A DNA stretch of 64,000 nucleotides from Streptomyces sp. CA-210063. GTDB taxonomy: Bacteria; Actinomycetota; Actinomycetes; Streptomycetales; Streptomycetaceae. Within the stretch, counting starts at the first letter, position 1. Each line of letters begins with the position of its first letter. Below, one piece after another: positions 1 through 64,000 of this stretch. A program made the translations under genes and the position numbers. The notes under the pieces were generated by a model. That model saw only the letters and a program-made list of their open reading frames with translations. It was not told the origin of the DNA and did not search any database. The stretch is taken from positions 8,680,001 through 8,744,000 of the forward strand of contig NZ_CP102512.1 in assembly GCF_024612015.1 (NCBI RefSeq). Direction: 5' to 3'.

Positions 1-209
1 TTACCTGCGGTGACGTCCCGATGGCGGGCTGTCACCGGCCCGCAACATGTGACGGATGTCGCGTCCCCGAACCGATACTCCGTCAACTTCTGTCTCCAGT
101 GCGACATCCGGCGTCTTCCGCGTGTTGCGTCCCAGGTCTCCCAGCGGTCACCTCACGACACCTACGATCGTCCCGCTTTGACAGGTGCAGGGCGGTGGGA
201 GGAGCCGAC
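1..209. other. non-coding region upstream of the phosphodiesterase gene
   Basis: No convincing gene lies here; the open frames crossing it are extensions of the downstream gene or its shadows. A TACGAT hexamer at 163-168 resembles a housekeeping -10 box, but no matching -35 is visible at normal spacing. A ribosome site GGGAGGAG sits just before the ATG at 210. Confidence 0.4.
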
Positions 210-1400
210 ATGGGGACGCAGGAGTCGCGGCAGTCGCAGGACTCGCAGCAGCAGGGGCGCGGAACGGGGCGGCGGGCGCTGCTCGGTGCCGCGGTGCTCG
301 GCGCGGGCGGAGCGGTCCTCGGACTGCCGGCCACGGCGAGAGCCGACGAGGCCAAGGCGAGCGGGAAGTCGGGCGACGGGTACCGGAGTCTGCCGGTGCC
401 GACGGTCATCGCGCACCGCGGTGCCAGCGGCTACCGCCCGGAGCACACCCTCGGCTCGTACCAGTTGGCCCTCGACATGGGCGCGCACGTCATCGAGCAG
501 GACCTCGTGCCCACCAAGGACGGCCATCTCGTATGCCGTCACGAGAACGACATCACCGGCACGACCGACGTCGCCGCGCACCCCGAGTTCGCGGGCCGCA
601 AGACCACGAAGGTCGTTGACGGCGTCTCCTACACCGGCTGGTTCACCGAGGACTTCACCCTCGCCGAGCTGAAGACCCTGCGCGCCAAGGAGCGCATCCC
701 GGGCAACCGCCAGGAGAACACCCTCTACGACGGCCGCTGGGAGATCCCCTCCTTCGAGGAGGTGCTGCGCTGGGCCGACAAGGAGGGCAGGAAGCGGGGC
801 GAGCGGATCTGGCTGCACGTCGAGACCAAGCACCCCACCTACTTCCGCAAGCTGGGCCTCGGCCTGGAGGAGCCGCTCGCCAAGCTGCTGCGCAAGTACA
901 ACCGTCACAAGAAGAACTCGCCCGTCTTCCTGCAGTCGTTCGAGCCGAGCAGCATCCAGCGCCTGAACCGCCTGGTCGACAGCCCCCTCGTCGTCCTGCT
1001 CTCCGGCGCCGCCACCCGGCCCTGGGACTTCGTCGAGGCGGGCGACCCGCGCACGGTCGCCGACCTGGTCAAGCCGGAAGGGCTCGCCTGGATCGCCTCG
1101 TACGCCCAGGGCATCGGCCCCACGCTCGACCTGATCATCCCGCGCGACTCGAGCGGCAACCTCACCACGCCGACCACCCTCGTCGCCGACGCGCACGCCA
1201 AGGGTCTGATCCTGCACCCCTACACGATGCGCAACGAGAACAGCTTCCTGCCCGCCAACTTCCGCAAGGGCACGGACGCCAACGCCTACGGCGACGCCTT
1301 CGGCGCGTTCAAGGTGTACTTCGAGACCGGCATCGACGGCATCTTCACCGACAACCCGGACACGGGCCTGCTGGCCCACGCGGACTTCGTCAACGACTGA
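210..1400 (+). CDS. Tat-exported glycerophosphodiester phosphodiesterase
   Basis: This 396-residue protein should hydrolyse glycerophosphodiesters from lipid or teichoic acid turnover to glycerol-3-phosphate and an alcohol outside the cell. The ATG at 210 was chosen over the longer frame because GGGAGGAG precedes it and a twin-arginine signal follows (RR at 21-22, hydrophobic stretch, ARA cleavage near residue 45). The GDPD signature is plain: HRGASGYRPEHT at 69-80, the metal-binding E96 and D98 in IEQD, H111, and a C-terminal GIFTDNPD. Length fits the GlpQ-type secreted family (about 350-400). It stands alone, with a strong hairpin about 90 bases after its stop. Family is near certain; substrate is not shown by sequence. 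Confidence 0.93.
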   Translation: MGTQESRQSQDSQQQGRGTGRRALLGAAVLGAGGAVLGLPATARADEAKASGKSGDGYRSLPVPTVIAHRGASGYRPEHTLGSYQLALDMGAHVIEQDLVPTKDGHLVCRHENDITGTTDVAAHPEFAGRKTTKVVDGVSYTGWFTEDFTLAELKTLRAKERIPGNRQENTLYDGRWEIPSFEEVLRWADKEGRKRGERIWLHVETKHPTYFRKLGLGLEEPLAKLLRKYNRHKKNSPVFLQSFEPSSIQRLNRLVDSPLVVLLSGAATRPWDFVEAGDPRTVADLVKPEGLAWIASYAQGIGPTLDLIIPRDSSGNLTTPTTLVADAHAKGLILHPYTMRNENSFLPANFRKGTDANAYGDAFGAFKVYFETGIDGIFTDNPDTGLLAHADFVND

Positions 1401-1492
1401 TCCGCCGGCCGTCGGCAGGGCCATGAGCCACCCGGCCCATGGCCCCGCGCGTCAACGCCCGAGCCCCATGCCCCGATTGGGGTGACTCCCGT

Positions 1493-1520
1493 CCGCCCCG
1501 GCAACCCCTTGCCGGGGCGG
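1493..1520 (+). terminator. 12-bp perfect hairpin between phosphodiesterase and sigma gene
   Basis: A 12-bp GC-rich perfect stem (1493-1504 with 1509-1520) closes a CCCC loop. It has no T-run, as is common for Streptomyces terminators. It ends only 16 bases before the ATG at 1537, so it could also shield the start of the next gene. A smaller CCCC-GATT-GGGG hairpin lies at 1471-1482. Confidence 0.5.
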
Positions 1521-1536
1521 CGGCGTCCCGGGGCAT

Positions 1537-2043
1537 ATGACACACCACATGCTCGCCACCCTCCGGCCCCTGCTGGTCGCGGAGGTGTCGGCCGAGGCCT
1601 CCGCGGCCGGGGCGGAGGCGGGGGATCTGGAGCAGGCGGTCTGGCTGCGCCTGCTGGAACGGCTCGACGCCGACGGCCCGCCCGCCGACCCCGAGAGCTG
1701 GCTGCGCAGCGCCGTCCGCTTCGAGGCCCGCCTCAGCCGCCGCACGGCCCGCCTCGAACGACCGTACGTCGCCGAGCCCGCCGACGAGCACGCCCCCGGC
1801 CCCGAGCAGCAGGCGCTCACCGCCGCCCGCCGCCGCGCGTTGTACGCGGCCGTACGCCGGCTCCCCGGCCGTTGCCCCCGGCTGCTCGCGGCCCTGTTGT
1901 CCCCGAAGGACCTCACCTATCGCGAGATCGCGGGCGAGTTGGGTATCTCACAGGGCAGCCTCGGTCCGGAACGTTCCAGATGCCTGGGATGTCTTCGGCG
2001 ATTGCTGACCGCGGAGGTTGCGGCACGCGAACCGCGGGGATAG
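1537..2043 (+). CDS. small sigma-70-family RNA polymerase sigma factor
   Basis: The 168-residue product looks like a reduced ECF-type sigma factor that would direct RNA polymerase to a small promoter set. The N-terminal half (about 10-80) has the region-2-like helical pattern with LEQAVWLRLLERL and W-rich helices. The C-terminal half carries a region-4 helix-turn-helix, LTYREIAGELGISQGS, at about 128-143. No anti-sigma gene is adjacent. The start is uncertain: ATG 1537 has only a GGGG tract immediately upstream, and ATG 1549 is possible. The serine/glycine-rich end of the HTH (SQGSLGPER) departs from the usual SxGTVKSR, so activity as a classical sigma factor is inferred. Confidence 0.75.
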   Translation: MTHHMLATLRPLLVAEVSAEASAAGAEAGDLEQAVWLRLLERLDADGPPADPESWLRSAVRFEARLSRRTARLERPYVAEPADEHAPGPEQQALTAARRRALYAAVRRLPGRCPRLLAALLSPKDLTYREIAGELGISQGSLGPERSRCLGCLRRLLTAEVAAREPRG

Positions 2044-2088
2044 GAGTGAAGGACATTGGGTGAGCAGGTGAGCGGGAGGCGTGCACAC

Positions 2089-2586
2089 ATGGGCATGAGC
2101 GTGACCATCTCCGTGGCGACCGGGCAGGACGCCGAGCAGATCTTCAAGCTGCAGTACCTGTGCTTCCAGAGCGAGGCGGCACTGTACGGCAACTACCGCA
2201 TCGATCCGCTCGTCCAGAGCCTCGACTCCGTCCGTGAGGAGGTCGCCTCGGACTGTGTGTTCGTGGCCCGGCTGGGAGACGAAGTGGTCGGCTCGGTGCG
2301 CGGCGCTCTCGACGCAGACGGCACCGCCTCCATCGGCAAGCTCTGCGTCCACCCCCGCCTCCAGGGCCACGGCATCGGCGCGAGGCTGCTCCGCGCCGCC
2401 GAGTCGGCCCTCGCCGAGGAGCACGGCGCCACCAAGTTCCGCCTCAGCGCGGGCCACCGCAGCGAGGGCAACCTTCGGCTGTACCGCCGCGTCGGTTACG
2501 AGACCGTGGGCACCAGCCAGGGCCACGACGGCGTACCGATGGTGGTCCTGGAGAAGCCGGCGGGAGCGTACGCGGCGACGGCATGA
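2089..2586 (+). CDS. GNAT-family N-acetyltransferase
   Basis: A 165-residue acyl-CoA-dependent acetyltransferase. The acetyl-CoA binding motif A is clear: LCVHPRLQGHGIGARLL, followed by the AESALAEEHGA helix and the C-terminal LYRRVGYETVG of motif B. The ATG at 2089 is preferred over an upstream TTG because GGGAGG lies 9 bases before it. The substrate cannot be read from the sequence. It is the last gene of its direction and faces the minus-strand gene ending at 2662; the dispersed GC palindrome fills the gap. Confidence 0.85.
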   Translation: MGMSVTISVATGQDAEQIFKLQYLCFQSEAALYGNYRIDPLVQSLDSVREEVASDCVFVARLGDEVVGSVRGALDADGTASIGKLCVHPRLQGHGIGARLLRAAESALAEEHGATKFRLSAGHRSEGNLRLYRRVGYETVGTSQGHDGVPMVVLEKPAGAYAATA

Positions 2587-2590
2587 ACGG

Positions 2591-2632
2591 GGGCGCGCCC
2601 TGAAAGGGGCGCGGGGAACTGCGCGATCAGCC
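2591..2632. repeat. dispersed GC palindrome, copy A (convergent gap)
   Basis: A hairpin of the form CGCGCCC-TGAAA-GGGGCGCG followed by the core GGGGAACTGCGCGA. The same core recurs at 16021, 34591, 43374-43588, 52053 and 61763. Here it lies between the stop codons of two convergent genes, 5 bases after one and 30 bases from the other, as expected for a bidirectional terminator. Confidence 0.75.
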
Positions 2633-2661
2633 AGGACGAACCCGCAGCCGCCTGACGACCC

Positions 2662-3099
2662 TCAGGCGGCATTCCCCTGCCGCGCACTCTTCCGCAGCCA
2701 GTACATCGCGGTGATCGGAAGAATCACGGGAATGAACAGATACCCGATCCCATAGTCGGACCACACCGTCTTGTCCGGAAACGCCGACGGCTCGACCAGC
2801 GTCCACGTGCCCACGATCAGCACGCCGGCCAATTCCACCGCACAACAGATCCGCGCGGCCTTACGGGCGAACTCCCCGCCCCGCACCAACGAGTACGTGA
2901 TGAACCCGTACACCACACCGGCCACCGCCGACAGCGAGTAAGCGAGCGGCGCATGCTCGAACTCGGTCGAGATCTGCACGAGGGACCGCGACACGGCCCC
3001 GACGACCATCACGCCGTACAGCCACACCAGCAGTATCCCCGGCCCGCTGATGAGCCGCGCCCGCCCTGTCTCCGGCTTCTCCCGCGGAGCGACCGTCAC
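2662..3099 (-). CDS. four-helix membrane protein of unknown function
   Basis: A 145-residue integral membrane protein with hydrophobic segments around LISGPGILLVWLYGVMVVGA, AYSLSAVAGVVYGFITYSL, ICCAVELAGVLIVGTW and YLFIPVILPITAMYWL, and a charged N-terminus. I do not recognise the family. The start is taken as GTG 3099 because GGGGAGG lies 5 bases upstream and overlaps the end of the preceding gene, giving direct coupling; an ATG at 3120 would overlap that gene and has no ribosome site. It forms a two-gene operon with the membrane gene at 3101-3460. Confidence 0.75.
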   Translation of the reverse strand: MTVAPREKPETGRARLISGPGILLVWLYGVMVVGAVSRSLVQISTEFEHAPLAYSLSAVAGVVYGFITYSLVRGGEFARKAARICCAVELAGVLIVGTWTLVEPSAFPDKTVWSDYGIGYLFIPVILPITAMYWLRKSARQGNAA

Positions 3100-3100
3100 G

Positions 3101-3460
3101 TCAGCCTCCCCAGATGTCATAGAGCCGCACCTGCAGCACGGCGAGCACCACACCGCCGGCCGCCACGGTCACGCTGCCCCAGCGGGTGCGCTCCGCCAGT
3201 GACATGAACCCGGTCACCGGGACACAGGCGAACGCCCCGAGGAGGTAGGAGACGAAGATCGTGGTCCCCTGCTCCGGCTTCTCCCCACGCGCCAACTGCA
3301 CGATCCCGACGACCAGTTGGACGAGAGCCAGTACCGACACCACGGCCATGCCGATGACGTGCCAGTCCTTGGTCGGCTGATCGCGGTACGCGGCCCAGCC
3401 GCACCAGGCGGCGAGCAGAAGCGCGGCGACGGCGGTCGTCACCGTCAGGGCAACAAGCAT
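3101..3460 (-). CDS. four-helix membrane protein of unknown function
   Basis: The 119-residue product has an N-terminal hydrophobic helix (about 2-24), three further helices and short polar loops, so it is an integral membrane protein. No motif identifies a function. It is the first gene of a pair: its TGA at 3101-3103 lies one base from the GTG of the next membrane protein, and the ribosome site of that gene is inside this coding end. The two may form a complex. Its upstream side (3461-3937) is shared with metN, transcribed the other way, so both could respond to signals in that 480-base region. Confidence 0.75.
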   Translation of the reverse strand: MLVALTVTTAVAALLLAAWCGWAAYRDQPTKDWHVIGMAVVSVLALVQLVVGIVQLARGEKPEQGTTIFVSYLLGAFACVPVTGFMSLAERTRWGSVTVAAGGVVLAVLQVRLYDIWGG

Positions 3461-3666
3461 GCCGCGACCCTATTACGGCCCAAAACCCCGCCGCGCTCGG
3501 CCCCGGGCCAGGAAACCCACAGACCGCGCATCGTGGCCTTGGCCACAGCGGCGGGTGCCCACATGGTGGACGCCACCTCTTTGGACCTGCGGATACGACC
3601 TCGTAGGGCGTCCGCTTCGCGGACAGCCCTCTCTCGCCTGCGCCATACATCTGCTTTACTGATCTC

Positions 3667-3753
3667 ATGACCACGACGAGCTGCCGCACCCTTGCGACCG
3701 AGGCGACCATGACGCCCGGTGCTCGTTGTATGTGTCGAATGTGCGCTTTCTAG
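3667..3753 (+). CDS. possible Met/Cys-rich leader peptide upstream of metN
   Basis: A 28-codon frame, too short for ordinary gene calling, ends in the residues RCMCRMCAF: three Cys and two Met codons within the last eight sense codons, then TAG. It lies 185 bases before metN. An internal ATG at 3709 preceded by GAGG would give a 14-residue peptide with the same tail; the ATG at 3667 has no ribosome site but follows a TTTACT hexamer (3655-3660) at leaderless spacing. A hairpin (3781-3824) follows the stop. Cys-rich leader ORFs that attenuate sulfur genes are known in mycobacteria; linking this one to metNIQ control is my inference. Confidence 0.45.
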   Translation: MTTTSCRTLATEATMTPGARCMCRMCAF

Positions 3754-3780
3754 AGGGCCCAAGCACCACCCCTGAGCCAT

Positions 3781-3824
3781 GGGGGCCCCTCCCGCTCGAG
3801 CGAAGCCGAGAGTGGGGGAGCCCC
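3781..3824 (+). repeat. GC-rich hairpin between leader ORF and metN
   Basis: Arms 3781-3797 and 3808-3824 pair imperfectly (GGGGCCCCTCCCGCTC-type left arm, GAGTGGGGGAGCCCC right arm) around a CGAAG-containing loop. From memory, similar C-rich palindromes are scattered in Streptomyces genomes. Its place between a Met/Cys-rich leader frame and metN also makes it a candidate attenuator stem. No T-run follows. Confidence 0.5.
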
Positions 3825-3937
3825 GAAGCGAGCCGCCGTGGCATGTCCGTACGCCGTATGCCGTACGTGACCGAGTTGCCCGCGCACCGACTTCCCTCCC
3901 GTACCAGGGCACACCCACGCCCTCGTACTCGACAGTG

Positions 3938-4993
3938 ATGGAAACCCCAGTGATCACCACATCGGGCCTGACCAAGGTCTACCGAGGTCGCGGCCGAGAG
4001 ACGACCGCTCTCGACGGCGTCGATCTGCACGTACGCGAGGGCGAGGTGTACGGCGTGATCGGCCAGTCCGGCGCCGGCAAGTCCTCGCTGATCCGCTGTG
4101 TCAACCTCCTCGAACGCCCCACCTCCGGAACCGTGACCGTGGCGGGCCAGGACCTGACCGCCCTGGCCGGCCGAGGCCCCCGTGCCGGCCGTGAGCTGCG
4201 CCGGGCGCGCAGCCGCATCGGCATGGTCTTCCAGCACTTCAACCTGGTCTCCTCCCGCACGGTCCAGGACAACGTCGAGCTGCCGCTCGAAATCCTCGGC
4301 AGGTCGGGCAGGGAACGCTCCCGCAAGGCCCTGGAACTGCTGGACCTCGTCGGTCTCGCCGACAAGGCGAAGGCCTACCCGGCCCAGCTCTCCGGCGGCC
4401 AGAAGCAGCGCGTCGGCATCGCCCGCGCGCTGGCCGGAGACCCGAAGGTGCTCCTCTCCGACGAGGCCACCAGCGCCCTCGACCCGGAGACCACCCGCTC
4501 GATACTCCAGCTGCTGCGCGACCTGAACCGGCAGCTGGGACTGACCGTCCTGCTCATCACGCACGAGATGGACGTCGTCAAGACGATCTGCGACTCGGCC
4601 GCCCTCATGGAGAAGGGCCGCATCGTGGAGTCCGGCACGGTCGGCGAACTACTCGCCACCCCTGGCTCCCAACTGGCCCCCGCCCTCTTCCCGGTGGGCG
4701 GCGAGGCATCCGGCGACGACCGCACCGTCCTTGACGTCACCTTCCAGGGCGAGGCGGCGACCCAGCCGGTCATCTCGCAGCTGTCCCGCACGTACAACAT
4801 CGACATCTCGATCCTCGGCGCCGCCATCGACACCGTCGGCGGCCTCCAGATCGGCCGGATGCGCATCGAACTGCCCGGCCGCTACGAGGAGAACGTGGTC
4901 CCCATCGGCTTCCTGCGCGAGCAGGGCCTGCGGATCGACGTGGTCGGCCCCGAAGGCCGGGCGTCCGCACCGGTGAAGGAAGGTGCCAAGTGA
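3938..4993 (+). CDS. metN: methionine ABC transporter ATP-binding protein
   Basis: This 351-residue ATPase powers import of methionine (likely D/L-Met) by the MetNIQ transporter on the inner membrane face. Walker A GQSGAGKS is at 42-49, the ABC signature LSGGQ and Walker B VLLSDEATSALD follow, then the switch H in ITHEMD. The C-terminal 80 residues form the ferredoxin-like NIL domain that in this family binds methionine and inhibits transport. ATG 3938 is chosen since the family starts just before the TSGLTKVYRG strand; GTG 3935 and GTG 3950 are alternatives. metI overlaps its stop codon, and metQ follows. Confidence 0.93.
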   Translation: METPVITTSGLTKVYRGRGRETTALDGVDLHVREGEVYGVIGQSGAGKSSLIRCVNLLERPTSGTVTVAGQDLTALAGRGPRAGRELRRARSRIGMVFQHFNLVSSRTVQDNVELPLEILGRSGRERSRKALELLDLVGLADKAKAYPAQLSGGQKQRVGIARALAGDPKVLLSDEATSALDPETTRSILQLLRDLNRQLGLTVLLITHEMDVVKTICDSAALMEKGRIVESGTVGELLATPGSQLAPALFPVGGEASGDDRTVLDVTFQGEAATQPVISQLSRTYNIDISILGAAIDTVGGLQIGRMRIELPGRYEENVVPIGFLREQGLRIDVVGPEGRASAPVKEGAK

Positions 4994-5721
4994 CCTGGAC
5001 CGAGATGCGGCCCCTGCTCGAACAGGCCTGTTGGGACACCTTCTACATGGTCGGCTGGTCCACCCTCATCGCGGTCGTCGGCGGTCTCCCGCTCGGCGTC
5101 CTGCTCGTCCTCACGGACCGGGGCGGCCTGCTGCGGAACGTCCTCGCCAACAAGGTCATCGGGCAGATCGTGAACATCGCCCGCTCGATGCCCTTCATCA
5201 TCCTGATGGTCGCGCTGATGGGCTTCACCCGCTGGGTCACCGGCTCGACCATCGGCCGCGAGGCGGCCATCGTGCCGCTCGCCATCGGCGCCATCCCGTT
5301 CTTCGCGCGCCTCGTCGAGACGGCCGTCCGCGAGGTGGACCACGGGCTCGTCGAGGCCGTGCAGGCCATGGGCGGCAACACCTGGACCGTCGTCCGCAAG
5401 GTCCTCGTCCCGGAGTCCCTGCCCTCGCTGATCTCCTCCGCCACCACGACCGTCGTCGCCCTCATCGGCTACTCGGCCATGGCTGGCACGGTCGGCGCGG
5501 GCGGCCTCGGCGACATCGCCATCCGCTACGGCTACCAGCGCTTCGAGACCGAACTGATGTGGATCACCGTGGCCGTCCTCGCGGTCGTCATCTCCGTCAT
5601 CCAGTTCGCCGGCGACTACGCCGCCCACGCCCTCCACCGGCGCGGCGGCCACTCCGGATCCGCGCCGAGGCTCCGGCTGCTGAAGGCCAGGCCCACCGCG
5701 ACCGAGGTCACCAAGGCCTAG
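4990..5721 (+). CDS. metI: methionine ABC transporter permease
   Basis: The 243-residue permease has about five hydrophobic helices and the EAA-type coupling loop EAVQAMGGNTWTVV, which docks to MetN. Its GTG (4990) overlaps the metN TGA in a GTGA arrangement, and GAAGGAAGG lies 7 bases upstream, so the two are translationally coupled. Length and helix layout match MetI; the extended, charged C-terminus (RLRLLKARPTATEVTKA) is the only departure from the E. coli protein. It works with the lipoprotein MetQ encoded 75 bases downstream. Confidence 0.92.
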   Translation: MTWTEMRPLLEQACWDTFYMVGWSTLIAVVGGLPLGVLLVLTDRGGLLRNVLANKVIGQIVNIARSMPFIILMVALMGFTRWVTGSTIGREAAIVPLAIGAIPFFARLVETAVREVDHGLVEAVQAMGGNTWTVVRKVLVPESLPSLISSATTTVVALIGYSAMAGTVGAGGLGDIAIRYGYQRFETELMWITVAVLAVVISVIQFAGDYAAHALHRRGGHSGSAPRLRLLKARPTATEVTKA

Positions 5722-5796
5722 GGCCCTTCAGGCACCCGCAGATTTCCCGTTCCACCCAAGACGGGATCACTCCACCCAAAAGGAAAGGCACTTTTC

Positions 5797-6624
5797 GTGC
5801 GTAACGCCGCCAAACTCGCCACCGCCGTACTCGCAGCCGGAGCCCTCACCCTCGGGCTCACCGCCTGCGGGGCGGGAGGCGAATCCGCCTCCGACACGAG
5901 CGGCCCGCTGATCGTCGCCGCCAGCCCGACCCCGCACGCCGAGATCCTCACCTTCGTCAAGGACAACCTGGCGAAGGACGCGGGCCTCGACCTGGAGGTC
6001 AGGGAGTTCACCGACTACGTCACGCCGAACACGGCGACCGAGGACGGGTCCGTGGGCGCCAACTACTTCCAGAACCAGCCGTACCTGGACGACTTCAACA
6101 AGAAGCGGGGCACCCACATCGCACCCGTCGTCACGGTCCACCTGGAGCCGCTCGGCCTCTACTCCAAGAAGGTCAAGAGCGCGGACGCCCTGAAGAGCGG
6201 TGCCACCATCGCCGTCCCGAACGACAGCGTGAACGAGGCGCGTGCCCTGAAGCTCCTCGACGCGGGCGGGATCATCACCCTGAAGGACGGCGTGGGCAAC
6301 GAGGCGACCCCCGCCGACATCACGAAGAACCCGAAGAACCTCAAGTTCAAGGAGCTGGAGGCGGCTCAGACCCCACGCTCCCTGGACGACGTGGACGCCG
6401 CGGTCGTCAACGGCAACTACGCCATCGAGGCGGACCTCTCGCCCGCCGAGGACGCCCTGGTCCTGGAGTCCGCGAAGGACAACCCGTACGGCAACTTCCT
6501 CGCCGTCAAGGAGGGTGACGAGGACGACCCGCGCGTCGAGAAGCTCGCCAAGCTCCTCACCTCCGCCGAGGTCAGGAAGTTCATCGAGGACAAGTACGAC
6601 GGCTCGGTGATCCCCTCCTTCTGA
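5797..6624 (+). CDS. metQ: methionine-binding lipoprotein
   Basis: A 275-residue NlpA-family solute-binding lipoprotein that delivers methionine to MetNI. The signal peptide ends in the lipobox LTAC with C24 as the lipidation site. The mature part shows typical family stretches: ASPTPHAEIL, the FTDYV strand, NYFQNQPYLDDF, and PNDSVNEARALKLL. GTG 5797 follows AGGAAAGG. The 75-base spacer after metI holds no obvious terminator, so it is probably the third gene of the operon. Substrate rests on family and context; closely related NlpA proteins can bind other amino acids. Confidence 0.9.
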   Translation: MRNAAKLATAVLAAGALTLGLTACGAGGESASDTSGPLIVAASPTPHAEILTFVKDNLAKDAGLDLEVREFTDYVTPNTATEDGSVGANYFQNQPYLDDFNKKRGTHIAPVVTVHLEPLGLYSKKVKSADALKSGATIAVPNDSVNEARALKLLDAGGIITLKDGVGNEATPADITKNPKNLKFKELEAAQTPRSLDDVDAAVVNGNYAIEADLSPAEDALVLESAKDNPYGNFLAVKEGDEDDPRVEKLAKLLTSAEVRKFIEDKYDGSVIPSF

Positions 6625-6774
6625 TCCGCGCGACGGCACGTATACGGCGTATCGCCACGCATGGGGTCCGCTCCCTCACTGGGAGTGGGCCCTGTGGTGC
6701 GATTCAGTGCTTTCATGCTGCATGCTGGGCAGTTCAGCAGGCCCTCAAAGTTTTCGAAGGTTACGGAGCGGCGC

Positions 6775-7413
6775 ATGATGAGCACCTTTCCCGACATCTC
6801 CATCAGCACGGAGCGGTTGGTTCTGCGCCCGTTCGACGAGGACGACATCCAGGCGTTCACCGAGATGATGAACGACGAGCAGGTGATGGCCTGGACCGAT
6901 GTCCCGCAGCCCTTCACCGAACGCGGCGCCCGTAATTGGATCACCGACTACGCGCCCGCCGAACGCACCTCCGGACGCGGCCTCGACCTCGCCGTCACCG
7001 AGTTCCTCACCCAGCGCCTGGTCGGTGTCATCCAGCTGACCAAGACCAACTGGCACGTCCGGTCCACGGAACTGTCGTACGTCGTCGCCCCCTGGGCGCG
7101 CGGCGAGGGCTACGCCTCGGAAGCCGCCCTCGCGACCGCCCAATGGCTGTTCCGCGAGCAGAAGTTCGAGCGTATCGAGCTGCGCACCGCCGCCGACAAC
7201 ACCGCCTCCCAGCAGGTCGCGCAGAAGATCGGCTGCATCAGCGAGGGCGTGCTGCGCAACGCCTGCATAGCGCGCACCCGCACCGCCGAGGACGGCTGGA
7301 CCGAGATCCGCACGGACTTCATCATCTGGAGCCTCCTCCCCGAGGACATCGAGGGCGTCAGCGAGGAACTGGCCGACAGCGGTGGTTTCGGCTCCTACTC
7401 GGACTGGAACTGA
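6775..7413 (+). CDS. RimJ/RimL-type GNAT acetyltransferase
   Basis: A 212-residue acetyltransferase of the RimJ/RimL/YdaF class, which acetylates ribosomal protein N-termini or small amines. It opens with the class signature ISTERLVLRPFDEDD, has the acetyl-CoA binding stretch VVAPWARGEGYASEAA and the C-terminal RIELRTAADNTASQQVAQKIG. The start is one of two adjacent ATGs (6775 or 6778) after CGGAG; longer upstream frames lack the family sequence. It is a single gene between metQ and cobL with no shared pathway evident. Confidence 0.88.
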   Translation: MMSTFPDISISTERLVLRPFDEDDIQAFTEMMNDEQVMAWTDVPQPFTERGARNWITDYAPAERTSGRGLDLAVTEFLTQRLVGVIQLTKTNWHVRSTELSYVVAPWARGEGYASEAALATAQWLFREQKFERIELRTAADNTASQQVAQKIGCISEGVLRNACIARTRTAEDGWTEIRTDFIIWSLLPEDIEGVSEELADSGGFGSYSDWN

Positions 7414-7539
7414 ACAACCCACGGGCAGGCGCACGGCCGCCGCCCGGCCGCCGGGTCCCTCCGCGCCACCAGGTACCCTCACGGGACCCTGTGCGGGCAT
7501 TCCCGACGACCTGCGAAGACCCTCTGGAGACTGACGACG

Positions 7540-8751
7540 ATGGCCGACCGGGTCACGGTGATCGGCTGGGACGGCTCTCCCCTGACCGCCGCGGCGCGCG
7601 CCGCCCTCGCCGCCGCCACCCTGGTGGCCGGCGCCGCCCACCACCTGGCCCTGCCCGAGGTGCCCCCGGCCGCCGAGCGCATCCGGCTCGGCAGCGTCGC
7701 CCTCGCCGCCCGCCGCATCGCCTCCCACCGCGGCACCGCCGTGGTCCTCGCCGACGGCGACCCGGGCTTCTTCGGAGTCGTCCGCACGCTGCGGGCCCCC
7801 GAGTTCGGCCTGGAGGTCGAGGTCGTCCCCGGCGTCTCCTCCGTGGCCGCCGCCTTCGCCCGTGCGGGCATGCCCTGGGACGACGCCCAAGTGGTCGTCG
7901 CCCACCGCCGTACGCTGCGCCGCGCGGTGAACGTGTGCCGCGCCCACACCAAGGTCGCCGTCCTCACCTCACCCGGCGCCGGACCCGCCGAACTCGGCCT
8001 GCTCCTCGACGGAGTTCACCGCACCTTCGTCATCTGCGAGGAACTCGGCACCGAACGCGAACGTGTCACCGTCCTCACCTCCGACAAGGCCGTCGACCAC
8101 ACCTGGCGCGACCCCAACCTCGTCATCGTCATCGGCGGCCCCGTCACCGCGGGCGAGGGCGGCGGCTGGATCGCCGGCCGCGACCCCGGCGCCGGACCGC
8201 GCGGCTGGGCCCTGCCCTCCGGTGTCTACGGCGGCGCCATGGGCGAGGGCGAGGCCGAGCTGCTCCGCTCCTCCCAACTGGCCCTCCTGGGACCGCGCGT
8301 GGGCGACCTCGTATGGGACATCGGCTCCGGCAGCGGCGCCTTCGCCACCGAGGCCGCCCGCTGCGGCGCCGCCGTCATCGCCGTCGACCGCGACCCCGAG
8401 GCCTGCGGCCGTACGACCCTCGCCGCCCGCCGCTTCGGCGTTCAGCTCCAGGTCGTCCACGGCACCGCCCCGCACATCCTGGAGAACCTCCCCGAACCCG
8501 ACGTCGTACGCGTCGGTGGCGGGGGAGCGGCGGTGGTCTCCGCCGTCGCCGACCGCCGCCCGCAGCGCATCGTCACCCACGCCCTGACCCGCCCCGCCGC
8601 CGAGCGCGTCGGACGGGACCTGAGCGAGCACGGATACGCAGTTCAGTGCGACTTCGTGCAGTCCGTCGAACTCGACACAAGGGCCTGGACGGAGCGGGAA
8701 CGGAGCGTCGCGTTCCTGCTCAGCGGGACGCTGCCCGACCGTTCCCTGTGA
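7540..8751 (+). CDS. cobL: precorrin-6Y C5,15-methyltransferase (CbiE-CbiT fusion)
   Basis: The 403-residue protein methylates the corrin ring at C5 and C15 with decarboxylation, a middle step of adenosylcobalamin synthesis. The N-terminal half (1-200) is a CbiE-type tetrapyrrole methylase with LADGDPGFFG at 70-79. The C-terminal half (about 235-400) is CbiT, with SAM-binding DIGSGSGAF at 260-268. Both methyl-transfer domains are intact. The following genes, bluB-cobT and cysG, belong to the same pathway, though a 347-base gap suggests a separate promoter for them. No cobalamin riboswitch was recognised upstream. Confidence 0.93.
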   Translation: MADRVTVIGWDGSPLTAAARAALAAATLVAGAAHHLALPEVPPAAERIRLGSVALAARRIASHRGTAVVLADGDPGFFGVVRTLRAPEFGLEVEVVPGVSSVAAAFARAGMPWDDAQVVVAHRRTLRRAVNVCRAHTKVAVLTSPGAGPAELGLLLDGVHRTFVICEELGTERERVTVLTSDKAVDHTWRDPNLVIVIGGPVTAGEGGGWIAGRDPGAGPRGWALPSGVYGGAMGEGEAELLRSSQLALLGPRVGDLVWDIGSGSGAFATEAARCGAAVIAVDRDPEACGRTTLAARRFGVQLQVVHGTAPHILENLPEPDVVRVGGGGAAVVSAVADRRPQRIVTHALTRPAAERVGRDLSEHGYAVQCDFVQSVELDTRAWTERERSVAFLLSGTLPDRSL

Positions 8752-9098
8752 TCCGGTTGTCGTACCGGCGCGGTAGGCTGGCCGACTGTCGTACCGCACT
8801 TGGGCACCCGGCACTTCGTCGGTCAATGTCCTGAAAGCGCGCCCGTTTTGAGGGCGTGTGTGGTACGGCAGAACGGGGAGGACGCGCAACGTGGCGCAGT
8901 CCACAGTGGACCGTCGCGGATCAAGCTGTCGCGACGGCCGGACGACCGGGACAATGGCCAGTCAATGGCTTTGTCGACTTGCAGGCGGGTCGTCACGTGC
9001 CGCTGGGCGCGCACGCTCGTTCTCCACGGTGGGGCGGTCGGTGCGCCGTTCCCGGGCCAGCTGGCATGGAAGCACTAACCGATGGGCGAGGGGTACGC
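8752..9098. other. 347-base non-coding gap between cobL and bluB-cobT
   Basis: No supported gene. It holds a palindrome GTCCACAGTGGAC (8899-8911) abutting an 8-bp stem CCGTCGCG/CGCGACGG (8911-8918 with 8930-8937). A GTG at 8891 follows GGGGAGG, but the frame it opens runs into the coding start of the next gene and looks spurious. I looked for the B12-box elements of cobalamin riboswitches and did not find them. Confidence 0.45.
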
Positions 9099-12000
9099 AT
9101 GACCGACACCGGCCAGGTCCCGGGCGAGGGACTGCCGGAGAGCGCAGGCATGGTGGAACAGCCGGGCGTCCCTGCGCCGGGTGCGTACACCTACCTCTCC
9201 GAGACCGCCGCCGAGGACGAAGACCTTCTGCTGCCGGGCGCCCAGGGCGCGTGGGGCAACGAAATGCCGCCGCCCGCCCCCGAGCCCGTCGTCCAGGTCG
9301 TGCACGAGCCGGGCCCGCACGAGATGTCCGGCCGGGACAGCGGCTCGCACGATCTCAGCGCCGTCCGCACTCCGGTGGCGACCCCCGTCCCGCAGCCGCC
9401 GGTGGCTCGTCGCCCGCTGCACCTCGGCCCGCCCACCCCCGACGCCTCCGCCAGCCCGGTCCGCTCCCTCGCCGACCGCGGTCCGGCGGACGCCCCCGTG
9501 CCGCCCAGCGCGGCACGCCAGCCCGGCCCTGCCGCCACCGGACCCGAGTACCTCGACGTGCCCCCGCAGACCGCGTCGCAGTGGGTCGGCGCCCCCGCAC
9601 CGGCGGCTCCCGCGCCGGGAGTGGCCACCGGGGGTGCGGCTGAAGAAACGGTCGTTCCGCAGGAGGAGCAGATTTCCGTGGCCGTGGCGGAGACGCCGCT
9701 GGTCGCGGACGCACCGGACGAGCTTCAAGAGGCCCAGGACCCCGAGGCCCTCCACCAGGCCCAGGACGCCGCCTATGCCCTGGCCCAGGAAGCCGCGATG
9801 GCCCAGTTCCGGGCCCCGGAGGCCGTCGGGACGCCGGTTGCCGCCCAGCTGCAGGCCACCGAGACCGTCGAAGCCCCGGCCGCTGCTGAACCCCAGCCCC
9901 TGGAGACGGCCGAAGCCGCGGCTGCCGCCGCTCAGTCGCAGACCCCGGAGGCCGTCGAAGCCACGGTTCCTGCCCAGCCCCATGCCCCGGAGGCGGCGGA
10001 AGGCTTGGCTACGGTCCAGCCCCGGGCCCCGGAAGCATCCGATGGCCTGGGTGCCGTCCAGCCTCAGGCTCCCGAAGCAGCCGATGGCCTGGTTGATGTC
10101 CAGCCTCAGGCCCCGGAGGCGGCCGTGATGCCGTCGGCGCCCGAGGCCGCCGAGGTCCCGCCCGCCGGAGAGGCCACGCAGACACCGCAGGTCGAGGTGG
10201 AGCAGGCCCCCGAGCCCGTGGAGACAGCAGCCGAGGCGCAGGCTCCCGAGGGGTCGGCCCCTGAGGAGGTCGGTCCCGCCGCATCGGCCGCGCAGGTGCC
10301 GGACGCCACTCCGTTCCCCCCGGCCGCCCAGGACCCCGACCCGGCCCAGGCTGCCGCCGAGGCCCAGGACGTCCCCCAGGTTCAGCAGGAGCCCGAGGAG
10401 GGCGCCGAGCCCGTCGACGCGTCCGTACCGCCGCAGGTCGCCGAGGCCGACGCACTGCCGCAGGACGACGCCGCGACGCCCACGCCCGCCGACGCCGCCG
10501 TGCCGCCGACCATGGCGGACGACGCCGAGCAGGCCGTGGCCGCCTCCGAGCAGCCGGCGCCGACCGCCGCAGCGGATCAGCAGGCCGTTGCCGACGTGCC
10601 GGATCCCGAGATCGCGACTGCGGCGCCTGACCAGGAGAGCGCCGTCGGCGCCCCGGACGCGCAGGCCGAGAACGTAGTACCGGACGCGGCGCAGGACCCC
10701 GCGCCCGCGCAGGACCAGCAGCAGCCCACGGCGCAAGCCCCGGTCGCCGAGGAGCCGCAGCCGACAGAGGCCGGGGCAGCGGAGGCCCAGCCGGTGGAGG
10801 CCGCGCAACCCCAGCCGGAGGCCGTCGCCGAAGAGGCCCAGCCGCTGGAGTCCGCGCAGCCGGAACCGCAGCCCGCCGTCCAGGGCCCGCAGGCCGCCGA
10901 GCCGGTCGCACCCGCGGCGGACGTCGCGGCGGTGGCGGACCAGGTGGCGCAGGTCGCCGACTCCGCCCCTCAGCCGGAGGCGGAGCAGCCGTCCGTGGCC
11001 GAGTCCGTGCTCGAAGCCGAAGCCGAGGCCGATGCCACGGACGCGACCGCGGCGGACCAGGCCACGGACGCCCACGAGCCCGCCCCCGTCGAGCAGCCGA
11101 CCGGCGAGGCTCCGAACGAGCTCGCCGACCCCGCCACGGACCCGGCCGCCACGGACCCGGCCGCCATGGACCCCTCAGCCAGCGAGCCCCCCGTCGCCGA
11201 GCCCCCCGTCGCCGAGCCCCCCGTCGCCGAGCCCCCCGTCGTGGAGTCCCCGGCGCCCGTGCCCTCTCAGATCGACGCCCCCCAAGGAGCCGTCGTCCAG
11301 ACCCCGGCCGAGCCCGCCCCTGAGACTCCGCTCGCGGACGCACCCCAGGAGCCCCACCCCGACGCCGACCAGCCGCTGGGCCAGTTCGTGCCCGTCGAGG
11401 GTTCGGTGCCGACCACCCCGCACCTGGCCCCGACCCCGCCCGGTGGGACAGTGGTCCCGCCGCTCCCCGCGGACGACCAGGTGACGCCCGTCGCCGCCGA
11501 GTTCCCGGCGGCCGAGGGACAGCCGGAGGCGGCCGACGAAGCCCCGGAGGCGGCGGAGCCCATGGCCATCGTCCCCGCCCCCCGGGACTCCGAGGCCGAG
11601 ACGATCGTCGTATCGCAGCCGCTCGCTGCGGCGGACGACGCGGATCCCCAGGTCGTCCAGTACGCGGCGGACCTGGACACCAGGGCCGCCGACCAGGAAG
11701 ACAGCGAAGCAGCGGCGGTGGAAGCAGTGGCAGCAGCCGAGGAGAGCACGGCCCCGGTGGACGAAGCACCCGAGGACGTACGGGAAGACGTAGGGGAAGA
11801 AGTACGGCAGCCCACGGGCCCGGCCGCGCCCCCGTACGAGGACGCCGAGCGCGAGGCCGTCCTCAAGGTCATGCGCGAGCGCCGCGACATCCGCAACGGC
11901 TTCCGCGGCGACCCCATCCCGCACGACGTGCTGCTCCGGGTCCTGGAGGCCGCCCACACGGCACCCTCCGTCGGCCACTCCCAGCCCTGGGACTTCGTCG

Positions 12001-13550
12001 TCATCCGCTCGGCCGAGACGCGCCGCACCATGCACGAACTGGCCCAGCGCCAGCGCGAGGCGTACGCGAAGTCGCTGCCCAAGGGCCGGGCGAAGCAGTT
12101 CAAGGAACTGAAGATCGAGGCCATCCTCGACACCCCGGTGAACATCGTCGTCACCGCCGACCCCACGCGCGGCGGCCGCCACACCCTGGGCCGTCACACC
12201 CAGCCGCAGATGGCCCCCTACTCCTCCGCCCTCGCGGTCGAGAACCTGTGGCTCGCGGCCCGCGCCGAAGGTCTCGGCGTCGGCTGGGTCAGCTTCTTCG
12301 ACGAGCGCGAGATGGTCCGCGCCCTGGGCCTGCCCGAGCACCTGGAGGTCGTGGCCTACCTGTGCGTCGGCTACGTCGACGAGTTCCCGGAGGAGCCCGA
12401 GCTGATGCAGGCGGGCTGGGCCAAGCGCCGCCCGCTGTCCTGGGTCGTCCACGAGGAGACGTACGGCCGCCGCGCCCTGCCCGGCGCCGAGCCGCACGAC
12501 CTGCTCGCCGAGACCGTCGCCGGCATCCGCCCGCTGGACGCCAAGGCGCTCGGCGAGGCATGGGAGCGCCAGAAGCGCATGACCAAGCCGGCCGGCGCGC
12601 TCGGCATGCTGGAGATCATCTCCGCCCAGCTGTCGGGCCTGTCCCGCCAGTGCCCGCCGCCGATCCCCGAGCCCGCCGCCGTCGCGATCTTCGCGGGCGA
12701 CCACGGCGTCCACGCCCAGGGCGTCACCCCCTGGCCGCAGGAGGTGACGGCCCAGATGGTCGCCAACTTCCTCGGCGGGGGAGCGGTCTGCAACGCGTTC
12801 GCCACCCAGGTGGGCGCCGAGGTCTGCGTGGTGGACGTGGGCGTGGCGAGCGACCTCCCGGCCACGCCGGGTCTGCTGCCGCGCAAGGTCCGCGCCGGTA
12901 CGTCCGACATGACCACCGGGCCCGCGATGACCCGCGAGGAGGCCAAGAAGGCCATCGAGGTGGGCATCGAAACCGCCCGCGACCTGGTGGCGGCCGGCAA
13001 CAAGGGGCTCATCACGGGCGAGATGGGCATCGCCAACACCACGGCCTCCGCCGCGCTGATCTCCGTCTTCACCGGCGCGGACCCTGCCGAGGTCACCGGC
13101 CGGGGCACCGGTATCAACGACGAGACCCTCGCCCGCAAGACCGAGGTCGTCCGCCGCGCGATCGAGCTCCACCAGCCGGACCCCGCCGACCCCATCGGCG
13201 TCCTGGCCGCGATCGGCGGCTTCGAACACGCCGCCATCGTCGGCCTCCTCCTGGGCGGCGCCTCCCTCCGTACGCCGGTCATCCTCGACGGCGTCAGCGC
13301 CGGCGCCGCCGCCCTCGTGGCCCGCGCCATCGCCCCCGAGGTCCTCGCCGCCTGCATCGCCGGGCACCGCAGCGCCGAACCGGGCCACGTGGCCGCGCTC
13401 CAGAAGCTGGGCCTGCGCCCCCTCGTCGACCTCGACCTCCGCCTCGGCGAGGGCACCGGCGCCCTGCTCGCCCTCCCGGTCGTCCAGAGCGCCGCCAGAG
13501 CGATGCACGAGGTGGCGACGTTCGACTCGGCGGGGGTAACCGAAAAGTAG
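9099..13550 (+). CDS. cobT: BluB-CobT fusion with long Ala/Pro/Glu-rich N-terminus
   Basis: A 1483-residue protein in three parts. Residues 1 to about 910 are low-complexity A/P/E/Q-rich sequence with short repeats and no recognisable fold. About 913-1125 is a BluB-type nitroreductase fold (RRDIRNGFRGDPIP, TAPSVGHSQPWDFVV), which in this family cleaves reduced FMN to make 5,6-dimethylbenzimidazole. About 1125-1483 is CobT, which joins that base to nicotinate mononucleotide for the lower ligand of B12; GEMGIANTT and the catalytic-Glu stretch LRLGEGTGA are present. ATG 9099 follows GAGGGG. BluB-CobT fusions are known in propionibacteria; the tail is the odd part. The function of the tail is unknown. 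Confidence 0.88.
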   Translation: MTDTGQVPGEGLPESAGMVEQPGVPAPGAYTYLSETAAEDEDLLLPGAQGAWGNEMPPPAPEPVVQVVHEPGPHEMSGRDSGSHDLSAVRTPVATPVPQPPVARRPLHLGPPTPDASASPVRSLADRGPADAPVPPSAARQPGPAATGPEYLDVPPQTASQWVGAPAPAAPAPGVATGGAAEETVVPQEEQISVAVAETPLVADAPDELQEAQDPEALHQAQDAAYALAQEAAMAQFRAPEAVGTPVAAQLQATETVEAPAAAEPQPLETAEAAAAAAQSQTPEAVEATVPAQPHAPEAAEGLATVQPRAPEASDGLGAVQPQAPEAADGLVDVQPQAPEAAVMPSAPEAAEVPPAGEATQTPQVEVEQAPEPVETAAEAQAPEGSAPEEVGPAASAAQVPDATPFPPAAQDPDPAQAAAEAQDVPQVQQEPEEGAEPVDASVPPQVAEADALPQDDAATPTPADAAVPPTMADDAEQAVAASEQPAPTAAADQQAVADVPDPEIATAAPDQESAVGAPDAQAENVVPDAAQDPAPAQDQQQPTAQAPVAEEPQPTEAGAAEAQPVEAAQPQPEAVAEEAQPLESAQPEPQPAVQGPQAAEPVAPAADVAAVADQVAQVADSAPQPEAEQPSVAESVLEAEAEADATDATAADQATDAHEPAPVEQPTGEAPNELADPATDPAATDPAAMDPSASEPPVAEPPVAEPPVAEPPVVESPAPVPSQIDAPQGAVVQTPAEPAPETPLADAPQEPHPDADQPLGQFVPVEGSVPTTPHLAPTPPGGTVVPPLPADDQVTPVAAEFPAAEGQPEAADEAPEAAEPMAIVPAPRDSEAETIVVSQPLAAADDADPQVVQYAADLDTRAADQEDSEAAAVEAVAAAEESTAPVDEAPEDVREDVGEEVRQPTGPAAPPYEDAEREAVLKVMRERRDIRNGFRGDPIPHDVLLRVLEAAHTAPSVGHSQPWDFVVIRSAETRRTMHELAQRQREAYAKSLPKGRAKQFKELKIEAILDTPVNIVVTADPTRGGRHTLGRHTQPQMAPYSSALAVENLWLAARAEGLGVGWVSFFDEREMVRALGLPEHLEVVAYLCVGYVDEFPEEPELMQAGWAKRRPLSWVVHEETYGRRALPGAEPHDLLAETVAGIRPLDAKALGEAWERQKRMTKPAGALGMLEIISAQLSGLSRQCPPPIPEPAAVAIFAGDHGVHAQGVTPWPQEVTAQMVANFLGGGAVCNAFATQVGAEVCVVDVGVASDLPATPGLLPRKVRAGTSDMTTGPAMTREEAKKAIEVGIETARDLVAAGNKGLITGEMGIANTTASAALISVFTGADPAEVTGRGTGINDETLARKTEVVRRAIELHQPDPADPIGVLAAIGGFEHAAIVGLLLGGASLRTPVILDGVSAGAAALVARAIAPEVLAACIAGHRSAEPGHVAALQKLGLRPLVDLDLRLGEGTGALLALPVVQSAARAMHEVATFDSAGVTEK
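11184..11243 (+). repeat. 15-bp tandem repeat inside bluB-cobT
   Basis: Four copies of GAGCCCCCCGTCGCC (the last with a changed end) encode EPPVA units near residue 700 of the low-complexity tail. A second, degenerate set of about 14-residue units (VQPQAPEAADGL-type) lies at roughly 9985-10130. Both suggest growth of the tail by slippage. Confidence 0.85.
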
Positions 13551-13859
13551 GTGAGTGGAGTCCCGGGTGCCTTCGCGGCCCGGGCGCGGTTGTGGGCAGT
13601 CGTTTCGCAGGTGGAACGGGTGGGCACAACCGCCCATTCGGCCGTGCACCCGGCGACGGCACGCACCACCCAGCCGGGGGGCCGGGGGCAGCGCCCTCGG
13701 TTTCGGGAAGGGGCGGGCTTGGGGAAAGGAACCCCACCCACCCCAACCCCACCCACCCCAGCCACCCATCGGACCCGCAGCCTAAAATCCCCACGTCAGG
13801 GCCGCTCCAAAGCCGCAGCGCCCCACCGCACCGCCGCCAGCCCGAGGAGCCGCACCCTC
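13551..13859. other. 309-base gap between bluB-cobT and cysG
   Basis: No gene is supported. The stretch 13730-13770 is a run of CCCC/CCC blocks separated by single A residues, so the minus strand is rich in G-runs and could form a quadruplex. The only clear signal is GAGGAG (13844-13849) before the cysG ATG. Confidence 0.4.
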
Positions 13860-15092
13860 ATGGCCGAACACCCCGCCTACCCCGTAGGCCTCCGCCTCAC
13901 CGGCCGCCGAGTGGTCGTCATCGGCGGCGGTCAGGTCGCCCAGCGCCGTCTCCCCGCCCTCATCGCGGCCGGCGCCGACATCCTCCTCGTCTCCCCGGAA
14001 GCGACCCCGTCCGTGGAGGCGATGGCGGACGCGGGCGAGCTGACCTGGGAGCAACGCCCCTACGCGGAGGGCGACCTCGCCGAGGCCTGGTACGTCCTGA
14101 TCGCCACCGGCGACTCGGAAGCGAACACTTGCGCGTCCGCCGAAGCGGAGCGGAACCGCATCTGGTGCGTCCGCTCCGACAACGCCGAGGAAGCGACCGC
14201 CTGGACCCCGGCGACGGGCCACAGCGAGGGCGTCACCGTAGCCGTCCTGACCACCCGCGCCGAGGGCCGCGACCCCCGCCACACCGCCGCCATCCGCGAC
14301 GCGGTCGTCGAGGGCCTGCGCGACGGCACCCTCGTCGCCCCTCACCACCGCACCCGCACCCCCGGTGTCGCCCTCGTCGGCGGCGGCCCCGGCGACCCGG
14401 ACCTGATCACCGTGCGCGGCCGCCGCCTCCTCGCCGAGGCCGACGTCGTCATCGCCGACCGCCTCGGCCCGCGCGACCTGCTCGCCGAACTCCCGCCGCA
14501 CGTCGAGGTGATCGACGCGGCGAAGATCCCGTACGGCCGTTTCATGGCCCAGGAAGCGATCAACAACGCGCTGATCGAGCACGCGAAGCAGGGGAAGTCG
14601 GTCGTACGCCTCAAGGGCGGTGACCCGTACGTCTTCGGCCGGGGCATGGAGGAACTGCACGCACTCGCCGAGGCCGGCATCCCGTGCACGGTCGTCCCCG
14701 GCATCTCCAGCTCGATCTCCGTCCCGAGCGCGGTCGGCATCCCGGTCACCCACCGGGGCGTCGCCCACGAGTTCACCGTGGTCAGCGGCCATGTGGCCCC
14801 CGACGACGAGCGCTCCCTCGTCGACTGGCCCGCCCTCGCCCGGCTGACCGGCACCCTCGTGATCCTCATGGGCGTCGACAAGATCGGCCGGATCGCCGAG
14901 ACCCTGGTGGCGAACGGCAAGTCCCCGGACACCCCGGTCGCCCTGGTCCAGGAGGGCACCACGGCCGCCCAGCGCCGGGTCGACGCGACCCTCGCGACGG
15001 TCGCCGAGACCGTGCGTACGCAGGAGGTCAAGCCGCCGGCGGTCATCGTGATCGGCGAGGTCGTGAAGGTGGGGCCCGGCACGGACGCGTGA
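13860..15092 (+). CDS. cysG: siroheme synthase: precorrin-2 dehydrogenase / uroporphyrinogen-III methyltransferase
   Basis: A 410-residue bifunctional enzyme feeding both siroheme and cobalamin synthesis. The N-terminal part (1-150) is a CysG/Met8-like dehydrogenase with the NAD-binding GGGQVAQ at 22-28. From about 165 the SUMT methylase domain shows VALVGGGPGDPDLITV, LKGGDPYVFGRG and the PGISSSISVPSAVGIPVTHR stretch split here across two helices. It adds methyl groups at C2 and C7 of uroporphyrinogen III to give precorrin-2, then oxidises it. The ATG at 13860 follows GAGGAG; the open frame extends upstream without family sequence. Whether the N-terminal domain also chelates iron cannot be told. 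Confidence 0.92.
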   Translation: MAEHPAYPVGLRLTGRRVVVIGGGQVAQRRLPALIAAGADILLVSPEATPSVEAMADAGELTWEQRPYAEGDLAEAWYVLIATGDSEANTCASAEAERNRIWCVRSDNAEEATAWTPATGHSEGVTVAVLTTRAEGRDPRHTAAIRDAVVEGLRDGTLVAPHHRTRTPGVALVGGGPGDPDLITVRGRRLLAEADVVIADRLGPRDLLAELPPHVEVIDAAKIPYGRFMAQEAINNALIEHAKQGKSVVRLKGGDPYVFGRGMEELHALAEAGIPCTVVPGISSSISVPSAVGIPVTHRGVAHEFTVVSGHVAPDDERSLVDWPALARLTGTLVILMGVDKIGRIAETLVANGKSPDTPVALVQEGTTAAQRRVDATLATVAETVRTQEVKPPAVIVIGEVVKVGPGTDA

Positions 15093-15199
15093 CACCCGGG
15101 CGGCGATCCCGGACCGTAGGACAGCGGAACGGTAACCACCGGTAACCCAACCCGTCCCAAGCCGTTGGCACCACACCCAGGACAAGGCAGTATCACCCT

Positions 15200-16018
15200 G
15201 TGGCCGATCTCATCACCGTTGAGGACCCCGACGACCCCCGCCTGCGCGACTACACCGGCCTGACCGACGTGGAGCTGCGCCGCAGGCGCGAACCCGCCGA
15301 GGGCCTGTTCATCGCCGAGGGCGAGAAGGTCATCAGACGGGCCAAGGAAGCCGGCTACGAGATGCGCTCGATGCTGCTCTCCGCCAAGTGGGTCGACGTC
15401 ATGCGCGACGTCATCGACGAACTCCCGGCCCCCGTCTACGCGGTGAGCCCGGCACTCGCCGAGCAGGTCACCGGCTACCACGTGCACCGGGGCGCCCTCG
15501 CCTCCATGCAGCGCAAGCCCCTGCCGACGGCGGACCAGCTCCTGGGCGCCACCCGCCGGGTCGTGATCATGGAGTCGGTCAACGACCACACCAACATCGG
15601 CGCGATCTTCCGCTCGGCCGCCGCCCTCGGCATGGACGCGGTCCTGCTCTCCCCGGACTGCGCCGACCCGCTCTACCGCCGGAGCGTCAAGGTCTCCATG
15701 GGCGCGGTCTTCTCCGTGCCGTACGCCCGCCTGGACACCTGGCCCAAGGGCCTCGACGCGGTCCGCGACGCCGGTTTCACCCTGCTCGCCCTCACCCCGG
15801 ACGAGAAGGCGAGATCCCTCGACGAGGCCGCCCCGCACCGGATGGACCGCGTCGCCCTCATGCTCGGCGCCGAGGGCGACGGTCTCTCCACCAAGGCCCT
15901 GATGTCCGCCGACGAATGGGTCCGCATCCCCATGGCCCACGGCGTCGACTCCCTCAACGTGGGCGCGGCGGCGGCAGTCGCCTTCTACGCGGTGGCGACG
16001 GGCCGCCCACAACTCTGA
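15200..16018 (+). CDS. SpoU/TrmH-family RNA 2'-O-methyltransferase
   Basis: The 272-residue enzyme is a SPOUT-class methyltransferase acting on rRNA or tRNA ribose. The N-terminal part (about 1-110) is a substrate-binding domain (FIAEGEKVIRRA). The catalytic trefoil-knot motifs are all present: NDHTNIGAIFRSAAALG, LMLGAEGDGLS and IPMAHGVDSLNVGAAAAVAF. GTG 15200 is the only start that keeps the N-terminal domain. The target nucleotide is not predictable. It ends the plus-strand run, with repeat copy B between it and the convergent kinase gene. Confidence 0.9.
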   Translation: MADLITVEDPDDPRLRDYTGLTDVELRRRREPAEGLFIAEGEKVIRRAKEAGYEMRSMLLSAKWVDVMRDVIDELPAPVYAVSPALAEQVTGYHVHRGALASMQRKPLPTADQLLGATRRVVIMESVNDHTNIGAIFRSAAALGMDAVLLSPDCADPLYRRSVKVSMGAVFSVPYARLDTWPKGLDAVRDAGFTLLALTPDEKARSLDEAAPHRMDRVALMLGAEGDGLSTKALMSADEWVRIPMAHGVDSLNVGAAAAVAFYAVATGRPQL

Positions 16019-16020
16019 GA

Positions 16021-16064
16021 GGGCCCGCGCCGTAAGCGGCGCGGGGAACTGCGCGACCGGCCCC
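16021..16064. repeat. dispersed GC palindrome, copy B (convergent gap)
   Basis: GCGCCGTAAGCGGCGC hairpin followed by the core GGGGAACTGCGCGACC. It starts two bases after a stop codon and fills the gap before the convergent kinase gene end at 16132, as in copy A. Confidence 0.7.
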
Positions 16065-16131
16065 TCGAATCCGCGGCGAACAACCGAGCAGCAGTCCCGA
16101 GCTCTGTCTCTGTCGCCGCGCGGGCCAACGG

Positions 16132-17454
16132 TCAGCCGCTGCCCGACTCCAGCAACGACCGCTCCTGCCGCACGCCGCCGCTCCGCCCACCGTCACCGTC
16201 GAGCCCACGCGGCGGCCCCTGACACCCCTGCGCCGTAGCGATACCGAGCGCCGCCAGCAACGTCACCACGACGAAGACGACGAGCCGCTGCCGCAGCAAC
16301 CGCGGATTGGCGGGCCGCCGCCCCGTCCCATTGGTCCGGGGCCCCGGCCGCCCGGCACCACCGCGCTGCGCGGTCCGCTTCCCGGGGCCGGTGGTGTTGC
16401 GGGACGGCGTGGGCCGCGAGCCACCGCCGGTCCGTGCTCCGCCCCCGCCCGTACGGGAACCGTTCCGGGGCGGCGGCGTACCGGGTGCACCCGACCTTCC
16501 CGGCTGAGTCCCACGGGGCTCCGGCGGCTGCCGCAACGTGCGCTGCTCGACGTACTGCTCCGCGAGCCGCCCCGAGGGCCGGTCCGGATCCGTACGAGGC
16601 GCGGGCGGCCGGACATCGACCAGCCCGTGCGCCTCACGGGCGGCGATCTCCTTGAGCCGCAGCGACAGTTGCAGCGTGCTGGGCCGCTCCTCCGGGTCCT
16701 TCGCGAGACAGGCGCGGACAAGGGGGGCGAGCGCGTCGGGCACCCCGCGCAGCTGCGGCTCCTCATGCACCACCCGGTAGAGCATGACCTCGGAACTGCC
16801 GTGTCCGAAGGGCGAGTCGGAGGTCGCCGCGTATGCGAGCGTGGCCCCGAGGGAGAAGACGTCCGTGGCCGGCGTGACCGCGGCCCCGCGCACCTGTTCG
16901 GGCGCGAGAAAGCCGGGCGATCCCACGGCCGTACCGACATGGGTCAGGGTCGAGGCCCCGGTCGCCCAGGCGATACCGAAGTCGATGATCCGCGGTCCCT
17001 TCGGGGACAGCAGGATGTTGGACGGCTTCAGATCACGGTGTACGACACCGGCCTCGTGCACGGCCACGAGCCCCTCGGAGAGGGCGGCACCGACGGCGGC
17101 CACATCGGCGGCCGACATGGGCCCCTCATCGGCGACCTTGTCGTGCAGCGAGGGCCCCGGCACGTACTGCGTGGCGAACCACGGCCGGTCCGCCTCCAGG
17201 TCGGCGGCGACCAGCCGGGCCGTACACCCGCCCCTGATCCGCCGAGCCGCCGACACCTCGCGCGCGAACCGCGACCGGAACTCCTGATCCTCCGCCAGAT
17301 CCGGGCGGATCACCTTCAGCGCGACTCGCTGTCCACGCCGGTCGGAGCCCAGGTAGACAACGCCCATTCCGCCCGCGCCGAGCCGTCTGTGGATCCTGAA
17401 CGAGCCGACGACGCGCGGGTCCTCGCGCCTCAGGCGCATCATCGCCATGTTCAT
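16132..17454 (-). CDS. membrane-anchored Ser/Thr protein kinase
   Basis: A 440-residue eukaryotic-type kinase. The catalytic domain (about 15-270) has the glycine loop GAGGMGVVYLG, the VALK lysine, HRDLKPSN catalytic loop, DFG and APEQ, so it should be active. A proline/glycine/arginine-rich linker follows (about 290-395), then one transmembrane helix (LVVFVVVTLLAALGIATA) and a short 35-residue outer tail without sensor repeats such as PASTA. The start is MNMAMMRLRR at 17454; the ATG at 17448 has a better placed GGGG. Signals and substrates are unknown. It is divergent from the small gene at 17651. Confidence 0.9.
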   Translation of the reverse strand: MNMAMMRLRREDPRVVGSFRIHRRLGAGGMGVVYLGSDRRGQRVALKVIRPDLAEDQEFRSRFAREVSAARRIRGGCTARLVAADLEADRPWFATQYVPGPSLHDKVADEGPMSAADVAAVGAALSEGLVAVHEAGVVHRDLKPSNILLSPKGPRIIDFGIAWATGASTLTHVGTAVGSPGFLAPEQVRGAAVTPATDVFSLGATLAYAATSDSPFGHGSSEVMLYRVVHEEPQLRGVPDALAPLVRACLAKDPEERPSTLQLSLRLKEIAAREAHGLVDVRPPAPRTDPDRPSGRLAEQYVEQRTLRQPPEPRGTQPGRSGAPGTPPPRNGSRTGGGGARTGGGSRPTPSRNTTGPGKRTAQRGGAGRPGPRTNGTGRRPANPRLLRQRLVVFVVVTLLAALGIATAQGCQGPPRGLDGDGGRSGGVRQERSLLESGSG

Positions 17455-17650
17455 CCCCGCTGCCCGTTCCGTCTGACGAGCCACAGCTTACGTTTCCACG
17501 GCCGGGCGTGCGCAGAGGCCGCGCCCTCACGACCCGATCGATTGTCAGTGCCGGGTGGGAAACTTGAAAGGTGGTCAGGGAACAGGAGTTCGGGCCGGTG
17601 TTGGGCTGCCTGTGATCCCAACCGCCCGCCACAGAAGGGGGATTGAACCC

Positions 17651-17890
17651 GTGAAGGGTGACCGTGTGGAGATAGTCGTGGACGCCGGGGACACGACGCG
17701 CACCTACGAGGTGATCGCGAGCAGGGCCGGCCGCCGGGTGGAGACGGCGGTACGCCGAGGTGTCGTGGAAGTGAGCGAAGTCACCCGCAACGGCTCCGTG
17801 GTCCGTACAGCCCGGTTCATGGCGAACCGGGTCCTCGCGCTGGTCGAACAGCCGGTGCCGCGCGAGGACGGCTCGGAGCGCAACCCGTAG
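17651..17890 (+). CDS. small conserved-looking protein, unknown function
   Basis: A 79-residue basic protein beginning VKGDRVEIVVDAGDTTRTYEV, apparently beta-rich with repeated charged-hydrophobic strands and no cysteines or membrane segment. GTG 17651 is chosen because GAAGGGGG lies 9 bases upstream; longer frames into the kinase promoter region are unlikely. I do not recognise a family. It is transcribed away from the kinase, so a shared regulatory region (17455-17650) is possible. Confidence 0.7.
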   Translation: MKGDRVEIVVDAGDTTRTYEVIASRAGRRVETAVRRGVVEVSEVTRNGSVVRTARFMANRVLALVEQPVPREDGSERNP

Positions 17891-18146
17891 CAGAAGGGAC
17901 AGTCCGGGCGTCCCCTCCGGGAAGACCCCGAGACCTAGGACCGCGTCTCCACCCTGGGGAGTACATCGCAGGTCATTGCTCATCCTCGGGGAGGCCCGCC
18001 AATCGGTACGAGGGCATGACGACCCCGACCCGCCGCGCGCCTAGATTTGAGGTCAAGCGGCGGGTGCAGCACTCGTCCCCCGAGGTCAGACACCCGCCGC
18101 TGCCAACCGACAAGCAAGACCGACGAGAACAGTCAGAGGAGGGACC

Positions 18147-18347
18147 ATGGCCTACACGGCACCGCGGACCGCGATCCGCACACGGGAGCGCGGAGCGTTC
18201 ACCGCCGAGCGCCGTCCGGGTCGTCGCCACCCCTTGGTGGCGACCGCGATGGTCCTCCCCCTGGCGGCCCTGCTCGTGTACGCCTTCGGCGGCTGGGAAG
18301 CAGTGGTCACACAAGCGTCGTCCGTGGGTGTGATGCTGGGGCGCTGA
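18147..18347 (+). CDS. 66-residue single-pass membrane protein
   Basis: A small protein with a basic N-terminal third (many Arg) and one hydrophobic helix around LVATAMVLPLAALLVYAFGG, so inside-positive topology is likely. A strong ribosome site GAGGAGGG precedes the ATG by a normal distance, which argues that the frame is real. The 256-base region upstream has no other gene. A textbook terminator ends the transcript at 18437-18475. Function is unknown. Confidence 0.7.
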   Translation: MAYTAPRTAIRTRERGAFTAERRPGRRHPLVATAMVLPLAALLVYAFGGWEAVVTQASSVGVMLGR

Positions 18348-18436
18348 GCGGCGACTCCAGGCCCGGAAGAGCGGTCCGGGCGGGGACATCCACCCATGAA
18401 ACCCCGTGGGGACGGGGGTGCGGCGGACGGCAATAA

Positions 18437-18475
18437 ACGCCCGCGCAGCTGGGGAGCTGCGCGGGCGTTGTTTTT
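18437..18475 (+). terminator. intrinsic terminator, 14-bp perfect stem plus T-run
   Basis: Stem ACGCCCGCGCAGCT (18437-18450) pairs perfectly with 18455-18468 around a GGGG loop, followed by TGTTTTT. This is one of the clearest rho-independent terminators in the window and ends the transcript of the 66-residue membrane protein. Confidence 0.9.
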
Positions 18476-18841
18476 CTGCGTACGGGACGGCAGCACGGAC
18501 GCTGTCGCTACCCCTCCGCAGCCATCTGCGGCAGCCCACCACCACAAACCTCCCCTGCCCAGCTACGGCAGCCCGCCACCGAAACCCCCGCCTGCCCTGG
18601 CTGCGCCCAACGCGTCGCAGTGATCCCCACCTGTCCCAGCTGCCGGCAGCGTGTCGACGTGACCCCCACCCGACCTGTCCCAACTGCGGGCAATCGTGCC
18701 GCTGGGGCGGCACGGGTGGGCGCAGCGGCACCTCGTGACCGCCGAGCCGCGGAACCTCCCCCCGGCCGGCCCCAGCCCACAGCACCTGCCTGCGTAGGCT
18801 CACGCTCAGCGCCGCCGCCGTACCACTCCGCAGGGGGACCC

Positions 18842-19789
18842 ATGACCGCCACCGCCGATGCCGACGTACTCCCCGCCCTGAGGGCCAAGGTACGCAGCAC
18901 GGCCCACCCCGAATCCACCCCCTGCTCCCACCCCGACACGGTCCTCGCCGAACGCGCCGACGGCACAGTCGTCCGCCACGCGAACACCGTCGCCAAGGCC
19001 CACGCCCCCGAAACGAACCCCACCCACCTGACCCTCCGCCTGGCGGTGGCCACCGCCCACCCCGACACCCTCCTCGCCCCCCTCCACCCCACCCCGGCCC
19101 CCCTCCACGGCCGCCTCATCACGCTCTGGCCGTACGGCACCCCGGTCGACCCCGACACCCCGGAGCACGCGCCATGGGAGGACGCGGCCACCCTCCTCGC
19201 CCGCCTTCACCGTCAGCCCCCACCCCCGCACCTGCCCCCCATGCGCGGCCCCGCCAAGGCCGCCCAAGCCATCGCCCGCCTCAAAGCCGCCGCCCCCCAC
19301 CACCCGGCCACCGCCCCCATCCTCCGCGCCTGGCACACCCTTCCCACCTGGGCCCGAGCCGAGGCCCCCATGCCCGACGCGACCACCCTCTGCCACGGCG
19401 ACCTGCACCTCGGCCAGCTCGTCCGCCACCCGGCGACGACCGGCCCATGGCGACTCATAGACGTCGACGACCTGGGCGTGGGCGTCCCCGCCTGGGACCT
19501 GGCCCGCCCGGCCGCCTGGTACGCCTGCGGCCTCCTCCTCCCCGACGAGTGGACCCGCTTCCTCACCGCGTACCGGCAGGCCGGCGGCCCGGCGGTCCCC
19601 GCGCACGGCGACCCCTGGCCCGTACTGGACGTACCGGCCCGCGCGCTCACCGTGCAGACCGCGGCCCTGGCGATCGCTAAGTCCACGGCGGCCGGCCGCC
19701 CCCTCGACGACGCGCAGCGGTCCGTTGTCGACGCGTGTGACCGTATGGGAGGCATCCCGCCCGAGTCGGCGAACGCTTTCCCGACGTAG
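18842..19789 (+). CDS. aminoglycoside phosphotransferase-fold kinase
   Basis: A 315-residue member of the APH/choline-kinase fold. The catalytic loop CHGDLHLGQLV and the metal-binding LIDVDDLGVGVPAWDLA are clear, so it should transfer phosphate to a small hydroxyl compound. The N-lobe is proline- and histidine-rich and poorly conserved. ATG 18842 follows AGGGGGA; the frame extends upstream through spurious sequence. Substrate is unknown; resistance to aminoglycosides should not be assumed, since most chromosomal Streptomyces members of this fold act on other molecules. Confidence 0.82.
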   Translation: MTATADADVLPALRAKVRSTAHPESTPCSHPDTVLAERADGTVVRHANTVAKAHAPETNPTHLTLRLAVATAHPDTLLAPLHPTPAPLHGRLITLWPYGTPVDPDTPEHAPWEDAATLLARLHRQPPPPHLPPMRGPAKAAQAIARLKAAAPHHPATAPILRAWHTLPTWARAEAPMPDATTLCHGDLHLGQLVRHPATTGPWRLIDVDDLGVGVPAWDLARPAAWYACGLLLPDEWTRFLTAYRQAGGPAVPAHGDPWPVLDVPARALTVQTAALAIAKSTAAGRPLDDAQRSVVDACDRMGGIPPESANAFPT

Positions 19790-19870
19790 GGTGCAACCGA
19801 CCGCAGCCGGACAGTGTCTGTCCTGGCGTAACGCGAAGCAGCACCGAACGGCGAGGAGTTGAGCCGAACC

Positions 19871-20185
19871 ATGCACATGCAGTGTCCGAAGTGCCATGCG
19901 CAGATGCACACCTACAACCGCAATGGCGTCCAGATCGAGCAGTGCAGTGGCTGCCGGGGGATCTTCCTCGACTACGGCGAGCTGGAGTCCCTGACCCGCC
20001 TGGAGTCCCAGTGGGGCGGCGGCCCGGCCGTTCCGCCTCCGCCGGCCGCCCCGCAGTACCCGGCGGGCGGCGGTCACAACGCCCCGGCCTGGGGCGCCCC
20101 GCACGGTGGTCACCACGGAGGGCATCACGGGAGCCACCACGGCCACCGCGACCGCGGCTTCGGCCACATGCTGTTCTCCAGCTGA
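19871..20185 (+). CDS. TFIIB-type zinc-ribbon protein
   Basis: A 104-residue protein with one zinc ribbon in the first 35 residues (CPKCHAQM and CSGCRGIFLD), followed by an acidic helix and a Pro/Gly/His-rich tail with GGHHGGHHGSHHGH. The ribbon resembles the zf-TFIIB family of small bacterial proteins, of unknown role. GAGGAG (19852-19857) is 13 bases before the ATG; a TTG at 19859 is too close. The His-rich tail could bind metal, which is inference. It converges on the tRNA cluster. Confidence 0.82.
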   Translation: MHMQCPKCHAQMHTYNRNGVQIEQCSGCRGIFLDYGELESLTRLESQWGGGPAVPPPPAAPQYPAGGGHNAPAWGAPHGGHHGGHHGSHHGHRDRGFGHMLFSS

Positions 20186-20200
20186 TCCGAAGGACGACGA

Positions 20201-20231
20201 AGCCCCCGACCGCGAGAAGCGGCCGGGGGCT
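20201..20231. terminator. hairpin between zinc-ribbon gene and tRNA cluster
   Basis: A 13-bp stem with one mismatch (20201-20213 with 20219-20231) and a GAGAA loop lies between the zinc-ribbon stop codon and the 3' end of the convergent tRNA-Val gene. It is placed to end transcription from both sides; no T-run on either strand. Confidence 0.7.
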
Positions 20232-20240
20232 CGGTGTGTG

Positions 20241-20312
20241 TGGACGATACTGGGATTGAACCAGTGACCTCTTCCGTGTCAGGGAAGCGCTCTCCCGCTG
20301 AGCTAATCGTCC
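20241..20312 (-). tRNA. tRNA-Val (anticodon GAC)
   Basis: Cloverleaf is complete: acceptor GGACGAT/ATCGTCC, D arm AGCTCAGCGGGAGAGC, anticodon loop CTGACAC giving GAC, and T arm with GGTTCAATCCC. Discriminator A; no encoded CCA. Last of the five-tRNA cluster; identical to the gene at 20459. Confidence 0.95.
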
Positions 20313-20346
20313 TGGGGATCACAACCCGTGGGCTGTGGATCTCGCG

Positions 20347-20418
20347 TGCGCGATACTGGGATTGAACCAGTGACCTCTTCCGTGTCAGGGAAGCGCTCTC
20401 CCGCTGAGCTAATCGCGC
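20347..20418 (-). tRNA. tRNA-Val (anticodon GAC), variant acceptor stem
   Basis: Same body as its two neighbours, but the acceptor stem is GCGCGAT/ATCGCGC instead of GGACGAT/ATCGTCC, with both sides changed in a compensatory way. Anticodon GAC, discriminator A, no encoded CCA. Confidence 0.95.
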
Positions 20419-20458
20419 GGGTCGAAGCCTCGCGGCTCCAGAAGCCCTGAGGCCTCAG

Positions 20459-20530
20459 TGGACGATACTGGGATTGAACCAGTGACCTCTTCCGTGTCAG
20501 GGAAGCGCTCTCCCGCTGAGCTAATCGTCC
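20459..20530 (-). tRNA. tRNA-Val (anticodon GAC)
   Basis: Identical in sequence to the gene at 20241-20312: acceptor GGACGAT, anticodon GAC, discriminator A. It follows tRNA-Cys by one or two bases, so it must be processed from a common transcript. Confidence 0.95.
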
Positions 20531-20531
20531 T

Positions 20532-20605
20532 TGGAGGTGGAGACGGGATTTGAACCCGTGTAGACGGCTTTGCAGGCCGTTGCCTCGCCTCTCGGCCACT
20601 CCACC
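20532..20605 (-). tRNA. tRNA-Cys (anticodon GCA), CCA encoded
   Basis: Acceptor GGTGGAG/CTCCACC, anticodon loop CTGCAAA giving GCA, T arm GGGTTCAAATCCC. The discriminator is U (20535) and the CCA end is encoded (20532-20534), unlike the valine tRNAs after it. Confidence 0.95.
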
Positions 20606-20644
20606 AGGAGTGCGGGGTTCGGGAAGATCCCCCACTTTCCTGCG

Positions 20645-20717
20645 AGCGGACGACCAGGTTCGAACTGGCGACCTCAACCTTGGCAAGGTTGCGCTCTACC
20701 AACTGAGCTACGTCCGC
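20645..20717 (-). tRNA. tRNA-Gly (anticodon GCC)
   Basis: Acceptor GCGGACG/CGTCCGC, D arm AGCTCAGTTGGTAGAGC, anticodon loop TTGCCAA giving GCC, T arm CCAGTTCGAACCTGG, discriminator U. It is the first gene of the Gly-Cys-Val-Val-Val cluster. Confidence 0.95.
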
Positions 20718-20759
20718 TTGTCGTGTCCAGTCCGCTTCCGCGTCCCGGCGACGAGTTGA

Positions 20760-20787
20760 ACTCTAGCGGATTCCGGGGCCAGTACAA
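20760..20787 (-). promoter_or_regulatory. likely promoter of the tRNA cluster
   Basis: On the minus strand TTGTAC (20782-20787) and TAGAGT (20760-20765) are separated by 16 bases, close to the housekeeping sigma consensus. The -10 box is 43 bases from the tRNA-Gly gene. No other promoter-like pair was seen within the cluster. Confidence 0.6.
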
Positions 20788-20874
20788 AAACGCGTTTGTG
20801 CAGCGTGCTGCGGTACGTCCGGTCCAGGACCCGGCCGGGTCCGCCCGCGAGGCACCCGTCCTAGACTCGACTGC

Positions 20875-21918
20875 GTGCTCGACCTCCCTCCGCTCGCCCG
20901 CTTCGGCGACCTCGTGGCCACCGGTCTCACCGATGTGACCAGCGATGCCGCCGCCCTGGACTCGTCCGGCTTCTGGGCCGTGTGCGCGGACTACGAGGGC
21001 GGTCTGATGTGCGCGCGCTTCCGTGACGTACGTCGCGAGCCGGCGCCCCCTCCGGTGCCGGGGGAGTGGTGGGGGCCGGGTGTCGATGACTGGACGTCGT
21101 CCCTCGATCGCTCCGCGTACACGGCGGGCGTACGCCGGATACGCGAGCACATCGCCGCCGGCGAGGTGTACCAGGCGAACCTCTGCCGGGTGCTGTCGGC
21201 CCCTGTCGCGCCGGACGCCGATGTGGACGCCCTGACCGCGCTACTGGCGCGCGGCAACCCGGCGCCGTTCGCAGGAACGATTCGCCTCCCGGCGCACGGC
21301 GTCGAGATCGCCACCGCGTCGCCCGAGCTCTTCCTGCGCCGCGACGGCCGGGTCGTCGAGTCGGGCCCGATCAAGGGGACCGGACGCACCGAGGCGGATC
21401 TCCTGGAGAAGGACTACGCCGAGAACGTGATGATCGTCGATCTGGTCCGCAACGACATCGGGAAGGTCTGCGCCACCGGCTCCGTGACCGTGCCCGACCT
21501 GTGCGTCGTCGAGAAGCACCCGGGGCTGGTGCACCTGGTCTCGCTCGTGCGCGGTCGGCTGCGCACGGACACCGGCTGGCCGGAGCTGCTCGCCGCCGCC
21601 TTCCCTCCCGGCTCCGTCACCGGCGCGCCCAAGTCGAGCGCCCTGCGGATCATCGACGCCCTGGAGACAGCCCCGCGCGGCCCGTACACCGGGGGCATCG
21701 GCTGGGTCGACGCGGACCGGGGCACCGCTGAGCTGGCCGTCGGGATCCGTACCTTCTGGATCGACCGGGCGGCGGGCGCGCTTCGCTTCGGCACGGGCGC
21801 GGGCATCACCTGGGGGTCGGACCCCGAGGCGGAGTGGCGGGAGACCGAGCTGAAGGCCGCCCGGCTGCTCGCGGTAGCGTCGGGAACGTACGAGGCGAGT
21901 GGGAGGACCCTTACGTGA
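20875..21918 (+). CDS. pabB: aminodeoxychorismate synthase component I
   Basis: A 347-residue chorismate-binding enzyme that aminates chorismate to 4-amino-4-deoxychorismate for p-aminobenzoate and folate. The motif ESGPIKGTGRT carries the PIKGT lysine typical of PabB rather than the PIAGT of anthranilate synthase. PPGSVTGAPKSSALRIID and the C-terminal GAGITWGSDPEAEW are also family marks. It is shorter than TrpE/PabB (about 450) because the N-terminal domain is reduced. GTG 20875 starts just before the first conserved strand. pabC overlaps its stop codon, which supports the assignment. The glutamine amidotransferase partner is not in the window. Confidence 0.9.
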   Translation: MLDLPPLARFGDLVATGLTDVTSDAAALDSSGFWAVCADYEGGLMCARFRDVRREPAPPPVPGEWWGPGVDDWTSSLDRSAYTAGVRRIREHIAAGEVYQANLCRVLSAPVAPDADVDALTALLARGNPAPFAGTIRLPAHGVEIATASPELFLRRDGRVVESGPIKGTGRTEADLLEKDYAENVMIVDLVRNDIGKVCATGSVTVPDLCVVEKHPGLVHLVSLVRGRLRTDTGWPELLAAAFPPGSVTGAPKSSALRIIDALETAPRGPYTGGIGWVDADRGTAELAVGIRTFWIDRAAGALRFGTGAGITWGSDPEAEWRETELKAARLLAVASGTYEASGRTLT

Positions 21919-22736
21919 AGATCTGGCTCGACGGCGGACTGCAGGACATCGACTCCGCCCGTGTCTCCGTCCTCGACCACGGGCTGACCGTGGGCGACGG
22001 CGTCTTCGAGACCGTGAAGGCGGTCGACGGGCGGCCGTTCGCGCTGACCCGCCACCTCGACCGGCTGGCCCGCTCGGCGCGCGGACTCGGCCTGCCCGAG
22101 CCCGACCTCGACGAGGTGCGCCGCGCCTGCACCGCCGTCCTGGAGGCGGGCCCGGTGGCGCTCGGCCGGCTGCGCATCACCTACACCGGCGGTGTCTCAC
22201 CGCTCGGCTCCGACCGCGGCGACCACGGCCCTACCCTCGTCGTCGCGCTCGGCGAGACCGCCCGGCGCGCCGACTCCACCGCCGCGATCACCGTCCCGTG
22301 GACCCGCAACGAGCGCGGCGCCCTCACCGGCCTGAAGACCACCTCGTACGCCGAGAACGTCGTCGCCCTCGCCCGCGCCCACGAACAGGGCGCCACCGAG
22401 GCGCTGTTCGCCAACACGGTGGGACAGCTCTGCGAGGGCACGGGCTCCAACGTCTTCGTCGTCCTCGACGGCGAGATCCACACCCCGCCGGTCGCCTCCG
22501 GCTGCCTCGCGGGCATCACCCGCGCCCTAGTCGTCGAGTGGACCGGCGCCCGCGAGACCGACCTGCCGCTGGACGTGCTGGAGCGCGCCGACGAGATCTT
22601 CCTGACGTCGAGCCTGCGCGACGTGCAGGCCGTGCACCGCGTCGACGCCCGCGAACTGTCCATCACTCCGGGCCCGGTGACGGCCAAGGCGATGCGGGTC
22701 TTCGACGAGCGATCCGGCGACGACCTGGACCCGTAA
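21915..22736 (+). CDS. pabC: aminodeoxychorismate lyase (class IV PLP enzyme)
   Basis: A 273-residue fold-type IV PLP enzyme. Beside pabB it should convert 4-amino-4-deoxychorismate to p-aminobenzoate and pyruvate. The conserved PLP lysine lies in TGLKTTSYAENV, and EGTGSNVFVV and SGCLAGITR complete the signature. GTG 21915 overlaps the pabB TGA, with GGGAGGA 8 bases upstream, showing coupling. A branched-chain or D-amino acid aminotransferase is the main alternative by fold; context favours the lyase. Confidence 0.88.
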   Translation: MKIWLDGGLQDIDSARVSVLDHGLTVGDGVFETVKAVDGRPFALTRHLDRLARSARGLGLPEPDLDEVRRACTAVLEAGPVALGRLRITYTGGVSPLGSDRGDHGPTLVVALGETARRADSTAAITVPWTRNERGALTGLKTTSYAENVVALARAHEQGATEALFANTVGQLCEGTGSNVFVVLDGEIHTPPVASGCLAGITRALVVEWTGARETDLPLDVLERADEIFLTSSLRDVQAVHRVDARELSITPGPVTAKAMRVFDERSGDDLDP

Positions 22737-22789
22737 ATGCCGCCGATATTGGGCTGACCCGGCGGTCCGGAGCGGGTAGAACACCCCTG

Positions 22790-23614
22790 ATGACCACCAC
22801 CCTGCGGCCCATCGAGCCGCTTCAGCACGCCGCCGACGGGTCCCGTTCGCGCCGCTATCAGGTGTGCGTGAACAGCCGTCCCGTCGGCGAGATACACCTC
22901 GGCACGCGCCCCGATCCCGGGTCCTCGGCCGCCCGGATCCTGGATCTGCGGATCGATGAACCGGACCGGCGGCGCGGCCGGGCCACGGTGGCCGCACTCG
23001 CCGCCGAGGAGGTGGCCCGCGGCTGGGGCTGCCGGCGGATCGAGACGACCGTCCCGGCCGGCGCCGAGCCGGCGCTGCGGCTGACCCAGGCGCTCGGCTA
23101 CGTCCTGCGCAACCGGGGCATGCGCAAGGCCCTCGACGGCACCCCGCCCGAGCTGCCCGCGGGCAGCCGCGGTCGGCCCATGACCGAGGCCGAGTACGGG
23201 CCGTGGAGGGAGGCCGGGCTGGAGGGCTACGCGCAGGACTTGATCACCCGCGGCGTACCCGAGGCGGAGGCGTATGCCAGGGCCGCCGACGACTACGAGC
23301 GGTGCCTGCGGCAGGGAGTGGCCTCCGAGAACAACCTGTGCAGCGTGCTGGAACACGAGGGCACCAGAGTCGGCACCCTGTGGCTGTGGCTGACCGACGA
23401 CACCGCCTTCGTGTACGACGTGGAGGCGGACGCCGCACACCGGGGCAGGGGACACGGCCGTACGCTCATGCTGCTGGCGGAGGCCCAGGCGGTGGCCGCC
23501 GGGAAGACCACCATCGCCCTCAACGTCTTCGCGGGAAACCTCCGGGCCGAATGCCTCTACGAGTCGCTCGGCTACGAGACGACCGCCTACCACCTGTCCA
23601 AGCCCCTCCTCTGA
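22790..23614 (+). CDS. two-domain GNAT acetyltransferase
   Basis: A 274-residue protein with two GNAT folds in tandem. The first (about 15-125) has LRIDEPDRRRGRATVAAL in the acetyl-CoA site position. The second (about 150-274) has the fuller motif VEADAAHRGRGHGRTLML and the terminal NLRAECLYESLGYETTAYHLSK. The first domain may be mainly structural, as in MshD-like proteins; MshD itself is not claimed. It lies 53 bases after pabC on the same strand and may be cotranscribed, with no clear pathway link. Confidence 0.83.
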   Translation: MTTTLRPIEPLQHAADGSRSRRYQVCVNSRPVGEIHLGTRPDPGSSAARILDLRIDEPDRRRGRATVAALAAEEVARGWGCRRIETTVPAGAEPALRLTQALGYVLRNRGMRKALDGTPPELPAGSRGRPMTEAEYGPWREAGLEGYAQDLITRGVPEAEAYARAADDYERCLRQGVASENNLCSVLEHEGTRVGTLWLWLTDDTAFVYDVEADAAHRGRGHGRTLMLLAEAQAVAAGKTTIALNVFAGNLRAECLYESLGYETTAYHLSKPLL

Positions 23615-23639
23615 CGGCTGCAGCGAGGCGCCCCGGAGG

Positions 23640-24158
23640 TCAGGCGCCTTCGGCCAGCAGCCGGTCGGCGATCTCCTCGATCCGCTCACGCAGCCCCGCC
23701 TGGCTCTTGCCGCCGTCGAGGCGCTCGCCGCCGATGACATAGGTGGGGGTGCCCGTCACACCGATCGCCTTGCCCTCCGCCTGGTCGGCGTCGACGATCA
23801 GGATGTGCCGGCCGTCGATCAGCGCGGTGTCGAACTCCTCGGCGTCAAGAGCGAGTTCACGGGCCACCTCGACCAGGAACGGCTCGCCCGCGCGGTCCAG
23901 CTCCTCGACCCTGCCGAGCACGGCCTCGACGTACGGCCACGCCTGCCCCTGCTCCGCGGCCTCCTCGGCGGCCTGCGCGGCGGCGAACGCGTGCTTGTGC
24001 TTCTCCAGCGGGAAGTGCCGCAGCCGTACGTCGAGCCGGTCGCCGTAACGGGCCCGCAGCGCGCGGATGTCGTCGAGGGCGCTGCGGCAGTCGGGACACT
24101 GGAGTTCGCACCAGACGTCCAGGACGACGGCGGACGGCACGGGGGAGAAGTCGCTCAT
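23640..24158 (-). CDS. DsbA-family thioredoxin-fold protein
   Basis: A 172-residue thioredoxin-fold protein without signal peptide, so cytoplasmic. The N-terminal strand leads into WCELQCPDC: the CPDC dithiol motif with an extra Cys four residues before. A helical insertion typical of DsbA/FrnE follows, then the cis-Pro loop GVTGTPTYVIGG. It likely acts as an oxidoreductase or disulfide isomerase on unknown partners. ATG 24158 follows GGGAG; longer frames add unlike sequence. It converges with the GNAT gene ending at 23614, with only 25 bases between. Confidence 0.85.
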   Translation of the reverse strand: MSDFSPVPSAVVLDVWCELQCPDCRSALDDIRALRARYGDRLDVRLRHFPLEKHKHAFAAAQAAEEAAEQGQAWPYVEAVLGRVEELDRAGEPFLVEVARELALDAEEFDTALIDGRHILIVDADQAEGKAIGVTGTPTYVIGGERLDGGKSQAGLRERIEEIADRLLAEGA

Positions 24159-24329
24159 GGGGATCAGTCTCCCAGCCCGGGTCCGCACCGGCCCAATCCA
24201 GGGCCGACCCCGAGACGACCCGGAGATGTCCCTGAGGTCTCCCCGGACCATGGCATATCGGACGCGTGACGGTGCAGGATGGAAGGGACGGACCGAGACC
24301 GCCCGACCGAGCACAGCCTGGAGGACCGG

Positions 24330-24785
24330 ATGATTGCCGAGACAGTCTGTGCCGCCGTCTCCGCGGCAGGCCTGGGCCTCGCCGCGATCACGGCGTACCG
24401 GAAGCGTTTCCTCAGGGCGACTCGAATCGCCGCCTATTCACTCGTGCCCCTCGGCCTGGTGATGACCGGGGTCGTCGAGTGGGTGGCCGACACCGCGTTC
24501 AGCCCGACCGCGTGGGCCGGCTTCGGCGTGCTCGGCGCCGCCTGGTTCCTGTTCATGACCACGCGTGCCGTGGAGCGGCGCCGTGGAGGCACCGGCAAGG
24601 AGCGCAAGGCGGCCAAGACGTCCGGCACCGAGGCGATAGCCCCGGCGGCCTCGGCGCCCTCGCTGGGCCGGAGTTCACGGCCGGCGGCCCGCCCGGCGGC
24701 CACACCCCGGGCGACCGGTTCCGGCGCGTCCGGCGGGGACGACTTCAGCGACATCGAGGCGATCCTGAAGAAGCACGGCATCTGA
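24330..24785 (+). CDS. two-helix membrane protein with long disordered tail
   Basis: A 151-residue protein with hydrophobic helices at about 4-22, 32-50 and 57-75, then an Ala/Arg/Ser-rich tail ending in DDFSDIEAILKKHGI. That acidic-amphipathic C-terminus resembles a short docking peptide and is a memorable feature, but I do not know its partner. GGAGG directly upstream fixes the ATG at 24330. It is divergent from the DsbA-family gene. Function unknown. Confidence 0.72.
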   Translation: MIAETVCAAVSAAGLGLAAITAYRKRFLRATRIAAYSLVPLGLVMTGVVEWVADTAFSPTAWAGFGVLGAAWFLFMTTRAVERRRGGTGKERKAAKTSGTEAIAPAASAPSLGRSSRPAARPAATPRATGSGASGGDDFSDIEAILKKHGI

Positions 24786-24966
24786 TCCGAAGGAGCGCAA
24801 GGCTCCGACCGCCCGAAACGCCACGGACTGAAACGACACAGAAGGTCGGGCGGCGGCGCCCAAGTGATCACGTTCGCTCCGGACGTTGTGGATATTGGCG
24901 AACTCTCCGTCATTCCGGGTGGGTTGATCGCGCGGAGGGTCTCCGCTGCGTCATCATCGCGGCGAG
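24786..24966. other. 181-base gap with no recognised gene
   Basis: No coding frame or clear terminator was recognised here. An AT-richer stretch around 24880-24960 may hold the promoter of the small membrane protein gene that begins at 24967, but no convincing box pair was found. Confidence 0.3.
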
Positions 24967-25119
24967 ATGCTGGACACAACACAGAGCGACACGACCGCCC
25001 CACCCCAGGAGCGGCGAGGTTGTCTCTTCGCGCTCTCCCAGCCACCGCTGATGATCTTCCTTGCGGTGATCGGCTGCCTGCTGCTCATGGCGTCACTGCA
25101 CGACCTGCTGATGCTCTGA
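24967..25119 (+). CDS. 50-residue single-pass membrane protein
   Basis: This frame is below the usual length cut-off. It encodes a polar N-terminus (MLDTTQSDTTAPPQERRG) and a hydrophobic helix MIFLAVIGCLLLMASLH ending DLLML. The even spread of polar then hydrophobic codons and the terminator-like hairpin a few bases after its TGA support it. The ribosome site is weak (GGCGAG right before the ATG). Function unknown. Confidence 0.55.
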   Translation: MLDTTQSDTTAPPQERRGCLFALSQPPLMIFLAVIGCLLLMASLHDLLML

Positions 25120-25126
25120 GCTGTAA

Positions 25127-25161
25127 ACGGAGCCCCTGACGTCACCCGTCGAGGGCTCCGT
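25127..25161. terminator. hairpin between convergent genes
   Basis: ACGGAGCCC (25127-25135) pairs perfectly with GGGCTCCGT (25153-25161) across a 17-base loop. It lies 8 bases after the small membrane protein stop and 42 bases from the stop of the convergent CGNR gene. Confidence 0.65.
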
Positions 25162-25202
25162 CAGTCCCCGACCGCGCCCTCGCCGAACCGCCCGCCGTCT
25201 CC

Positions 25203-25763
25203 TCAGCCCGCCGCCTCCTTGCGGCGCGCCCGGTAGGCGGCCACGTGCAGGCGGTTTCCACAGGTGCGGCTGTCGCAGTAGCGGCGCGAGCGGTTGCGGG
25301 AGAGGTCGACGAAGGCACGCCGGCAGTCGGGCGCCTCGCAGCGGCGCAGCCGCTCCTGCTCCCCGGCGACGACGAAGAAGGCGAGGGCCATGCCGCAGTC
25401 GGCCGCGAGATGGTCGGCGAGGGAGGCACCGGGCGCGAAGTAGTGCACATGCCAGTCGTAGCCGTCGTGGTTGGTGAGCCGGGGTGTGGTGCCCGCGGCG
25501 GCGATCAGATCGTTGATGACCGAGGCGGCCGAGCCCGCGTCGGGGGCCGCGAAGACCTCGGTGAACCGGCCGCGGATCCTGCGCACGGCCGAAAGATCGA
25601 ACTCCGACAGCACGCCGACGTCGCTGACCCCGTGGTTTCGTACGAAGTCGGCGAGCGACGGGACGTCCGTGAGCCCGTCCGTCGCCGAATCGTTCTCCGG
25701 CGCGGTGTTCACCAGATCCACCACGGTGTCGAGGGCACACCGGGTGTCGTGGGTGATCAGCAC
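25203..25763 (-). CDS. CGNR zinc-finger protein (putative transcription regulator)
   Basis: The 186-residue protein has the two-part architecture of this family: an N-terminal helical domain (about 10-130, ABATE-like) and a C-terminal CGNR zinc finger with CEAPDCRRAFVDLSRN, the RRYCDSRTCGNR core and a basic tail. Such proteins are thought to be stress- or ligand-responsive regulators, but targets are unknown. GTG 25763 follows AGGGAG by 6 bases. A 23-bp inverted repeat stands about 100 bases upstream (25867-25933) and might be its own control site or the ssgB terminator. Confidence 0.87.
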   Translation of the reverse strand: MLITHDTRCALDTVVDLVNTAPENDSATDGLTDVPSLADFVRNHGVSDVGVLSEFDLSAVRRIRGRFTEVFAAPDAGSAASVINDLIAAAGTTPRLTNHDGYDWHVHYFAPGASLADHLAADCGMALAFFVVAGEQERLRRCEAPDCRRAFVDLSRNRSRRYCDSRTCGNRLHVAAYRARRKEAAG

Positions 25764-25866
25764 GTTTCGCTCCCTGGCCTGCGAGGGTCGGGCGGGCGCC
25801 CGCCGATGGTGGCCGATGGTAGTGGCTCGGCGAGGCGGCGGACCGGCGTGGACCGGTCCGAAGCAC

Positions 25867-25933
25867 CCCTGATACGAGCGGAACGGGCCGAGGGCCCGAT
25901 TGGTGCCCCGGGCCCCTTCCGGTCGTATCAGGG
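25867..25933. repeat. long inverted repeat between ssgB and the CGNR gene
   Basis: Left arm 25867-25889 begins CCCTGATACGA, right arm 25910-25933 ends TCGTATCAGGG; the arms match over about 23 bases with two mismatches and enclose a 20-base loop. On the minus strand it follows ssgB by about 125 bases and precedes the CGNR gene by about 105. The outer TGATACGA/TCGTATCA halves look like a protein-binding palindrome as well as a stem. Confidence 0.7.
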
Positions 25934-26059
25934 CAAGGCGACGCCGCCGCGCGGAGGTCCGCGACGACGGCGTCGATGGGTCGGCCTGAGCCGTATTCGG
26001 TTGTCTTGGCCCGAGCCGTCTCCCCGAGTGGACGGCGCCGGGCGGCTGTGTGGGGCTTC

Positions 26060-26473
26060 CTAGCTTTCCGCCAGGATGTGCGAGAGCTCCTGATCGAGGT
26101 CGAAGTGCCGGTGTTCCGTGCCGGGCGGCACGGCGGCGTCTGTGCGCTTCAGGAAGGACTCCAGGGCCCGCGCCGGGGCTTCGAGGAGGGCCTCGCCCTC
26201 GGGAGAGCTCAGGGCGATGCACACGACGCCCTGACCGTGGCTGCGGGACGGCCAGACACGGACGTCGCCGGTGCCGGTGGGCCGGTGCAGGCCCTCGGCG
26301 AGGAGGTCGCGGGCGAACACCCATTCGACCGTTTCCTCGGCTCCGGTGTGGAAGGTGGCGTGCACGGCGTAGGGATCGGCCGTGTCATACCGCAGTCCCG
26401 CGGGAACAGGCAGTGAGGACTCGCTCGACACAACGAGGCGCAGGTGCAGCTCGCAGCTGACCGTGGTGTTCAT
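26060..26473 (-). CDS. ssgB: sporulation cell-division activator SsgB
   Basis: The 137-residue protein matches SsgB from memory almost residue for residue (MNTTVSCELHLRLVV, HATFHTGAEETVEWVFARDL, HILAES). SsgB marks sporulation division sites and recruits FtsZ with SsgA in aerial hyphae. ATG 26473 gives the known protein start; ATG 26482 is too close to the GAAAGG ribosome site. Residue 128 is Gln (HFDLDQEL), the state associated with the clade that can sporulate in liquid culture, whereas S. coelicolor has Thr. It is divergent from the membrane gene at 26665. The identification is secure. Confidence 0.97.
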   Translation of the reverse strand: MNTTVSCELHLRLVVSSESSLPVPAGLRYDTADPYAVHATFHTGAEETVEWVFARDLLAEGLHRPTGTGDVRVWPSRSHGQGVVCIALSSPEGEALLEAPARALESFLKRTDAAVPPGTEHRHFDLDQELSHILAES

Positions 26474-26534
26474 AAGCGCCATGGCCTTTCGCTCAGTGTG
26501 CGCTCGGGGATTCGCACGTCGGCGAAATCGACAT

Positions 26535-26558
26535 GCCACCTACGGTGCCGTTGTAAAC
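26535..26558 (-). promoter_or_regulatory. weak candidate stress-sigma promoter for ssgB
   Basis: On the minus strand GTTT (26555-26558) and GGTGGC (26535-26540) are 14 bases apart, a loose match to the GNNT-N14-16-GGGTAY pattern of SigB/SigH-type sigma factors. ssgB is reported as SigH-dependent in S. coelicolor. The GGTGGC half is imperfect, so this is tentative. Confidence 0.3.
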
Positions 26559-26664
26559 CCCTCTGGGAGTTTTGCGTCGCTTTTGGTAGCTCATCCGGCC
26601 GAGACCGTCTTCTGTGGGTACGACCATTCCGGTGACCGGTTTCTCTCCGGTAGGGTTTGGCCGT

Positions 26665-27144
26665 ATGGACACGGGGAGTGACGGAACGGGGGAGGTCGCC
26701 GTGGCGGCCGACGGAACGAAGAGTGAGACGAACGTAGCGAACAGTGAGGCCGATGTGGCCAAGAACGAAGCGCCGCTCGGATCTCGTGCGCCGGAATTCG
26801 TCAGAGCCCGGCGGATGCTGCACCTGAGCTGGCAGGTGGTCATCTTCATCGTGGGGCTCGCGGTGGTCGTCGCGGGCGTGATCATGCTGCCGTTGCCCGG
26901 CCCCGGCTGGGTCGTGATCTTCGGCGGCATGGCGATCTGGGCGACCGAATTCGTCTGGGCCCAGCTGGTGCTCCGCTGGACCAAGCGGAAGGTCACCGAG
27001 GCCACCCAGCGAGCCCTCGACCCCAGAGTCCGGCGCCGCAACATCATTCTGACGTCGATCGGCCTGGTGATCGTGACCGTCCTCGTCGGCGTCTACGTCT
27101 GGAAGTTCGGCTTCGAGATGCCCTGGAACATCAAGGACCAGTGA
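26665..27144 (+). CDS. TIGR02611-type membrane protein (PGPGW motif)
   Basis: A 159-residue protein with an acidic, repetitive N-terminus (SETNVANSEADVAKNEA) and two or three transmembrane helices. The signature LPLPGPGWVVIFGGMA in the middle identifies the actinobacterial PGPGW family (TIGR02611), function unknown. ATG 26665 lacks a good ribosome site, so a leaderless or weakly initiated transcript is possible. It reads divergently from ssgB across 190 bases, and the next gene is tRNA-Val. Family assignment is firm; role is not. Confidence 0.87.
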   Translation: MDTGSDGTGEVAVAADGTKSETNVANSEADVAKNEAPLGSRAPEFVRARRMLHLSWQVVIFIVGLAVVVAGVIMLPLPGPGWVVIFGGMAIWATEFVWAQLVLRWTKRKVTEATQRALDPRVRRRNIILTSIGLVIVTVLVGVYVWKFGFEMPWNIKDQ

Positions 27145-27223
27145 ACACGGCCGGGACGGCACGGGGGATTCCGAACGCTGTCGGAGGGACCCCCTGACAT
27201 GGGGTAATGTTCTCCCTGCGCCC

Positions 27224-27298
27224 GGGCGATTAGCTCAGCGGGAGAGCGCTTCGTTCACACCGAAGAGGTCACTGGTTCGAACCCAGTATCGCCCACCA
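27224..27298 (+). tRNA. tRNA-Val (anticodon CAC), CCA encoded
   Basis: Acceptor GGGCGAT/ATCGCCC, D arm AGCTCAGCGGGAGAGC, anticodon loop GTTCACA giving CAC, T arm GGTTCGAACCC, discriminator A, CCA encoded at 27296-27298. It differs from the gene at 37702 by one D-arm base. A strong terminator hairpin follows at once. Confidence 0.95.
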
Positions 27299-27305
27299 GT
27301 CGACT

Positions 27306-27339
27306 ACGACCCGGCCCACGGAAACGTGGGCCGGGTCGT
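27306..27339 (+). terminator. 15-bp perfect terminator hairpin after tRNA-Val
   Basis: Stem 27306-27320 (ACGACCCGGCCCACG) pairs perfectly with 27325-27339 around a GAAA loop and is followed by TTGCGTT. It ends the tRNA-Val transcript. Confidence 0.88.
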
Positions 27340-27340
27340 T

Positions 27341-27756
27341 TGCGTTGTGGCTGCGTGTGGCTGCGTGTGGGGGTTTCCGGGACCGCTAGCGGTCCGTCCG
27401 GGCGTGCAGGGATGTCGACCGATGAGTTCCGGGCGCGAGGGGCGCGCGGCCGATGCGGTTTCTCCCCGGCGGCCGCCCTCCCTCTAAATGGCTGAATCCG
27501 ATACCTCCTCACCCACGTCCCGGGGCTCACGCTCGGTCGGGCGGCCGTGTTCCGGGGGTGGTTCGGCGGGTGTGCCGTCGCGCCGCCCCGCTGACTCCTT
27601 TCAGCCTCGACCGTTCGCCGCCGGAGCCCCACATCGCGTTCGACCCGTCGACCGCAACTGCCGGACCTGGGCTTTCAGTTGACCGGGCGTCACCTGCCGC
27701 GCTCCGTCGTCCGGCGTGTCGACGGCTCCGCTTTCCATCAAATCCTGTCCGAATCA
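27341..27756. other. 416-base region without a gene ahead of the sugar-transport operon
   Basis: No frame here has both a ribosome site and a plausible product. It has a direct repeat TGTGGCTGCG near 27346-27370 and a perfect 16-bp palindrome GGACCGCTAGCGGTCC at 27380-27395, a possible operator or end marker. The region is a likely place for insertion-site scars, but no integrase or element ends were seen. Confidence 0.4.
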
Positions 27757-27785
27757 TTGACGTCTCCTGAGGGTCTCCGTACCTT
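27757..27785 (+). promoter_or_regulatory. housekeeping-type promoter of the exolyase-transport operon
   Basis: TTGACG (27757-27762) and TACCTT (27780-27785) are separated by 17 bases, an excellent spacing for the primary sigma factor. Transcription would start near 27792, directly at the first of two palindromes (27794-27816), fitting a repressor that blocks initiation. Confidence 0.65.
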
Positions 27786-27792
27786 GTGCCAG

Positions 27793-27816
27793 CAAGCGCT
27801 TACTTGAAACGATTCA
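27793..27816 (+). promoter_or_regulatory. LacI-type operator sites upstream of the sugar ABC operon
   Basis: Two palindromes sit side by side: AAGCGCTT (27794-27801) and TGAAACGATTCA (27805-27816). The second has the central CG and GAAAC/GATTC halves of LacI-family sites. They begin right after the -10 box and end 22 bases before the GGGGAGG ribosome site. No LacI gene is next to them in this window, so the regulator would act in trans. Confidence 0.6.
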
Positions 27817-27851
27817 TGGCGCGGGACGCAACGTCGCGGGGAGGCTCAACC

Positions 27852-29141
27852 ATGCAGCAAAACAGGAACGTTGAGAGGCGAACGGTCCTCAAGGCGGCCG
27901 GAGCCTCACTGGCCGTCGTGGGGCTGGGGGCGACGGCCACGGCCTGTGGCGGCGACAGTGGCGCCGGGGACGGGACGGTGACGATCCGTTACGCCTGGTG
28001 GGGTGCCGAGGACCGAGCCGAGCGCATCAAGAAGACCATCGCGCTTTTCGAGAAGAAGTACCCGAAGATCAAGGTGAAGACGGACTTCCAGGTGTATCCC
28101 GACTTCTGGAAGAAGTTCAACACGCAGGCCTCCGGTGGAAATCCGCCGGACGTCTTCCAGAATGCCATCGGTTTCCTGCGGAAATACGACGCGAAGAATG
28201 TGCTGCTCGATCTCAGCGCGCAGGTCGAGGCGGGCAACCTCTCCATGGACGGCTTCAGAGCGGGCTTGGAGAAGTTCGGTGAGGTCGACGGCAAACTCCT
28301 CGGTGTTCCGGTCGGCTCCAACTCCATGGCCCTCGTGATCGACAAGCCTGTCTACACCAAGTCCGGCGTGAAGCCGGAGCAGGGCTGGACCTGGGACGAC
28401 TTCGACGCTGCGATGAAGAAGATCCGGGACAAGGCGGGACGGGCCGGCGACAGCGGCATGTACGGCGTCATGTACCTCTACGACCTCTATCTGCGCCAGA
28501 ACGGCAAGGCGTTCTTCACCGAGGGCGGGCTCGGCTTCACCGAGGCGGACCTGAAGGCCTGGTGGACGAAGGCCGAGAAGGGCATCGAGGAGGGCGTCTA
28601 CGCCGATCCCAAGAAGGTCGCGCAGACCAAGCCCAAGTCGGCGGTCGCGGCGGAACTCGCCGCCGGTGAGTTCACCTGGGACAACTTCACCGTCCGCTAC
28701 ACCTCCGAGGGCAAGAGCGAGTACGGCCTGGCCCCCATCCCGACCACCGACGGCAAGAAGACCGGCCAGTACCTGGGGTCCCTCATGCTCAGCGCGTCCA
28801 AGCGCACTCAGCATCCCAAGGAAGTCGCCCAGTTCATCGACTTCATGGTGCACGAGCCCGAGGTCGCCAAGATCATGGGCTACGACCGGGGTGTGCCCGC
28901 GACGCAGGCCCAGTACGACGCGTACAAGCCGACTGACCCGGTCAACAAGACGATCGCCGAGTACGAGCAGTCCCTCGTCGACGCCGGTGTCCTGGAGCCC
29001 ATCACCCCGCATCCGAACGGCGCGGACATCTGCGAGGCCGGGTTCATGCGCATCGCCGAGGAACTCGCCATGGGCAAGCGGTCGGTGGACGACGCCGTCA
29101 AGCAGTTCTTCACCGAGTCGAAGACGGCTCTCGGCAGCTGA
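27852..29141 (+). CDS. sugar ABC transporter substrate-binding lipoprotein
   Basis: A 429-residue solute-binding protein of the carbohydrate uptake 1 class. The signal has an RR pair (ERRTVLKAAGASLAVVG) and a lipobox-like TATAC at the cleavage point, so it may be a Tat-exported lipoprotein. VTIRYAWWGAEDRAERIKK, GNPPDVFQ and the KRTQHPKEVAQFIDFMV stretch are typical of oligosaccharide binders. ATG 27852 follows GGGGAGG; the longer frame begins within the operator. Its TGA shares a base with the first permease ATG. Neighbouring exolyase suggests a pectin-derived oligosaccharide as ligand; this is inference from context (compare Bacillus lplABC-yetA). Confidence 0.88.
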   Translation: MQQNRNVERRTVLKAAGASLAVVGLGATATACGGDSGAGDGTVTIRYAWWGAEDRAERIKKTIALFEKKYPKIKVKTDFQVYPDFWKKFNTQASGGNPPDVFQNAIGFLRKYDAKNVLLDLSAQVEAGNLSMDGFRAGLEKFGEVDGKLLGVPVGSNSMALVIDKPVYTKSGVKPEQGWTWDDFDAAMKKIRDKAGRAGDSGMYGVMYLYDLYLRQNGKAFFTEGGLGFTEADLKAWWTKAEKGIEEGVYADPKKVAQTKPKSAVAAELAAGEFTWDNFTVRYTSEGKSEYGLAPIPTTDGKKTGQYLGSLMLSASKRTQHPKEVAQFIDFMVHEPEVAKIMGYDRGVPATQAQYDAYKPTDPVNKTIAEYEQSLVDAGVLEPITPHPNGADICEAGFMRIAEELAMGKRSVDDAVKQFFTESKTALGS

Positions 29142-30142
29142 TGGGAACCGCCGTGACACACGCCCCTGCGATGGAGGACCTGACCAAGGACTCCGAGCCG
29201 CGGCACCGTCCGGCCAAGTCCCCGCGCCCCGCCGCACTCAAGCGGCGGGGCCGCCGGGAGACCCTGGCCGGCTATCTCTTCATGTCCCCCTGGATCGCCG
29301 GGTTCCTGCTGCTGACAGCGGGCCCGATGGCCGCCTCGCTCTACTTCGCCTTCACCGACTACAACCTGTTCGACGCGCCCAAGTGGATCGGCCTCGACAA
29401 CTTCTCCGAGATGTTCGCCGATCCGCGGTGGCGGAATTCAGTGCGGGTGACGCTCTGGTACGTCGTCGTCGGTACGCCGATCAAGCTGATCGCGGCTCTC
29501 GGCGTGGCGCTGCTCCTGGCCCAGAAGCGACGCGGACAGGCCTTCTATCGGGCCGCCTTCTACGCGCCGTCGCTGATCGGGGCCAGCGTCTCCATCGCGA
29601 TCGTCTGGAAGGCGATCTTCTCCGACGACGCGATCGTCGACCGTACACAGAAGATCTTCGGGATCGATGTCGGCGGCTGGACCGGCGACCCGGACATGAT
29701 CATCTACAGCCTGGTGGCGCTCACCGTCTGGCAGTTCGGCGCCCCCATGGTCATCTTCCTCGCCGGCCTGAAGCAGGTCCCGCGTGAGCTGTACGAGGCG
29801 GCCGAGGTCGACGGGGCGGGTACGTTCCGGCGGTTCTGGAACATCACCCTGCCGATGATCTCCCCCGTCCTGTTCTTCAACGTCCTGCTGGAGACGATCC
29901 ACTCCTTCCAGATCTTCAGCTCGGCGTACATCGTCGGCGGCGGCGCCGGAGGCAACGCCTGCGGTCCGGCGGACGGTTCGATGGTCTACACCTGTTATCT
30001 GTACGTCCAGGGCTTCGAGAACAGCCGGATGGGCCTGGCCTCCGCGATGGCCTGGATGCTGCTGGTCGCGGTCGCCCTGGTGACGGCGGTGCTGTTCTGG
30101 TCCCAGAAGCGCTGGGTGCACTACGAGGAGGGTGCCCGATGA
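29141..30142 (+). CDS. sugar ABC transporter permease (MalF-like)
   Basis: The 333-residue permease has a long cytoplasmic N-terminus (about 1-45), six hydrophobic helices and the EAA loop ELYEAAEVDGAGTFRRFWNI near residue 223, which meets the ATPase. It is the first of the two membrane partners of the binding protein encoded just upstream; its ATG shares one base with the upstream TGA. No ATPase gene is present in the operon, so a shared ATPase such as MsiK is expected, as for several Streptomyces sugar importers. Sugar specificity is not visible in the permease. Confidence 0.9.
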   Translation: MGTAVTHAPAMEDLTKDSEPRHRPAKSPRPAALKRRGRRETLAGYLFMSPWIAGFLLLTAGPMAASLYFAFTDYNLFDAPKWIGLDNFSEMFADPRWRNSVRVTLWYVVVGTPIKLIAALGVALLLAQKRRGQAFYRAAFYAPSLIGASVSIAIVWKAIFSDDAIVDRTQKIFGIDVGGWTGDPDMIIYSLVALTVWQFGAPMVIFLAGLKQVPRELYEAAEVDGAGTFRRFWNITLPMISPVLFFNVLLETIHSFQIFSSAYIVGGGAGGNACGPADGSMVYTCYLYVQGFENSRMGLASAMAWMLLVAVALVTAVLFWSQKRWVHYEEGAR

Positions 30143-31038
30143 GCGCACAGGCCACCGAGATCTCCCCAGCTCCGGCCCCGTCCGCGAAGGCGGGTGCCCT
30201 GCGGCGCAGTCTGCCCGGCTCCCTCGCCTGGCACATCGGGTCGCTCGCGATCCTCGCCGTGATCCTCTATCCGGTGATCTGGGTCATCGGAGGCTCTTTC
30301 AAGAAGAGCGAGGACATCATCGGCAGTCTGGATCTGCTGCCGAGCGACCCGATCATCGGGAACTACACACGGCTCTCCGACGGCATCGCCGACATCTCGA
30401 TCTCCACGTTCTTCTTCAACTCGCTCACGCTCGCCGTCGGCTCGGTGATCGGGATCCTGGTGTCCTGCTCGCTGACGGCGTACGCGTTCTCGAAGATCAA
30501 GTTCGCGGGGCGCAACCTGCTCTTCACGCTGATGATCGGCACCCTTCTGTTGCCGTACCACGTGTTGCTGATTCCGCAGTACGTGCTGTTCCGCAACATG
30601 GGAATGATCAACACGTACACCCCGCTGCTGCTGCCGAAGTACCTGGCCACGGAGGCGTTCTTCGTCTTCCTGATGGTGCAGTTCATGCGGAACCTGCCCA
30701 AGGAGCTCGACGAGGCGGCCCGGCTCGACGGCTGCGGGCACTTCCGGATCTACTGGTCGATCGTGCTGCCGCTGTGCCGGCCCGCGCTCATCACCAGTGC
30801 GATCTTCACGTTCATCAACTCCTGGAACGACTTCATGGGCCCGTTGATCTATCTGAACGAGCCCGAGAAGTACACGGTCTCGCTCGGTCTGAAGATGTTC
30901 GTGGACCAGGACGCCGTGGCCAACTACGGCGGCATGATCGCGATGTCGCTGGTGGCCCTGCTGCCGGTGCTCGCCTTCTTCCTCGCCTTCCAGCGCTATC
31001 TGATCGACGGCATGGCCACGTCCGGACTGAAGGGCTGA
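30139..31038 (+). CDS. sugar ABC transporter permease (MalG-like)
   Basis: The 299-residue second permease has six hydrophobic helices and the EAA loop ELDEAARLDGCGHFRIYWSI around residue 194. It pairs with the MalF-like partner. The ATG at 30139 overlaps the upstream TGA (ATGA), so translation is coupled. The C-terminus GMATSGLKG is typical of MalG-like subunits. Placement before a YesL-like protein and an exolyase matches rhamnogalacturonan oligosaccharide systems of Bacillus. Confidence 0.9.
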   Translation: MSAQATEISPAPAPSAKAGALRRSLPGSLAWHIGSLAILAVILYPVIWVIGGSFKKSEDIIGSLDLLPSDPIIGNYTRLSDGIADISISTFFFNSLTLAVGSVIGILVSCSLTAYAFSKIKFAGRNLLFTLMIGTLLLPYHVLLIPQYVLFRNMGMINTYTPLLLPKYLATEAFFVFLMVQFMRNLPKELDEAARLDGCGHFRIYWSIVLPLCRPALITSAIFTFINSWNDFMGPLIYLNEPEKYTVSLGLKMFVDQDAVANYGGMIAMSLVALLPVLAFFLAFQRYLIDGMATSGLKG

Positions 31039-31039
31039 G

Positions 31040-31660
31040 GTGAGCGGACCGATGGCCCAGGCCCGTGCCCGCGCGAAGGCCGCCGCACCCCGTGAGGAGT
31101 CCCTGCTCGCCGAGCGGTTCGCGCTGTTCGCCGAGTGTCTGCTCACAGGGGTGTGGATCGCGCTGGCCTCGCTGCCGCTGGTGACGTACCCCGCCGCGTT
31201 CGCCGCCGGCTCCCGGCATCTGAGACGTCGTACGGCTCATGAGGCCGGCGGCTGGCGGGAGTTCGTGGCCGACTTCCGGACCGCGGTGCGCGGCGGCTGG
31301 CTCGTCGGGCTCGCCGGATGGGCGGCGCTCGCGGCGGTGTGGGTGGATGTCCAGGCCGTACGCGCAGGGATCCCCGGCGGGCCGCTGGTCGGCGTCGTCG
31401 GGGTCCTCGCGCTGATCGGCGCCGCCGTCGCCGCACTGCGCGCGGCGGCGGTCTGGCAGCCCGGCGCCACCTGGCGGGCCCTGCTCGGCGCGGCCGGGCG
31501 GCGGACCGTGCTCGACCCCGCCGGATCCTTTCTGCTCGTCGGCGGACTGGCCGTGGTGGCCTGTTCCGCCTGGTTCGTCGCCCCGCTGGCGGTCCCGGTC
31601 CTCGGGGCCGTCGCGGCGGCGGCCGTCGCCGTGGAGGAGCGGTACCGGCGCCGCCGCTGA
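31040..31660 (+). CDS. YesL/DUF624-like membrane protein
   Basis: A 206-residue membrane protein with about five hydrophobic helices, starting one base after the permease TGA. LAECLLTGVWIALASLPLVTYPAAFAAG and the HEAGGWREFVADFR loop resemble the YesL (DUF624) family that accompanies sugar ABC permeases in Bacillus pectin clusters. Its role there is unproved, perhaps a helper of the transporter. GTG 31040 is taken; an ATG at 31052 is possible. Identification by pattern and context, not by a catalytic motif. Confidence 0.65.
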   Translation: MSGPMAQARARAKAAAPREESLLAERFALFAECLLTGVWIALASLPLVTYPAAFAAGSRHLRRRTAHEAGGWREFVADFRTAVRGGWLVGLAGWAALAAVWVDVQAVRAGIPGGPLVGVVGVLALIGAAVAALRAAAVWQPGATWRALLGAAGRRTVLDPAGSFLLVGGLAVVACSAWFVAPLAVPVLGAVAAAAVAVEERYRRRR

Positions 31661-31771
31661 CCCGAAGCGGGCGGTGCCTCGCACCAGGTCGGCACCCAGA
31701 GGTGCCGCACCTCTCTCTGTCATGCCCCTGACCACCCGCACGCAAGACTTCCCGCACCGAAAGGAAAGGCC

Positions 31772-34519
31772 ATGTCCCCCATCGACCGCAGGTCCCTTCT
31801 CAAGGCGGCCGCCGTCGCCGGAGCCGCCGCGCAGTTCAGCTGGGCGCTAGGGAGTTCGAACGCGCAGGCCGCGCCCAGAGCCGAGGCCGCGGACGCGGAA
31901 CCCGTGGTCCTGGACTGGCTGGAGGACGGCGGACTCGGCGCCGCTCCCGGTTCGACGGTGGGTGTGCCGTGGCCGAAGGGCGCATACGAGAAGGACCAGT
32001 CGTTCTCCTTGACCGCTGCGGACGGCAAGGCTGTGGCCGTGCAGTCCTGGCCGATCGGTTACTGGCCGGACGGCTCCGTGAAGTGGACCGCGCACGCGGT
32101 GGGCGCCGGCGCCGGTTCCGGCAAGCTCACCCTCGCCGCCGGCACCCCCGCCGCGCCGGAGAAGAAGGTCACCGTCGACAAGAGCGGCGGCACCATCGAT
32201 GTGTCGACCGGTGTCATCACCGCGAAGATCGGCAAGTCCGGCTCCACCCTCGTGAAGTCCGTGCTGCGCGGCTCCACCGAGATCGCCCACACCGGCCGCC
32301 TGGTGCTGCTGCGTCAGCCCGAGATCGAGGACGGCGACCAGGGCACGGAGAAGTACGAGCGCTTCGAGAGCGTCATCGGCGAGGTCGAGGTCGAGCAGGA
32401 CGGCCCGGTGCGTGCCGTGGTCCGCATCGACGGCAAGCACCGCAAGGGCGACCGGAGTTGGCTGCCCTTCTCGATCCGCCTCTACTTCTACGCGGGCGCC
32501 GAGTCGTTCCGCATGGTGCACACCATCACCTTCGACGGCACCCAGGAGCCCGGCAAGGCCAGCGGCGACTTCGTCCGCGGCATCGGCGTCCGCTTCAAGG
32601 TGCCGATGCGCGACGCCGCGTACGACCGCCACATCCGTATCGGAGGCGAGGGCACGGGTCTGCTGCGGGAGGCGGTCAAGGGCATCACCGGGCTGCGGCG
32701 CGACCCGGGCACGGCCGTGCGCACGGCCCAGTTCGAGGGCAAGAAACTGCCCGACCCGTCCACCTGGGACCAGCGGGTCACCACCCGCCTCCAGTACATC
32801 CCCGAGTGGGGCGACTACACGCTCTCACAGCTCTCCGCCGACGGCTTCGGTGTCCGCAAGCGCACCAAGAAGGGCCACGGCTGGATCCCGGCGGGCGGCG
32901 GCCGACGGGCGAGCGGCTTCGGTTACGTCGGTGGCGCGTCCGGCGGTTTCGCCTTCGGCCTGCGGGACTTCTGGGAGAAGTTCCCCGCCCAGCTCGACAT
33001 CCGCGACGCCCAGACCGATACCGCCGAGGTCACCCTCTGGCTCTGGTCGCCCGAGGCGCAGCCCATGGACCTGCGCTTCTACCACGACGGCATGGGCCAG
33101 GACACCTACCCCGAGCAGCTCGAAGGCCTCAACATCACCTACGAGGACTACGAGCCCGGGTTCGGCACGCCCTACGGCATCGCCCGGACCAGCGAACTCC
33201 TCTTCTGGGCCCACGAGTCCACCCCGAGCGCCGAGGACATGGCCGAGCAGGTCGAGGCCGTCCGTACGCCCCCGCAGCTCGCCGCCCCGCCCAAGCAGCT
33301 CATCAAGGCGGGCGTCTTCGGCCGGCTGTTCGCCGAGCCGGACCGGTCCACCGCCGCCAAGGCGAAGATCGAGGACCACCTCGACTTCCTCTTCACCTAC
33401 TACAAGGACCAGGTGGAGATGCGCCGTTGGTACGGCTTCTGGGACTACGGCGACATCATGCACAGCTACGACCCCAGCCGCCACCAGTGGTGCTACGACG
33501 TCGGCGGCTACGCCTGGGACAACTCCGAGCTCTCGCCGGACCTGTGGCTGTGGTTCGCGTACATGCGCTCCGGGCGCGCGGACATCTTCCGCTTCGCCGA
33601 GGCCATGACCCGGCACACCGGCGAGGTCGACGTCTACCACCTCGGCAAATGGGCCGGCCTCGGCACCCGGCACGGGGTGCAGCACTACGCCGACAGTGCC
33701 AAGCAGCAGCGCATCGCCAACACCACGTACCGGCGCTACTACTACTTCCTCACCGCCGACGAGCGCGTCGGTGACCTCATGCACGCCAACGTCGACTCCG
33801 ACGAGACGTTCCTCGTCCTCGACCCGATCCGCAAGATCCGCACCGAGCCGTACACCCCCGACCGCAACGCGCTGTCGATCGGGTTCGGTACCGACTGGTC
33901 CGGGCTGGTGTCCGCCTGGCTGACCGAGTGGGAGCGGCGCGGGCCGAAGTGGGAGAAGGCCAAGGAGCGCGTCCTGTCGACGATGGAGACGATCGCGGCC
34001 CAGCCCAACGGCTTCGTCCAGGGCAACGCGCTCTACGACCTGGACACCGGCAAGTTCGCCGTCGCCACCGAGCCCAGGGTCGGCGTCTCGCACCTGTCGG
34101 CGATGTTCGGCCTGGTCGAGCTGAACGCCGAACTCCTCGACCAGATCGACATGCCGAAGTTCAAGGAGGCCTGGCTCGACTACTGCCGGTACTTCAACGC
34201 GACCAGGGCTGAGCAGACCGCCCGCTACGGTTCCCACTTCGGGACCCTGCTGCTCTTCCAGGGCCACTCGCGGCAGGACGCGTACGCGGCGGTCCAGCTG
34301 GGCGACGACAAGCTGGCGGCCCGGGCGTGGCGGCAGTTCTACAACAGCGCCGACACCTGGGACTACAAGGAGTCGACCGACTGGTCCACGAAGAAGATCG
34401 AAGGGCCGACGGCGCTGGTGCCGGGCAGCGAGGCGGCGTGGGTGTCGACCAACGCGACGGCGCTGTACGGGTTGGCGGCCATTCAGAACCTGGCGTTGGT
34501 GGGCGACAAGATGCCGTGA
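31772..34519 (+). CDS. Tat-exported rhamnogalacturonan exolyase-like protein (YetA/PcRGLX type)
   Basis: A 915-residue secreted protein with a Tat signal (DRRSLLKAAAVAGAAAQ, AQAA cleavage near residue 33). The N-terminal part (about 45-250) is beta-rich (WPIGYWPDGSVKW), and the rest is a large (alpha/alpha)-toroid-like domain with many W/Y/D residues (YKDQVEMRRWYGFWDYGD, YDVGGYAWDNSEL). I recognise the PcRGLX/YetA-like exo-rhamnogalacturonan lyase family, which removes residues from the rhamnogalacturonan I backbone; a cleavage test is needed. Its ribosome site is GAAAGGA. It follows the transport genes by 111 bases, as yetA follows lplABC in Bacillus. Confidence 0.8.
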   Translation: MSPIDRRSLLKAAAVAGAAAQFSWALGSSNAQAAPRAEAADAEPVVLDWLEDGGLGAAPGSTVGVPWPKGAYEKDQSFSLTAADGKAVAVQSWPIGYWPDGSVKWTAHAVGAGAGSGKLTLAAGTPAAPEKKVTVDKSGGTIDVSTGVITAKIGKSGSTLVKSVLRGSTEIAHTGRLVLLRQPEIEDGDQGTEKYERFESVIGEVEVEQDGPVRAVVRIDGKHRKGDRSWLPFSIRLYFYAGAESFRMVHTITFDGTQEPGKASGDFVRGIGVRFKVPMRDAAYDRHIRIGGEGTGLLREAVKGITGLRRDPGTAVRTAQFEGKKLPDPSTWDQRVTTRLQYIPEWGDYTLSQLSADGFGVRKRTKKGHGWIPAGGGRRASGFGYVGGASGGFAFGLRDFWEKFPAQLDIRDAQTDTAEVTLWLWSPEAQPMDLRFYHDGMGQDTYPEQLEGLNITYEDYEPGFGTPYGIARTSELLFWAHESTPSAEDMAEQVEAVRTPPQLAAPPKQLIKAGVFGRLFAEPDRSTAAKAKIEDHLDFLFTYYKDQVEMRRWYGFWDYGDIMHSYDPSRHQWCYDVGGYAWDNSELSPDLWLWFAYMRSGRADIFRFAEAMTRHTGEVDVYHLGKWAGLGTRHGVQHYADSAKQQRIANTTYRRYYYFLTADERVGDLMHANVDSDETFLVLDPIRKIRTEPYTPDRNALSIGFGTDWSGLVSAWLTEWERRGPKWEKAKERVLSTMETIAAQPNGFVQGNALYDLDTGKFAVATEPRVGVSHLSAMFGLVELNAELLDQIDMPKFKEAWLDYCRYFNATRAEQTARYGSHFGTLLLFQGHSRQDAYAAVQLGDDKLAARAWRQFYNSADTWDYKESTDWSTKKIEGPTALVPGSEAAWVSTNATALYGLAAIQNLALVGDKMP

Positions 34520-34590
34520 CGCTCCGCTGGGGGCGCCGGGGCGCCGGGGCTTGGGGGTGTGCCTTGGCGTCGGTGGGGAACTGCGGGTCC

Positions 34591-34637
34591 GTTGTGGCTG
34601 GTCGCGCAGTTCCCCGCGCCCCTGAAGGGGCGCCCCC
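34591..34637. repeat. dispersed GC palindrome, copy C (convergent gap)
   Basis: Core in minus orientation, TCGCGCAGTTCCCCGCGCC, followed by CCCCTGAAGGGGCG. It lies between the exolyase stop and the convergent membrane protein stop. Confidence 0.72.
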
Positions 34638-34653
34638 GGGTACGTCAGGAGTG

Positions 34654-37101
34654 TCACGTCATCTTCCCGAACACCTCCCGCACTCGCCGTGCGTCGCGCA
34701 GTCGCTGCTCGTACGTGGCACCCGCCGCGAGCAGTGCCAGACCGGCGAGCGCGGGAGGTACCCAACGGGGCAGGGCGTCCACGACCTGGGCGATGTACGG
34801 CGCCAGTTCGTGCAGGGCGACCAGGGTGAGGGTGGCGCCGCCGAGCAGGAGCGGGGCCTGAAGGCGGTGGCGGGCGCCCGTGAGGGTGATGAGCAGGGCG
34901 GCGATGCCCAGGAGCAGGGGGCGGAGCCAGTGTTCGTCGCCCCAGGCCGCGACGAGGCTCGGGCCGAGGGTGACCGCCAGGCCCGGGCCGAACGCCGTCC
35001 AGGACGAGGCTGTCAGGTCACGGCGTCGGCGTAGGTGGCCGACGATCAGGGCCGGGACGGTCACCGGCAGGGTGTACGCCTCCGGGGAGCCGACCTCCCA
35101 GACCGCCAGCCGCACCCAGGAGGCCAGTACGAAGAGCGCTGCGGCCGCGTAGCCGACGTATCGCCGGTCCGGTCGTACGGCCGTGCCCGCGGCGATGACT
35201 CCGCAGAGTGCGAGGGTCAGGGCCAGCAGGGGCGGGTGCGTGGCGGAGAGGGCGATGGCCAGGAGGCCGGCCGCGGCGCCGGTCGCCTCGATCGGGATGG
35301 TCATGGGGGAGCCGCCGAGGCGTGCCGCGAGAAGGGCCGCGGTGGCCGGGACGGTGAGGACGAGCAGGGCCGTGTGCTGCGGCTCCCAGCCTGAGGAGGC
35401 GCCGATCGCGCAGGTCAGGGCGGTGGCGTACGCGAGGGAGGCGGGCGCGGTGAGGGGGCCGAGGTCCGTGCGGCAGGCCGCGAGCGCGAACAGGGCGGTC
35501 GAGGCGGCGAGCACGGCGAGCGTCGCCGGTTCGGTGGCGAGGGAGAGGAGGGCCAGGCTCAGGGAGGTGACGAGAGCCAGCAGGGCGCCCGTCAGGGGCA
35601 GCGGCGCCCGGAGGCGTTGGGGCGCCGCCGACCGCAGGAATCCCGCGACTCCCAGCGTGGCCACGACCACGAGGCCCTGCACGGTCAGCCCGGCCGCGTA
35701 GGGCAGTTCGAGGACCGTAGGGAACACCAGGGCCGTCGCCCAGGTGAGGACGAAGGCGCCCACGAGGGCCGGGGTGCGCCAGGAGGCCGTGCGTCCGGTC
35801 AGCGCCAGGACTCCGGCGACGACGGCGAGCACGAGGGGGACGGTCGCCGTGTTCGGGGGCCATGGCGCGTCGAGCGTCACCGCCGCGCGGGTGTCCGTGG
35901 GCGTGCCGGACCAGATCCGCTCGATCCAGCCGGCCGGGCCCAGCAGGACGACGAGCAGGACGGGCAGGGTGGTGGCCAGGGCGAGGGCCTGGACGACGGC
36001 GGAGGCGTGGGCGAGGCCTCGGCGTACGGGCTCGGGGATCCGTGTGCGTACGGCCGCCAACAGTGCGACCCCGCAGAGGAGATGGGCCGGGACCGTCCAC
36101 TCGTCGGGCAGGACCGAGCGTGCGATGCCGCCGAGGCCCGCTACCGCGAGGAGCCCGCCGGTGAGCGCGGTGCCGAGGGCCAGGGCCGGCTTCGGGGCGC
36201 GCCAGGCCGCCGTCAGGGCGACCGCCGCGGCGAGGGCGAGGAGCGCCGCCGCACGGGCGGCGGCGCTCGGGCCCGCGGCGGCCCACGAGAGCCACCCGGC
36301 CGCCAGTACACCCCAGGCACCCCAGCCGAACGCGCCGACCATGGCGACGATCCGTACCGGCTCGGGGGACACCCGGAGCGCGACCGCGGTGTCGGCCGCC
36401 GCTGTCACCAGCAGCACGGCCGTGACCGTCTCCACACCGGCGTTCATCGCGAACGACCAGAGCAGGAGGGGGAGTTGAGCGACGACGAGGGCCAGGGGGA
36501 GCGGCAGTCGGAGAGGGGTGCGCGTGACCGCGTTCGTGTTCCCGGCCGGACGGCCGTCCGTGCCCCCGGCCGCCGAGGGCACCAGTGAACCGAGCCCCAG
36601 CCCGTATGCCGCCCACGCCCCCGCCAGCACCGCCGACGCGGCGGCCGCGTATCCCGTGCCGTCCGACCCGGTGAACGCGACCTCGTGCAGGGCGTACGCG
36701 TCGAGGACCGTCAGGGCGAGACCGAGGCCGGCCACCGCCTCGGCGGTCGAGCGCAGGCCTCGGCGCAGGAGCGGTACGGGGGCGCCGAGGGCGGCCAGGG
36801 TCACCGCGCCGAGGACCAGGGCACGGCCGGCGATTCCCATGTGCCCCCAGCTGACCAGCGTGAACGCGATCGCCGCGACCGTCAGCAGGACGCCGCCGAG
36901 GATCAGCAGCACGTTCTGCACACCGGGTGCCGTCGCCTCGGGGCGCCGCACGGGCGGAGCGGCGGGCGCGGGGGCGGGCGCGTACAGGGCGTTGACCAGC
37001 CAGGCGCGGCGGGCCAGCAGGAAGGTGCGGCGGGCGTCGAGTCGCCGCAGCTCGGAGTCGAGGACCCGCAACTCCTCGGCCGGGGACGGAAAATGCGTCA
37101 T
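34654..37101 (-). CDS. SCO7613-type large polytopic membrane protein
   Basis: An 815-residue protein that opens with a short charged coiled segment (PSPAEELRVLDSELRRLDAR, then LLARRAWLV) and is then hydrophobic almost throughout, with some two dozen transmembrane helices rich in Ala, Leu and Val. From memory this matches Streptomyces proteins carrying an SCO7613 C-terminal membrane domain, of unknown function. ATG 37101 starts at the conserved segment, but neither it nor ATG 37137 has a clean ribosome site. Its codon use is ordinary. It is divergent from the SRPBCC gene at 37204. Confidence 0.8.
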   Translation of the reverse strand: MTHFPSPAEELRVLDSELRRLDARRTFLLARRAWLVNALYAPAPAPAAPPVRRPEATAPGVQNVLLILGGVLLTVAAIAFTLVSWGHMGIAGRALVLGAVTLAALGAPVPLLRRGLRSTAEAVAGLGLALTVLDAYALHEVAFTGSDGTGYAAAASAVLAGAWAAYGLGLGSLVPSAAGGTDGRPAGNTNAVTRTPLRLPLPLALVVAQLPLLLWSFAMNAGVETVTAVLLVTAAADTAVALRVSPEPVRIVAMVGAFGWGAWGVLAAGWLSWAAAGPSAAARAAALLALAAAVALTAAWRAPKPALALGTALTGGLLAVAGLGGIARSVLPDEWTVPAHLLCGVALLAAVRTRIPEPVRRGLAHASAVVQALALATTLPVLLVVLLGPAGWIERIWSGTPTDTRAAVTLDAPWPPNTATVPLVLAVVAGVLALTGRTASWRTPALVGAFVLTWATALVFPTVLELPYAAGLTVQGLVVVATLGVAGFLRSAAPQRLRAPLPLTGALLALVTSLSLALLSLATEPATLAVLAASTALFALAACRTDLGPLTAPASLAYATALTCAIGASSGWEPQHTALLVLTVPATAALLAARLGGSPMTIPIEATGAAAGLLAIALSATHPPLLALTLALCGVIAAGTAVRPDRRYVGYAAAALFVLASWVRLAVWEVGSPEAYTLPVTVPALIVGHLRRRRDLTASSWTAFGPGLAVTLGPSLVAAWGDEHWLRPLLLGIAALLITLTGARHRLQAPLLLGGATLTLVALHELAPYIAQVVDALPRWVPPALAGLALLAAGATYEQRLRDARRVREVFGKMT

Positions 37102-37203
37102 GTCCCGGAGTGTGGTCCGCGTCACCTCGTACGACATGAGTGCGAGTACTCAGGACGTACTCAGATCCCGCGCAGACGGCCTCCGCGCAGGCAGAATCCG
37201 ACC

Positions 37204-37662
37204 ATGGACTGGTGCCACTACCGCTTCCGCAGCCGCTGGAACCTGCCGGCGCCGCCCGCCGCCGTCTACGACGTGCTCCAGCGGGCCGAGGACTATCCGC
37301 ACTGGTGGCCGCAGGTGCGCGAGGTGATCCGGACCGACGACACCACCGGCACCGTCCGGATCCGCTCGGTCGTGCCCTACGACCTCGTCTTCACCGCCCG
37401 CGAGGCGCGACGCGACCCGGCCGCCGGGATTCTGGAGATCGAGATGACCGGTGACCTGGACGGCTGGGCCCGCTGGACGCTCACCGCGGACGGGACCGGC
37501 ACCCTCGCCCGCTACGACCAGGAAGTCGACGTCACCAAGCCCCTGCTGCGCCGGCTCGCCGTACCGGGGCGGCCCGTGTTCCGCGCCAACCACACGCTGA
37601 TGATGCGGGCGGGCAGGCGGGGACTCCTCGCGTACCTCGCGGCCCGTGGGCAAGCGGTTTGA
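37204..37662 (+). CDS. SRPBCC/START-fold (polyketide-cyclase-like) protein
   Basis: A 152-residue helix-grip protein with the family pattern: W-rich N-terminal strand (HYRFRSRWNLPAPPAAVYDVL), EDYPHWWPQVREV, and the long C-terminal helix with LMMRAGRRGLLAYL. The fold binds hydrophobic ligands; function in Streptomyces ranges from cyclase to carrier. The ATG at 37204 has no strong ribosome site. The TGA of this gene overlaps the -35 box of the tRNA-Val promoter (37659-37664), an unusually tight fit. Confidence 0.83.
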   Translation: MDWCHYRFRSRWNLPAPPAAVYDVLQRAEDYPHWWPQVREVIRTDDTTGTVRIRSVVPYDLVFTAREARRDPAAGILEIEMTGDLDGWARWTLTADGTGTLARYDQEVDVTKPLLRRLAVPGRPVFRANHTLMMRAGRRGLLAYLAARGQAV

Positions 37663-37688
37663 ACCAGAGCCGTCGGGACCTGTATTGT
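37659..37688 (+). promoter_or_regulatory. promoter of tRNA-Val(CAC)
   Basis: TTGAAC (37659-37664) and TATTGT (37683-37688) are 18 bases apart. The -35 overlaps the stop codon of the SRPBCC gene, and the -10 is 13 bases from the tRNA 5' end. Confidence 0.65.
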
Positions 37689-37701
37689 TCACTGCGTTCC
37701 C

Positions 37702-37773
37702 GGGCGATTAGCTCAGTGGGAGAGCGCTTCGTTCACACCGAAGAGGTCACTGGTTCGAACCCAGTATCGCCCA
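37702..37773 (+). tRNA. tRNA-Val (anticodon CAC)
   Basis: Same cloverleaf as 27224-27295 with one change in the D arm (GCTCAGTGGGAG for GCTCAGCGGGAG). Acceptor GGGCGAT, anticodon CAC, discriminator A. The bases after are CCG, so CCA is not encoded here. Confidence 0.95.
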
Positions 37774-37782
37774 CCGGGTAAG

Positions 37783-37812
37783 GCCGGTCCGCAGACGCGG
37801 ACCGGCTTTTTT
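37783..37812 (+). terminator. intrinsic terminator after tRNA-Val, T6 tract
   Basis: GCCGGTCCGC (37783-37792) pairs perfectly with 37797-37806 around AGAC, then TTTTTT (37807-37812). The last T is also the final base of the exonuclease stop codon on the other strand, so the terminator directly abuts the convergent gene. Confidence 0.93.
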
Positions 37813-38537
37813 CATGCCGCGGCCGGCAGATCCGGACGCAGCGGCCACGCCGGGTCCACCGCCTCGTCCGTGCCGCTGCGCGCGAACCAGGCCTGCAGCC
37901 CGCGCGCCTGCGCCGCATGCCACACCGCCTGCAGGGTGTGCAGTTCGGCGGGGGAGAGACGGGCGAGGCGGGCCGCGAAACGGCGCCCCACCGCGCGGAC
38001 GACATCCATCGCGGCCTGTGCGTCGGCCGCCGCGTCGTGCGCGCCGTCCAGGACGACCTCGTAGTGCGCGCACAGATCGGTGAGCGTACGACGGCCCTTG
38101 CGGTAGCGGTCCAGATGCTTGTCCAGGACCCGTGGATCGAGGACCTGCAACGGCGTCGTCTCGAACCAGTGGTCCAGCGACGACGCGCGGTGCCGCCGCA
38201 ACTCACGGTCCAGCATGGTCAGATCGAACGGCGCATTCATGATCACCAGCGGGCGGCCGCGCGCCGCCTGCTCGGCCAGCGCCCTGGCTATCTCCTCCAT
38301 CACCGGCGCGGGCCAGCGGCCCTCGCGCTGCAGATGCTCATCCGTCAGCCCGTGCACGGCCGTCGCCCCAGGGGGCACCGGCACTCCCGGGTTCACCAGC
38401 CACCGGGTCACCCGGGGACGGGTGCCGGGCGCGTCCTGGACGACGACGGCGGCCGACACGATCCGGTCGGTCTCGACGTCCACGCCCGTGGTCTCCGTGT
38501 CGAACGCCGCCAAGGGCCCCTCGTACCAACACGTCAT
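37812..38537 (-). CDS. DnaQ-type 3'-5' exonuclease
   Basis: A 241-residue DEDDh exonuclease. Exo I DTETTG (about 13-18), Exo II NAPFD (about 100-104) and Exo III HDAAADAQA give the four acidic residues and catalytic His. VNPGVPVPPGATAVHGLTDE is the usual linker of epsilon-like proteins. It lacks a polymerase-binding tail, so it may be a stand-alone proofreading or RNA/DNA trimming nuclease. GAGGAG is 9 bases before the ATG at 38537. It is divergent from the DUF4365 gene; the pair may share regulation. Confidence 0.9.
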   Translation of the reverse strand: MTCWYEGPLAAFDTETTGVDVETDRIVSAAVVVQDAPGTRPRVTRWLVNPGVPVPPGATAVHGLTDEHLQREGRWPAPVMEEIARALAEQAARGRPLVIMNAPFDLTMLDRELRRHRASSLDHWFETTPLQVLDPRVLDKHLDRYRKGRRTLTDLCAHYEVVLDGAHDAAADAQAAMDVVRAVGRRFAARLARLSPAELHTLQAVWHAAQARGLQAWFARSGTDEAVDPAWPLRPDLPAAA

Positions 38538-38705
38538 ACGTACACAACTCCTCGTTCACCCACGGCAGCTGACGTCCCGTCTTCTGCCTGTTTGGTGATA
38601 CCCGGGCTGTTTGCGCCGTACGCCGGACGGAGACAACAGAAGTACGGGTCTGTGCAGTTCAGGGGCTCGGCACGGTGAAACACCTGCACTGGAAGGCTAT
38701 TGGTC

Positions 38706-39272
38706 ATGGCCATAGCGCAGCCCGAGCGGGGCGGGCTGCTGCCCGAGCGCGCGGCATCGCATCGCGGCTCCCTCGCCACCACCGCCTGCATGGAGACCCT
38801 GCAGGTGGGCTACCTGCACGCGGTGGCCGCCGCGGCCGGCTGTTCCCTCTCCCAGCCCTTTCCGGACAACGGCATCGACTGGCACGTCAGCCATGGCTCG
38901 CCCGGGCACACGGTCGACGACGAGGTCACCATCAAGGTGCAGCTCAAGGCCACCTACCAGCTCGCGCCGAACCCGCCGGGCCGGTTCTTCTCCTTCACCC
39001 TCGACAACGCGCACCTGGCGAAGCTCGCCCGCACGCCCGTCTCGGTGCACAAGATCCTGGTCGTGATGATCGTCCCCAGATCGCAGGAACAGTGGCTGCG
39101 AGCCGGTCACGACCGGCTCGACCTGCGCCACTGCTGCTACTGGATCAATCTCGCCGGACACCCGATCACCGGTCGGCGCCGCACCACCGTGCGCATACCG
39201 ACCTCGCGCATCTTCGACGACCGAGCGCTCTGCGAGATCATGACGCGGGTCGGAACGGGAGGCAGACCGTGA
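38706..39272 (+). CDS. DUF4365-like protein with PD-(D/E)XK-like residues
   Basis: A 188-residue soluble protein resembling the DUF4365 family. An alpha helix with E30, then D58 in GIDWHV and the triad V78-Q79-L80-K81 (KVQLKAT) follow the D...QxK spacing of PD-(D/E)XK nucleases. The rest has a beta strand (FSFTLDN) and the LDLRHCCYWINLAGHPI stretch. GGAAGG lies 8 bases before the ATG; the TTG at 38700 is an alternative. The nuclease role is inferred from the residue pattern. The next gene overlaps its stop, so the two proteins are probably functional partners. Confidence 0.72.
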   Translation: MAIAQPERGGLLPERAASHRGSLATTACMETLQVGYLHAVAAAAGCSLSQPFPDNGIDWHVSHGSPGHTVDDEVTIKVQLKATYQLAPNPPGRFFSFTLDNAHLAKLARTPVSVHKILVVMIVPRSQEQWLRAGHDRLDLRHCCYWINLAGHPITGRRRTTVRIPTSRIFDDRALCEIMTRVGTGGRP

Positions 39273-40627
39273 CCCACGGCCCCATCGACGACGCGGCCGG
39301 CCGATGGCCCGACGACGACGCGTCCGGCCGACGCGCCAACGGCGAGGACGGGCCCGGGAGCCCTCCCTACCCGGGGAGTCGTCCCGAGGAACAGGGCGGG
39401 TCCGTACGCCGTTCCCTCGACGAGCCCCTACGCCCCGTGCGGCCCCACCCCGTCGAGCCCACCTGGACCCAGCCGCCCGACCCCGCCCAGGTCGACCCCG
39501 CCGTCCTCGGCGCCCTCCTGCGCCGGCACGGCTGGCAGCGGCGCGGCGGCGCCACCGGACGGTACGGCCGCTGGACCCCACCGGGACCGGCCGGCCGGGG
39601 CATGAGCCTGCTCGTGCCGGAGAACCGGGCCTTCCCCGACAGCGACGACCTGCTCGGCGAGGCCCTCACCGCGCTGTCCCGGAGCGGCTCGCCCGCGGCG
39701 CGGGACGTGCTGGTCGGACTCGCCGTGCCCAGCGACGAGATCCGCTGGTGGCGGGACGTGCCGACCGGCCCCGTGGGCACCGCCTCCTGGGTCGTCGAGG
39801 ACCAACTGCGCTCGGCCGCCCGCCAGATGCTCCTCGCGGCGGCACTGGCCACCCGCGCGCGTGCCGGTTACTACGGCGCCCGGCACCGCCGTCCCGCCGC
39901 GGCCTCCCTCGACGGCGTCCTCGTCGGCGCGGCCCCCGGCGGCCGCAGCCTCACCGCCTTCGTGCCCGTGGCCACCGGCCGCCGCCTCGCCCTGCGCCTC
40001 CACCAGGCCCTGTACGCCGCCCGGGAGGCCATCGACTACCAGCGCGCCACCGGCGGCATGGACGCCTTCGACGGCGCCGTCGAGGCCGGGGTGAGCCATG
40101 AGCTGACCGAGGCCCTCGTCGCCCTCGTCCGGGGCACCGAGGGCGCCCGGATCGCCGTCGAGTGGGCGCCCGCCGCCGGTGTCCCCGAGGGCGGTGCGAC
40201 ACCGGCCGAGCCCGTCGAGTTCTCACCGGGCGACCTGCCCGTGCTGCGCGAGGCCGGGGCCCGCTATCTGCGCGAGGAGCCCTCGATGCCGGTGCGGATC
40301 ACCGGGGCCGTGGTGCGGATGCGCCGGTCGGCCGCGCGTGGCGAGGGCACGGTACGGCTGCGGGTCATCGCCGGGGCCGAGGTCCCGCACGTCCGCATGA
40401 CCCTGGACGAGGAGTCGTACCGGATAGCGGGACACGCGCATCTCGTCGGACTGCCGGTCCGCGTCCACGGGCGGCTGGAGAGCCGGGGCGGGTTCCGGCG
40501 GCTCACGAACGCCGCCGGGGTCGCCCCCGTGCAGGTCGACGAGGCCGAGCGGGACCGGCTGATGAAGTCGCTCCACGAGACCGCAGAGATCACAGCCTTC
40601 TTCGGGGAGGCCTGCGGAGGGGACTGA
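39269..40627 (+). CDS. uncharacterised partner of the DUF4365 gene, possible C-terminal OB-like domain
   Basis: A 452-residue protein with no family I recognise. Residues 1-75 are disordered, rich in D, G, P and R. The middle (about 100-290) is a helical domain with RWWRDVPTGPVGTASWVVED and a helix pair. The last 110 residues alternate strands (PVRITGAVVRMRR, VRLRVIAG, PVRVHGRLESRGGFRRL) in a way reminiscent of an OB fold and might bind nucleic acid. Its GTG overlaps the DUF4365 stop (GTGA). It ends 101 bases before thrS. Confidence 0.65.
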   Translation: MTHGPIDDAAGRWPDDDASGRRANGEDGPGSPPYPGSRPEEQGGSVRRSLDEPLRPVRPHPVEPTWTQPPDPAQVDPAVLGALLRRHGWQRRGGATGRYGRWTPPGPAGRGMSLLVPENRAFPDSDDLLGEALTALSRSGSPAARDVLVGLAVPSDEIRWWRDVPTGPVGTASWVVEDQLRSAARQMLLAAALATRARAGYYGARHRRPAAASLDGVLVGAAPGGRSLTAFVPVATGRRLALRLHQALYAAREAIDYQRATGGMDAFDGAVEAGVSHELTEALVALVRGTEGARIAVEWAPAAGVPEGGATPAEPVEFSPGDLPVLREAGARYLREEPSMPVRITGAVVRMRRSAARGEGTVRLRVIAGAEVPHVRMTLDEESYRIAGHAHLVGLPVRVHGRLESRGGFRRLTNAAGVAPVQVDEAERDRLMKSLHETAEITAFFGEACGGD

Positions 40628-40728
40628 GGTATCTGTTTCGCGAGCAGGACCCCGGGCTCGGTACGATCCTTCCCAATGGCCCAGGCCCGCATCAGATGAC
40701 CGGGCCGCCCTTCAGGTAGGAGAAACCG

Positions 40729-42705
40729 GTGTCCGACGTCCGTGTGATCATCCAACGCGATTCCGAGCGGGACGAGCGCGTGGTGACGACGGGCACTACG
40801 GCCGCCGACCTCTTCGCCGGCGAGCGCACCGTCGTCGCCGCCCGCGTGGCCGGCGAGCTGAAGGACCTCGCGTACGAGGTGAAGGACGGCGAGACCGTCG
40901 AGGGCGTGGAGATCTCCTCCGAGGACGGTCTCAACATCCTGCGCCACTCCACCGCGCACGTCATGGCCCAGGCCGTGCAGGAGCTGTTCCCGGAGGCGAA
41001 GCTGGGCATCGGCCCGCCGGTCAAGGACGGCTTCTACTACGACTTCGACGTGGAGAAGCCGTTCACGCCGGAGGATCTCAAGGCCGTCGAGAAGAAGATG
41101 CAGGAGATCCAGAAGCGCGGCCAGCGCTTCTCGCGCCGCGTCGTCACCGACGAGGCCGCCCGCGAGGAGCTGGCGGGCGAGCCGTACAAGCTGGAGCTGA
41201 TCGGCCTCAAGGGCTCGGCATCCTCCGACGACGGCGCGGACGTCGAGGTCGGCGCCGGCGAGCTGACGATCTACGACAACCTGGACGCCAAGACCGGTGA
41301 CCTGTGCTGGAAGGACCTCTGCCGCGGTCCCCACCTGCCCACCACCCGCAACATCCCGGCGTTCAAGCTGATGCGCAACGCCGCCGCGTACTGGCGCGGC
41401 AGCGAGAAGAACCCGATGCTCCAGCGCATCTACGGCACCGCCTGGCCCTCGAAGGAGGAGCTGAAGGCGCACCTCGACTTCCTCGCCGAGGCCGAGAAGC
41501 GCGACCACCGCAAGCTGGGCAACGAACTCGACCTGTTCTCCATCCCGGACGAGATCGGCTCCGGCCTCGCCGTCTTCCACCCCAAGGGCGGCGTCATCCG
41601 CCGGGTCATGGAGGACTACTCGCGCCGTCGGCACGAGGAGGAGGGCTACGAGTTCGTCTACACCCCGCACGCCACGAAGGGGAAGCTCTTCGAGGTCTCG
41701 GGCCACCTGGACTGGTACGCCGACGGCATGTACCCGCCCATGCAGCTCGACGAGGGCGTCGACTACTACCTCAAGCCCATGAACTGCCCGATGCACAACC
41801 TGATCTTCGACGCGCGCGGCCGCTCCTACCGTGAACTGCCGCTGCGGCTCTTCGAGTTCGGCACCGTGTACCGGTACGAGAAGTCCGGTGTCGTGCACGG
41901 TCTGACCCGTGCCCGCGGCTTCACCCAGGACGACGCGCACATCTACTGCACCCGCGAGCAGATGGCCGACGAGCTCGACAAGACGCTCACCTTCGTCCTG
42001 AACCTGCTGCGCGACTACGGCCTCACGGACTTCTACCTGGAGCTGTCCACCAAGGACCCGGAGAAGTTCGTCGGCTCCGACGAGGCATGGGAGGAGGCCA
42101 CCGAGACGCTCCGCCAGGTCGCCGAGAAGCAGGGCCTCCCGCTGGTCCCGGACCCGGGTGGCGCCGCCTTCTACGGTCCGAAGATCTCCGTCCAGGCCAA
42201 GGACGCCATCGGCCGCACCTGGCAGATGTCGACGGTCCAGCTCGACTTCAACCTGCCCGAGCGCTTCAACCTGGAGTACACCGGTCCGGACGGCTCCAAG
42301 CAGCGCCCGGTCATGATCCACCGCGCTCTCTTCGGCTCGATCGAGCGCTTCTTCGCGGTGCTCCTGGAGCACTACGCGGGCGCGTTCCCGGCCTGGCTGG
42401 CGCCCGTCCAGGCGGTCGGCATCCCGATCGGCGACGCGCATGTGCCGTACCTGGCGGAGTTCGCCAAGAAGGCCAAGGCCGCGGGGCTGCGCGTCGACGT
42501 CGACGCCTCCTCCGACCGTATGCAGAAGAAGATCCGCAACGCGCAGAAGGCCAAGGTGCCCTTCATGGTCATCGCGGGCGACGAGGACATGGCGGCCGGC
42601 GCCGTCTCCTTCCGCTACCGCGACGGCTCCCAGGAGAACGGCATCCCCGTCGAGGAGGCCATCGCGAAGATCGCGAAGGTCGTGGAGGACCGCGTCCAGA
42701 TCTGA
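40729..42705 (+). CDS. thrS: threonyl-tRNA synthetase
   Basis: The 658-residue class II synthetase charges tRNA-Thr. An N-terminal TGS-like region (1-65) leads to the editing domain with [16 protein letters not shown] (about 73-88) and FYYDFDV. The catalytic core shows NCPMHN for zinc binding, [16 protein letters not shown] as motif 2 and the closing helix before the anticodon domain ([12 protein letters not shown] to the end). Family length is about 640. GTG 40729 follows TAGGAGA. No T-box was found in the 100-base leader. It leads a block (thrS, HIT, pgsA, patA, pimA) that is conserved in actinobacteria. Confidence 0.97.
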
Positions 42706-42739
42706 GGCGTACGGCGTACGTGAGCGCGGTGCGCAGGTG

Positions 42740-42779
42740 GTCGAGGCCCCCGGGGATCAGCTCCCCCGGGGGCCTCGAC
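42740..42779. terminator. 16-bp perfect hairpin between thrS and the HIT gene
   Basis: GTCGAGGCCCCCGGGG (42740-42755) pairs with 42764-42779 perfectly around an 8-base loop. No T-run. It lies 35 bases after the thrS stop. Confidence 0.8.
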
Positions 42780-42814
42780 ACGCCGCGAACGGGCGAAGTC
42801 ATATGCTGCACTGC

Positions 42815-43363
42815 ATGACGAGTGAGCCGGAGCAGCAGATCGGAGTGGGTACGCAGGACGCGTTCCAGCGCCTGTGGACGCCCCACCGGATGGCGTACAT
42901 CCAGGGCGAGAACAAGCCGACCGGCCCGGGGGCCGACGACGGCTGTCCGTTCTGCTCGATTCCGGCCAAATCGGACGAGGATGGCCTGGTCATCAGGCGC
43001 GGGGAGCATGTGTACGCGGTGCTCAACCTCTACCCGTACAACGGTGGCCACCTCATGGTCGTGCCCTACCGGCACGTCGCCGACTACACGGACCTCACCG
43101 GGCCGGAGACCGCCGAGCTGGCCGAGCTGACCAAGCAGTCCATGACCGCCCTCCGCACCGCCTCAGGAGCCCACGGCTTCAACATCGGCATGAACCAGGG
43201 CACGGTCGCGGGCGCGGGCATCGCGGCCCACCTCCACCAGCACATCGTCCCCCGCTGGGGCGGCGACACCAACTTCATGCCGGTGGTCGGTCACACGCGG
43301 ATTTTGCCCCAACTCCTCGCGGACACCAGGAAGATGCTCGCGGAGGCCTGGCCGGCGGGCTGA
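42815..43363 (+). CDS. HIT-family protein, likely Ap4A phosphorylase
   Basis: A 182-residue histidine-triad protein. CPFCSIPAK begins the fold, NLYPYNGGHLMVVPYRHV the core, and GIAAHLHQHIVPRWGGD carries the H-x-H-x-H active site. In mycobacteria the homologue beside thrS is a diadenosine tetraphosphate phosphorylase, a plausible role here. The start at 42815 is one choice; an in-frame ATG at 42803 would add four residues and neither has a strong ribosome site. The gene converges on the membrane protein gene ending at 43627. Confidence 0.9.
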   Translation: MTSEPEQQIGVGTQDAFQRLWTPHRMAYIQGENKPTGPGADDGCPFCSIPAKSDEDGLVIRRGEHVYAVLNLYPYNGGHLMVVPYRHVADYTDLTGPETAELAELTKQSMTALRTASGAHGFNIGMNQGTVAGAGIAAHLHQHIVPRWGGDTNFMPVVGHTRILPQLLADTRKMLAEAWPAG

Positions 43364-43373
43364 ACGGGGCACC

Positions 43374-43588
43374 GGGGCGCGTTGTCGTCTGCGGGTGGGT
43401 GGGGGCTGGTCGCGCAGTTCCCCGCGCCCCAAAAAGACCAGGCCCTGCGGGCCTGAAAGACGACGGGGCCGCGGGCCTGAAAGACGACGGTCAGCGGGCC
43501 GAAAAGCAAGGGGCGCAGCCCCTGCTTTTCAGGGGCGCGGGGAACTGCGCGACCAGCCCCCACCCACCCGCACCCGACAACGCGCCCC
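43374..43588. repeat. dispersed GC palindrome, copy D: paired, giant inverted repeat
   Basis: Two opposing copies of the core (43374-43430 and 43532-43588) form 57-base arms that match in all but two positions. The 101-base spacer has a direct repeat (GGGCCTGAAAGACGACGG, twice with changes) and its own hairpin, GAAAAGCA...TGCTTTTC. It lies in the gap between convergent genes (stops 43363 and 43627). Transcription from either side would form a very long stem. Confidence 0.9.
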
Positions 43589-43626
43589 CACCCCCACGCA
43601 CCCCCCGGCCAAGCCCAGCGCAGCGC

Positions 43627-45297
43627 TCACGCGTCGTAGAGGTCGGCCTTCCGCGGCGTAGGATCCTGCACCGCCCCGCTGAGGAACCCGGCCCGTGAAC
43701 CGAACTTCTCGGTGTCCACGCCGTTCTCCCGCAGGACCTTGATGGCGGCGTTGTGGACCACGCGGAGCACGGGTGTGGCGGCGCGCAGGGCGTCGTCCGC
43801 CATGAAGCGGTGCCGCCACGGCTGGTCGGCCCAGGCGTGCCGCAGGCCGAACGGCTCCGGCAGGCCCATGGAACCGCCGAGCCAGTTGAGCAGCGGCGGG
43901 TACCAGGTCAGCGGGGCGCGCGCGGCGAGCCGTACGACCTCGTCGGCGTCGACGAGCGGGAGCTTCACCTTGCGGGTCTCCCAGAACCTCAGCGACTTCT
44001 GGACTTCCTTCTCCTTGGCCGCCGGCCCGGTCGTGAACAGGCCGTGCACCGGACCGAGGGCGTGCCCGGTCACCTCGATGCGGAGCGTCTGGTGCAGGAC
44101 GGTGACCGTGACCAGCATGGTGATGATCAACTGGCCGTCCCAGAGCGTCCACTGGACCCCGAGGTAGTGCCGGTTGCCGCTGCCGAAGTGCTGCTTGTTG
44201 CAGATCTCCTGTATGGCGTGGTTCTTGTACTGGTACGCGTCCACGTCGGTGCTGTCGGGGCGGGCCACGGCTCCGGCGCCCTCACCGATGGGGCTGACCA
44301 CCCAGTGCTTGATGGAAGGCGCCGTGAAACCACCGGTGTTGAGCGGGGTGCGCTCCAGCATGCGGAGCTGGTCGTGGATGGCGCGTATGACGTCCCAGCT
44401 GCGGAACGGGTGGATCTCCTTGCCGGAGTCGGCGGGCACCAGGTCCTCGGCGAGCTGCCAGCTGCCCCAGCGGGTGCCCATGCCGAGGATGCCCTTGGGG
44501 CCGGCGTAGAAGACGAGGTTGGAGCGCTGCTCGGCGCTGAGCCGGGCGAGCTCCTTGCGCAGCTGCTCGGCCTTGGTCTCGCCGGGGCTGCCGGGGACGG
44601 CCTCGGGGATCTTGGCGCCGACACCGCCCCCGGCCAGCAGACCGGCCCAACGGTCCCGCAGGTCCTTGGCGGTGCGCTCGCAGATCTGCTTGGCCCAGAA
44701 CCAGCCGACCACGGGCAGCACGACGCACGCACGGGCATACCAGGCCCAGAAACCGTCGAACGGCATCCTGAGCAGGAAGATCACGGCGAGGGCCCCGACG
44801 GCGACCAGCAGCGTGGTGCCGAGGGCGCCGGCCCGCTTGTCGTCACGCTTGGCGACCGTCGTGCGGATCTGGAAGACCAGCAGCCACAGGAGGAGCCCGG
44901 GAAGGAAGAGCACGCCGCACAGGACCATCACGGCCGAGAGCCAGTTGTCGCGCTCCCTGCGGATGTTGGTGGCCGCGAGGCAGTGCTCGACGACGACCTG
45001 CGGTTCCATGCCGAAGGACTGGATGAGCGGCTTGCGGCCCGCGCCGACCATCCGGTCCCGCACCGCCAGGGAGAACGCCTCCCCGAGGTTCGGCCGGAAG
45101 ATGGTCGCCCACTTGCGGCCCGGCTTGACCGTGGACTTGTGCCAATCGTTGTTGGCCTTGAGGATCTCCGCGATCTCGTTGTCCCGGTAGGCCGCAGACG
45201 CCAGGGCGTACGTCGCCGCGGTCTGTCCCGCGGTGCCCGTCAGCGGCACCTGTGCCCCGGGAGAGAAATCGAATTCGTCCGCCACCGCCGCCCCCAT
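43627..45297 (-). CDS. membrane protein of unknown function, 556 residues
   Basis: I recognise no family. The protein has a soluble N-terminus (1-125), two hydrophobic hairpins (about 115-190, with LSAVMVLCGVLFLPGLLLWL and the WYARACVVLPVVGWFW region), then a 350-residue soluble part containing WGSWQLAEDL, HPFRSWDVI, WLGGSMGLPEPFG and many W/H residues. The C-terminus is charged. ATG 45297 or a GTG a few codons later (VADEFDF) start it. Upstream 45350-45409 has repeated TGATCAGGT sites that may regulate it. It lies between the thrS-HIT pair and EF-G2. Confidence 0.75.
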   Translation of the reverse strand: MGAAVADEFDFSPGAQVPLTGTAGQTAATYALASAAYRDNEIAEILKANNDWHKSTVKPGRKWATIFRPNLGEAFSLAVRDRMVGAGRKPLIQSFGMEPQVVVEHCLAATNIRRERDNWLSAVMVLCGVLFLPGLLLWLLVFQIRTTVAKRDDKRAGALGTTLLVAVGALAVIFLLRMPFDGFWAWYARACVVLPVVGWFWAKQICERTAKDLRDRWAGLLAGGGVGAKIPEAVPGSPGETKAEQLRKELARLSAEQRSNLVFYAGPKGILGMGTRWGSWQLAEDLVPADSGKEIHPFRSWDVIRAIHDQLRMLERTPLNTGGFTAPSIKHWVVSPIGEGAGAVARPDSTDVDAYQYKNHAIQEICNKQHFGSGNRHYLGVQWTLWDGQLIITMLVTVTVLHQTLRIEVTGHALGPVHGLFTTGPAAKEKEVQKSLRFWETRKVKLPLVDADEVVRLAARAPLTWYPPLLNWLGGSMGLPEPFGLRHAWADQPWRHRFMADDALRAATPVLRVVHNAAIKVLRENGVDTEKFGSRAGFLSGAVQDPTPRKADLYDA

Positions 45298-45349
45298 CGC
45301 CGCATACTCGCTTCTGCGGCTTTCCCGACTTCCGTGCTCCGCACACCTG

Positions 45350-45409
45350 TTGATCAGGTCATCACCCGATCTGGACCTGATCAAGCCACACTTGTCGATC
45401 AGGTGATCA
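45350..45409. promoter_or_regulatory. triple TGATCAGGT operator-like array
   Basis: TTGATCAGGT at 45350-45359, its inverted copy ACCTGATCAA at 45375-45384, and TCGATCAGGTGATCA at 45395-45409. The first and third share the extended form GATCAGGTxATCA and are 45 bases apart. The array begins 53 bases upstream of the 556-residue membrane protein start on the minus strand, in a region with no gene, a good place for a repressor or activator. Confidence 0.6.
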
Positions 45410-45492
45410 GCGTATCCGCAGCCACGGACATCGCGCGGTGCGAAGAACGGACATTCACGGAACCCACCGGCCGTGAACCGGCCTTGTCCCTT

Positions 45493-45538
45493 CCCGTAGC
45501 TGTCGGCGGACGGCTCCCGTAGCTGTCGGCGGACGGCC
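45493..45538. repeat. 23-bp tandem duplication
   Basis: CCCGTAGCTGTCGGCGGACGG plus two bases occurs twice head to tail (45493-45515 and 45516-45538); the copies differ in the last base. It lies in the 312-base gap between the membrane protein start and the EF-G2 stop, followed by an inverted fragment near 45545. Confidence 0.88.
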
Positions 45539-45609
45539 GGAGCCGCCCGCCGACAGGTCGCCGGGGCCTTCCGTCGATCCCGAACCGGCAGTTCTCCCTC
45601 AGCTGTCCT

Positions 45610-47808
45610 TCAGCTCTCCTTCGTCTGTCCGCGGACCTTCTCGGCGACATGGGAGGGCATCGGCTCGTGCCGTGTGTACCGGCGGCCGAAGCGCGCGGTG
45701 CCGTGGGACAGGGAGCGCAGATCGACGGCGTACCGGTCGATCTCGATCTCCGGTACCTCGGCCCGGACGAGGGTGCGTCCGCCGCCCGCCTGCTCGGTGC
45801 CGACGACCCGGCCGCGCCGCCCGGACAGATCGCTCATCACGGGGCCCACGTACCCGTCGCCGACCAGGACGGACACCTCGGCCACCGGCTCCAGGAGATG
45901 GATCTTCGCGTCGGCCGCCGCCTCGCGCAGCGCCAGCGCGCCCGCCGTCTGGAACGCGGCGTCCGAGGAGTCCACCGAGTGCGCCTTGCCGTCCCGCAGC
46001 GTGACCCGTACGTCGATGAGCGGATAGCCGGCCGCGACGCCCTTGGCGGCCTGCGCCCGCACACCCTTCTCGACGGACGGGATGAACTGCCGGGGCACGG
46101 CACCGCCGACGACCTTGTCCACGAACTCGATGCCCGAGCCGCCGGGCAGCGGCTCCACCTCGATCTCGCAGATCGCGTACTGCCCGTGTCCGCCGGACTG
46201 CTTCACATGCCGACCCCGCCCGGCCGACCTGTCGGCGAACGTCTCCCGCAGGGAGACCTTGTGCGGTACGACGTCGACCTGGACGCCGTACCGGCTGCGC
46301 AGCCGCTCCAGCGCCACGTCGGCGTGCGCCTCGCCCAGGCACCACAGGACCACCTGGTGGGTGTCCTGGTTCTGTTCGAGCCGCATGGTCGGGTCCTCGG
46401 CGACCAGCCGGGCGAGGCCCTGGGAGAGCTTGTCCTCGTCGGCCTTGCTGTGTGCCTGGATGGCGAGCGGCAGCAGCGGGTCGGGCATCTCCCACGGCTC
46501 CATGAGCAGCGGGTCGTCCTTGGCCGAAAGCGTGTCCCCGGTCTCCGCGCGGCTCAGCTTCGCCACACACGCCAGGTCGCCGGCGATGCAGTGCGTGAGC
46601 GTGCGCTGCTGCTTCCCGAACGGTGCGGACAGGGCACCGATCCGCTCGTCGACGTCATGGTCCTCGTGCCCGCGGTCGGTGAGGCCGTGCCCGGAGACGT
46701 GCACCGTCTCGTCGGGGTGCAGGGTCCCGGAGAAGACCCGTACCAGCGAGATGCGGCCCACGTAGGGGTCGCTGGCCGTCTTCACGACCTCGGCGACCAG
46801 CGGTCCCTCCGGGTCGCACGCCGTCTTGATCTCGCGGGGCCGGCCGTCGGGTGTGGTGACCGAGGGCGTGTCCCGCTCCAGGGGAGTGGGGAAACCGCCG
46901 GTGATCAGTTCGAGCAGCTCGACCGTGCCGAGGCCCTGCCGGGCGCCCTCGGCCGCGGGGGCGGCGGCCAGTACGGGGTGGAAGGCCCCGCGGGCGACGG
47001 CCCGCTCCAGGTCGTCGATCAGGGTCTCGACGTCGATGGCCTCGCCGCCGAGATAGCGGTCCATGAGGGTCTCGTCCTCGCTCTCGGCGATGATCCCCTC
47101 GATGAGCCGGTTGCGGGCCTCCTCGATCGCGGGGAGCTGCTCGGGGCTCGGTTCGGACTCCTTGCGCTCCCCGGAGGAGTAGTCGTACAGCTTCTGCGAC
47201 AGCAGCCCGGTCAGACCGGTCACGGGCGCGTGCCCGTCCGGACCCTGCGGGCCGTGCAGCGGCAGATACAGCGGGAGCACGGCGTCGGGGTCGTCCCCGC
47301 CGAACGTCTCCGCGCAGACCCTGGTCATCTCGTCGAAGTCCGCCCGCGCGGCCTCCAGGTGTGTGATCACGATCGCCCGCGGCATGCCGACCGCCGCGCA
47401 CTCCTCCCACACCATGCGGGTCGAGCCGTCGACGCCGTCGGAGGCCGAGACGACGAAAAGGGCCGCGTCCGCCGCTCGCAGACCGGCCCTGAGTTCCCCG
47501 ACGAAGTCGGCGTATCCGGGGGTGTCCAGCAGATTGATCTTGTACCCGTTCCATTCGACGGGCACAAGGGAGAGCTGCACCGAGCGCTGCTGCCGGTGCT
47601 CGATCTCGTCGTAGTCGGAGACGGTGCCGCCGTCCTCCACACGGCCCGCCCGGTTCACCGCTCCCGCCGTCAGCGCGAGAGCCTCCACCAGAGTGGTCTT
47701 GCCCGAACCGGAGTGGCCGACCAGCACCACATTCCGTACGGACGCGGGGTGGTCGGCCGCCGTAGCCCTGCCGGCGGCTCCGGGATGTGCGTTCGCCTTG
47801 TCGCCCAT
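45610..47808 (-). CDS. EF-G-like GTPase (EF-G2) with altered G motifs
   Basis: The 732-residue protein has all EF-G domains (GTPase 1-300, then II-V ending in the EIDRYAVDLRSLSHGTARF stretch) and resembles actinobacterial EF-G2. It differs from true EF-G in the G-domain: P-loop GHSGSGKTT (31-39) instead of AHIDAGKTT, DTPGY (95-99) in place of DTPGH, so the catalytic His is a Tyr, and THLE (149-152) in place of NKxD, so guanine recognition is doubtful. It may act as a ribosome-associated factor without normal GTP hydrolysis. GGGAGGCAGG precedes the ATG at 47808. It is divergent from pgsA. Confidence 0.88.
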   Translation of the reverse strand: MGDKANAHPGAAGRATAADHPASVRNVVLVGHSGSGKTTLVEALALTAGAVNRAGRVEDGGTVSDYDEIEHRQQRSVQLSLVPVEWNGYKINLLDTPGYADFVGELRAGLRAADAALFVVSASDGVDGSTRMVWEECAAVGMPRAIVITHLEAARADFDEMTRVCAETFGGDDPDAVLPLYLPLHGPQGPDGHAPVTGLTGLLSQKLYDYSSGERKESEPSPEQLPAIEEARNRLIEGIIAESEDETLMDRYLGGEAIDVETLIDDLERAVARGAFHPVLAAAPAAEGARQGLGTVELLELITGGFPTPLERDTPSVTTPDGRPREIKTACDPEGPLVAEVVKTASDPYVGRISLVRVFSGTLHPDETVHVSGHGLTDRGHEDHDVDERIGALSAPFGKQQRTLTHCIAGDLACVAKLSRAETGDTLSAKDDPLLMEPWEMPDPLLPLAIQAHSKADEDKLSQGLARLVAEDPTMRLEQNQDTHQVVLWCLGEAHADVALERLRSRYGVQVDVVPHKVSLRETFADRSAGRGRHVKQSGGHGQYAICEIEVEPLPGGSGIEFVDKVVGGAVPRQFIPSVEKGVRAQAAKGVAAGYPLIDVRVTLRDGKAHSVDSSDAAFQTAGALALREAAADAKIHLLEPVAEVSVLVGDGYVGPVMSDLSGRRGRVVGTEQAGGGRTLVRAEVPEIEIDRYAVDLRSLSHGTARFGRRYTRHEPMPSHVAEKVRGQTKES

Positions 47809-48127
47809 GATCCTGCCTCCCGTGCACGGTGAGGTCACTGTGGGCGCGGACATGCGGATCCGCGTGCGGTGGCGGCTCCGATGACGCCCGCGGTGTCTTC
47901 GAGCTTTGCACTCGCGTCACTGCGCGTCCATACGGGGGACGCGATCGCTCCTCGCTGCCCAGGTGGGCCCCGGTGGGGACGTTCCGTGATCACGCCGTGA
48001 CACCGGCGCCATCGGGCCAGGACACGGCAGGCTGGTGCCCGACGGTCGCACACGCGCGCGCGTGGCTACGATGGGCCAGCCGGTGGCCAGCAGGGGCCAC
48101 GCGGCGACACCGACCCTCGGGAAGGCC
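47809..48127. other. 319-base divergent region between EF-G2 and pgsA
   Basis: No gene seen. It should hold promoters in both directions. A TACGAT hexamer near 48066-48071, after an alternating CGCG tract, could be the -10 box for pgsA; no good -35 was found. A TGATCACG motif at about 47988-47995 lies mid-region. Confidence 0.4.
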
Positions 48128-48817
48128 ATGCTGAACAAGTACGCGCGTGCATTCTTCACGCGTGTCCTCACACCGTTCGCCGCGTTTCTGATCCGCAGGG
48201 GCGTCAGCCCCGACACGGTCACGCTCCTCGGCACCGCCGGAGTGATCGCGGGCGCGCTGGTCTTCTACCCCCGGGGCGAGTTCTTCTGGGGCACGGTCGT
48301 CATCACGCTGTTCGTGTTCTCCGACCTCGTCGACGGCAACATGGCCCGCCAGATGGGCCGTTCCAGCCGCTGGGGCGCCTTCCTCGACTCCACGCTCGAC
48401 CGGGTCGCCGACGGCGCGATCTTCGGCGGCTTCGCCCTCTGGTACGCGGGCAACGGCGACGACATCGCCCTGTGCGCCGTCTCGATCTTCTGTCTGGCGA
48501 GCGGCCAGGTGGTGTCGTACACCAAGGCCCGCGGCGAGTCCATCGGACTGCCGGTGGCGGTCAACGGCCTGGTGGAGCGTGCCGAACGCCTGGTGATCTC
48601 GCTGGTCGCGGCCGGCCTCTCGGGCCTGCACGCGTTCGGCGTGCCCGGCATCGACGTCCTGCTGCCCATCGCCCTGTGGATCGTCGCCGTCGGCAGCCTC
48701 GTCACGCTGATCCAGCGCGTCGTCACCGTCCGCCGGGAGTCCGCCGAGGCGGAGGCGGCCGCTGAGGTCGCCCAGGAGACGCCGGACGCCACCCGGAACA
48801 GCGAGGCGACGCCGTGA
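48128..48817 (+). CDS. pgsA: phosphatidylinositol phosphate synthase
   Basis: The 229-residue CDP-alcohol phosphotransferase makes phosphatidylinositol phosphate from CDP-diacylglycerol and inositol-1-phosphate, the start of PI and PIM lipids. The family motif D-x2-D-G-x2-A-R-x8-G-x3-D-x3-D is exact (DLVDGNMARQMGRSSRWGAF, then LDSTLD). Five to six transmembrane helices follow. The start ATG 48128 has GGGAAGG. The C-terminus is extended by a Glu/Ala tail. patA overlaps its stop codon. Activity toward inositol phosphate is supported by the next two genes. Confidence 0.92.
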   Translation: MLNKYARAFFTRVLTPFAAFLIRRGVSPDTVTLLGTAGVIAGALVFYPRGEFFWGTVVITLFVFSDLVDGNMARQMGRSSRWGAFLDSTLDRVADGAIFGGFALWYAGNGDDIALCAVSIFCLASGQVVSYTKARGESIGLPVAVNGLVERAERLVISLVAAGLSGLHAFGVPGIDVLLPIALWIVAVGSLVTLIQRVVTVRRESAEAEAAAEVAQETPDATRNSEATP

Positions 48818-49791
48818 GCGCACTGCAGGACCGTCTGACCGACGGGCTGTACGGCCTCGGCTGGAGCACCGTCAAGAAGCTCCCGGAACCCGTCGCCGTC
48901 CGCCTCGGCCGGACGATCGCCGACGCCACCTGGAAGCGGCGCGGCACCCTCGTCCGCCGGCTGGAGGCCAACTACGCGCGCGTGGTGCCCGATGCGAGCC
49001 CCGAGCGCCTCGCCGAGCTGTCCCGCGCGGGCATGCGTTCGTACCTGCGGTACTGGATGGAGTCCTTCCGCCTCCCCGCCTGGAGCGAGGAACGCATCAG
49101 GGCCGGCTGCGAGATAAGGGACATCCACGTCCTCACCGACGGCCTCGCCTCAGGCAGGGGCGTTGTCCTCGCACTGCCGCACCTGGCCAACTGGGACCTC
49201 GCCGGCGCCTGGCTCACCACCGAGCTGAAGATCCCGTTCACGACCGTTGCCGAACGCCTCAAGCCCGAGACGCTGTACGACCGTTTCGTCGCCTACCGCG
49301 AGGGCCTCGGCATGGAGGTCGTGCCGCACGACGGCGGCTCCGCGTTCGGCAGACTCGCCCGGCGGCTGCGCGACGGTGGCCTGGTCTGCCTGGTCGCCGA
49401 CCGCGACCTGTCCGCGTCCGGCGTCGAGGTCGAGTTCTTCGGGGAGAAGACGCGCATGCCCGCCGGACCGGCCCTCCTCGCCCAGCAGACCGGCGCGCTG
49501 CTGCTGCCGGCGACACTCTGGTACGACGACTCGCCCGTCATGCGGGGACGCGTACATCCCCCCATCGAGGTACCCGGGACAGGTACGCGCGCCGAGAAGA
49601 CGTCTGTCATGACACAGGCGCTGGCAGCCGCCTTCGCCACCGGCATCGCCGACCACCCGGAGGACTGGCACATGCTCCAGCGCTTGTGGCTCGCGGACCT
49701 CGACCCCGCGAAGAGTCCCGCCGATCTCCGAAACGATCCCCGAAACGATCTGCGAAGTCCCGAGCAGGACGCCGAGAAGGGGCGCCCGTGA
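48814..49791 (+). CDS. phosphatidylinositol mannoside acyltransferase
   Basis: A 325-residue acyltransferase of the LpxL/HtrB fold. The catalytic HxxxxD is in LPHLANWDLAG, and later LVADRDLSASGVEVEFFG and DHPEDWHMLQRLWLAD are typical of actinobacterial PatA. It acylates the mannose of PIM1, made by PimA whose gene overlaps its stop. GTG 48814 overlaps the pgsA TGA. The final 30 residues contain a short R/N/D/L repeat (LRNDPRND) and vary among species. The three genes form a tightly coupled PIM operon. Symbol patA is used in mycobacteria; function is by context. Confidence 0.88.
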   Translation: MSALQDRLTDGLYGLGWSTVKKLPEPVAVRLGRTIADATWKRRGTLVRRLEANYARVVPDASPERLAELSRAGMRSYLRYWMESFRLPAWSEERIRAGCEIRDIHVLTDGLASGRGVVLALPHLANWDLAGAWLTTELKIPFTTVAERLKPETLYDRFVAYREGLGMEVVPHDGGSAFGRLARRLRDGGLVCLVADRDLSASGVEVEFFGEKTRMPAGPALLAQQTGALLLPATLWYDDSPVMRGRVHPPIEVPGTGTRAEKTSVMTQALAAAFATGIADHPEDWHMLQRLWLADLDPAKSPADLRNDPRNDLRSPEQDAEKGRP

Positions 49792-50948
49792 AAATCGGGA
49801 TCGTCTGTCCGTACTCCTGGGACGTGCCCGGGGGAGTCCAGTTCCACATCCGCGACCTGGCCGACCACCTCATCCGCCTCGGCCACGAGGTGTCGGTGCT
49901 CGCCCCCGCCGACGACGAAACGCCCCTGCCGCCCTACGTCGTCTCCGCGGGACGCGCGGTCCCCGTGCCCTACAACGGCTCGGTGGCCCGCCTGAACTTC
50001 GGCTTCCTGTCCGCGGCCCGGGTACGGCGCTGGCTCCACGACGGCACGTTCGACGTGATCCACATCCACGAGCCGGCCTCCCCGTCGCTCGGCCTGCTGG
50101 CCTGCTGGGCGGCGCAGGGCCCGATCGTCGCCACCTTCCACACGTCCAACCCGCGCTCCCGGGCGATGATCGCCGCGTACCCGATCCTCCAGCCCGCGCT
50201 GGAGAAGATCAGCGCCCGTATCGCGGTGAGCGAGTACGCCCGCCGCACCCTCGTCGAACACCTGGGCGGCGACGCGGTCGTCATCCCTAACGGCGTGGAC
50301 GTGGACTTCTTCGCCGGGGCCAAGCCCAACCCCGACTGGCAGGGCGACACCCTCGGCTTCGTCGGCCGTATCGACGAACCCCGCAAGGGCCTGCCGGTGC
50401 TGATGAAGGCACTCCCGAAGATCCTCGCCGAACGCCCCCGGACGCGGCTGCTGGTCGCCGGGCGCGGGGACGAGGAGGAGGCCGTCGAGACCCTACCGAA
50501 GGAGCTGCGTTCCCGCGTCGAGTTCCTCGGCATGGTCAGCGACGAGGACAAGGCCCGCTTCCTGCGCAGCGTCGACGTCTACGTCGCCCCCAACACCGGG
50601 GGCGAGAGCTTCGGCATCATCCTCGTCGAGGCCATGTCCGCCGGCGCCCCCGTCCTCGCCTCCGACCTCGACGCCTTCGCCCAGGTCCTCGACCAGGGCG
50701 GCGCGGGCGAACTGTTCGCCAACGAGGACGCCGACTCCCTCGCGACAGCCGCCGTACGCCTCCTCGGCGACCCCGCCCGCCGCACCGAACTCCGCGAACG
50801 CGGCAGCGCCCACGTCCGCCGCTTCGACTGGTCGACGGTCGGCGCCGACATCCTCGGCGTCTACGAGACGGTCACGGAAGGCGCGGCATCAGTAGCGGCG
50901 GACGAACGGGCCGGGTTGCGGGCACGGTTGGGGTTGGCCCGGGATTGA
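49788..50948 (+). CDS. pimA: phosphatidylinositol mannosyltransferase PimA
   Basis: The 386-residue GT4 glycosyltransferase transfers the first mannose from GDP-mannose to phosphatidylinositol at the inner membrane. It has the GT-B fold: PYSWDVPGGVQFHIRDLADH at the N-terminus (8-27) and in the C-terminal half the EX7E stretch ESFGIILVEAMSAGAPVLAS. GTG 49788 overlaps the patA TGA. The last 25 residues (GLRARLGLARD) are variable. It closes the pgsA-patA-pimA operon. Confidence 0.93.
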   Translation: MKIGIVCPYSWDVPGGVQFHIRDLADHLIRLGHEVSVLAPADDETPLPPYVVSAGRAVPVPYNGSVARLNFGFLSAARVRRWLHDGTFDVIHIHEPASPSLGLLACWAAQGPIVATFHTSNPRSRAMIAAYPILQPALEKISARIAVSEYARRTLVEHLGGDAVVIPNGVDVDFFAGAKPNPDWQGDTLGFVGRIDEPRKGLPVLMKALPKILAERPRTRLLVAGRGDEEEAVETLPKELRSRVEFLGMVSDEDKARFLRSVDVYVAPNTGGESFGIILVEAMSAGAPVLASDLDAFAQVLDQGGAGELFANEDADSLATAAVRLLGDPARRTELRERGSAHVRRFDWSTVGADILGVYETVTEGAASVAADERAGLRARLGLARD

Positions 50949-51082
50949 CGGGGCGGCTCGGGATTCGGCTGGGCGGCTCGGGCTGGGCGGCTGGGGACGG
51001 GACGGGCGGGCCGCGGCTTGGGCTGGGGGCTCGGGACGGGACGGGCGGGCCGCGGCTTGGGCTCGCTGTGGTGGCGGTCGGG

Positions 51083-51257
51083 GATGAGTGGGTCGTGGCC
51101 TGGGAATGACCGGGTGGCGGTTCCTGATGGGTGGGGCCGTGGCCTGGGACTGGTGGGGTGGCGGCTGAGGATGAGTGGGGCTGTGGCCTGGGATCGACCG
51201 GGTGGCGGTTCCTGATGGGTGGGGCTGTGGCCTGGGACCGGTGGGGCAACGGCTTGG
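51083..51257. repeat. 44-bp G-rich tandem repeats (four units)
   Basis: Four adjacent units of 43-44 bases start at 51083, 51126, 51170 and 51214, each beginning GATGNGTGGG and containing GTGGCCTGGGA. Units 1/3 and 2/4 are more alike, giving an 88-base higher-order period. A second repeat (GGGACGGGACGGGCGGGCCG, twice) lies near 50995-51060. The whole 50949-51484 gap, 536 bases, is otherwise non-coding and holds nothing else I recognise. Confidence 0.88.
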
Positions 51258-51484
51258 GCTGCCGGGCCGGGCGTTTCGGGCTGATGGGCCGTGGAATTCG
51301 GGCTGCCGGGTCTGTCGTTCGGGCTTGACGGGCCGTTGCCTTGGGCCGAGAGGTCTGCCGGTTTTCGCTGATGAGCCGCCGGTGTTTCCGCGCCGGAGGT
51401 CGTCGGGTTCGGCGCGGTGGAGCCGACGGTCGTCGTTTCGGGTGCGTCGGGAGGCCGTGTCGGGCACGGGTAGCCTTGCGGCCC

Positions 51485-52027
51485 GTGACTTCGACACTGA
51501 TCTGGATCGCGGTCGTCCTCTTCGCGATCGGTCTCTACCTGAGCTGGACCGCGGGACGCCTCGACCGGCTGCACGCGCGCATCGACGCCGCCCGCGCCGC
51601 GCTCGACGCGCAGTTGCTGCGCCGTGCCTCGGTCGCCCAGGAACTGGCCACCTCCGGGGTACTGGACCCGGCCGCCTCGATCGTCCTCTACGAGGCGGCG
51701 CACGCGGCCAGGCAGGCCGAGGAGGAGCAGCGCGAGGTCGCGGAGAGCGATCTGAGCCAGGCGTTGCGGGCCGTGTTCGGCGAGACGCAGCAGGTGGAGG
51801 CGGTGCGGGAGGCGCCGGGTGGTGAGGACGCCGCGAACGAGCTGGCGCAGGCCGTACGCCGGGTGCCCATGGCCCGCCGCTTCCACAACGACGCGGTACG
51901 GGCCGCCCGCGCCCTCCGCCGCCATCGCAAGGTCCGCTGGTTCCGCCTCGCCGGCCACGCGCCCTTCCCGATGGCCTTCGAGATGGACGACGAGCCCCCG
52001 ACCGCCCTGGCGGACCGGGCGCAGTGA
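51485..52027 (+). CDS. LemA-like membrane-anchored protein
   Basis: A 180-residue protein with one N-terminal transmembrane helix ([20 protein letters not shown]) and a long helical body. The pattern [19 protein letters not shown] resembles the LemA helix that reads DVQLKRR..., and [18 protein letters not shown] followed by [11 protein letters not shown] recalls the RRFYNDAVRxY...FxFxxRxxF end of LemA. I infer a divergent LemA-family member; function of LemA proteins is unclear. GTG 51485 starts immediately before the helix. It lies upstream of pdxS, separated by repeat copy E. Confidence 0.68.
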
Positions 52028-52052
52028 GTTTTTCGGCTGCCGGTGGGCTGCC

Positions 52053-52175
52053 GGTGGGTGGGGGCTGGTCGCGCAGTTCCCCGCGCCCCTGAAAGACACG
52101 GCCCTGCGGGCCGAAAAGCACGGGGCGCAGCCCCTGCTTTTCAGGGGCGCGGGGAACTGCGCGAGCAACCACACA
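52053..52175. repeat. dispersed GC palindrome, copy E: paired
   Basis: Opposed cores (about 52060-52094 and 52137-52170) enclose GGCCCTGCGGGCC and a GAAAAGCA...TGCTTTT hairpin, the same layout as copy D. It lies between two genes of the same direction. A run of ten C bases follows near 52200-52210. Confidence 0.85.
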
Positions 52176-52391
52176 CCACCCGCACCCGCCAAACAAGCGA
52201 CCCCCCCCCGAGCTCTCCCGCGCGCGGGGCGTAAGGGGCAGCAGCCCCCGGGGATGGGACGGGTAGGGGCGGCGGGGGCGAAAACGATCCACCGCCTCCC
52301 CATTGGCCCTTGCAGTGGCCTGCTCCCCTCACGTTTCCTCGGTGATTGCAGAAACCCTCTTCCCCGAGCTTCCCCGAGCGAGGTCAAACCC

Positions 52392-53309
52392 GTGTCCAGC
52401 ACGCTCTCCAACTCCACCACCCAGACCCCCGAGACCGGCACCGCCCGCGTGAAGCGCGGCATGGCCGAGCAGCTCAAGGGCGGTGTGATCATGGACGTCG
52501 TCACCCCGGAGCAGGCGAAGATCGCCGAGGACGCGGGCGCGGTCGCGGTCATGGCCCTGGAGCGGGTCCCGGCCGACATCCGCAAGGACGGCGGCGTGGC
52601 CCGTATGTCCGACCCCGACATGATCGAGGGCATCATCGAGGCCGTCTCGATCCCGGTCATGGCCAAGTCCCGCATCGGCCACTTCGTCGAGGCCCAGGTC
52701 CTGCAGTCCCTCGGCGTCGACTACATCGACGAGTCCGAGGTCCTCACCCCGGCCGACGAGGTCAACCACTCCGACAAGTGGGCCTTCACCACCCCCTTCG
52801 TCTGCGGCGCCACCAACCTCGGCGAGGCCCTGCGCCGCATAGCCGAGGGCGCCGCCATGATCCGCTCCAAGGGCGAGGCCGGCACCGGCAACGTCGTCGA
52901 GGCGGTCCGTCACCTGCGCCAGATCAAGAACGAGATCGCCAGGCTGCGCGGCTTCGACAACAACGAGCTGTACGCCGCCGCCAAGGAGCTGCGCGCCCCG
53001 TACGAGCTGGTCAAGGAGGTCTCCGAGCTGGGCAAGCTCCCGGTGGTCCTCTTCTCCGCCGGCGGCGTGGCCACCCCGGCCGACGCCGCGCTGATGCGCC
53101 AGCTCGGCGCCGAGGGCGTCTTCGTCGGCTCCGGCATCTTCAAGTCCGGCGACCCGGCCAAGCGCGCCGCCGCCATCGTGAAGGCCACCACCTTCTACGA
53201 CGACCCGAAGATCATCGCGGACGCCTCCCGCAACCTGGGCGAGGCCATGGTCGGCATCAACTGCGACACCCTCCCCGAGGCCGAGCGCTACGCGAACCGG
53301 GGCTGGTAA
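52392..53309 (+). CDS. pdxS: pyridoxal 5'-phosphate synthase, PdxS subunit
   Basis: The 305-residue PLP synthase barrel joins ribose-5-phosphate, glyceraldehyde-3-phosphate and ammonia into [41 protein letters not shown] and [13 protein letters not shown] with the active-site Lys are as in the family. The first 20 residues ([15 protein letters not shown]) are polar and variable. GTG 52392 is preceded by GCGAGG. pdxT starts 6 bases after its stop, giving the two-subunit synthase in one operon. Confidence 0.97.
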
Positions 53310-53315
53310 GCACCC

Positions 53316-53924
53316 ATGAGCCACACCCCCGTCATAGGCGTCCTGGCCCTCCAGGGCGACGTACGGGAGCACCTCATCGCCCTGGCCGCGGCCGACGCCG
53401 TGGCCAGGCCGGTGCGGCGCCCCGAGGAAATCGCCGAGGTGGACGGCCTCGTCATCCCCGGCGGCGAGTCCACCACCATTTCCAAGCTGGCCGTCCTCTT
53501 CGGCGTGATGGACCCCCTACGCGCGCGCGTGCGCGACGGCATGCCCGTCTACGGCACCTGCGCCGGCCTGATCATGCTCGCCGACAAGATCCTCGACCCG
53601 CGCTCGGGCCAGGAGACCATCGGCGGCATCGACATGATCGTGCGCCGCAACGCCTTCGGCCGCCAGAACGAGTCCTTCGAAGCCTCGGTGGACGTCAAGG
53701 GCGTGGCGGGCGATCCTGTGGAGGGCGTCTTCATCCGCGCCCCCTGGGTCGAGTCCGTCGGCGCCGAGACAGAGGTGCTGGCCGAGCACGAGGGTCACAT
53801 CGTCGCCGTGCGCCAGGGCAACGCCCTCGCCACGTCGTTCCATCCGGAGCTGACCGGCGACCACCGACTGCACGCGCTGTTCGTCGAGATGGTGCGCGCG
53901 AACCGGGCGGCGGAGTCCTTGTAG
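53316..53924 (+). CDS. pdxT: pyridoxal 5'-phosphate synthase, glutaminase subunit
   Basis: The 202-residue class I glutamine amidotransferase supplies ammonia to Pdx[13 protein letters not shown], the oxyanion IPGGEST, the nucleophile C in YGTCAGLI and the catalytic H-E pair in FHPEL are all in order. Length is family-typical (about 190-205). It follows pdxS directly and yebC lies 49 bases on. Confidence 0.97.
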
Positions 53925-53973
53925 GATCTCTGGGGTTCGTTGCAGAGATGGGTTACGCGAAGGAGACAGGCAG

Positions 53974-54726
53974 ATGTCCGGCCACTCTAAATGGGCTACG
54001 ACGAAGCACAAGAAGGCCGTGATCGACGCCAAGCGCGGCAAGCTCTTCGCGAAGCTGATCAAGAACATCGAGGTCGCCGCGCGCATGGGCGGGGTCGACA
54101 TCGAGGGCAACCCGACGCTCTACGACGCCATCCAGAAGGCGAAGAAGCAGTCCGTCCCGAACAAGAACATCGACTCCGCGGTCAAGCGCGGCGGCGGCCT
54201 TGAGGCCGGTGGCGCCGACTACGAGACGATCATGTACGAGGGCTACGGTCCGAACGGTGTCGCGGTGCTCATCGAGTGCCTCACCGACAACCGCAACCGC
54301 GCCGCCTCCGACGTCCGCGTCGCCATGACCCGCAACGGCGGCTCGATGGCCGACCCGGGCTCCGTCTCGTACCTCTTCAACCGCAAGGGCGTCGTGATCG
54401 TCCCCAAGGGCGAGCTGTCCGAGGACGACGTTCTGGAGGTCGTCCTCGACGCGGGTGCCGAGGAGGTCAACGACCTGGGCGAGTCCTTCGAGGTGATCTC
54501 CGAGGCCACCGACCTGGTCGCGGTGCGCACCGCGCTCCAGGACGCGGGGATCGACTACGACTCGGCCGACGCCAACTTCGTCCCGACCATGCAGGTCGAG
54601 CTGGACGAGGAGGGCGCCAAGAAGATCTTCAAGCTGATCGACGCCCTCGAGGACAGCGACGACGTGCAGAACGTCTTCGCCAACTTCGACGTGAGCGACG
54701 ACGTCATGGCCAAGGTCGACGCGTAG
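53974..54726 (+). CDS. YebC/PmpR-family protein
   Basis: The 250-residue protein opens with [16 protein letters not shown] and shows all three YebC domains, with [22 protein letters not shown] in the middle. YebC proteins act as transcription regulators or, in newer work, help ribosomes through proline stretches. Its place before ruvC is conserved in many bacteria. AAGGAG precedes the ATG. A terminator hairpin ends it (54773-54802). Confidence 0.95.
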
Positions 54727-54772
54727 CGCTCCGCGAGCCGAGCCGAACAGGCTCGATCGCGATGGACTTCAA

Positions 54773-54802
54773 CGGGCCGACGGGACGCACCCCGTCGGCC
54801 CG
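54773..54802. terminator. 12-bp perfect hairpin after yebC
   Basis: CGGGCCGACGGG (54773-54784) pairs perfectly with 54791-54802 around ACGCAC. No T-run. It lies 46 bases after the stop, before the ruvC leader. Confidence 0.8.
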
Positions 54803-54870
54803 TCGCGTTGTCGGCCGTTGTCAGTGGCAGCCGATAGCCTGCACAAACAGGTGATCGATGGGAGGGGCTC

Positions 54871-55500
54871 GTGCGCGTACTGGGGGTGGACCCGGGACTG
54901 ACCCGTTGCGGTGTCGGTGTGGTGGAAGGCGTCGCCGGACGGCCGCTCACCATGCGCGGCGTCGGTGTCGTCCGTACGCCCGCGGACGCCGAGTTGGGGC
55001 ACCGCCTCGTCGTGATCGAGCAGGGCATCGAGCAGTGGCTCGACGAGTACCGCCCCGAATTCGTCGCCGTGGAGCGGGTGTTCAGCCAGCACAACGTACG
55101 GACGGTCATGGGCACCGCCCAGGCCAGCGCCGTCGCCATGCTCTGCGCCGCCCGCCGCGGCATCCCCGTCGCCCTGCACACCCCCAGCGAGGTCAAGGCC
55201 GCCGTCACCGGCAGCGGCCGCGCCGACAAGGCCCAGGTCGGTGCCATGGTCACCCGCCTGCTCCGGCTCGACGCGCCCCCGAAACCGGCGGACGCCGCCG
55301 ATGCCCTCGCCCTCGCCATCTGCCACATCTGGCGGGCCCCCGCGCAGAACCGCCTCCAGCAGGCCGTCGCCCTGCACGCGACCAAAGCACCGAACACATC
55401 GCGCACATCGAACCCATCACTTGCATCGAACCCATCACGGGCATCGAACCCATCGCGTGCATCGAACGCATCGAACGCACTGAAAGGCCGTACGGCATGA
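54871..55500 (+). CDS. ruvC: Holliday junction resolvase RuvC with repeat tail
   Basis: The 209-residue resolvase has the acidic active site: D7 in [11 protein letters not shown]68 in AVERVF, and D142/D145 region in [11 protein letters not shown]. The body is about 175 residues; the last 30 are a Ser/Asn/Pro/Ala repeat ([12 protein letters not shown]...) absent from most RuvC proteins. The repeat is a DNA minisatellite (55403-55476). GTG 54871 follows GGGAGGGG. ruvA overlaps its stop. The core is intact, so activity is expected, with the tail probably unstructured. Confidence 0.95.
55403..55476 (+). repeat. 18-bp minisatellite at the 3' end of ruvC
   Basis: Units of about 18 bases built on GCATCGAACCCATCAC occur about four times and encode ASNPSR-type hexamers. 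The last unit is truncated. It precedes the ATG of ruvA, which is 21 bases on. Confidence 0.85.
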
Positions 55501-56102
55501 TCGCCTTCGTCAGCGGCACGGTCGCCGCACTCGCTCCCGACACAGCGGTGGTCGAGGTGGGTGGGGTCGGCATGGCCGTGCAGTGCACGCCGAACACACT
55601 GTCCACGCTGAGGCTCGGTCAGCCGGCCAAGCTCGCCACCTCCCTCGTCGTACGGGAGGACTCGCTGACCCTCTACGGCTTCGTGGACGACGACGAGCGC
55701 CAGGTCTTCGAGCTGCTCCAGACCGCGAGCGGGGTCGGCCCGCGCCTGGCCCAGGCGATGCTCGCCGTGCACACCCCCGACGCTTTGCGCCGAGCGGTGG
55801 CCACGGGTGACGAGAAGGCGCTGATCGCCGTCCCCGGCATCGGCAAGAAGGGTGCGCAGAAGCTGCTGCTGGAGTTGAGGGACCGCCTCGGCGAGCCGAT
55901 CGGCGCCCCCGCGATCGGCGCCCCGGTCACCCAGGGCTGGCGCGACCAACTGCACGCCGCCCTGATCGGCCTCGGGTACGCGACGCGCGAGGCCGACGAG
56001 GCCGTGTCGGCCGTGGCCCCCCAGGCCGAGGCCGCCCAAGGCACGCCCCAGGTGGGCCAGTTGCTCAAGGCCGCCCTCCAGACCCTCAACAGAGCCCGCT
56101 GA
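55497..56102 (+). CDS. ruvA: Holliday junction branch-migration protein RuvA
   Basis: The 201-residue protein forms the tetrameric DNA-binding core with RuvB. N-terminal OB domain ([20 protein letters not shown]), central helix-hairpin-helix ([33 protein letters not shown]) and the C-terminal domain that contacts RuvB ([16 protein letters not shown]...[13 protein letters not shown]). ATG 55497 overlaps ruvC stop (ATGA). A long Ala/Pro linker joins domains II and III, as in other Streptomyces. Confidence 0.96.
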
Positions 56103-56322
56103 CCGGCCTGTCGAGGCCGTCGTACGCGACCCGTACGACTGTGGGGCTGTAGGACCCCACGCCCCGTAAGCTCCATCCGACCGCGACCCGCGAGGCACAC
56201 GCGATGCTGTTGTCCGTCCGGGTCTGTCCGGGGACGCAGAGCCCGAAAGCGGCCCCCGTGCCGCCGGCCGGACCCCCGGCCGAACCGGACGAACCCGGCA
56301 CGCCCCTGCGAGGAGAGTTTCA

Positions 56323-57393
56323 GTGAACTGGGACGACACGACCGACGACACCGCCCCCGACCGGCTGGTGGGCTCTGTCGCCGACCGTGAGGACCAGGCC
56401 GTCGAGGCCGCCCTGCGCCCCAAGGACCTGGACGAGTTCATCGGCCAGGAGAAGGTCCGCGAGCAGCTCGACCTGGTGCTGCGGGCGGCACGCGCGCGTG
56501 GGGCCACCGCCGACCACGTCCTGCTCTCCGGTGCGCCGGGCCTCGGCAAGACCACCCTCTCGATGATCATCGCGGCCGAGATGGGCGCCCCCATCCGCAT
56601 CACCTCCGGCCCGGCCATCCAGCACGCCGGCGACCTGGCCGCGATCCTCTCCTCCCTCCAGGAGGGCGAGGTCCTCTTCCTCGACGAGATCCACCGCATG
56701 TCCCGGCCCGCCGAGGAGATGCTGTACATGGCGATGGAGGACTTCCGGGTCGACGTCATCGTCGGCAAGGGCCCCGGCGCCACCGCGATCCCCCTCGAAC
56801 TGCCGCCCTTCACCCTGGTCGGCGCCACCACGCGCGCGGGACTGCTGCCGCCGCCGCTGCGCGACCGCTTCGGCTTCACCGCGCACATGGAGTTCTACGA
56901 GCCGGCCGAGCTGGAGCGCGTCATCCACCGCTCGGCGCACCTGCTCGACGTGGAGATCAACGCGGACGGCGCCGCCGAGATCGCGGGCCGCTCGCGCGGC
57001 ACACCCCGTATCGCCAACCGTCTGCTGCGCCGCGTACGGGACTACGCGCAGGTCAAGGCGGACGGCATCATCACGCGCGACATCGCCGAGGCCGCCCTCG
57101 CCGTCTACGAGGTGGACGCCCGCGGCCTCGACCGTCTCGACCGGGGCGTCCTCGAAGCCCTGCTCAAGCTCTTCGGCGGCGGACCGGTCGGTCTCTCCAC
57201 CCTCGCCGTCGCCGTGGGGGAGGAGCGCGAGACCGTCGAGGAGGTCGCCGAACCCTTCCTCGTCCGCGAGGGCCTGCTCGCCCGAACCCCCCGTGGCCGG
57301 GTGGCGACCCCCGCCGCCTGGGCCCATCTCGGCCTCACCCCGCCACGCGGCACGACCGGCGGAAACGGACAACAGGACCTCTTCGGGGCGTGA
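56323..57393 (+). CDS. ruvB: Holliday junction branch-migration ATPase RuvB
   Basis: The 356-residue AAA+ ATPase drives branch migration. Walker [10 protein letters not shown] (about 70-78), Walker [10 protein letters not shown], sensor [18 protein letters not shown] and the arginine-finger region are present; the C-terminal winged helix ends with [17 protein letters not shown] 56323 follows GAGGAGAG. It follows ruvA by 220 non-coding bases, so it may have a promoter of its own as well. Confidence 0.97.
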
Positions 57394-57450
57394 CCGTCTC
57401 GTGACGGCGCGGTACTCGCCCGGCATGGAACCCCGGTGACATGCTGTGCG

Positions 57451-57480
57451 TTGTTCCATCGTGGTGGACTCGCTTAGACT
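57451..57480 (+). promoter_or_regulatory. promoter for yajC-secDF
   Basis: TTGTTC (57451-57456) and TAGACT (57475-57480) are 18 bases apart, close to the primary sigma consensus, and sit 88 bases upstream of the yajC GTG after the end of ruvB. Confidence 0.6.
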
Positions 57481-57567
57481 CCGCCGATGCCGCCCTTGTC
57501 GGCGGCACACATACCCCCAACCATCAGGCCGCTCGCCATCGCGGTCGTGTGAAGGAAGTTCCGACCC

Positions 57568-58092
57568 GTGAGTCTCGTGACCCTCCTCCCGTTCATCGTG
57601 CTCATCGGGGCCATGATCCTGATGACCCGATCGGCCAAGAAGAAGCAGCAGCAGGCCGTCGACATGCGGAACCAGATGCAGCCCGGTTCCGGCGTCCGCA
57701 CGATCGGGGGCATGTACGCGACCGTCAAGGAGGTCAGCGAGGACACGGTCCTCCTCGACGCCGGGCCGGGCGTCGAGCTGCTGTTCGCCAAGAACTCCAT
57801 CGGTGCCGTCCTCAGCGACGAGGAGTACAACCGCATCGTCCACGGCATCGAGCACGACCTGAAGTCCGACGTCGTCCCGGACGACGCCTCCTCCCTCACC
57901 GAGACCGACGAGCCCTCCGACGACGCTTCCGCCGCTTCCGACGACAAGCCCATCGACCTCGGCAAGAAGGACGCGTCCGACGACGCGACCGACGAGACCG
58001 CCGAGGCGAAGGCCGACGAGGCCAAGGCTGACGAGGCCAAGGCCGACGAAGCAGAGCCGAAGAAGACCGACGGCGAGTCCGACGCGAAGTAG
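57568..58092 (+). CDS. yajC: Sec translocon accessory protein YajC
   Basis: A 174-residue protein with one N-terminal transmembrane helix (VTLLPFIVLIGAMILMTR) and the YajC domain (RNQMQPGSGVRTIGGMYATV). The final 70 residues are acidic with KADEA repeats, encoded by 15-base repeats (58006-58058), longer than in E. coli YajC (110). It forms a complex with SecD and SecF, encoded next. GTG 57568 follows AAGGAAG. Confidence 0.92.
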   Translation: MSLVTLLPFIVLIGAMILMTRSAKKKQQQAVDMRNQMQPGSGVRTIGGMYATVKEVSEDTVLLDAGPGVELLFAKNSIGAVLSDEEYNRIVHGIEHDLKSDVVPDDASSLTETDEPSDDASAASDDKPIDLGKKDASDDATDETAEAKADEAKADEAKADEAEPKKTDGESDAK

Positions 58093-58225
58093 TCACGTCC
58101 CGGGAGTGCGAGCGAGAACCGCCCGCGCCCCGGGCACGTGCCGTTTTCGCCCGGATTCCCGACACCAGTCATGGCCGTCTCCGCGCTGACCCCGCGCACG
58201 GCGGCCCGAGAGGGAGTACGAGAAG

Positions 58226-60004
58226 GTGGCAGCACCGAAGAAGGGCCGGAGCGCGAGCACCCAGAGCAAGCCTGGGCGCGCGCTGGCCCTCATCCTGATC
58301 GCCCTTGTGGCGCTCACCGGGGGAATGTTTGCCTCCGGACACACCACTCCGCGTCTCGGCATCGACCTCGCCGGTGGTACGAGCATCACACTGACGGCGG
58401 TCAACGAGCCCGGCCAGCCCAACGCGATCAACAAGACCAACATGGACACCGCGGTCGAGATCATGAACCGCCGTGTCAACGGTCTGGGCGTGTCCGAGGC
58501 GGAGGTCCAGACCCAGGGCAATGAGAACATCATTGTCAATATCCCCAAGGGCACGGATTCCGAAGAGGCCAGGCAACAGGTCGGTACCACCGCGAAGCTG
58601 TACTTCCGCCCGGTCCTCCAGAGCCAGGTCGGCACCGGCGCCACGGACACCCCGAGCGCCCCACCGAGCACCAGCCCCAGTGGCAGCGCCTCGCCGAGCC
58701 CGTCGAGCTCCGACGGCAAGGACGAGGCGACCTCGCCCGAGTCCGGTGACTCCGCCAGCCCGTCGAGCTCCGCCACGTCCCAGGGCCGTGCGGTCACCGA
58801 CGCGCTGAAGGCCGACCCCACGCCCTCCGGCAGCAGCTCCGAGTCCGCCAAGGCCTCCGACAGCGCCTCGCCGTCGGCGAGCCCGAGCGTCGACGAGGAG
58901 ACCCAGGCGCTCCAGGCCAAGTTCGCCGCCCTCGACTGCAACGACCCCAAGCAGCGCGCCGAGGCCGGCAAGGGCAAGACCACCGACGTCGTCGTGGCCT
59001 GCGGCCAGGACAACGGCAGCTGGAGCAAGTTCGTGCTCGGCCCGGTCGGGGTCGACGGCACCGAGGTCGAGAAGGCCCAGGCGCTGCTCGACACGCAGAA
59101 CGGCACCGGCTGGCAGGTCGTCATGGACTTCGACTCCAGCGGCGAGAAGAAGTTCGCCGACATCACCGGCCAGCTGGCGTCCCAGACCTCCCCGCAGAAC
59201 GAGTTCGCGATCGTCCTCGACGACGAGGTCGTCTCCCACCCCTACGTCCGCGCGGCGGTCACCGGCGGCAAGGCGGAGATCTCCGGCAGCTTCACGCAGG
59301 AGGAGGCCCAGAACCTCGCCAACATGCTGTCGTACGGCGCGCTCCCGCTGACCTTCAAGGAGTCCAGCGTCACCACCGTCAGCCCCGCGCTCGGCGGCGA
59401 CCAGCTGCAGGCCGGTCTGATCGCCGGTGCGATCGGTCTGGCCCTGGTCATGATCTACCTGATCGTCTACTACCGCGGCCTGTCGCTGATCGCCATCGCC
59501 TCGCTGCTGGTCTCGGCGGCCCTGACCTACGTGATCATGGCGCTGCTCGGCCCGACGATCAACTTCGCGCTGAACCTCCCGGCGGTCTGCGGAGCGATCG
59601 TCGCGATCGGTATCACGGCGGACTCGTTCATCGTGTACTTCGAACGAGTTCGGGACGAGATCCGCGAAGGCCGTACGCTGCGCCCCGCCGTCGAGCGGGC
59701 CTGGCCGCGAGCCCGGCGCACCATCCTGGTCTCCGACTTCGTGTCGTTCCTCTCCGCCGCGGTGCTCTTCATCGTCACCGTCGGCAAGGTCCAGGGCTTC
59801 GCGTTCACGCTCGGTCTGACGACCGTGCTCGACGTCGTGGTCGTCTTCCTCTTCACGAAGCCGCTGCTGACGCTGCTGGCCCGCACGAAGTTCTTCGGGA
59901 GCGGCCACAGCTGGTCCGGTCTCGACCCGAAGCGGCTGGGTGCCCGGCCGCCGCTGCGCCGCACCCGCCGTCCCGTCGTCCCCGCCGACCCGAAGGAGGC
60001 CTGA
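58226..60004 (+). CDS. secD: protein translocase subunit SecD
   Basis: The 592-residue protein uses the proton gradient to pull secreted proteins across. It has helix TM1 near residues 18-37, the GIDLAGGTSITL strand, a large outer domain with a Ser/Pro/Asp-rich insertion (about 140-225, SPSPSSSDGK and similar), then the core VMDFDSSGEKKFADITG, TGGKAEISGSF and five TM helices ending with AVPADPKEA. The low-complexity insertion is longer than in E. coli SecD. GTG 58226 lies after GAGGGAG. secF starts 1 base after its TGA. Confidence 0.95.
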   Translation: MAAPKKGRSASTQSKPGRALALILIALVALTGGMFASGHTTPRLGIDLAGGTSITLTAVNEPGQPNAINKTNMDTAVEIMNRRVNGLGVSEAEVQTQGNENIIVNIPKGTDSEEARQQVGTTAKLYFRPVLQSQVGTGATDTPSAPPSTSPSGSASPSPSSSDGKDEATSPESGDSASPSSSATSQGRAVTDALKADPTPSGSSSESAKASDSASPSASPSVDEETQALQAKFAALDCNDPKQRAEAGKGKTTDVVVACGQDNGSWSKFVLGPVGVDGTEVEKAQALLDTQNGTGWQVVMDFDSSGEKKFADITGQLASQTSPQNEFAIVLDDEVVSHPYVRAAVTGGKAEISGSFTQEEAQNLANMLSYGALPLTFKESSVTTVSPALGGDQLQAGLIAGAIGLALVMIYLIVYYRGLSLIAIASLLVSAALTYVIMALLGPTINFALNLPAVCGAIVAIGITADSFIVYFERVRDEIREGRTLRPAVERAWPRARRTILVSDFVSFLSAAVLFIVTVGKVQGFAFTLGLTTVLDVVVVFLFTKPLLTLLARTKFFGSGHSWSGLDPKRLGARPPLRRTRRPVVPADPKEA

Positions 60005-60005
60005 G

Positions 60006-61100
60006 ATGTCGAAGCTCGGTGACCTCGGAGCCCGACTCCACCGCGGCGAGGTCGGTTACGACTTCGTCGGCAACCGCAAGATCTGGTACGGCGTCTCGAT
60101 CCTCATCACCATCACGGCCATCGTCGGCCTGGCGGTGCGCGGCCTGAGCATGGGTATCGAGTTCCAGGGCGGTGCCGTCTTCACCACGGAGCGGACGAGC
60201 GTCTCGGTGACCCAGGCCGAGACGTACGCGGAGGAGGCCTCCGGCCACGACGCGATCGTCCAGAAGCTCGGCAACGACACCCTGCGCATCCAGATCTCCG
60301 GTGTGGACACGGCCAAGTCCGACGAGATCAAGCAGGACCTCGCCAAGGACCTCAAGGTCGACGCGGACACGATCAACGCCGACCTGGTCGGCCCCAGTTG
60401 GGGTGAGCAGATCGCCACCAAGGCCTGGCAGGGCCTCGCGGTCTTCCTGATCCTCGTGGTGATCTATCTGGCGATCGCGTTCGAGTTGCGCATGGCCATC
60501 GCCGCGTTCGTCGCCCTGATCCACGACATCACCATCACGATCGGGATCTACGCCCTCGTCGGCTTCGAGGTGACGCCGGGCACGGTGATCGGTCTGTTGA
60601 CCATCCTCGGTTATTCGCTCTACGACACGGTCGTCGTCTTCGACAGCCTCAAGGAGCAGACGAAGGACATCACCAAGCAGAACCGCTGGACATACGCCGA
60701 GATCGCCAACCGTTCGATCAACAGCACCCTGGTGCGGTCGATCAACACGACGGTGGTCGCGCTGCTGCCGGTGGCCGGCCTGCTGTTCATCGGTGGCGGT
60801 GTCCTCGGCGCGGGCATGCTCAACGACATCTCGCTGTCGCTGTTCGTCGGCCTCGCGGCCGGTGCGTACTCCTCGATCTTCATCGCCACGCCGCTCGTCG
60901 CCGACCTCAAGGAGCGCGAGCCGCAGCTGAAGGCTCTCAGGAAGCGCGTGCTCGCCAAGCGGGCCCAGGCCGACCACGACGTGGAGCCGGCCGCCGACGG
61001 TCCGTACGACGACGAGCCGGTGGACGCCACCCCCGCGGTGGTCGGGCCGCGCGCCCAGGCCGGCAGCCGCAGCCGCGGCCGGGGTGGGAAGCGGCGATGA
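60006..61100 (+). CDS. secF: protein translocase subunit SecF
   Basis: The 364-residue partner of SecD. MSKLGDLGARLHRGEVGYDFVG, the family helix with GIEFQGGAVFT, YDTVVVFDSLKE and the late helices LSLSLFVGLAAGAYSSIF mark it. The C-terminus has a charged tail (SRSRGRGGKRR). The ATG at 60006 sits one base past the SecD stop. Its own TGA overlaps the apt ATG, linking the operon onward. Confidence 0.95.
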   Translation: MSKLGDLGARLHRGEVGYDFVGNRKIWYGVSILITITAIVGLAVRGLSMGIEFQGGAVFTTERTSVSVTQAETYAEEASGHDAIVQKLGNDTLRIQISGVDTAKSDEIKQDLAKDLKVDADTINADLVGPSWGEQIATKAWQGLAVFLILVVIYLAIAFELRMAIAAFVALIHDITITIGIYALVGFEVTPGTVIGLLTILGYSLYDTVVVFDSLKEQTKDITKQNRWTYAEIANRSINSTLVRSINTTVVALLPVAGLLFIGGGVLGAGMLNDISLSLFVGLAAGAYSSIFIATPLVADLKEREPQLKALRKRVLAKRAQADHDVEPAADGPYDDEPVDATPAVVGPRAQAGSRSRGRGGKRR

Positions 61101-61636
61101 CCGGTATCAAGGAGCTGCTGCTCAGCCGTATCCGCGATGTCGCGGACTATCCGGAGCCGGGCGTGATGTTCAAGGACATCACGCCGCTGCTGGCCGACCC
61201 GGCGGCGTTCACCGCGCTGACGGACGCGCTGGCGGAGCTGACCGTGCGGCACGGCGCCACCAAGATCGTCGGCCTGGAGGCCCGGGGCTTCATCCTGGGC
61301 GCCCCGGCCGCCGTCCGGGCGGGCGTCGGCTTCATCCCCGTACGCAAGGCGGGCAAGCTCCCCGGAGCCACGCTCAGCCAGGCGTACGACCTGGAGTACG
61401 GCTCCGCCGAGATCGAGGTGCACGCCGAGGACCTGGTCGCGGGCGACCGTGTCATGGTCATCGACGACGTCCTCGCCACCGGCGGCACCGCCGAGGCCTC
61501 CCTCCAGCTGATCCGCCGCGCGGGCGCGCAGGTCGCGGGCGTCGCGGTTCTGATGGAGCTGTCCTTCCTGGCGGGCCGTCAGCGCCTGGACGCCGCGCTG
61601 GCCGGGGCCCCGCTGGAGGCCCTGATCACCGTCTGA
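61097..61636 (+). CDS. apt: adenine phosphoribosyltransferase
   Basis: The 179-residue enzyme salvages adenine to AMP with PRPP. The PRPP loop VMVIDDVLATGGTAEA and GLEARGFILGAP are intact, and MFKDITPLL at the N-terminus is the family mark. ATG 61097 overlaps secF TGA. It stands between SecF and RelA, as in other Streptomyces. A strong hairpin follows its stop. Confidence 0.95.
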   Translation: MTGIKELLLSRIRDVADYPEPGVMFKDITPLLADPAAFTALTDALAELTVRHGATKIVGLEARGFILGAPAAVRAGVGFIPVRKAGKLPGATLSQAYDLEYGSAEIEVHAEDLVAGDRVMVIDDVLATGGTAEASLQLIRRAGAQVAGVAVLMELSFLAGRQRLDAALAGAPLEALITV

Positions 61637-61655
61637 CCCACAGCACAAGACACAC

Positions 61656-61691
61656 GGCGGGCGCCCCGGGAACCTTCCCGGGGCGCCCGCC
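61656..61691 (+). terminator. 17-bp perfect hairpin after apt
   Basis: GGCGGGCGCCCCGGGAA (61656-61672) pairs perfectly with 61675-61691 around CC. A weak CTTTG follows. It separates apt from the relA leader. Confidence 0.88.
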
Positions 61692-61698
61692 GCTTTGC

Positions 61699-61754
61699 GC
61701 ACCGCATTCCCCGCACCGCATTCCCCGCGCCGCATTCCCCGCACCGCATGTCGC
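61699..61754 (+). repeat. 14-bp tandem repeat before relA
   Basis: GCACCGCATTCCCC at 61699-61712 and 61713-61726, GCGCCGCATTCCCC at 61727-61740, and a degenerate fourth unit to 61754. It directly follows the apt terminator. Confidence 0.9.
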
Positions 61755-61762
61755 GCGCTCCG

Positions 61763-61806
61763 CAGGGCGCGCCCCAAAGGGCCCGGGAAACTGCGCGAGC
61801 AACCAC
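61763..61806. repeat. dispersed GC palindrome, copy F (degenerate)
   Basis: GGCGCGCCCCAAAGGGCCCGGGAAACTGCGCGAGCAACC shows the element with several changes, split here as a hairpin GCGCCCC-AAA-GGGC and then GGGAAACTGCGCGA. It lies between apt and relA, which point the same way. Confidence 0.6.
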
Positions 61807-61994
61807 ATACGACCCGCACTGAACCCACCACCGCACCACCCCGACGCGGCCCCCCGGAATCCGCCGCGCGCACCACGTGTTCCACAGGTAGACCGCCCTC
61901 ACAGTGGCCTGAAGGCGATCCTGGGGCGCGGGATCGCTACCATGGGGTCTCCGGAGCCTGACCGGGGGACCCGGATCGCGCACGAGGAGCCCTC

Positions 61995-64000
<2,006 letters not shown>

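Follow-up and report, generated by a model that had tools for sequence, protein, structure and literature searches.

A rare CGA codon beside the last methionine codon is a conserved feature of metL, the Met/Cys-rich leader of metNIQ in Streptomycetaceae, and of a similar leader in Microbacteriaceae

A short leader open reading frame (ORF), metL, rich in Met and Cys codons, precedes the genes of the methionine importer MetNIQ in Streptomyces sp. CA-210063, and its most constrained codon is a rare arginine codon, CGA, placed directly before the last Met codon. This arrangement is consistent with a ribosome-stalling attenuator that would respond to Met-tRNA, with Cys-tRNA secondary, and that would act without an intrinsic terminator, perhaps through Rho. 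We infer the sensed tRNA, the stall site, and the involvement of Rho, and assign this reading a probability of about 0.6. The window analyzed here is the whole stretch of 64,000 nucleotides of contig NZ_CP102512.1 (positions 8,680,001 to 8,744,000).

The frame that the earlier note had described—Met/Cys-rich and ending RCMCRMCAF before TAG—was confirmed exactly, with 28 codons before TAG and the translation MTTTSCRTLATEATMTPGARCMCRMCAF. Family searches also upheld its identification of the downstream genes as metNIQ.

3655..3660, + strand: −10-like element TTTACT, present in 108/110 genus loci and 38/40 other family loci
3667..3753, + strand: leader ORF metL, in frame in 110/110 genus loci and also read in 40/40 further family loci
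3736..3744, + strand: core codons CGA-AUG-UGC (Arg24-Met25-Cys26), from codon counts across three leader sets
3925..3949, + strand: conserved pre-metN stretch, here GTACTCGACAGTGATGGAAACCCCA, holding the probable ribosome-binding site
3950..4993, + strand: metN (PF00005 and NIL domain PF09383), probably starting at GTG; ATG 3938 lies in the same open frame
4990..5721, + strand: metI, permease (PF00528)
5797..6624, + strand: metQ, NlpA lipoprotein (PF03180)

The NCBIfam model TIGR02314 (MetN) is the best match for the window metN, yet the match lies below the cut-off (380.4 vs. 499.7 bits). The distance of about 185 bases given for the gap to metN holds if translation begins at ATG 3938, 184 bases from the leader stop; this ATG is replaced by ACG in most relatives, so the start is more probably GTG 3950 in the same frame. 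The TTTACT element lies 6 nt before the leader ATG at 3667, a spacing that would fit a leaderless transcript in the window, and the two remaining genus loci have TTTAAT at the same position. A simple sigma-70 scan of the window region returned no promoter, and no −35 element was identified in Streptomyces. Elsewhere in the window, positions 20240–20717 of the minus strand hold a tRNA cluster (Gly-Cys-Val-Val-Val), the Cys tRNA (GCA) of which would read the leader Cys codons.

A MetN search returned a match in 172 of 179 Streptomyces genomes, and the upstream region was examined in 110 of those 172 (30 loci from the search itself and 80 retrieved afterwards). The leader ORF precedes metN at all 110 loci, 109 identified by regular expression and one (L042) read by hand from sequence; a broken frame, which would have spoken against the leader, was found neither here nor in the 40 further family loci described below. 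The 110 leaders comprise 83 distinct peptides and fall into six length classes, all multiples of three, whereas the distance from the stop to the loop of the downstream hairpin is spread 61/23/22 over the three frames (106 loci in which the loop was found). Because the ORF frame is always kept while the downstream spacing is mixed, it is very likely that the genus leader is translated and that its frame is kept by selection. The stop codon is TAG in 67 leaders and TGA in 43; an indel separates the two forms and still leaves GAGGGCC behind.

The expectation that the Met and Cys codons would be kept by synonymous change proved correct for the last Met, which is ATG in 109/109 aligned genus leaders, but not for the last Cys, which is Cys in 85 and Arg in 24 (with L042, Arg in 25 of 110). 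Elsewhere in the terminal cluster the expectation held in large part, though no position was fixed: among the 109 aligned leaders, the first Cys is retained in 102 (Arg in seven), the Met that follows it in 100 (five Leu, three Thr, one Ser), and the second Cys in 105. The codon under most constraint is one that the earlier note did not single out. The Arg codon before the last Met is CGA in 108/109 aligned leaders (109/110 with L042), the exception being CGC in L055; across 30 MetN genes (first 999 nt of each), CGA accounts for 11 of 849 Arg codons (1.3%). Whereas the Cys codons, though frequent, vary between leaders, CGA-AUG is fixed. Exactly three residues follow the last Met in 110/110 genus leaders. 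Six leaders (L044, L045, L170, L173, L175, and L186) carry duplicated M-C-R or C-R-M-C units, and CGA precedes only the last AUG in L044, L045, L173, and L175, and both AUG codons in L170 and L186.

The same leader is present across the rest of the Streptomycetaceae. An RNA model (R1) was built from 38 genus leaders that contain CGA; it may therefore favor CGA matches, and the search is not blind to that codon. At E 0.01, R1 recovered 70 of the 121 family genomes, from 13 of 17 genera, and gave a single strong match in the genome that contains the window. A model-free pattern (TTTACT, ATG, CGAATGYGY) matched 77 of the 121 genomes, in 12 of 17 genera, and its reversed form matched none. Forty further loci, from 37 of the 42 R1-matched genomes of other genera plus three divergent genus members, all show an in-frame leader followed by metN, and all 40 leaders end in CGA-AUG-UGY or CGA-AUG-CGC, so that CGA is again invariant (40/40). 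Three residues follow the last Met in 27 of these leaders and two in 13. Leaders of genus g14 (MTATTTCTPTGAAPAGERCMCCRMCHC, then the stop) have an unrelated first half and yet end in the same way, which marks the end as the core of the element.

A class-wide pattern search over 296 genomes gave 31 with a match: 28 belong to the genus and three to one other family. Named relatives of the protein downstream in this second family belong to Microbacteriaceae. When 150 genomes of that family were searched, 29 matches were found in 19 of 85 genera, and none with the reversed pattern. All 30 loci read carry an ORF of the type MTDNSRTLTSFEAPGDAGMMMPGRDAVMCCRMCR before the stop; a visual alignment matches it to the Streptomyces leader at RTL, EA, M-PG-R, and MC-RMC. 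The Microbacteriaceae leader (MMM..CCRMC) precedes a winged-helix regulator, not metN; the only Pfam domain in this protein is Trans_reg_C, and the neighborhood of the regulator, read by eye at two loci, contains proC-like, cation efflux-like, and upp-like genes and no Met/Cys gene. With the Arg codon left free, a regular expression recovered the leader in 71 of 80 named Microbacteriaceae loci (the other nine gave no match to that expression), and the Arg codon before the last Met is CGA in 71/71, compared with 46 of 1600 Arg codons (2.9%) in the winged-helix ORFs. In a parsed set of 66 leaders, for which CGAATG was required and which thus gives no re-test of CGA, Cys is encoded before CGA by TGT in 40 leaders and by TGC in 26, and after the last AUG by TGT in 51 and TGC in 15. 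These flanking synonymous sites vary and CGA does not, which points to constraint on the CGA codon itself.

Spacing at the end of the Microbacteriaceae leaders is also regular: two residues follow the last Met in 66/66 parsed leaders and in 27 of the 30 loci read, the remainder having four (L219, L220) or ending RMCM (L235). These leaders are richer in Met, with a mean of 4.74 non-start Met and an MMM run in 26/30 read and 56/66 parsed leaders. Most leaders of loci L246–L325 lie ~150–400 nt upstream of position 5001. In some (e.g., L246) the MMM codons fall within a short palindrome, GGCATGATGATGCC, so the Met run may double as a small hairpin. By their resemblance, the Streptomycetaceae and Microbacteriaceae leaders may share common descent.

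Searches in other groups added no further family. R1 had no match in 15 genomes from two other families of the order, and three class-wide pattern matches in families beyond the genus and Microbacteriaceae were set aside as chance on the basis of the matched sequence. A phylum-wide pattern matched 13 of 346 genomes; five were Microbacteriaceae, and the eight others were likewise judged chance from the matched sequence. Ten Streptomyces in the phylum-wide draw went unmatched, as the pattern needs UGY within a set distance before CGA as well as UGY after AUG. Reversed-pattern controls matched one genome in a class-wide search, one in the phylum-wide search, and none in the other pattern searches; all of these patterns contain CGAATG and are no test of CGA conservation. 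NCBIfam returned no family for five leader peptides. Rfam matched nothing besides tRNAs in the whole window at gathering score and nothing in 3580–3960 up to E 5; known RNA families, among them SAM riboswitches, T-box, and Streptomyces-metH/metK RNAs, accordingly had no Rfam match at the leader.

In the attenuation mechanism that we favor, RNA polymerase would start at the leader ATG and a ribosome would follow at once. A shortage of Met-tRNA, or secondarily of Cys-tRNA, would cause this ribosome to stall in the last codons, mainly while the P site holds the rare CGA and the A site the AUG, three codons before the end. The CGA would be read by an inosine-A pair, a poor pair that should leave decoding of the AUG behind it highly dependent on how much Met-tRNA is available. 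When an inosine-A pair occupies the P site, the codon that follows is decoded less readily. In most bacteria tRNA-Arg(ICG) reads CGU, CGC, and CGA (PMC3711424), and in yeast CGA-CGA pairs are inhibitory (PMC6301793). The stalled ribosome would then alter the RNA behind the stop (GGGC and a hairpin, H5, in most relatives), allowing polymerase to reach metN; a ribosome that finishes the leader would instead leave a C-rich untranslated gap exposed to termination, most simply by Rho. Met-tRNA is put first in this scheme because the Met codons are best kept, metNIQ imports methionine, and Met codons are more numerous in the second family. The invariance of the last Met, the replaceability of the last Cys, and the constraint on CGA similarly suggest that Met sensing is more likely than Cys sensing. 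Against this reading are the Microbacteriaceae leaders, which precede a regulator without a Met/Cys neighbor (two loci), and leaders L219 and L220, in which the last Met is followed by four residues.

RNA structure was considered both within the ORF and behind it.

3673..3681, + strand: 5′ arm of stem H0, ACGACGAGC, from folds; proposed partner 3721–3729
3685..3696, + strand: small hairpin Ha inside the ORF, CGCA-(CCCU)-UGCG with the loop in parentheses, from folds; one sequence is changed on both sides, A-U to G-C
3697..3720, + strand: hairpin H1 inside the ORF, ACCGaGGCG, loop, CGCCCGGU, from RNAalifold and folds; one A-U for G-C compensation, in L058
3721..3729, + strand: 3′ arm of stem H0, GCUCGUUGU, which covers the terminal cluster's first Cys codon
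3755..3758, + strand: GGGC directly after the stop; GGGC or GGGU is present in 133/133 leaders with H5 and 9/17 without
3774..3821, + strand: palindromic dispersed genomic repeat, lying behind the leader ORF as an insertion; the genome has 39 more matches
3820..3832, + strand: H5 remnant GCCCCGAAGCGAG, from comparison with relatives; the 5′ arm CUCGC is lost

Stem H0 would join codons 3–5 to codons 19–21 of the window ORF, and its complementarity survives changes in L025, L064, and L095. Compared with random synonymous recodings, which used Streptomyces MetN codon use for all groups, the stem system is more stable in 8/10 Streptomyces leaders (mean z −2.08; the exceptions are L058 and L042). 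Mean z values in other groups were −2.66 (two leaders of g13/g16), −1.49 (five of g7), and −1.37 (six of g14); the eight Microbacteriaceae leaders tested had no detectable fold (mean z −0.5). In g14 (L180, L182–L185, L189, and G211-like genomes) a different hairpin, CACC-GGC..GCC-GGCA-GGUG, lies mid-ORF in place of the Streptomyces stems. Covariation support for the proposed stems is thin: over 38 sequences, 91.9% of cells are paired versus 91.8% after shuffling, and four pairs changed on both sides versus a mean of 2.2. Slid registers of the same stems pair only 29.5–43.1% of cells. RNAalifold on 110 leaders found H1; in its structure, the 5′ side of H5 takes the ORF end as its partner, which differs from the proposed stem model.

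Hairpin H5, CUCGC-GCCCCGAA-GCGAG with GCCCCGAA as its loop, lies behind the stop, and its strict pattern occurs in 133 of 150 Streptomycetaceae leaders (L048 and L110 being counted as without H5 owing to single changes). Its association with GGGY has a Fisher p of 5e-9, uncorrected for relatedness of the leaders; one idea is that a pseudoknot between GGGY and the GCCC of the H5 loop would explain it. The H5 motif TCGCGCCCCGAAGCGA occurs in zero to two copies per genome among 16 genomes searched. Copies adjoin metN in G002, G003, G004, G006, G007, and G009, the six searched relatives with a metN position; G000 has one copy elsewhere, its metN copy being destroyed, and G001 has one copy and no MetN match. 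A regulon of H5 elements was rejected in view of the few copies per genome and their position beside metN in the six relatives.

The window itself (L009) lacks the strict H5 pattern, as does its nearest relative, L010. Here a repeat that, after scoring of 40 of 94 candidates, has 39 further matches of ~40 bp in the 10.86 Mb genome landed in the conserved regulatory hairpin and removed its 5′ arm. The hairpin behind the window ORF had been taken for part of the attenuator; that assignment is rejected, as the hairpin is the dispersed repeat, no intrinsic terminator is seen, and the hairpin conserved in relatives is disrupted at this locus. The region 3750–3955 folds no better than shuffles (z −0.78). 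The absence of H5 in the window and L010 implies that H5 is dispensable or that the repeat's own hairpin substitutes for it.

A search for the intrinsic terminator pattern in 3450–4000 returned no sites. The gap to metN averages 44.5% C and 28.8% G, with C exceeding G in 110/110 genus loci; however, C also exceeds G (39.8% vs. 34.3%) in the DNA from 400 to 60 nt upstream of the ORF, so the Rho signal is weak. Rho-dependent termination in the gap is a plausible guess, made by analogy with Cys leaders, for which Rho has likewise been suggested (PMC1262725). Immediately before metN, ACTCGACAG is found in 102/110 genus loci and only 16/40 other family loci. The conservation of GCACTCGACAGTGACGGAAAC at this position within the genus is striking, and long-range pairing, discussed below, failed as a reason for it; the stretch could possibly serve as an operator or an unusual ribosome-binding site.

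Several other readings of the leader deserve comparison with Met-tRNA-responsive attenuation. The element might act through its peptide, a nascent chain ending RMCx(x) that stalls the ribosome at its own stop, perhaps with SAM or Met as ligand; stalling of the TnaC nascent chain with tryptophan would be an analog. The placement of RM[CR] within the last seven residues in 110/110 genus, 40/40 further family, and 66/66 Microbacteriaceae leaders agrees with an arrest peptide, as does the restriction of the last Cys position to Cys or Arg (85 and 24 of 109). We nonetheless regard it as unlikely: under a peptide code alone CGA should drift to CGC, CGG, or CGT, which it does not, and what follows the Cys is diverse (AF, AR, DC, HC, A, D, R, S). 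Alternatively, any slowdown at CGA-AUG, including that caused by antibiotics, might induce the downstream genes, making the leader a general sensor of translation stress in which Met/Cys content is incidental. Upstream ORFs that sense several ribosome-targeting antibiotics have been described (PMC12121999), and the position of the Microbacteriaceae leaders before a regulator rather than a Met gene would be in keeping with such a role; we judge it quite improbable, given that Met/Cys enrichment recurs in two families and that the Streptomycetaceae genes downstream encode a Met importer.

The remaining two readings turn on RNA structure. In one, the ORF stems and H5 would form a metabolite-binding, riboswitch-like sensor and the ORF would only time its folding, which could account for stems that outperform synonymous recodings in most Streptomyces leaders tested and for an H5 loop kept in 133/150 leaders. 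Retention of the ORF frame in 110/110, the lack of an Rfam match even at E 5, the unrelated stem sequence in g14, the missing fold in Microbacteriaceae, and the loss of H5 from 17/150 leaders by the strict pattern (the window included) make this very unlikely. In the other, translation of metN would be attenuated by pairing of the leader end, UGUCGA-au-GUGCGC, with GCGCAC-UCGACA before the metN ribosome-binding site, as is proposed for the leuA Shine–Dalgarno sequence and Leu codon run in the LEU element. This pairing was promising at first, with up to 12 complementary pairs, recognized by eye in 7/9 minimum-energy folds, between two stretches that are both conserved in the genus. It was rejected on comparison with shuffles, on covariation, and on breadth: the duplex does not stand out from shuffled sequences (at the 55 of 110 loci tested, a median of 16% of them pair as well), one-sided changes go without compensation (e.g., L026, L058, L073, L117), and the partner occurs in 16/40 other family loci versus 40/40 for CGAAUG. 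We consider it the least credible of the readings, with hardly any chance of being correct.

More speculatively, and with doubts that outweigh our confidence, CGA-AUG-UGY near a stop might be a codon-level sensor of Met supply in its own right, with CGA read through inosine-A in the P site—the same device used by two actinobacterial families before different genes, a Met importer in one and a winged-helix regulator in the other. If so, the Microbacteriaceae winged-helix protein would be an unrecognized Met or sulfur regulator; in any case, the leader gives a starting point for working out what this conserved regulator, with only Trans_reg_C assigned, does. A rare codon fixed across a family beside the sensing codon would, if the interpretation is correct, indicate that codon choice, and not only amino-acid choice, tunes an attenuator. 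Leader-peptide control of methionine in Actinobacteria is little described, and the published metL is a single-strain annotation. That annotation is prior knowledge, and the kind of element is ordinary; new here are the CGA-AUG-UGY end with its retained rare CGA, the fixed spacing of the last AUG, the family-wide conservation, the RNA structure, and the second family.

The suggestion that such a leader had gone undescribed does not stand. In S. lividans TK24, metL (SLIV_29928) is a leader before metNIQ that was reported as leaderless, with its termination described as unclear and no typical Rho-independent terminator found (PMC8079986). The peptide of genus locus L022 is identical, letter for letter, to the published S. 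lividans metL (PMC8079986), and the window belongs to the same alignment; with the same gene context and leader, the window ORF is its ortholog. In its passages on metL, that single-strain study stresses Met and Thr and does not comment there on Cys, conservation, CGA, stems, or a second family (PMC8079986). Within the open-access literature, only this paper describes a leader before Streptomyces metNIQ, and a fuller treatment may exist in subscription papers. An earlier survey from 2005 reported no conserved RNA structure before methionine operons (PMC1262725). The trp-type attenuators of Streptomyces share with metL the order of parts: signal codons in a leader ORF, followed by RNA structure and the operon (PMC1262725, PMC8079986). 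They differ from metL, for which no terminator hairpin with a U-run was found. The LEU element before leuA of Actinobacteria is a leader ORF that, like metL, allows potential pairing of its signal codons with sequence ahead of the next gene's start (PMC1262725), but the pairing tested for metL is not kept across the family. Unlike mycobacterial Cys leaders, metL has no run of Cys codons near its stop.

Cysteine-responsive polycysteine leaders have been reported in mycobacteria. The Cys-rich upstream ORFs before sulfur genes in mycobacteria and relatives are like metL in being short, with sulfur codons near the stop, no obvious terminator, and a suggested role for Rho, and they are leaderless, as reported for S. 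lividans metL (PMC4633059, PMC1262725, PMC8079986). They differ in that runs of Cys codons stand before cys genes (PMC4633059, PMC1262725), whereas metL has alternating Met and Cys codons, a last Cys that is replaceable, and a constant CGA-AUG.
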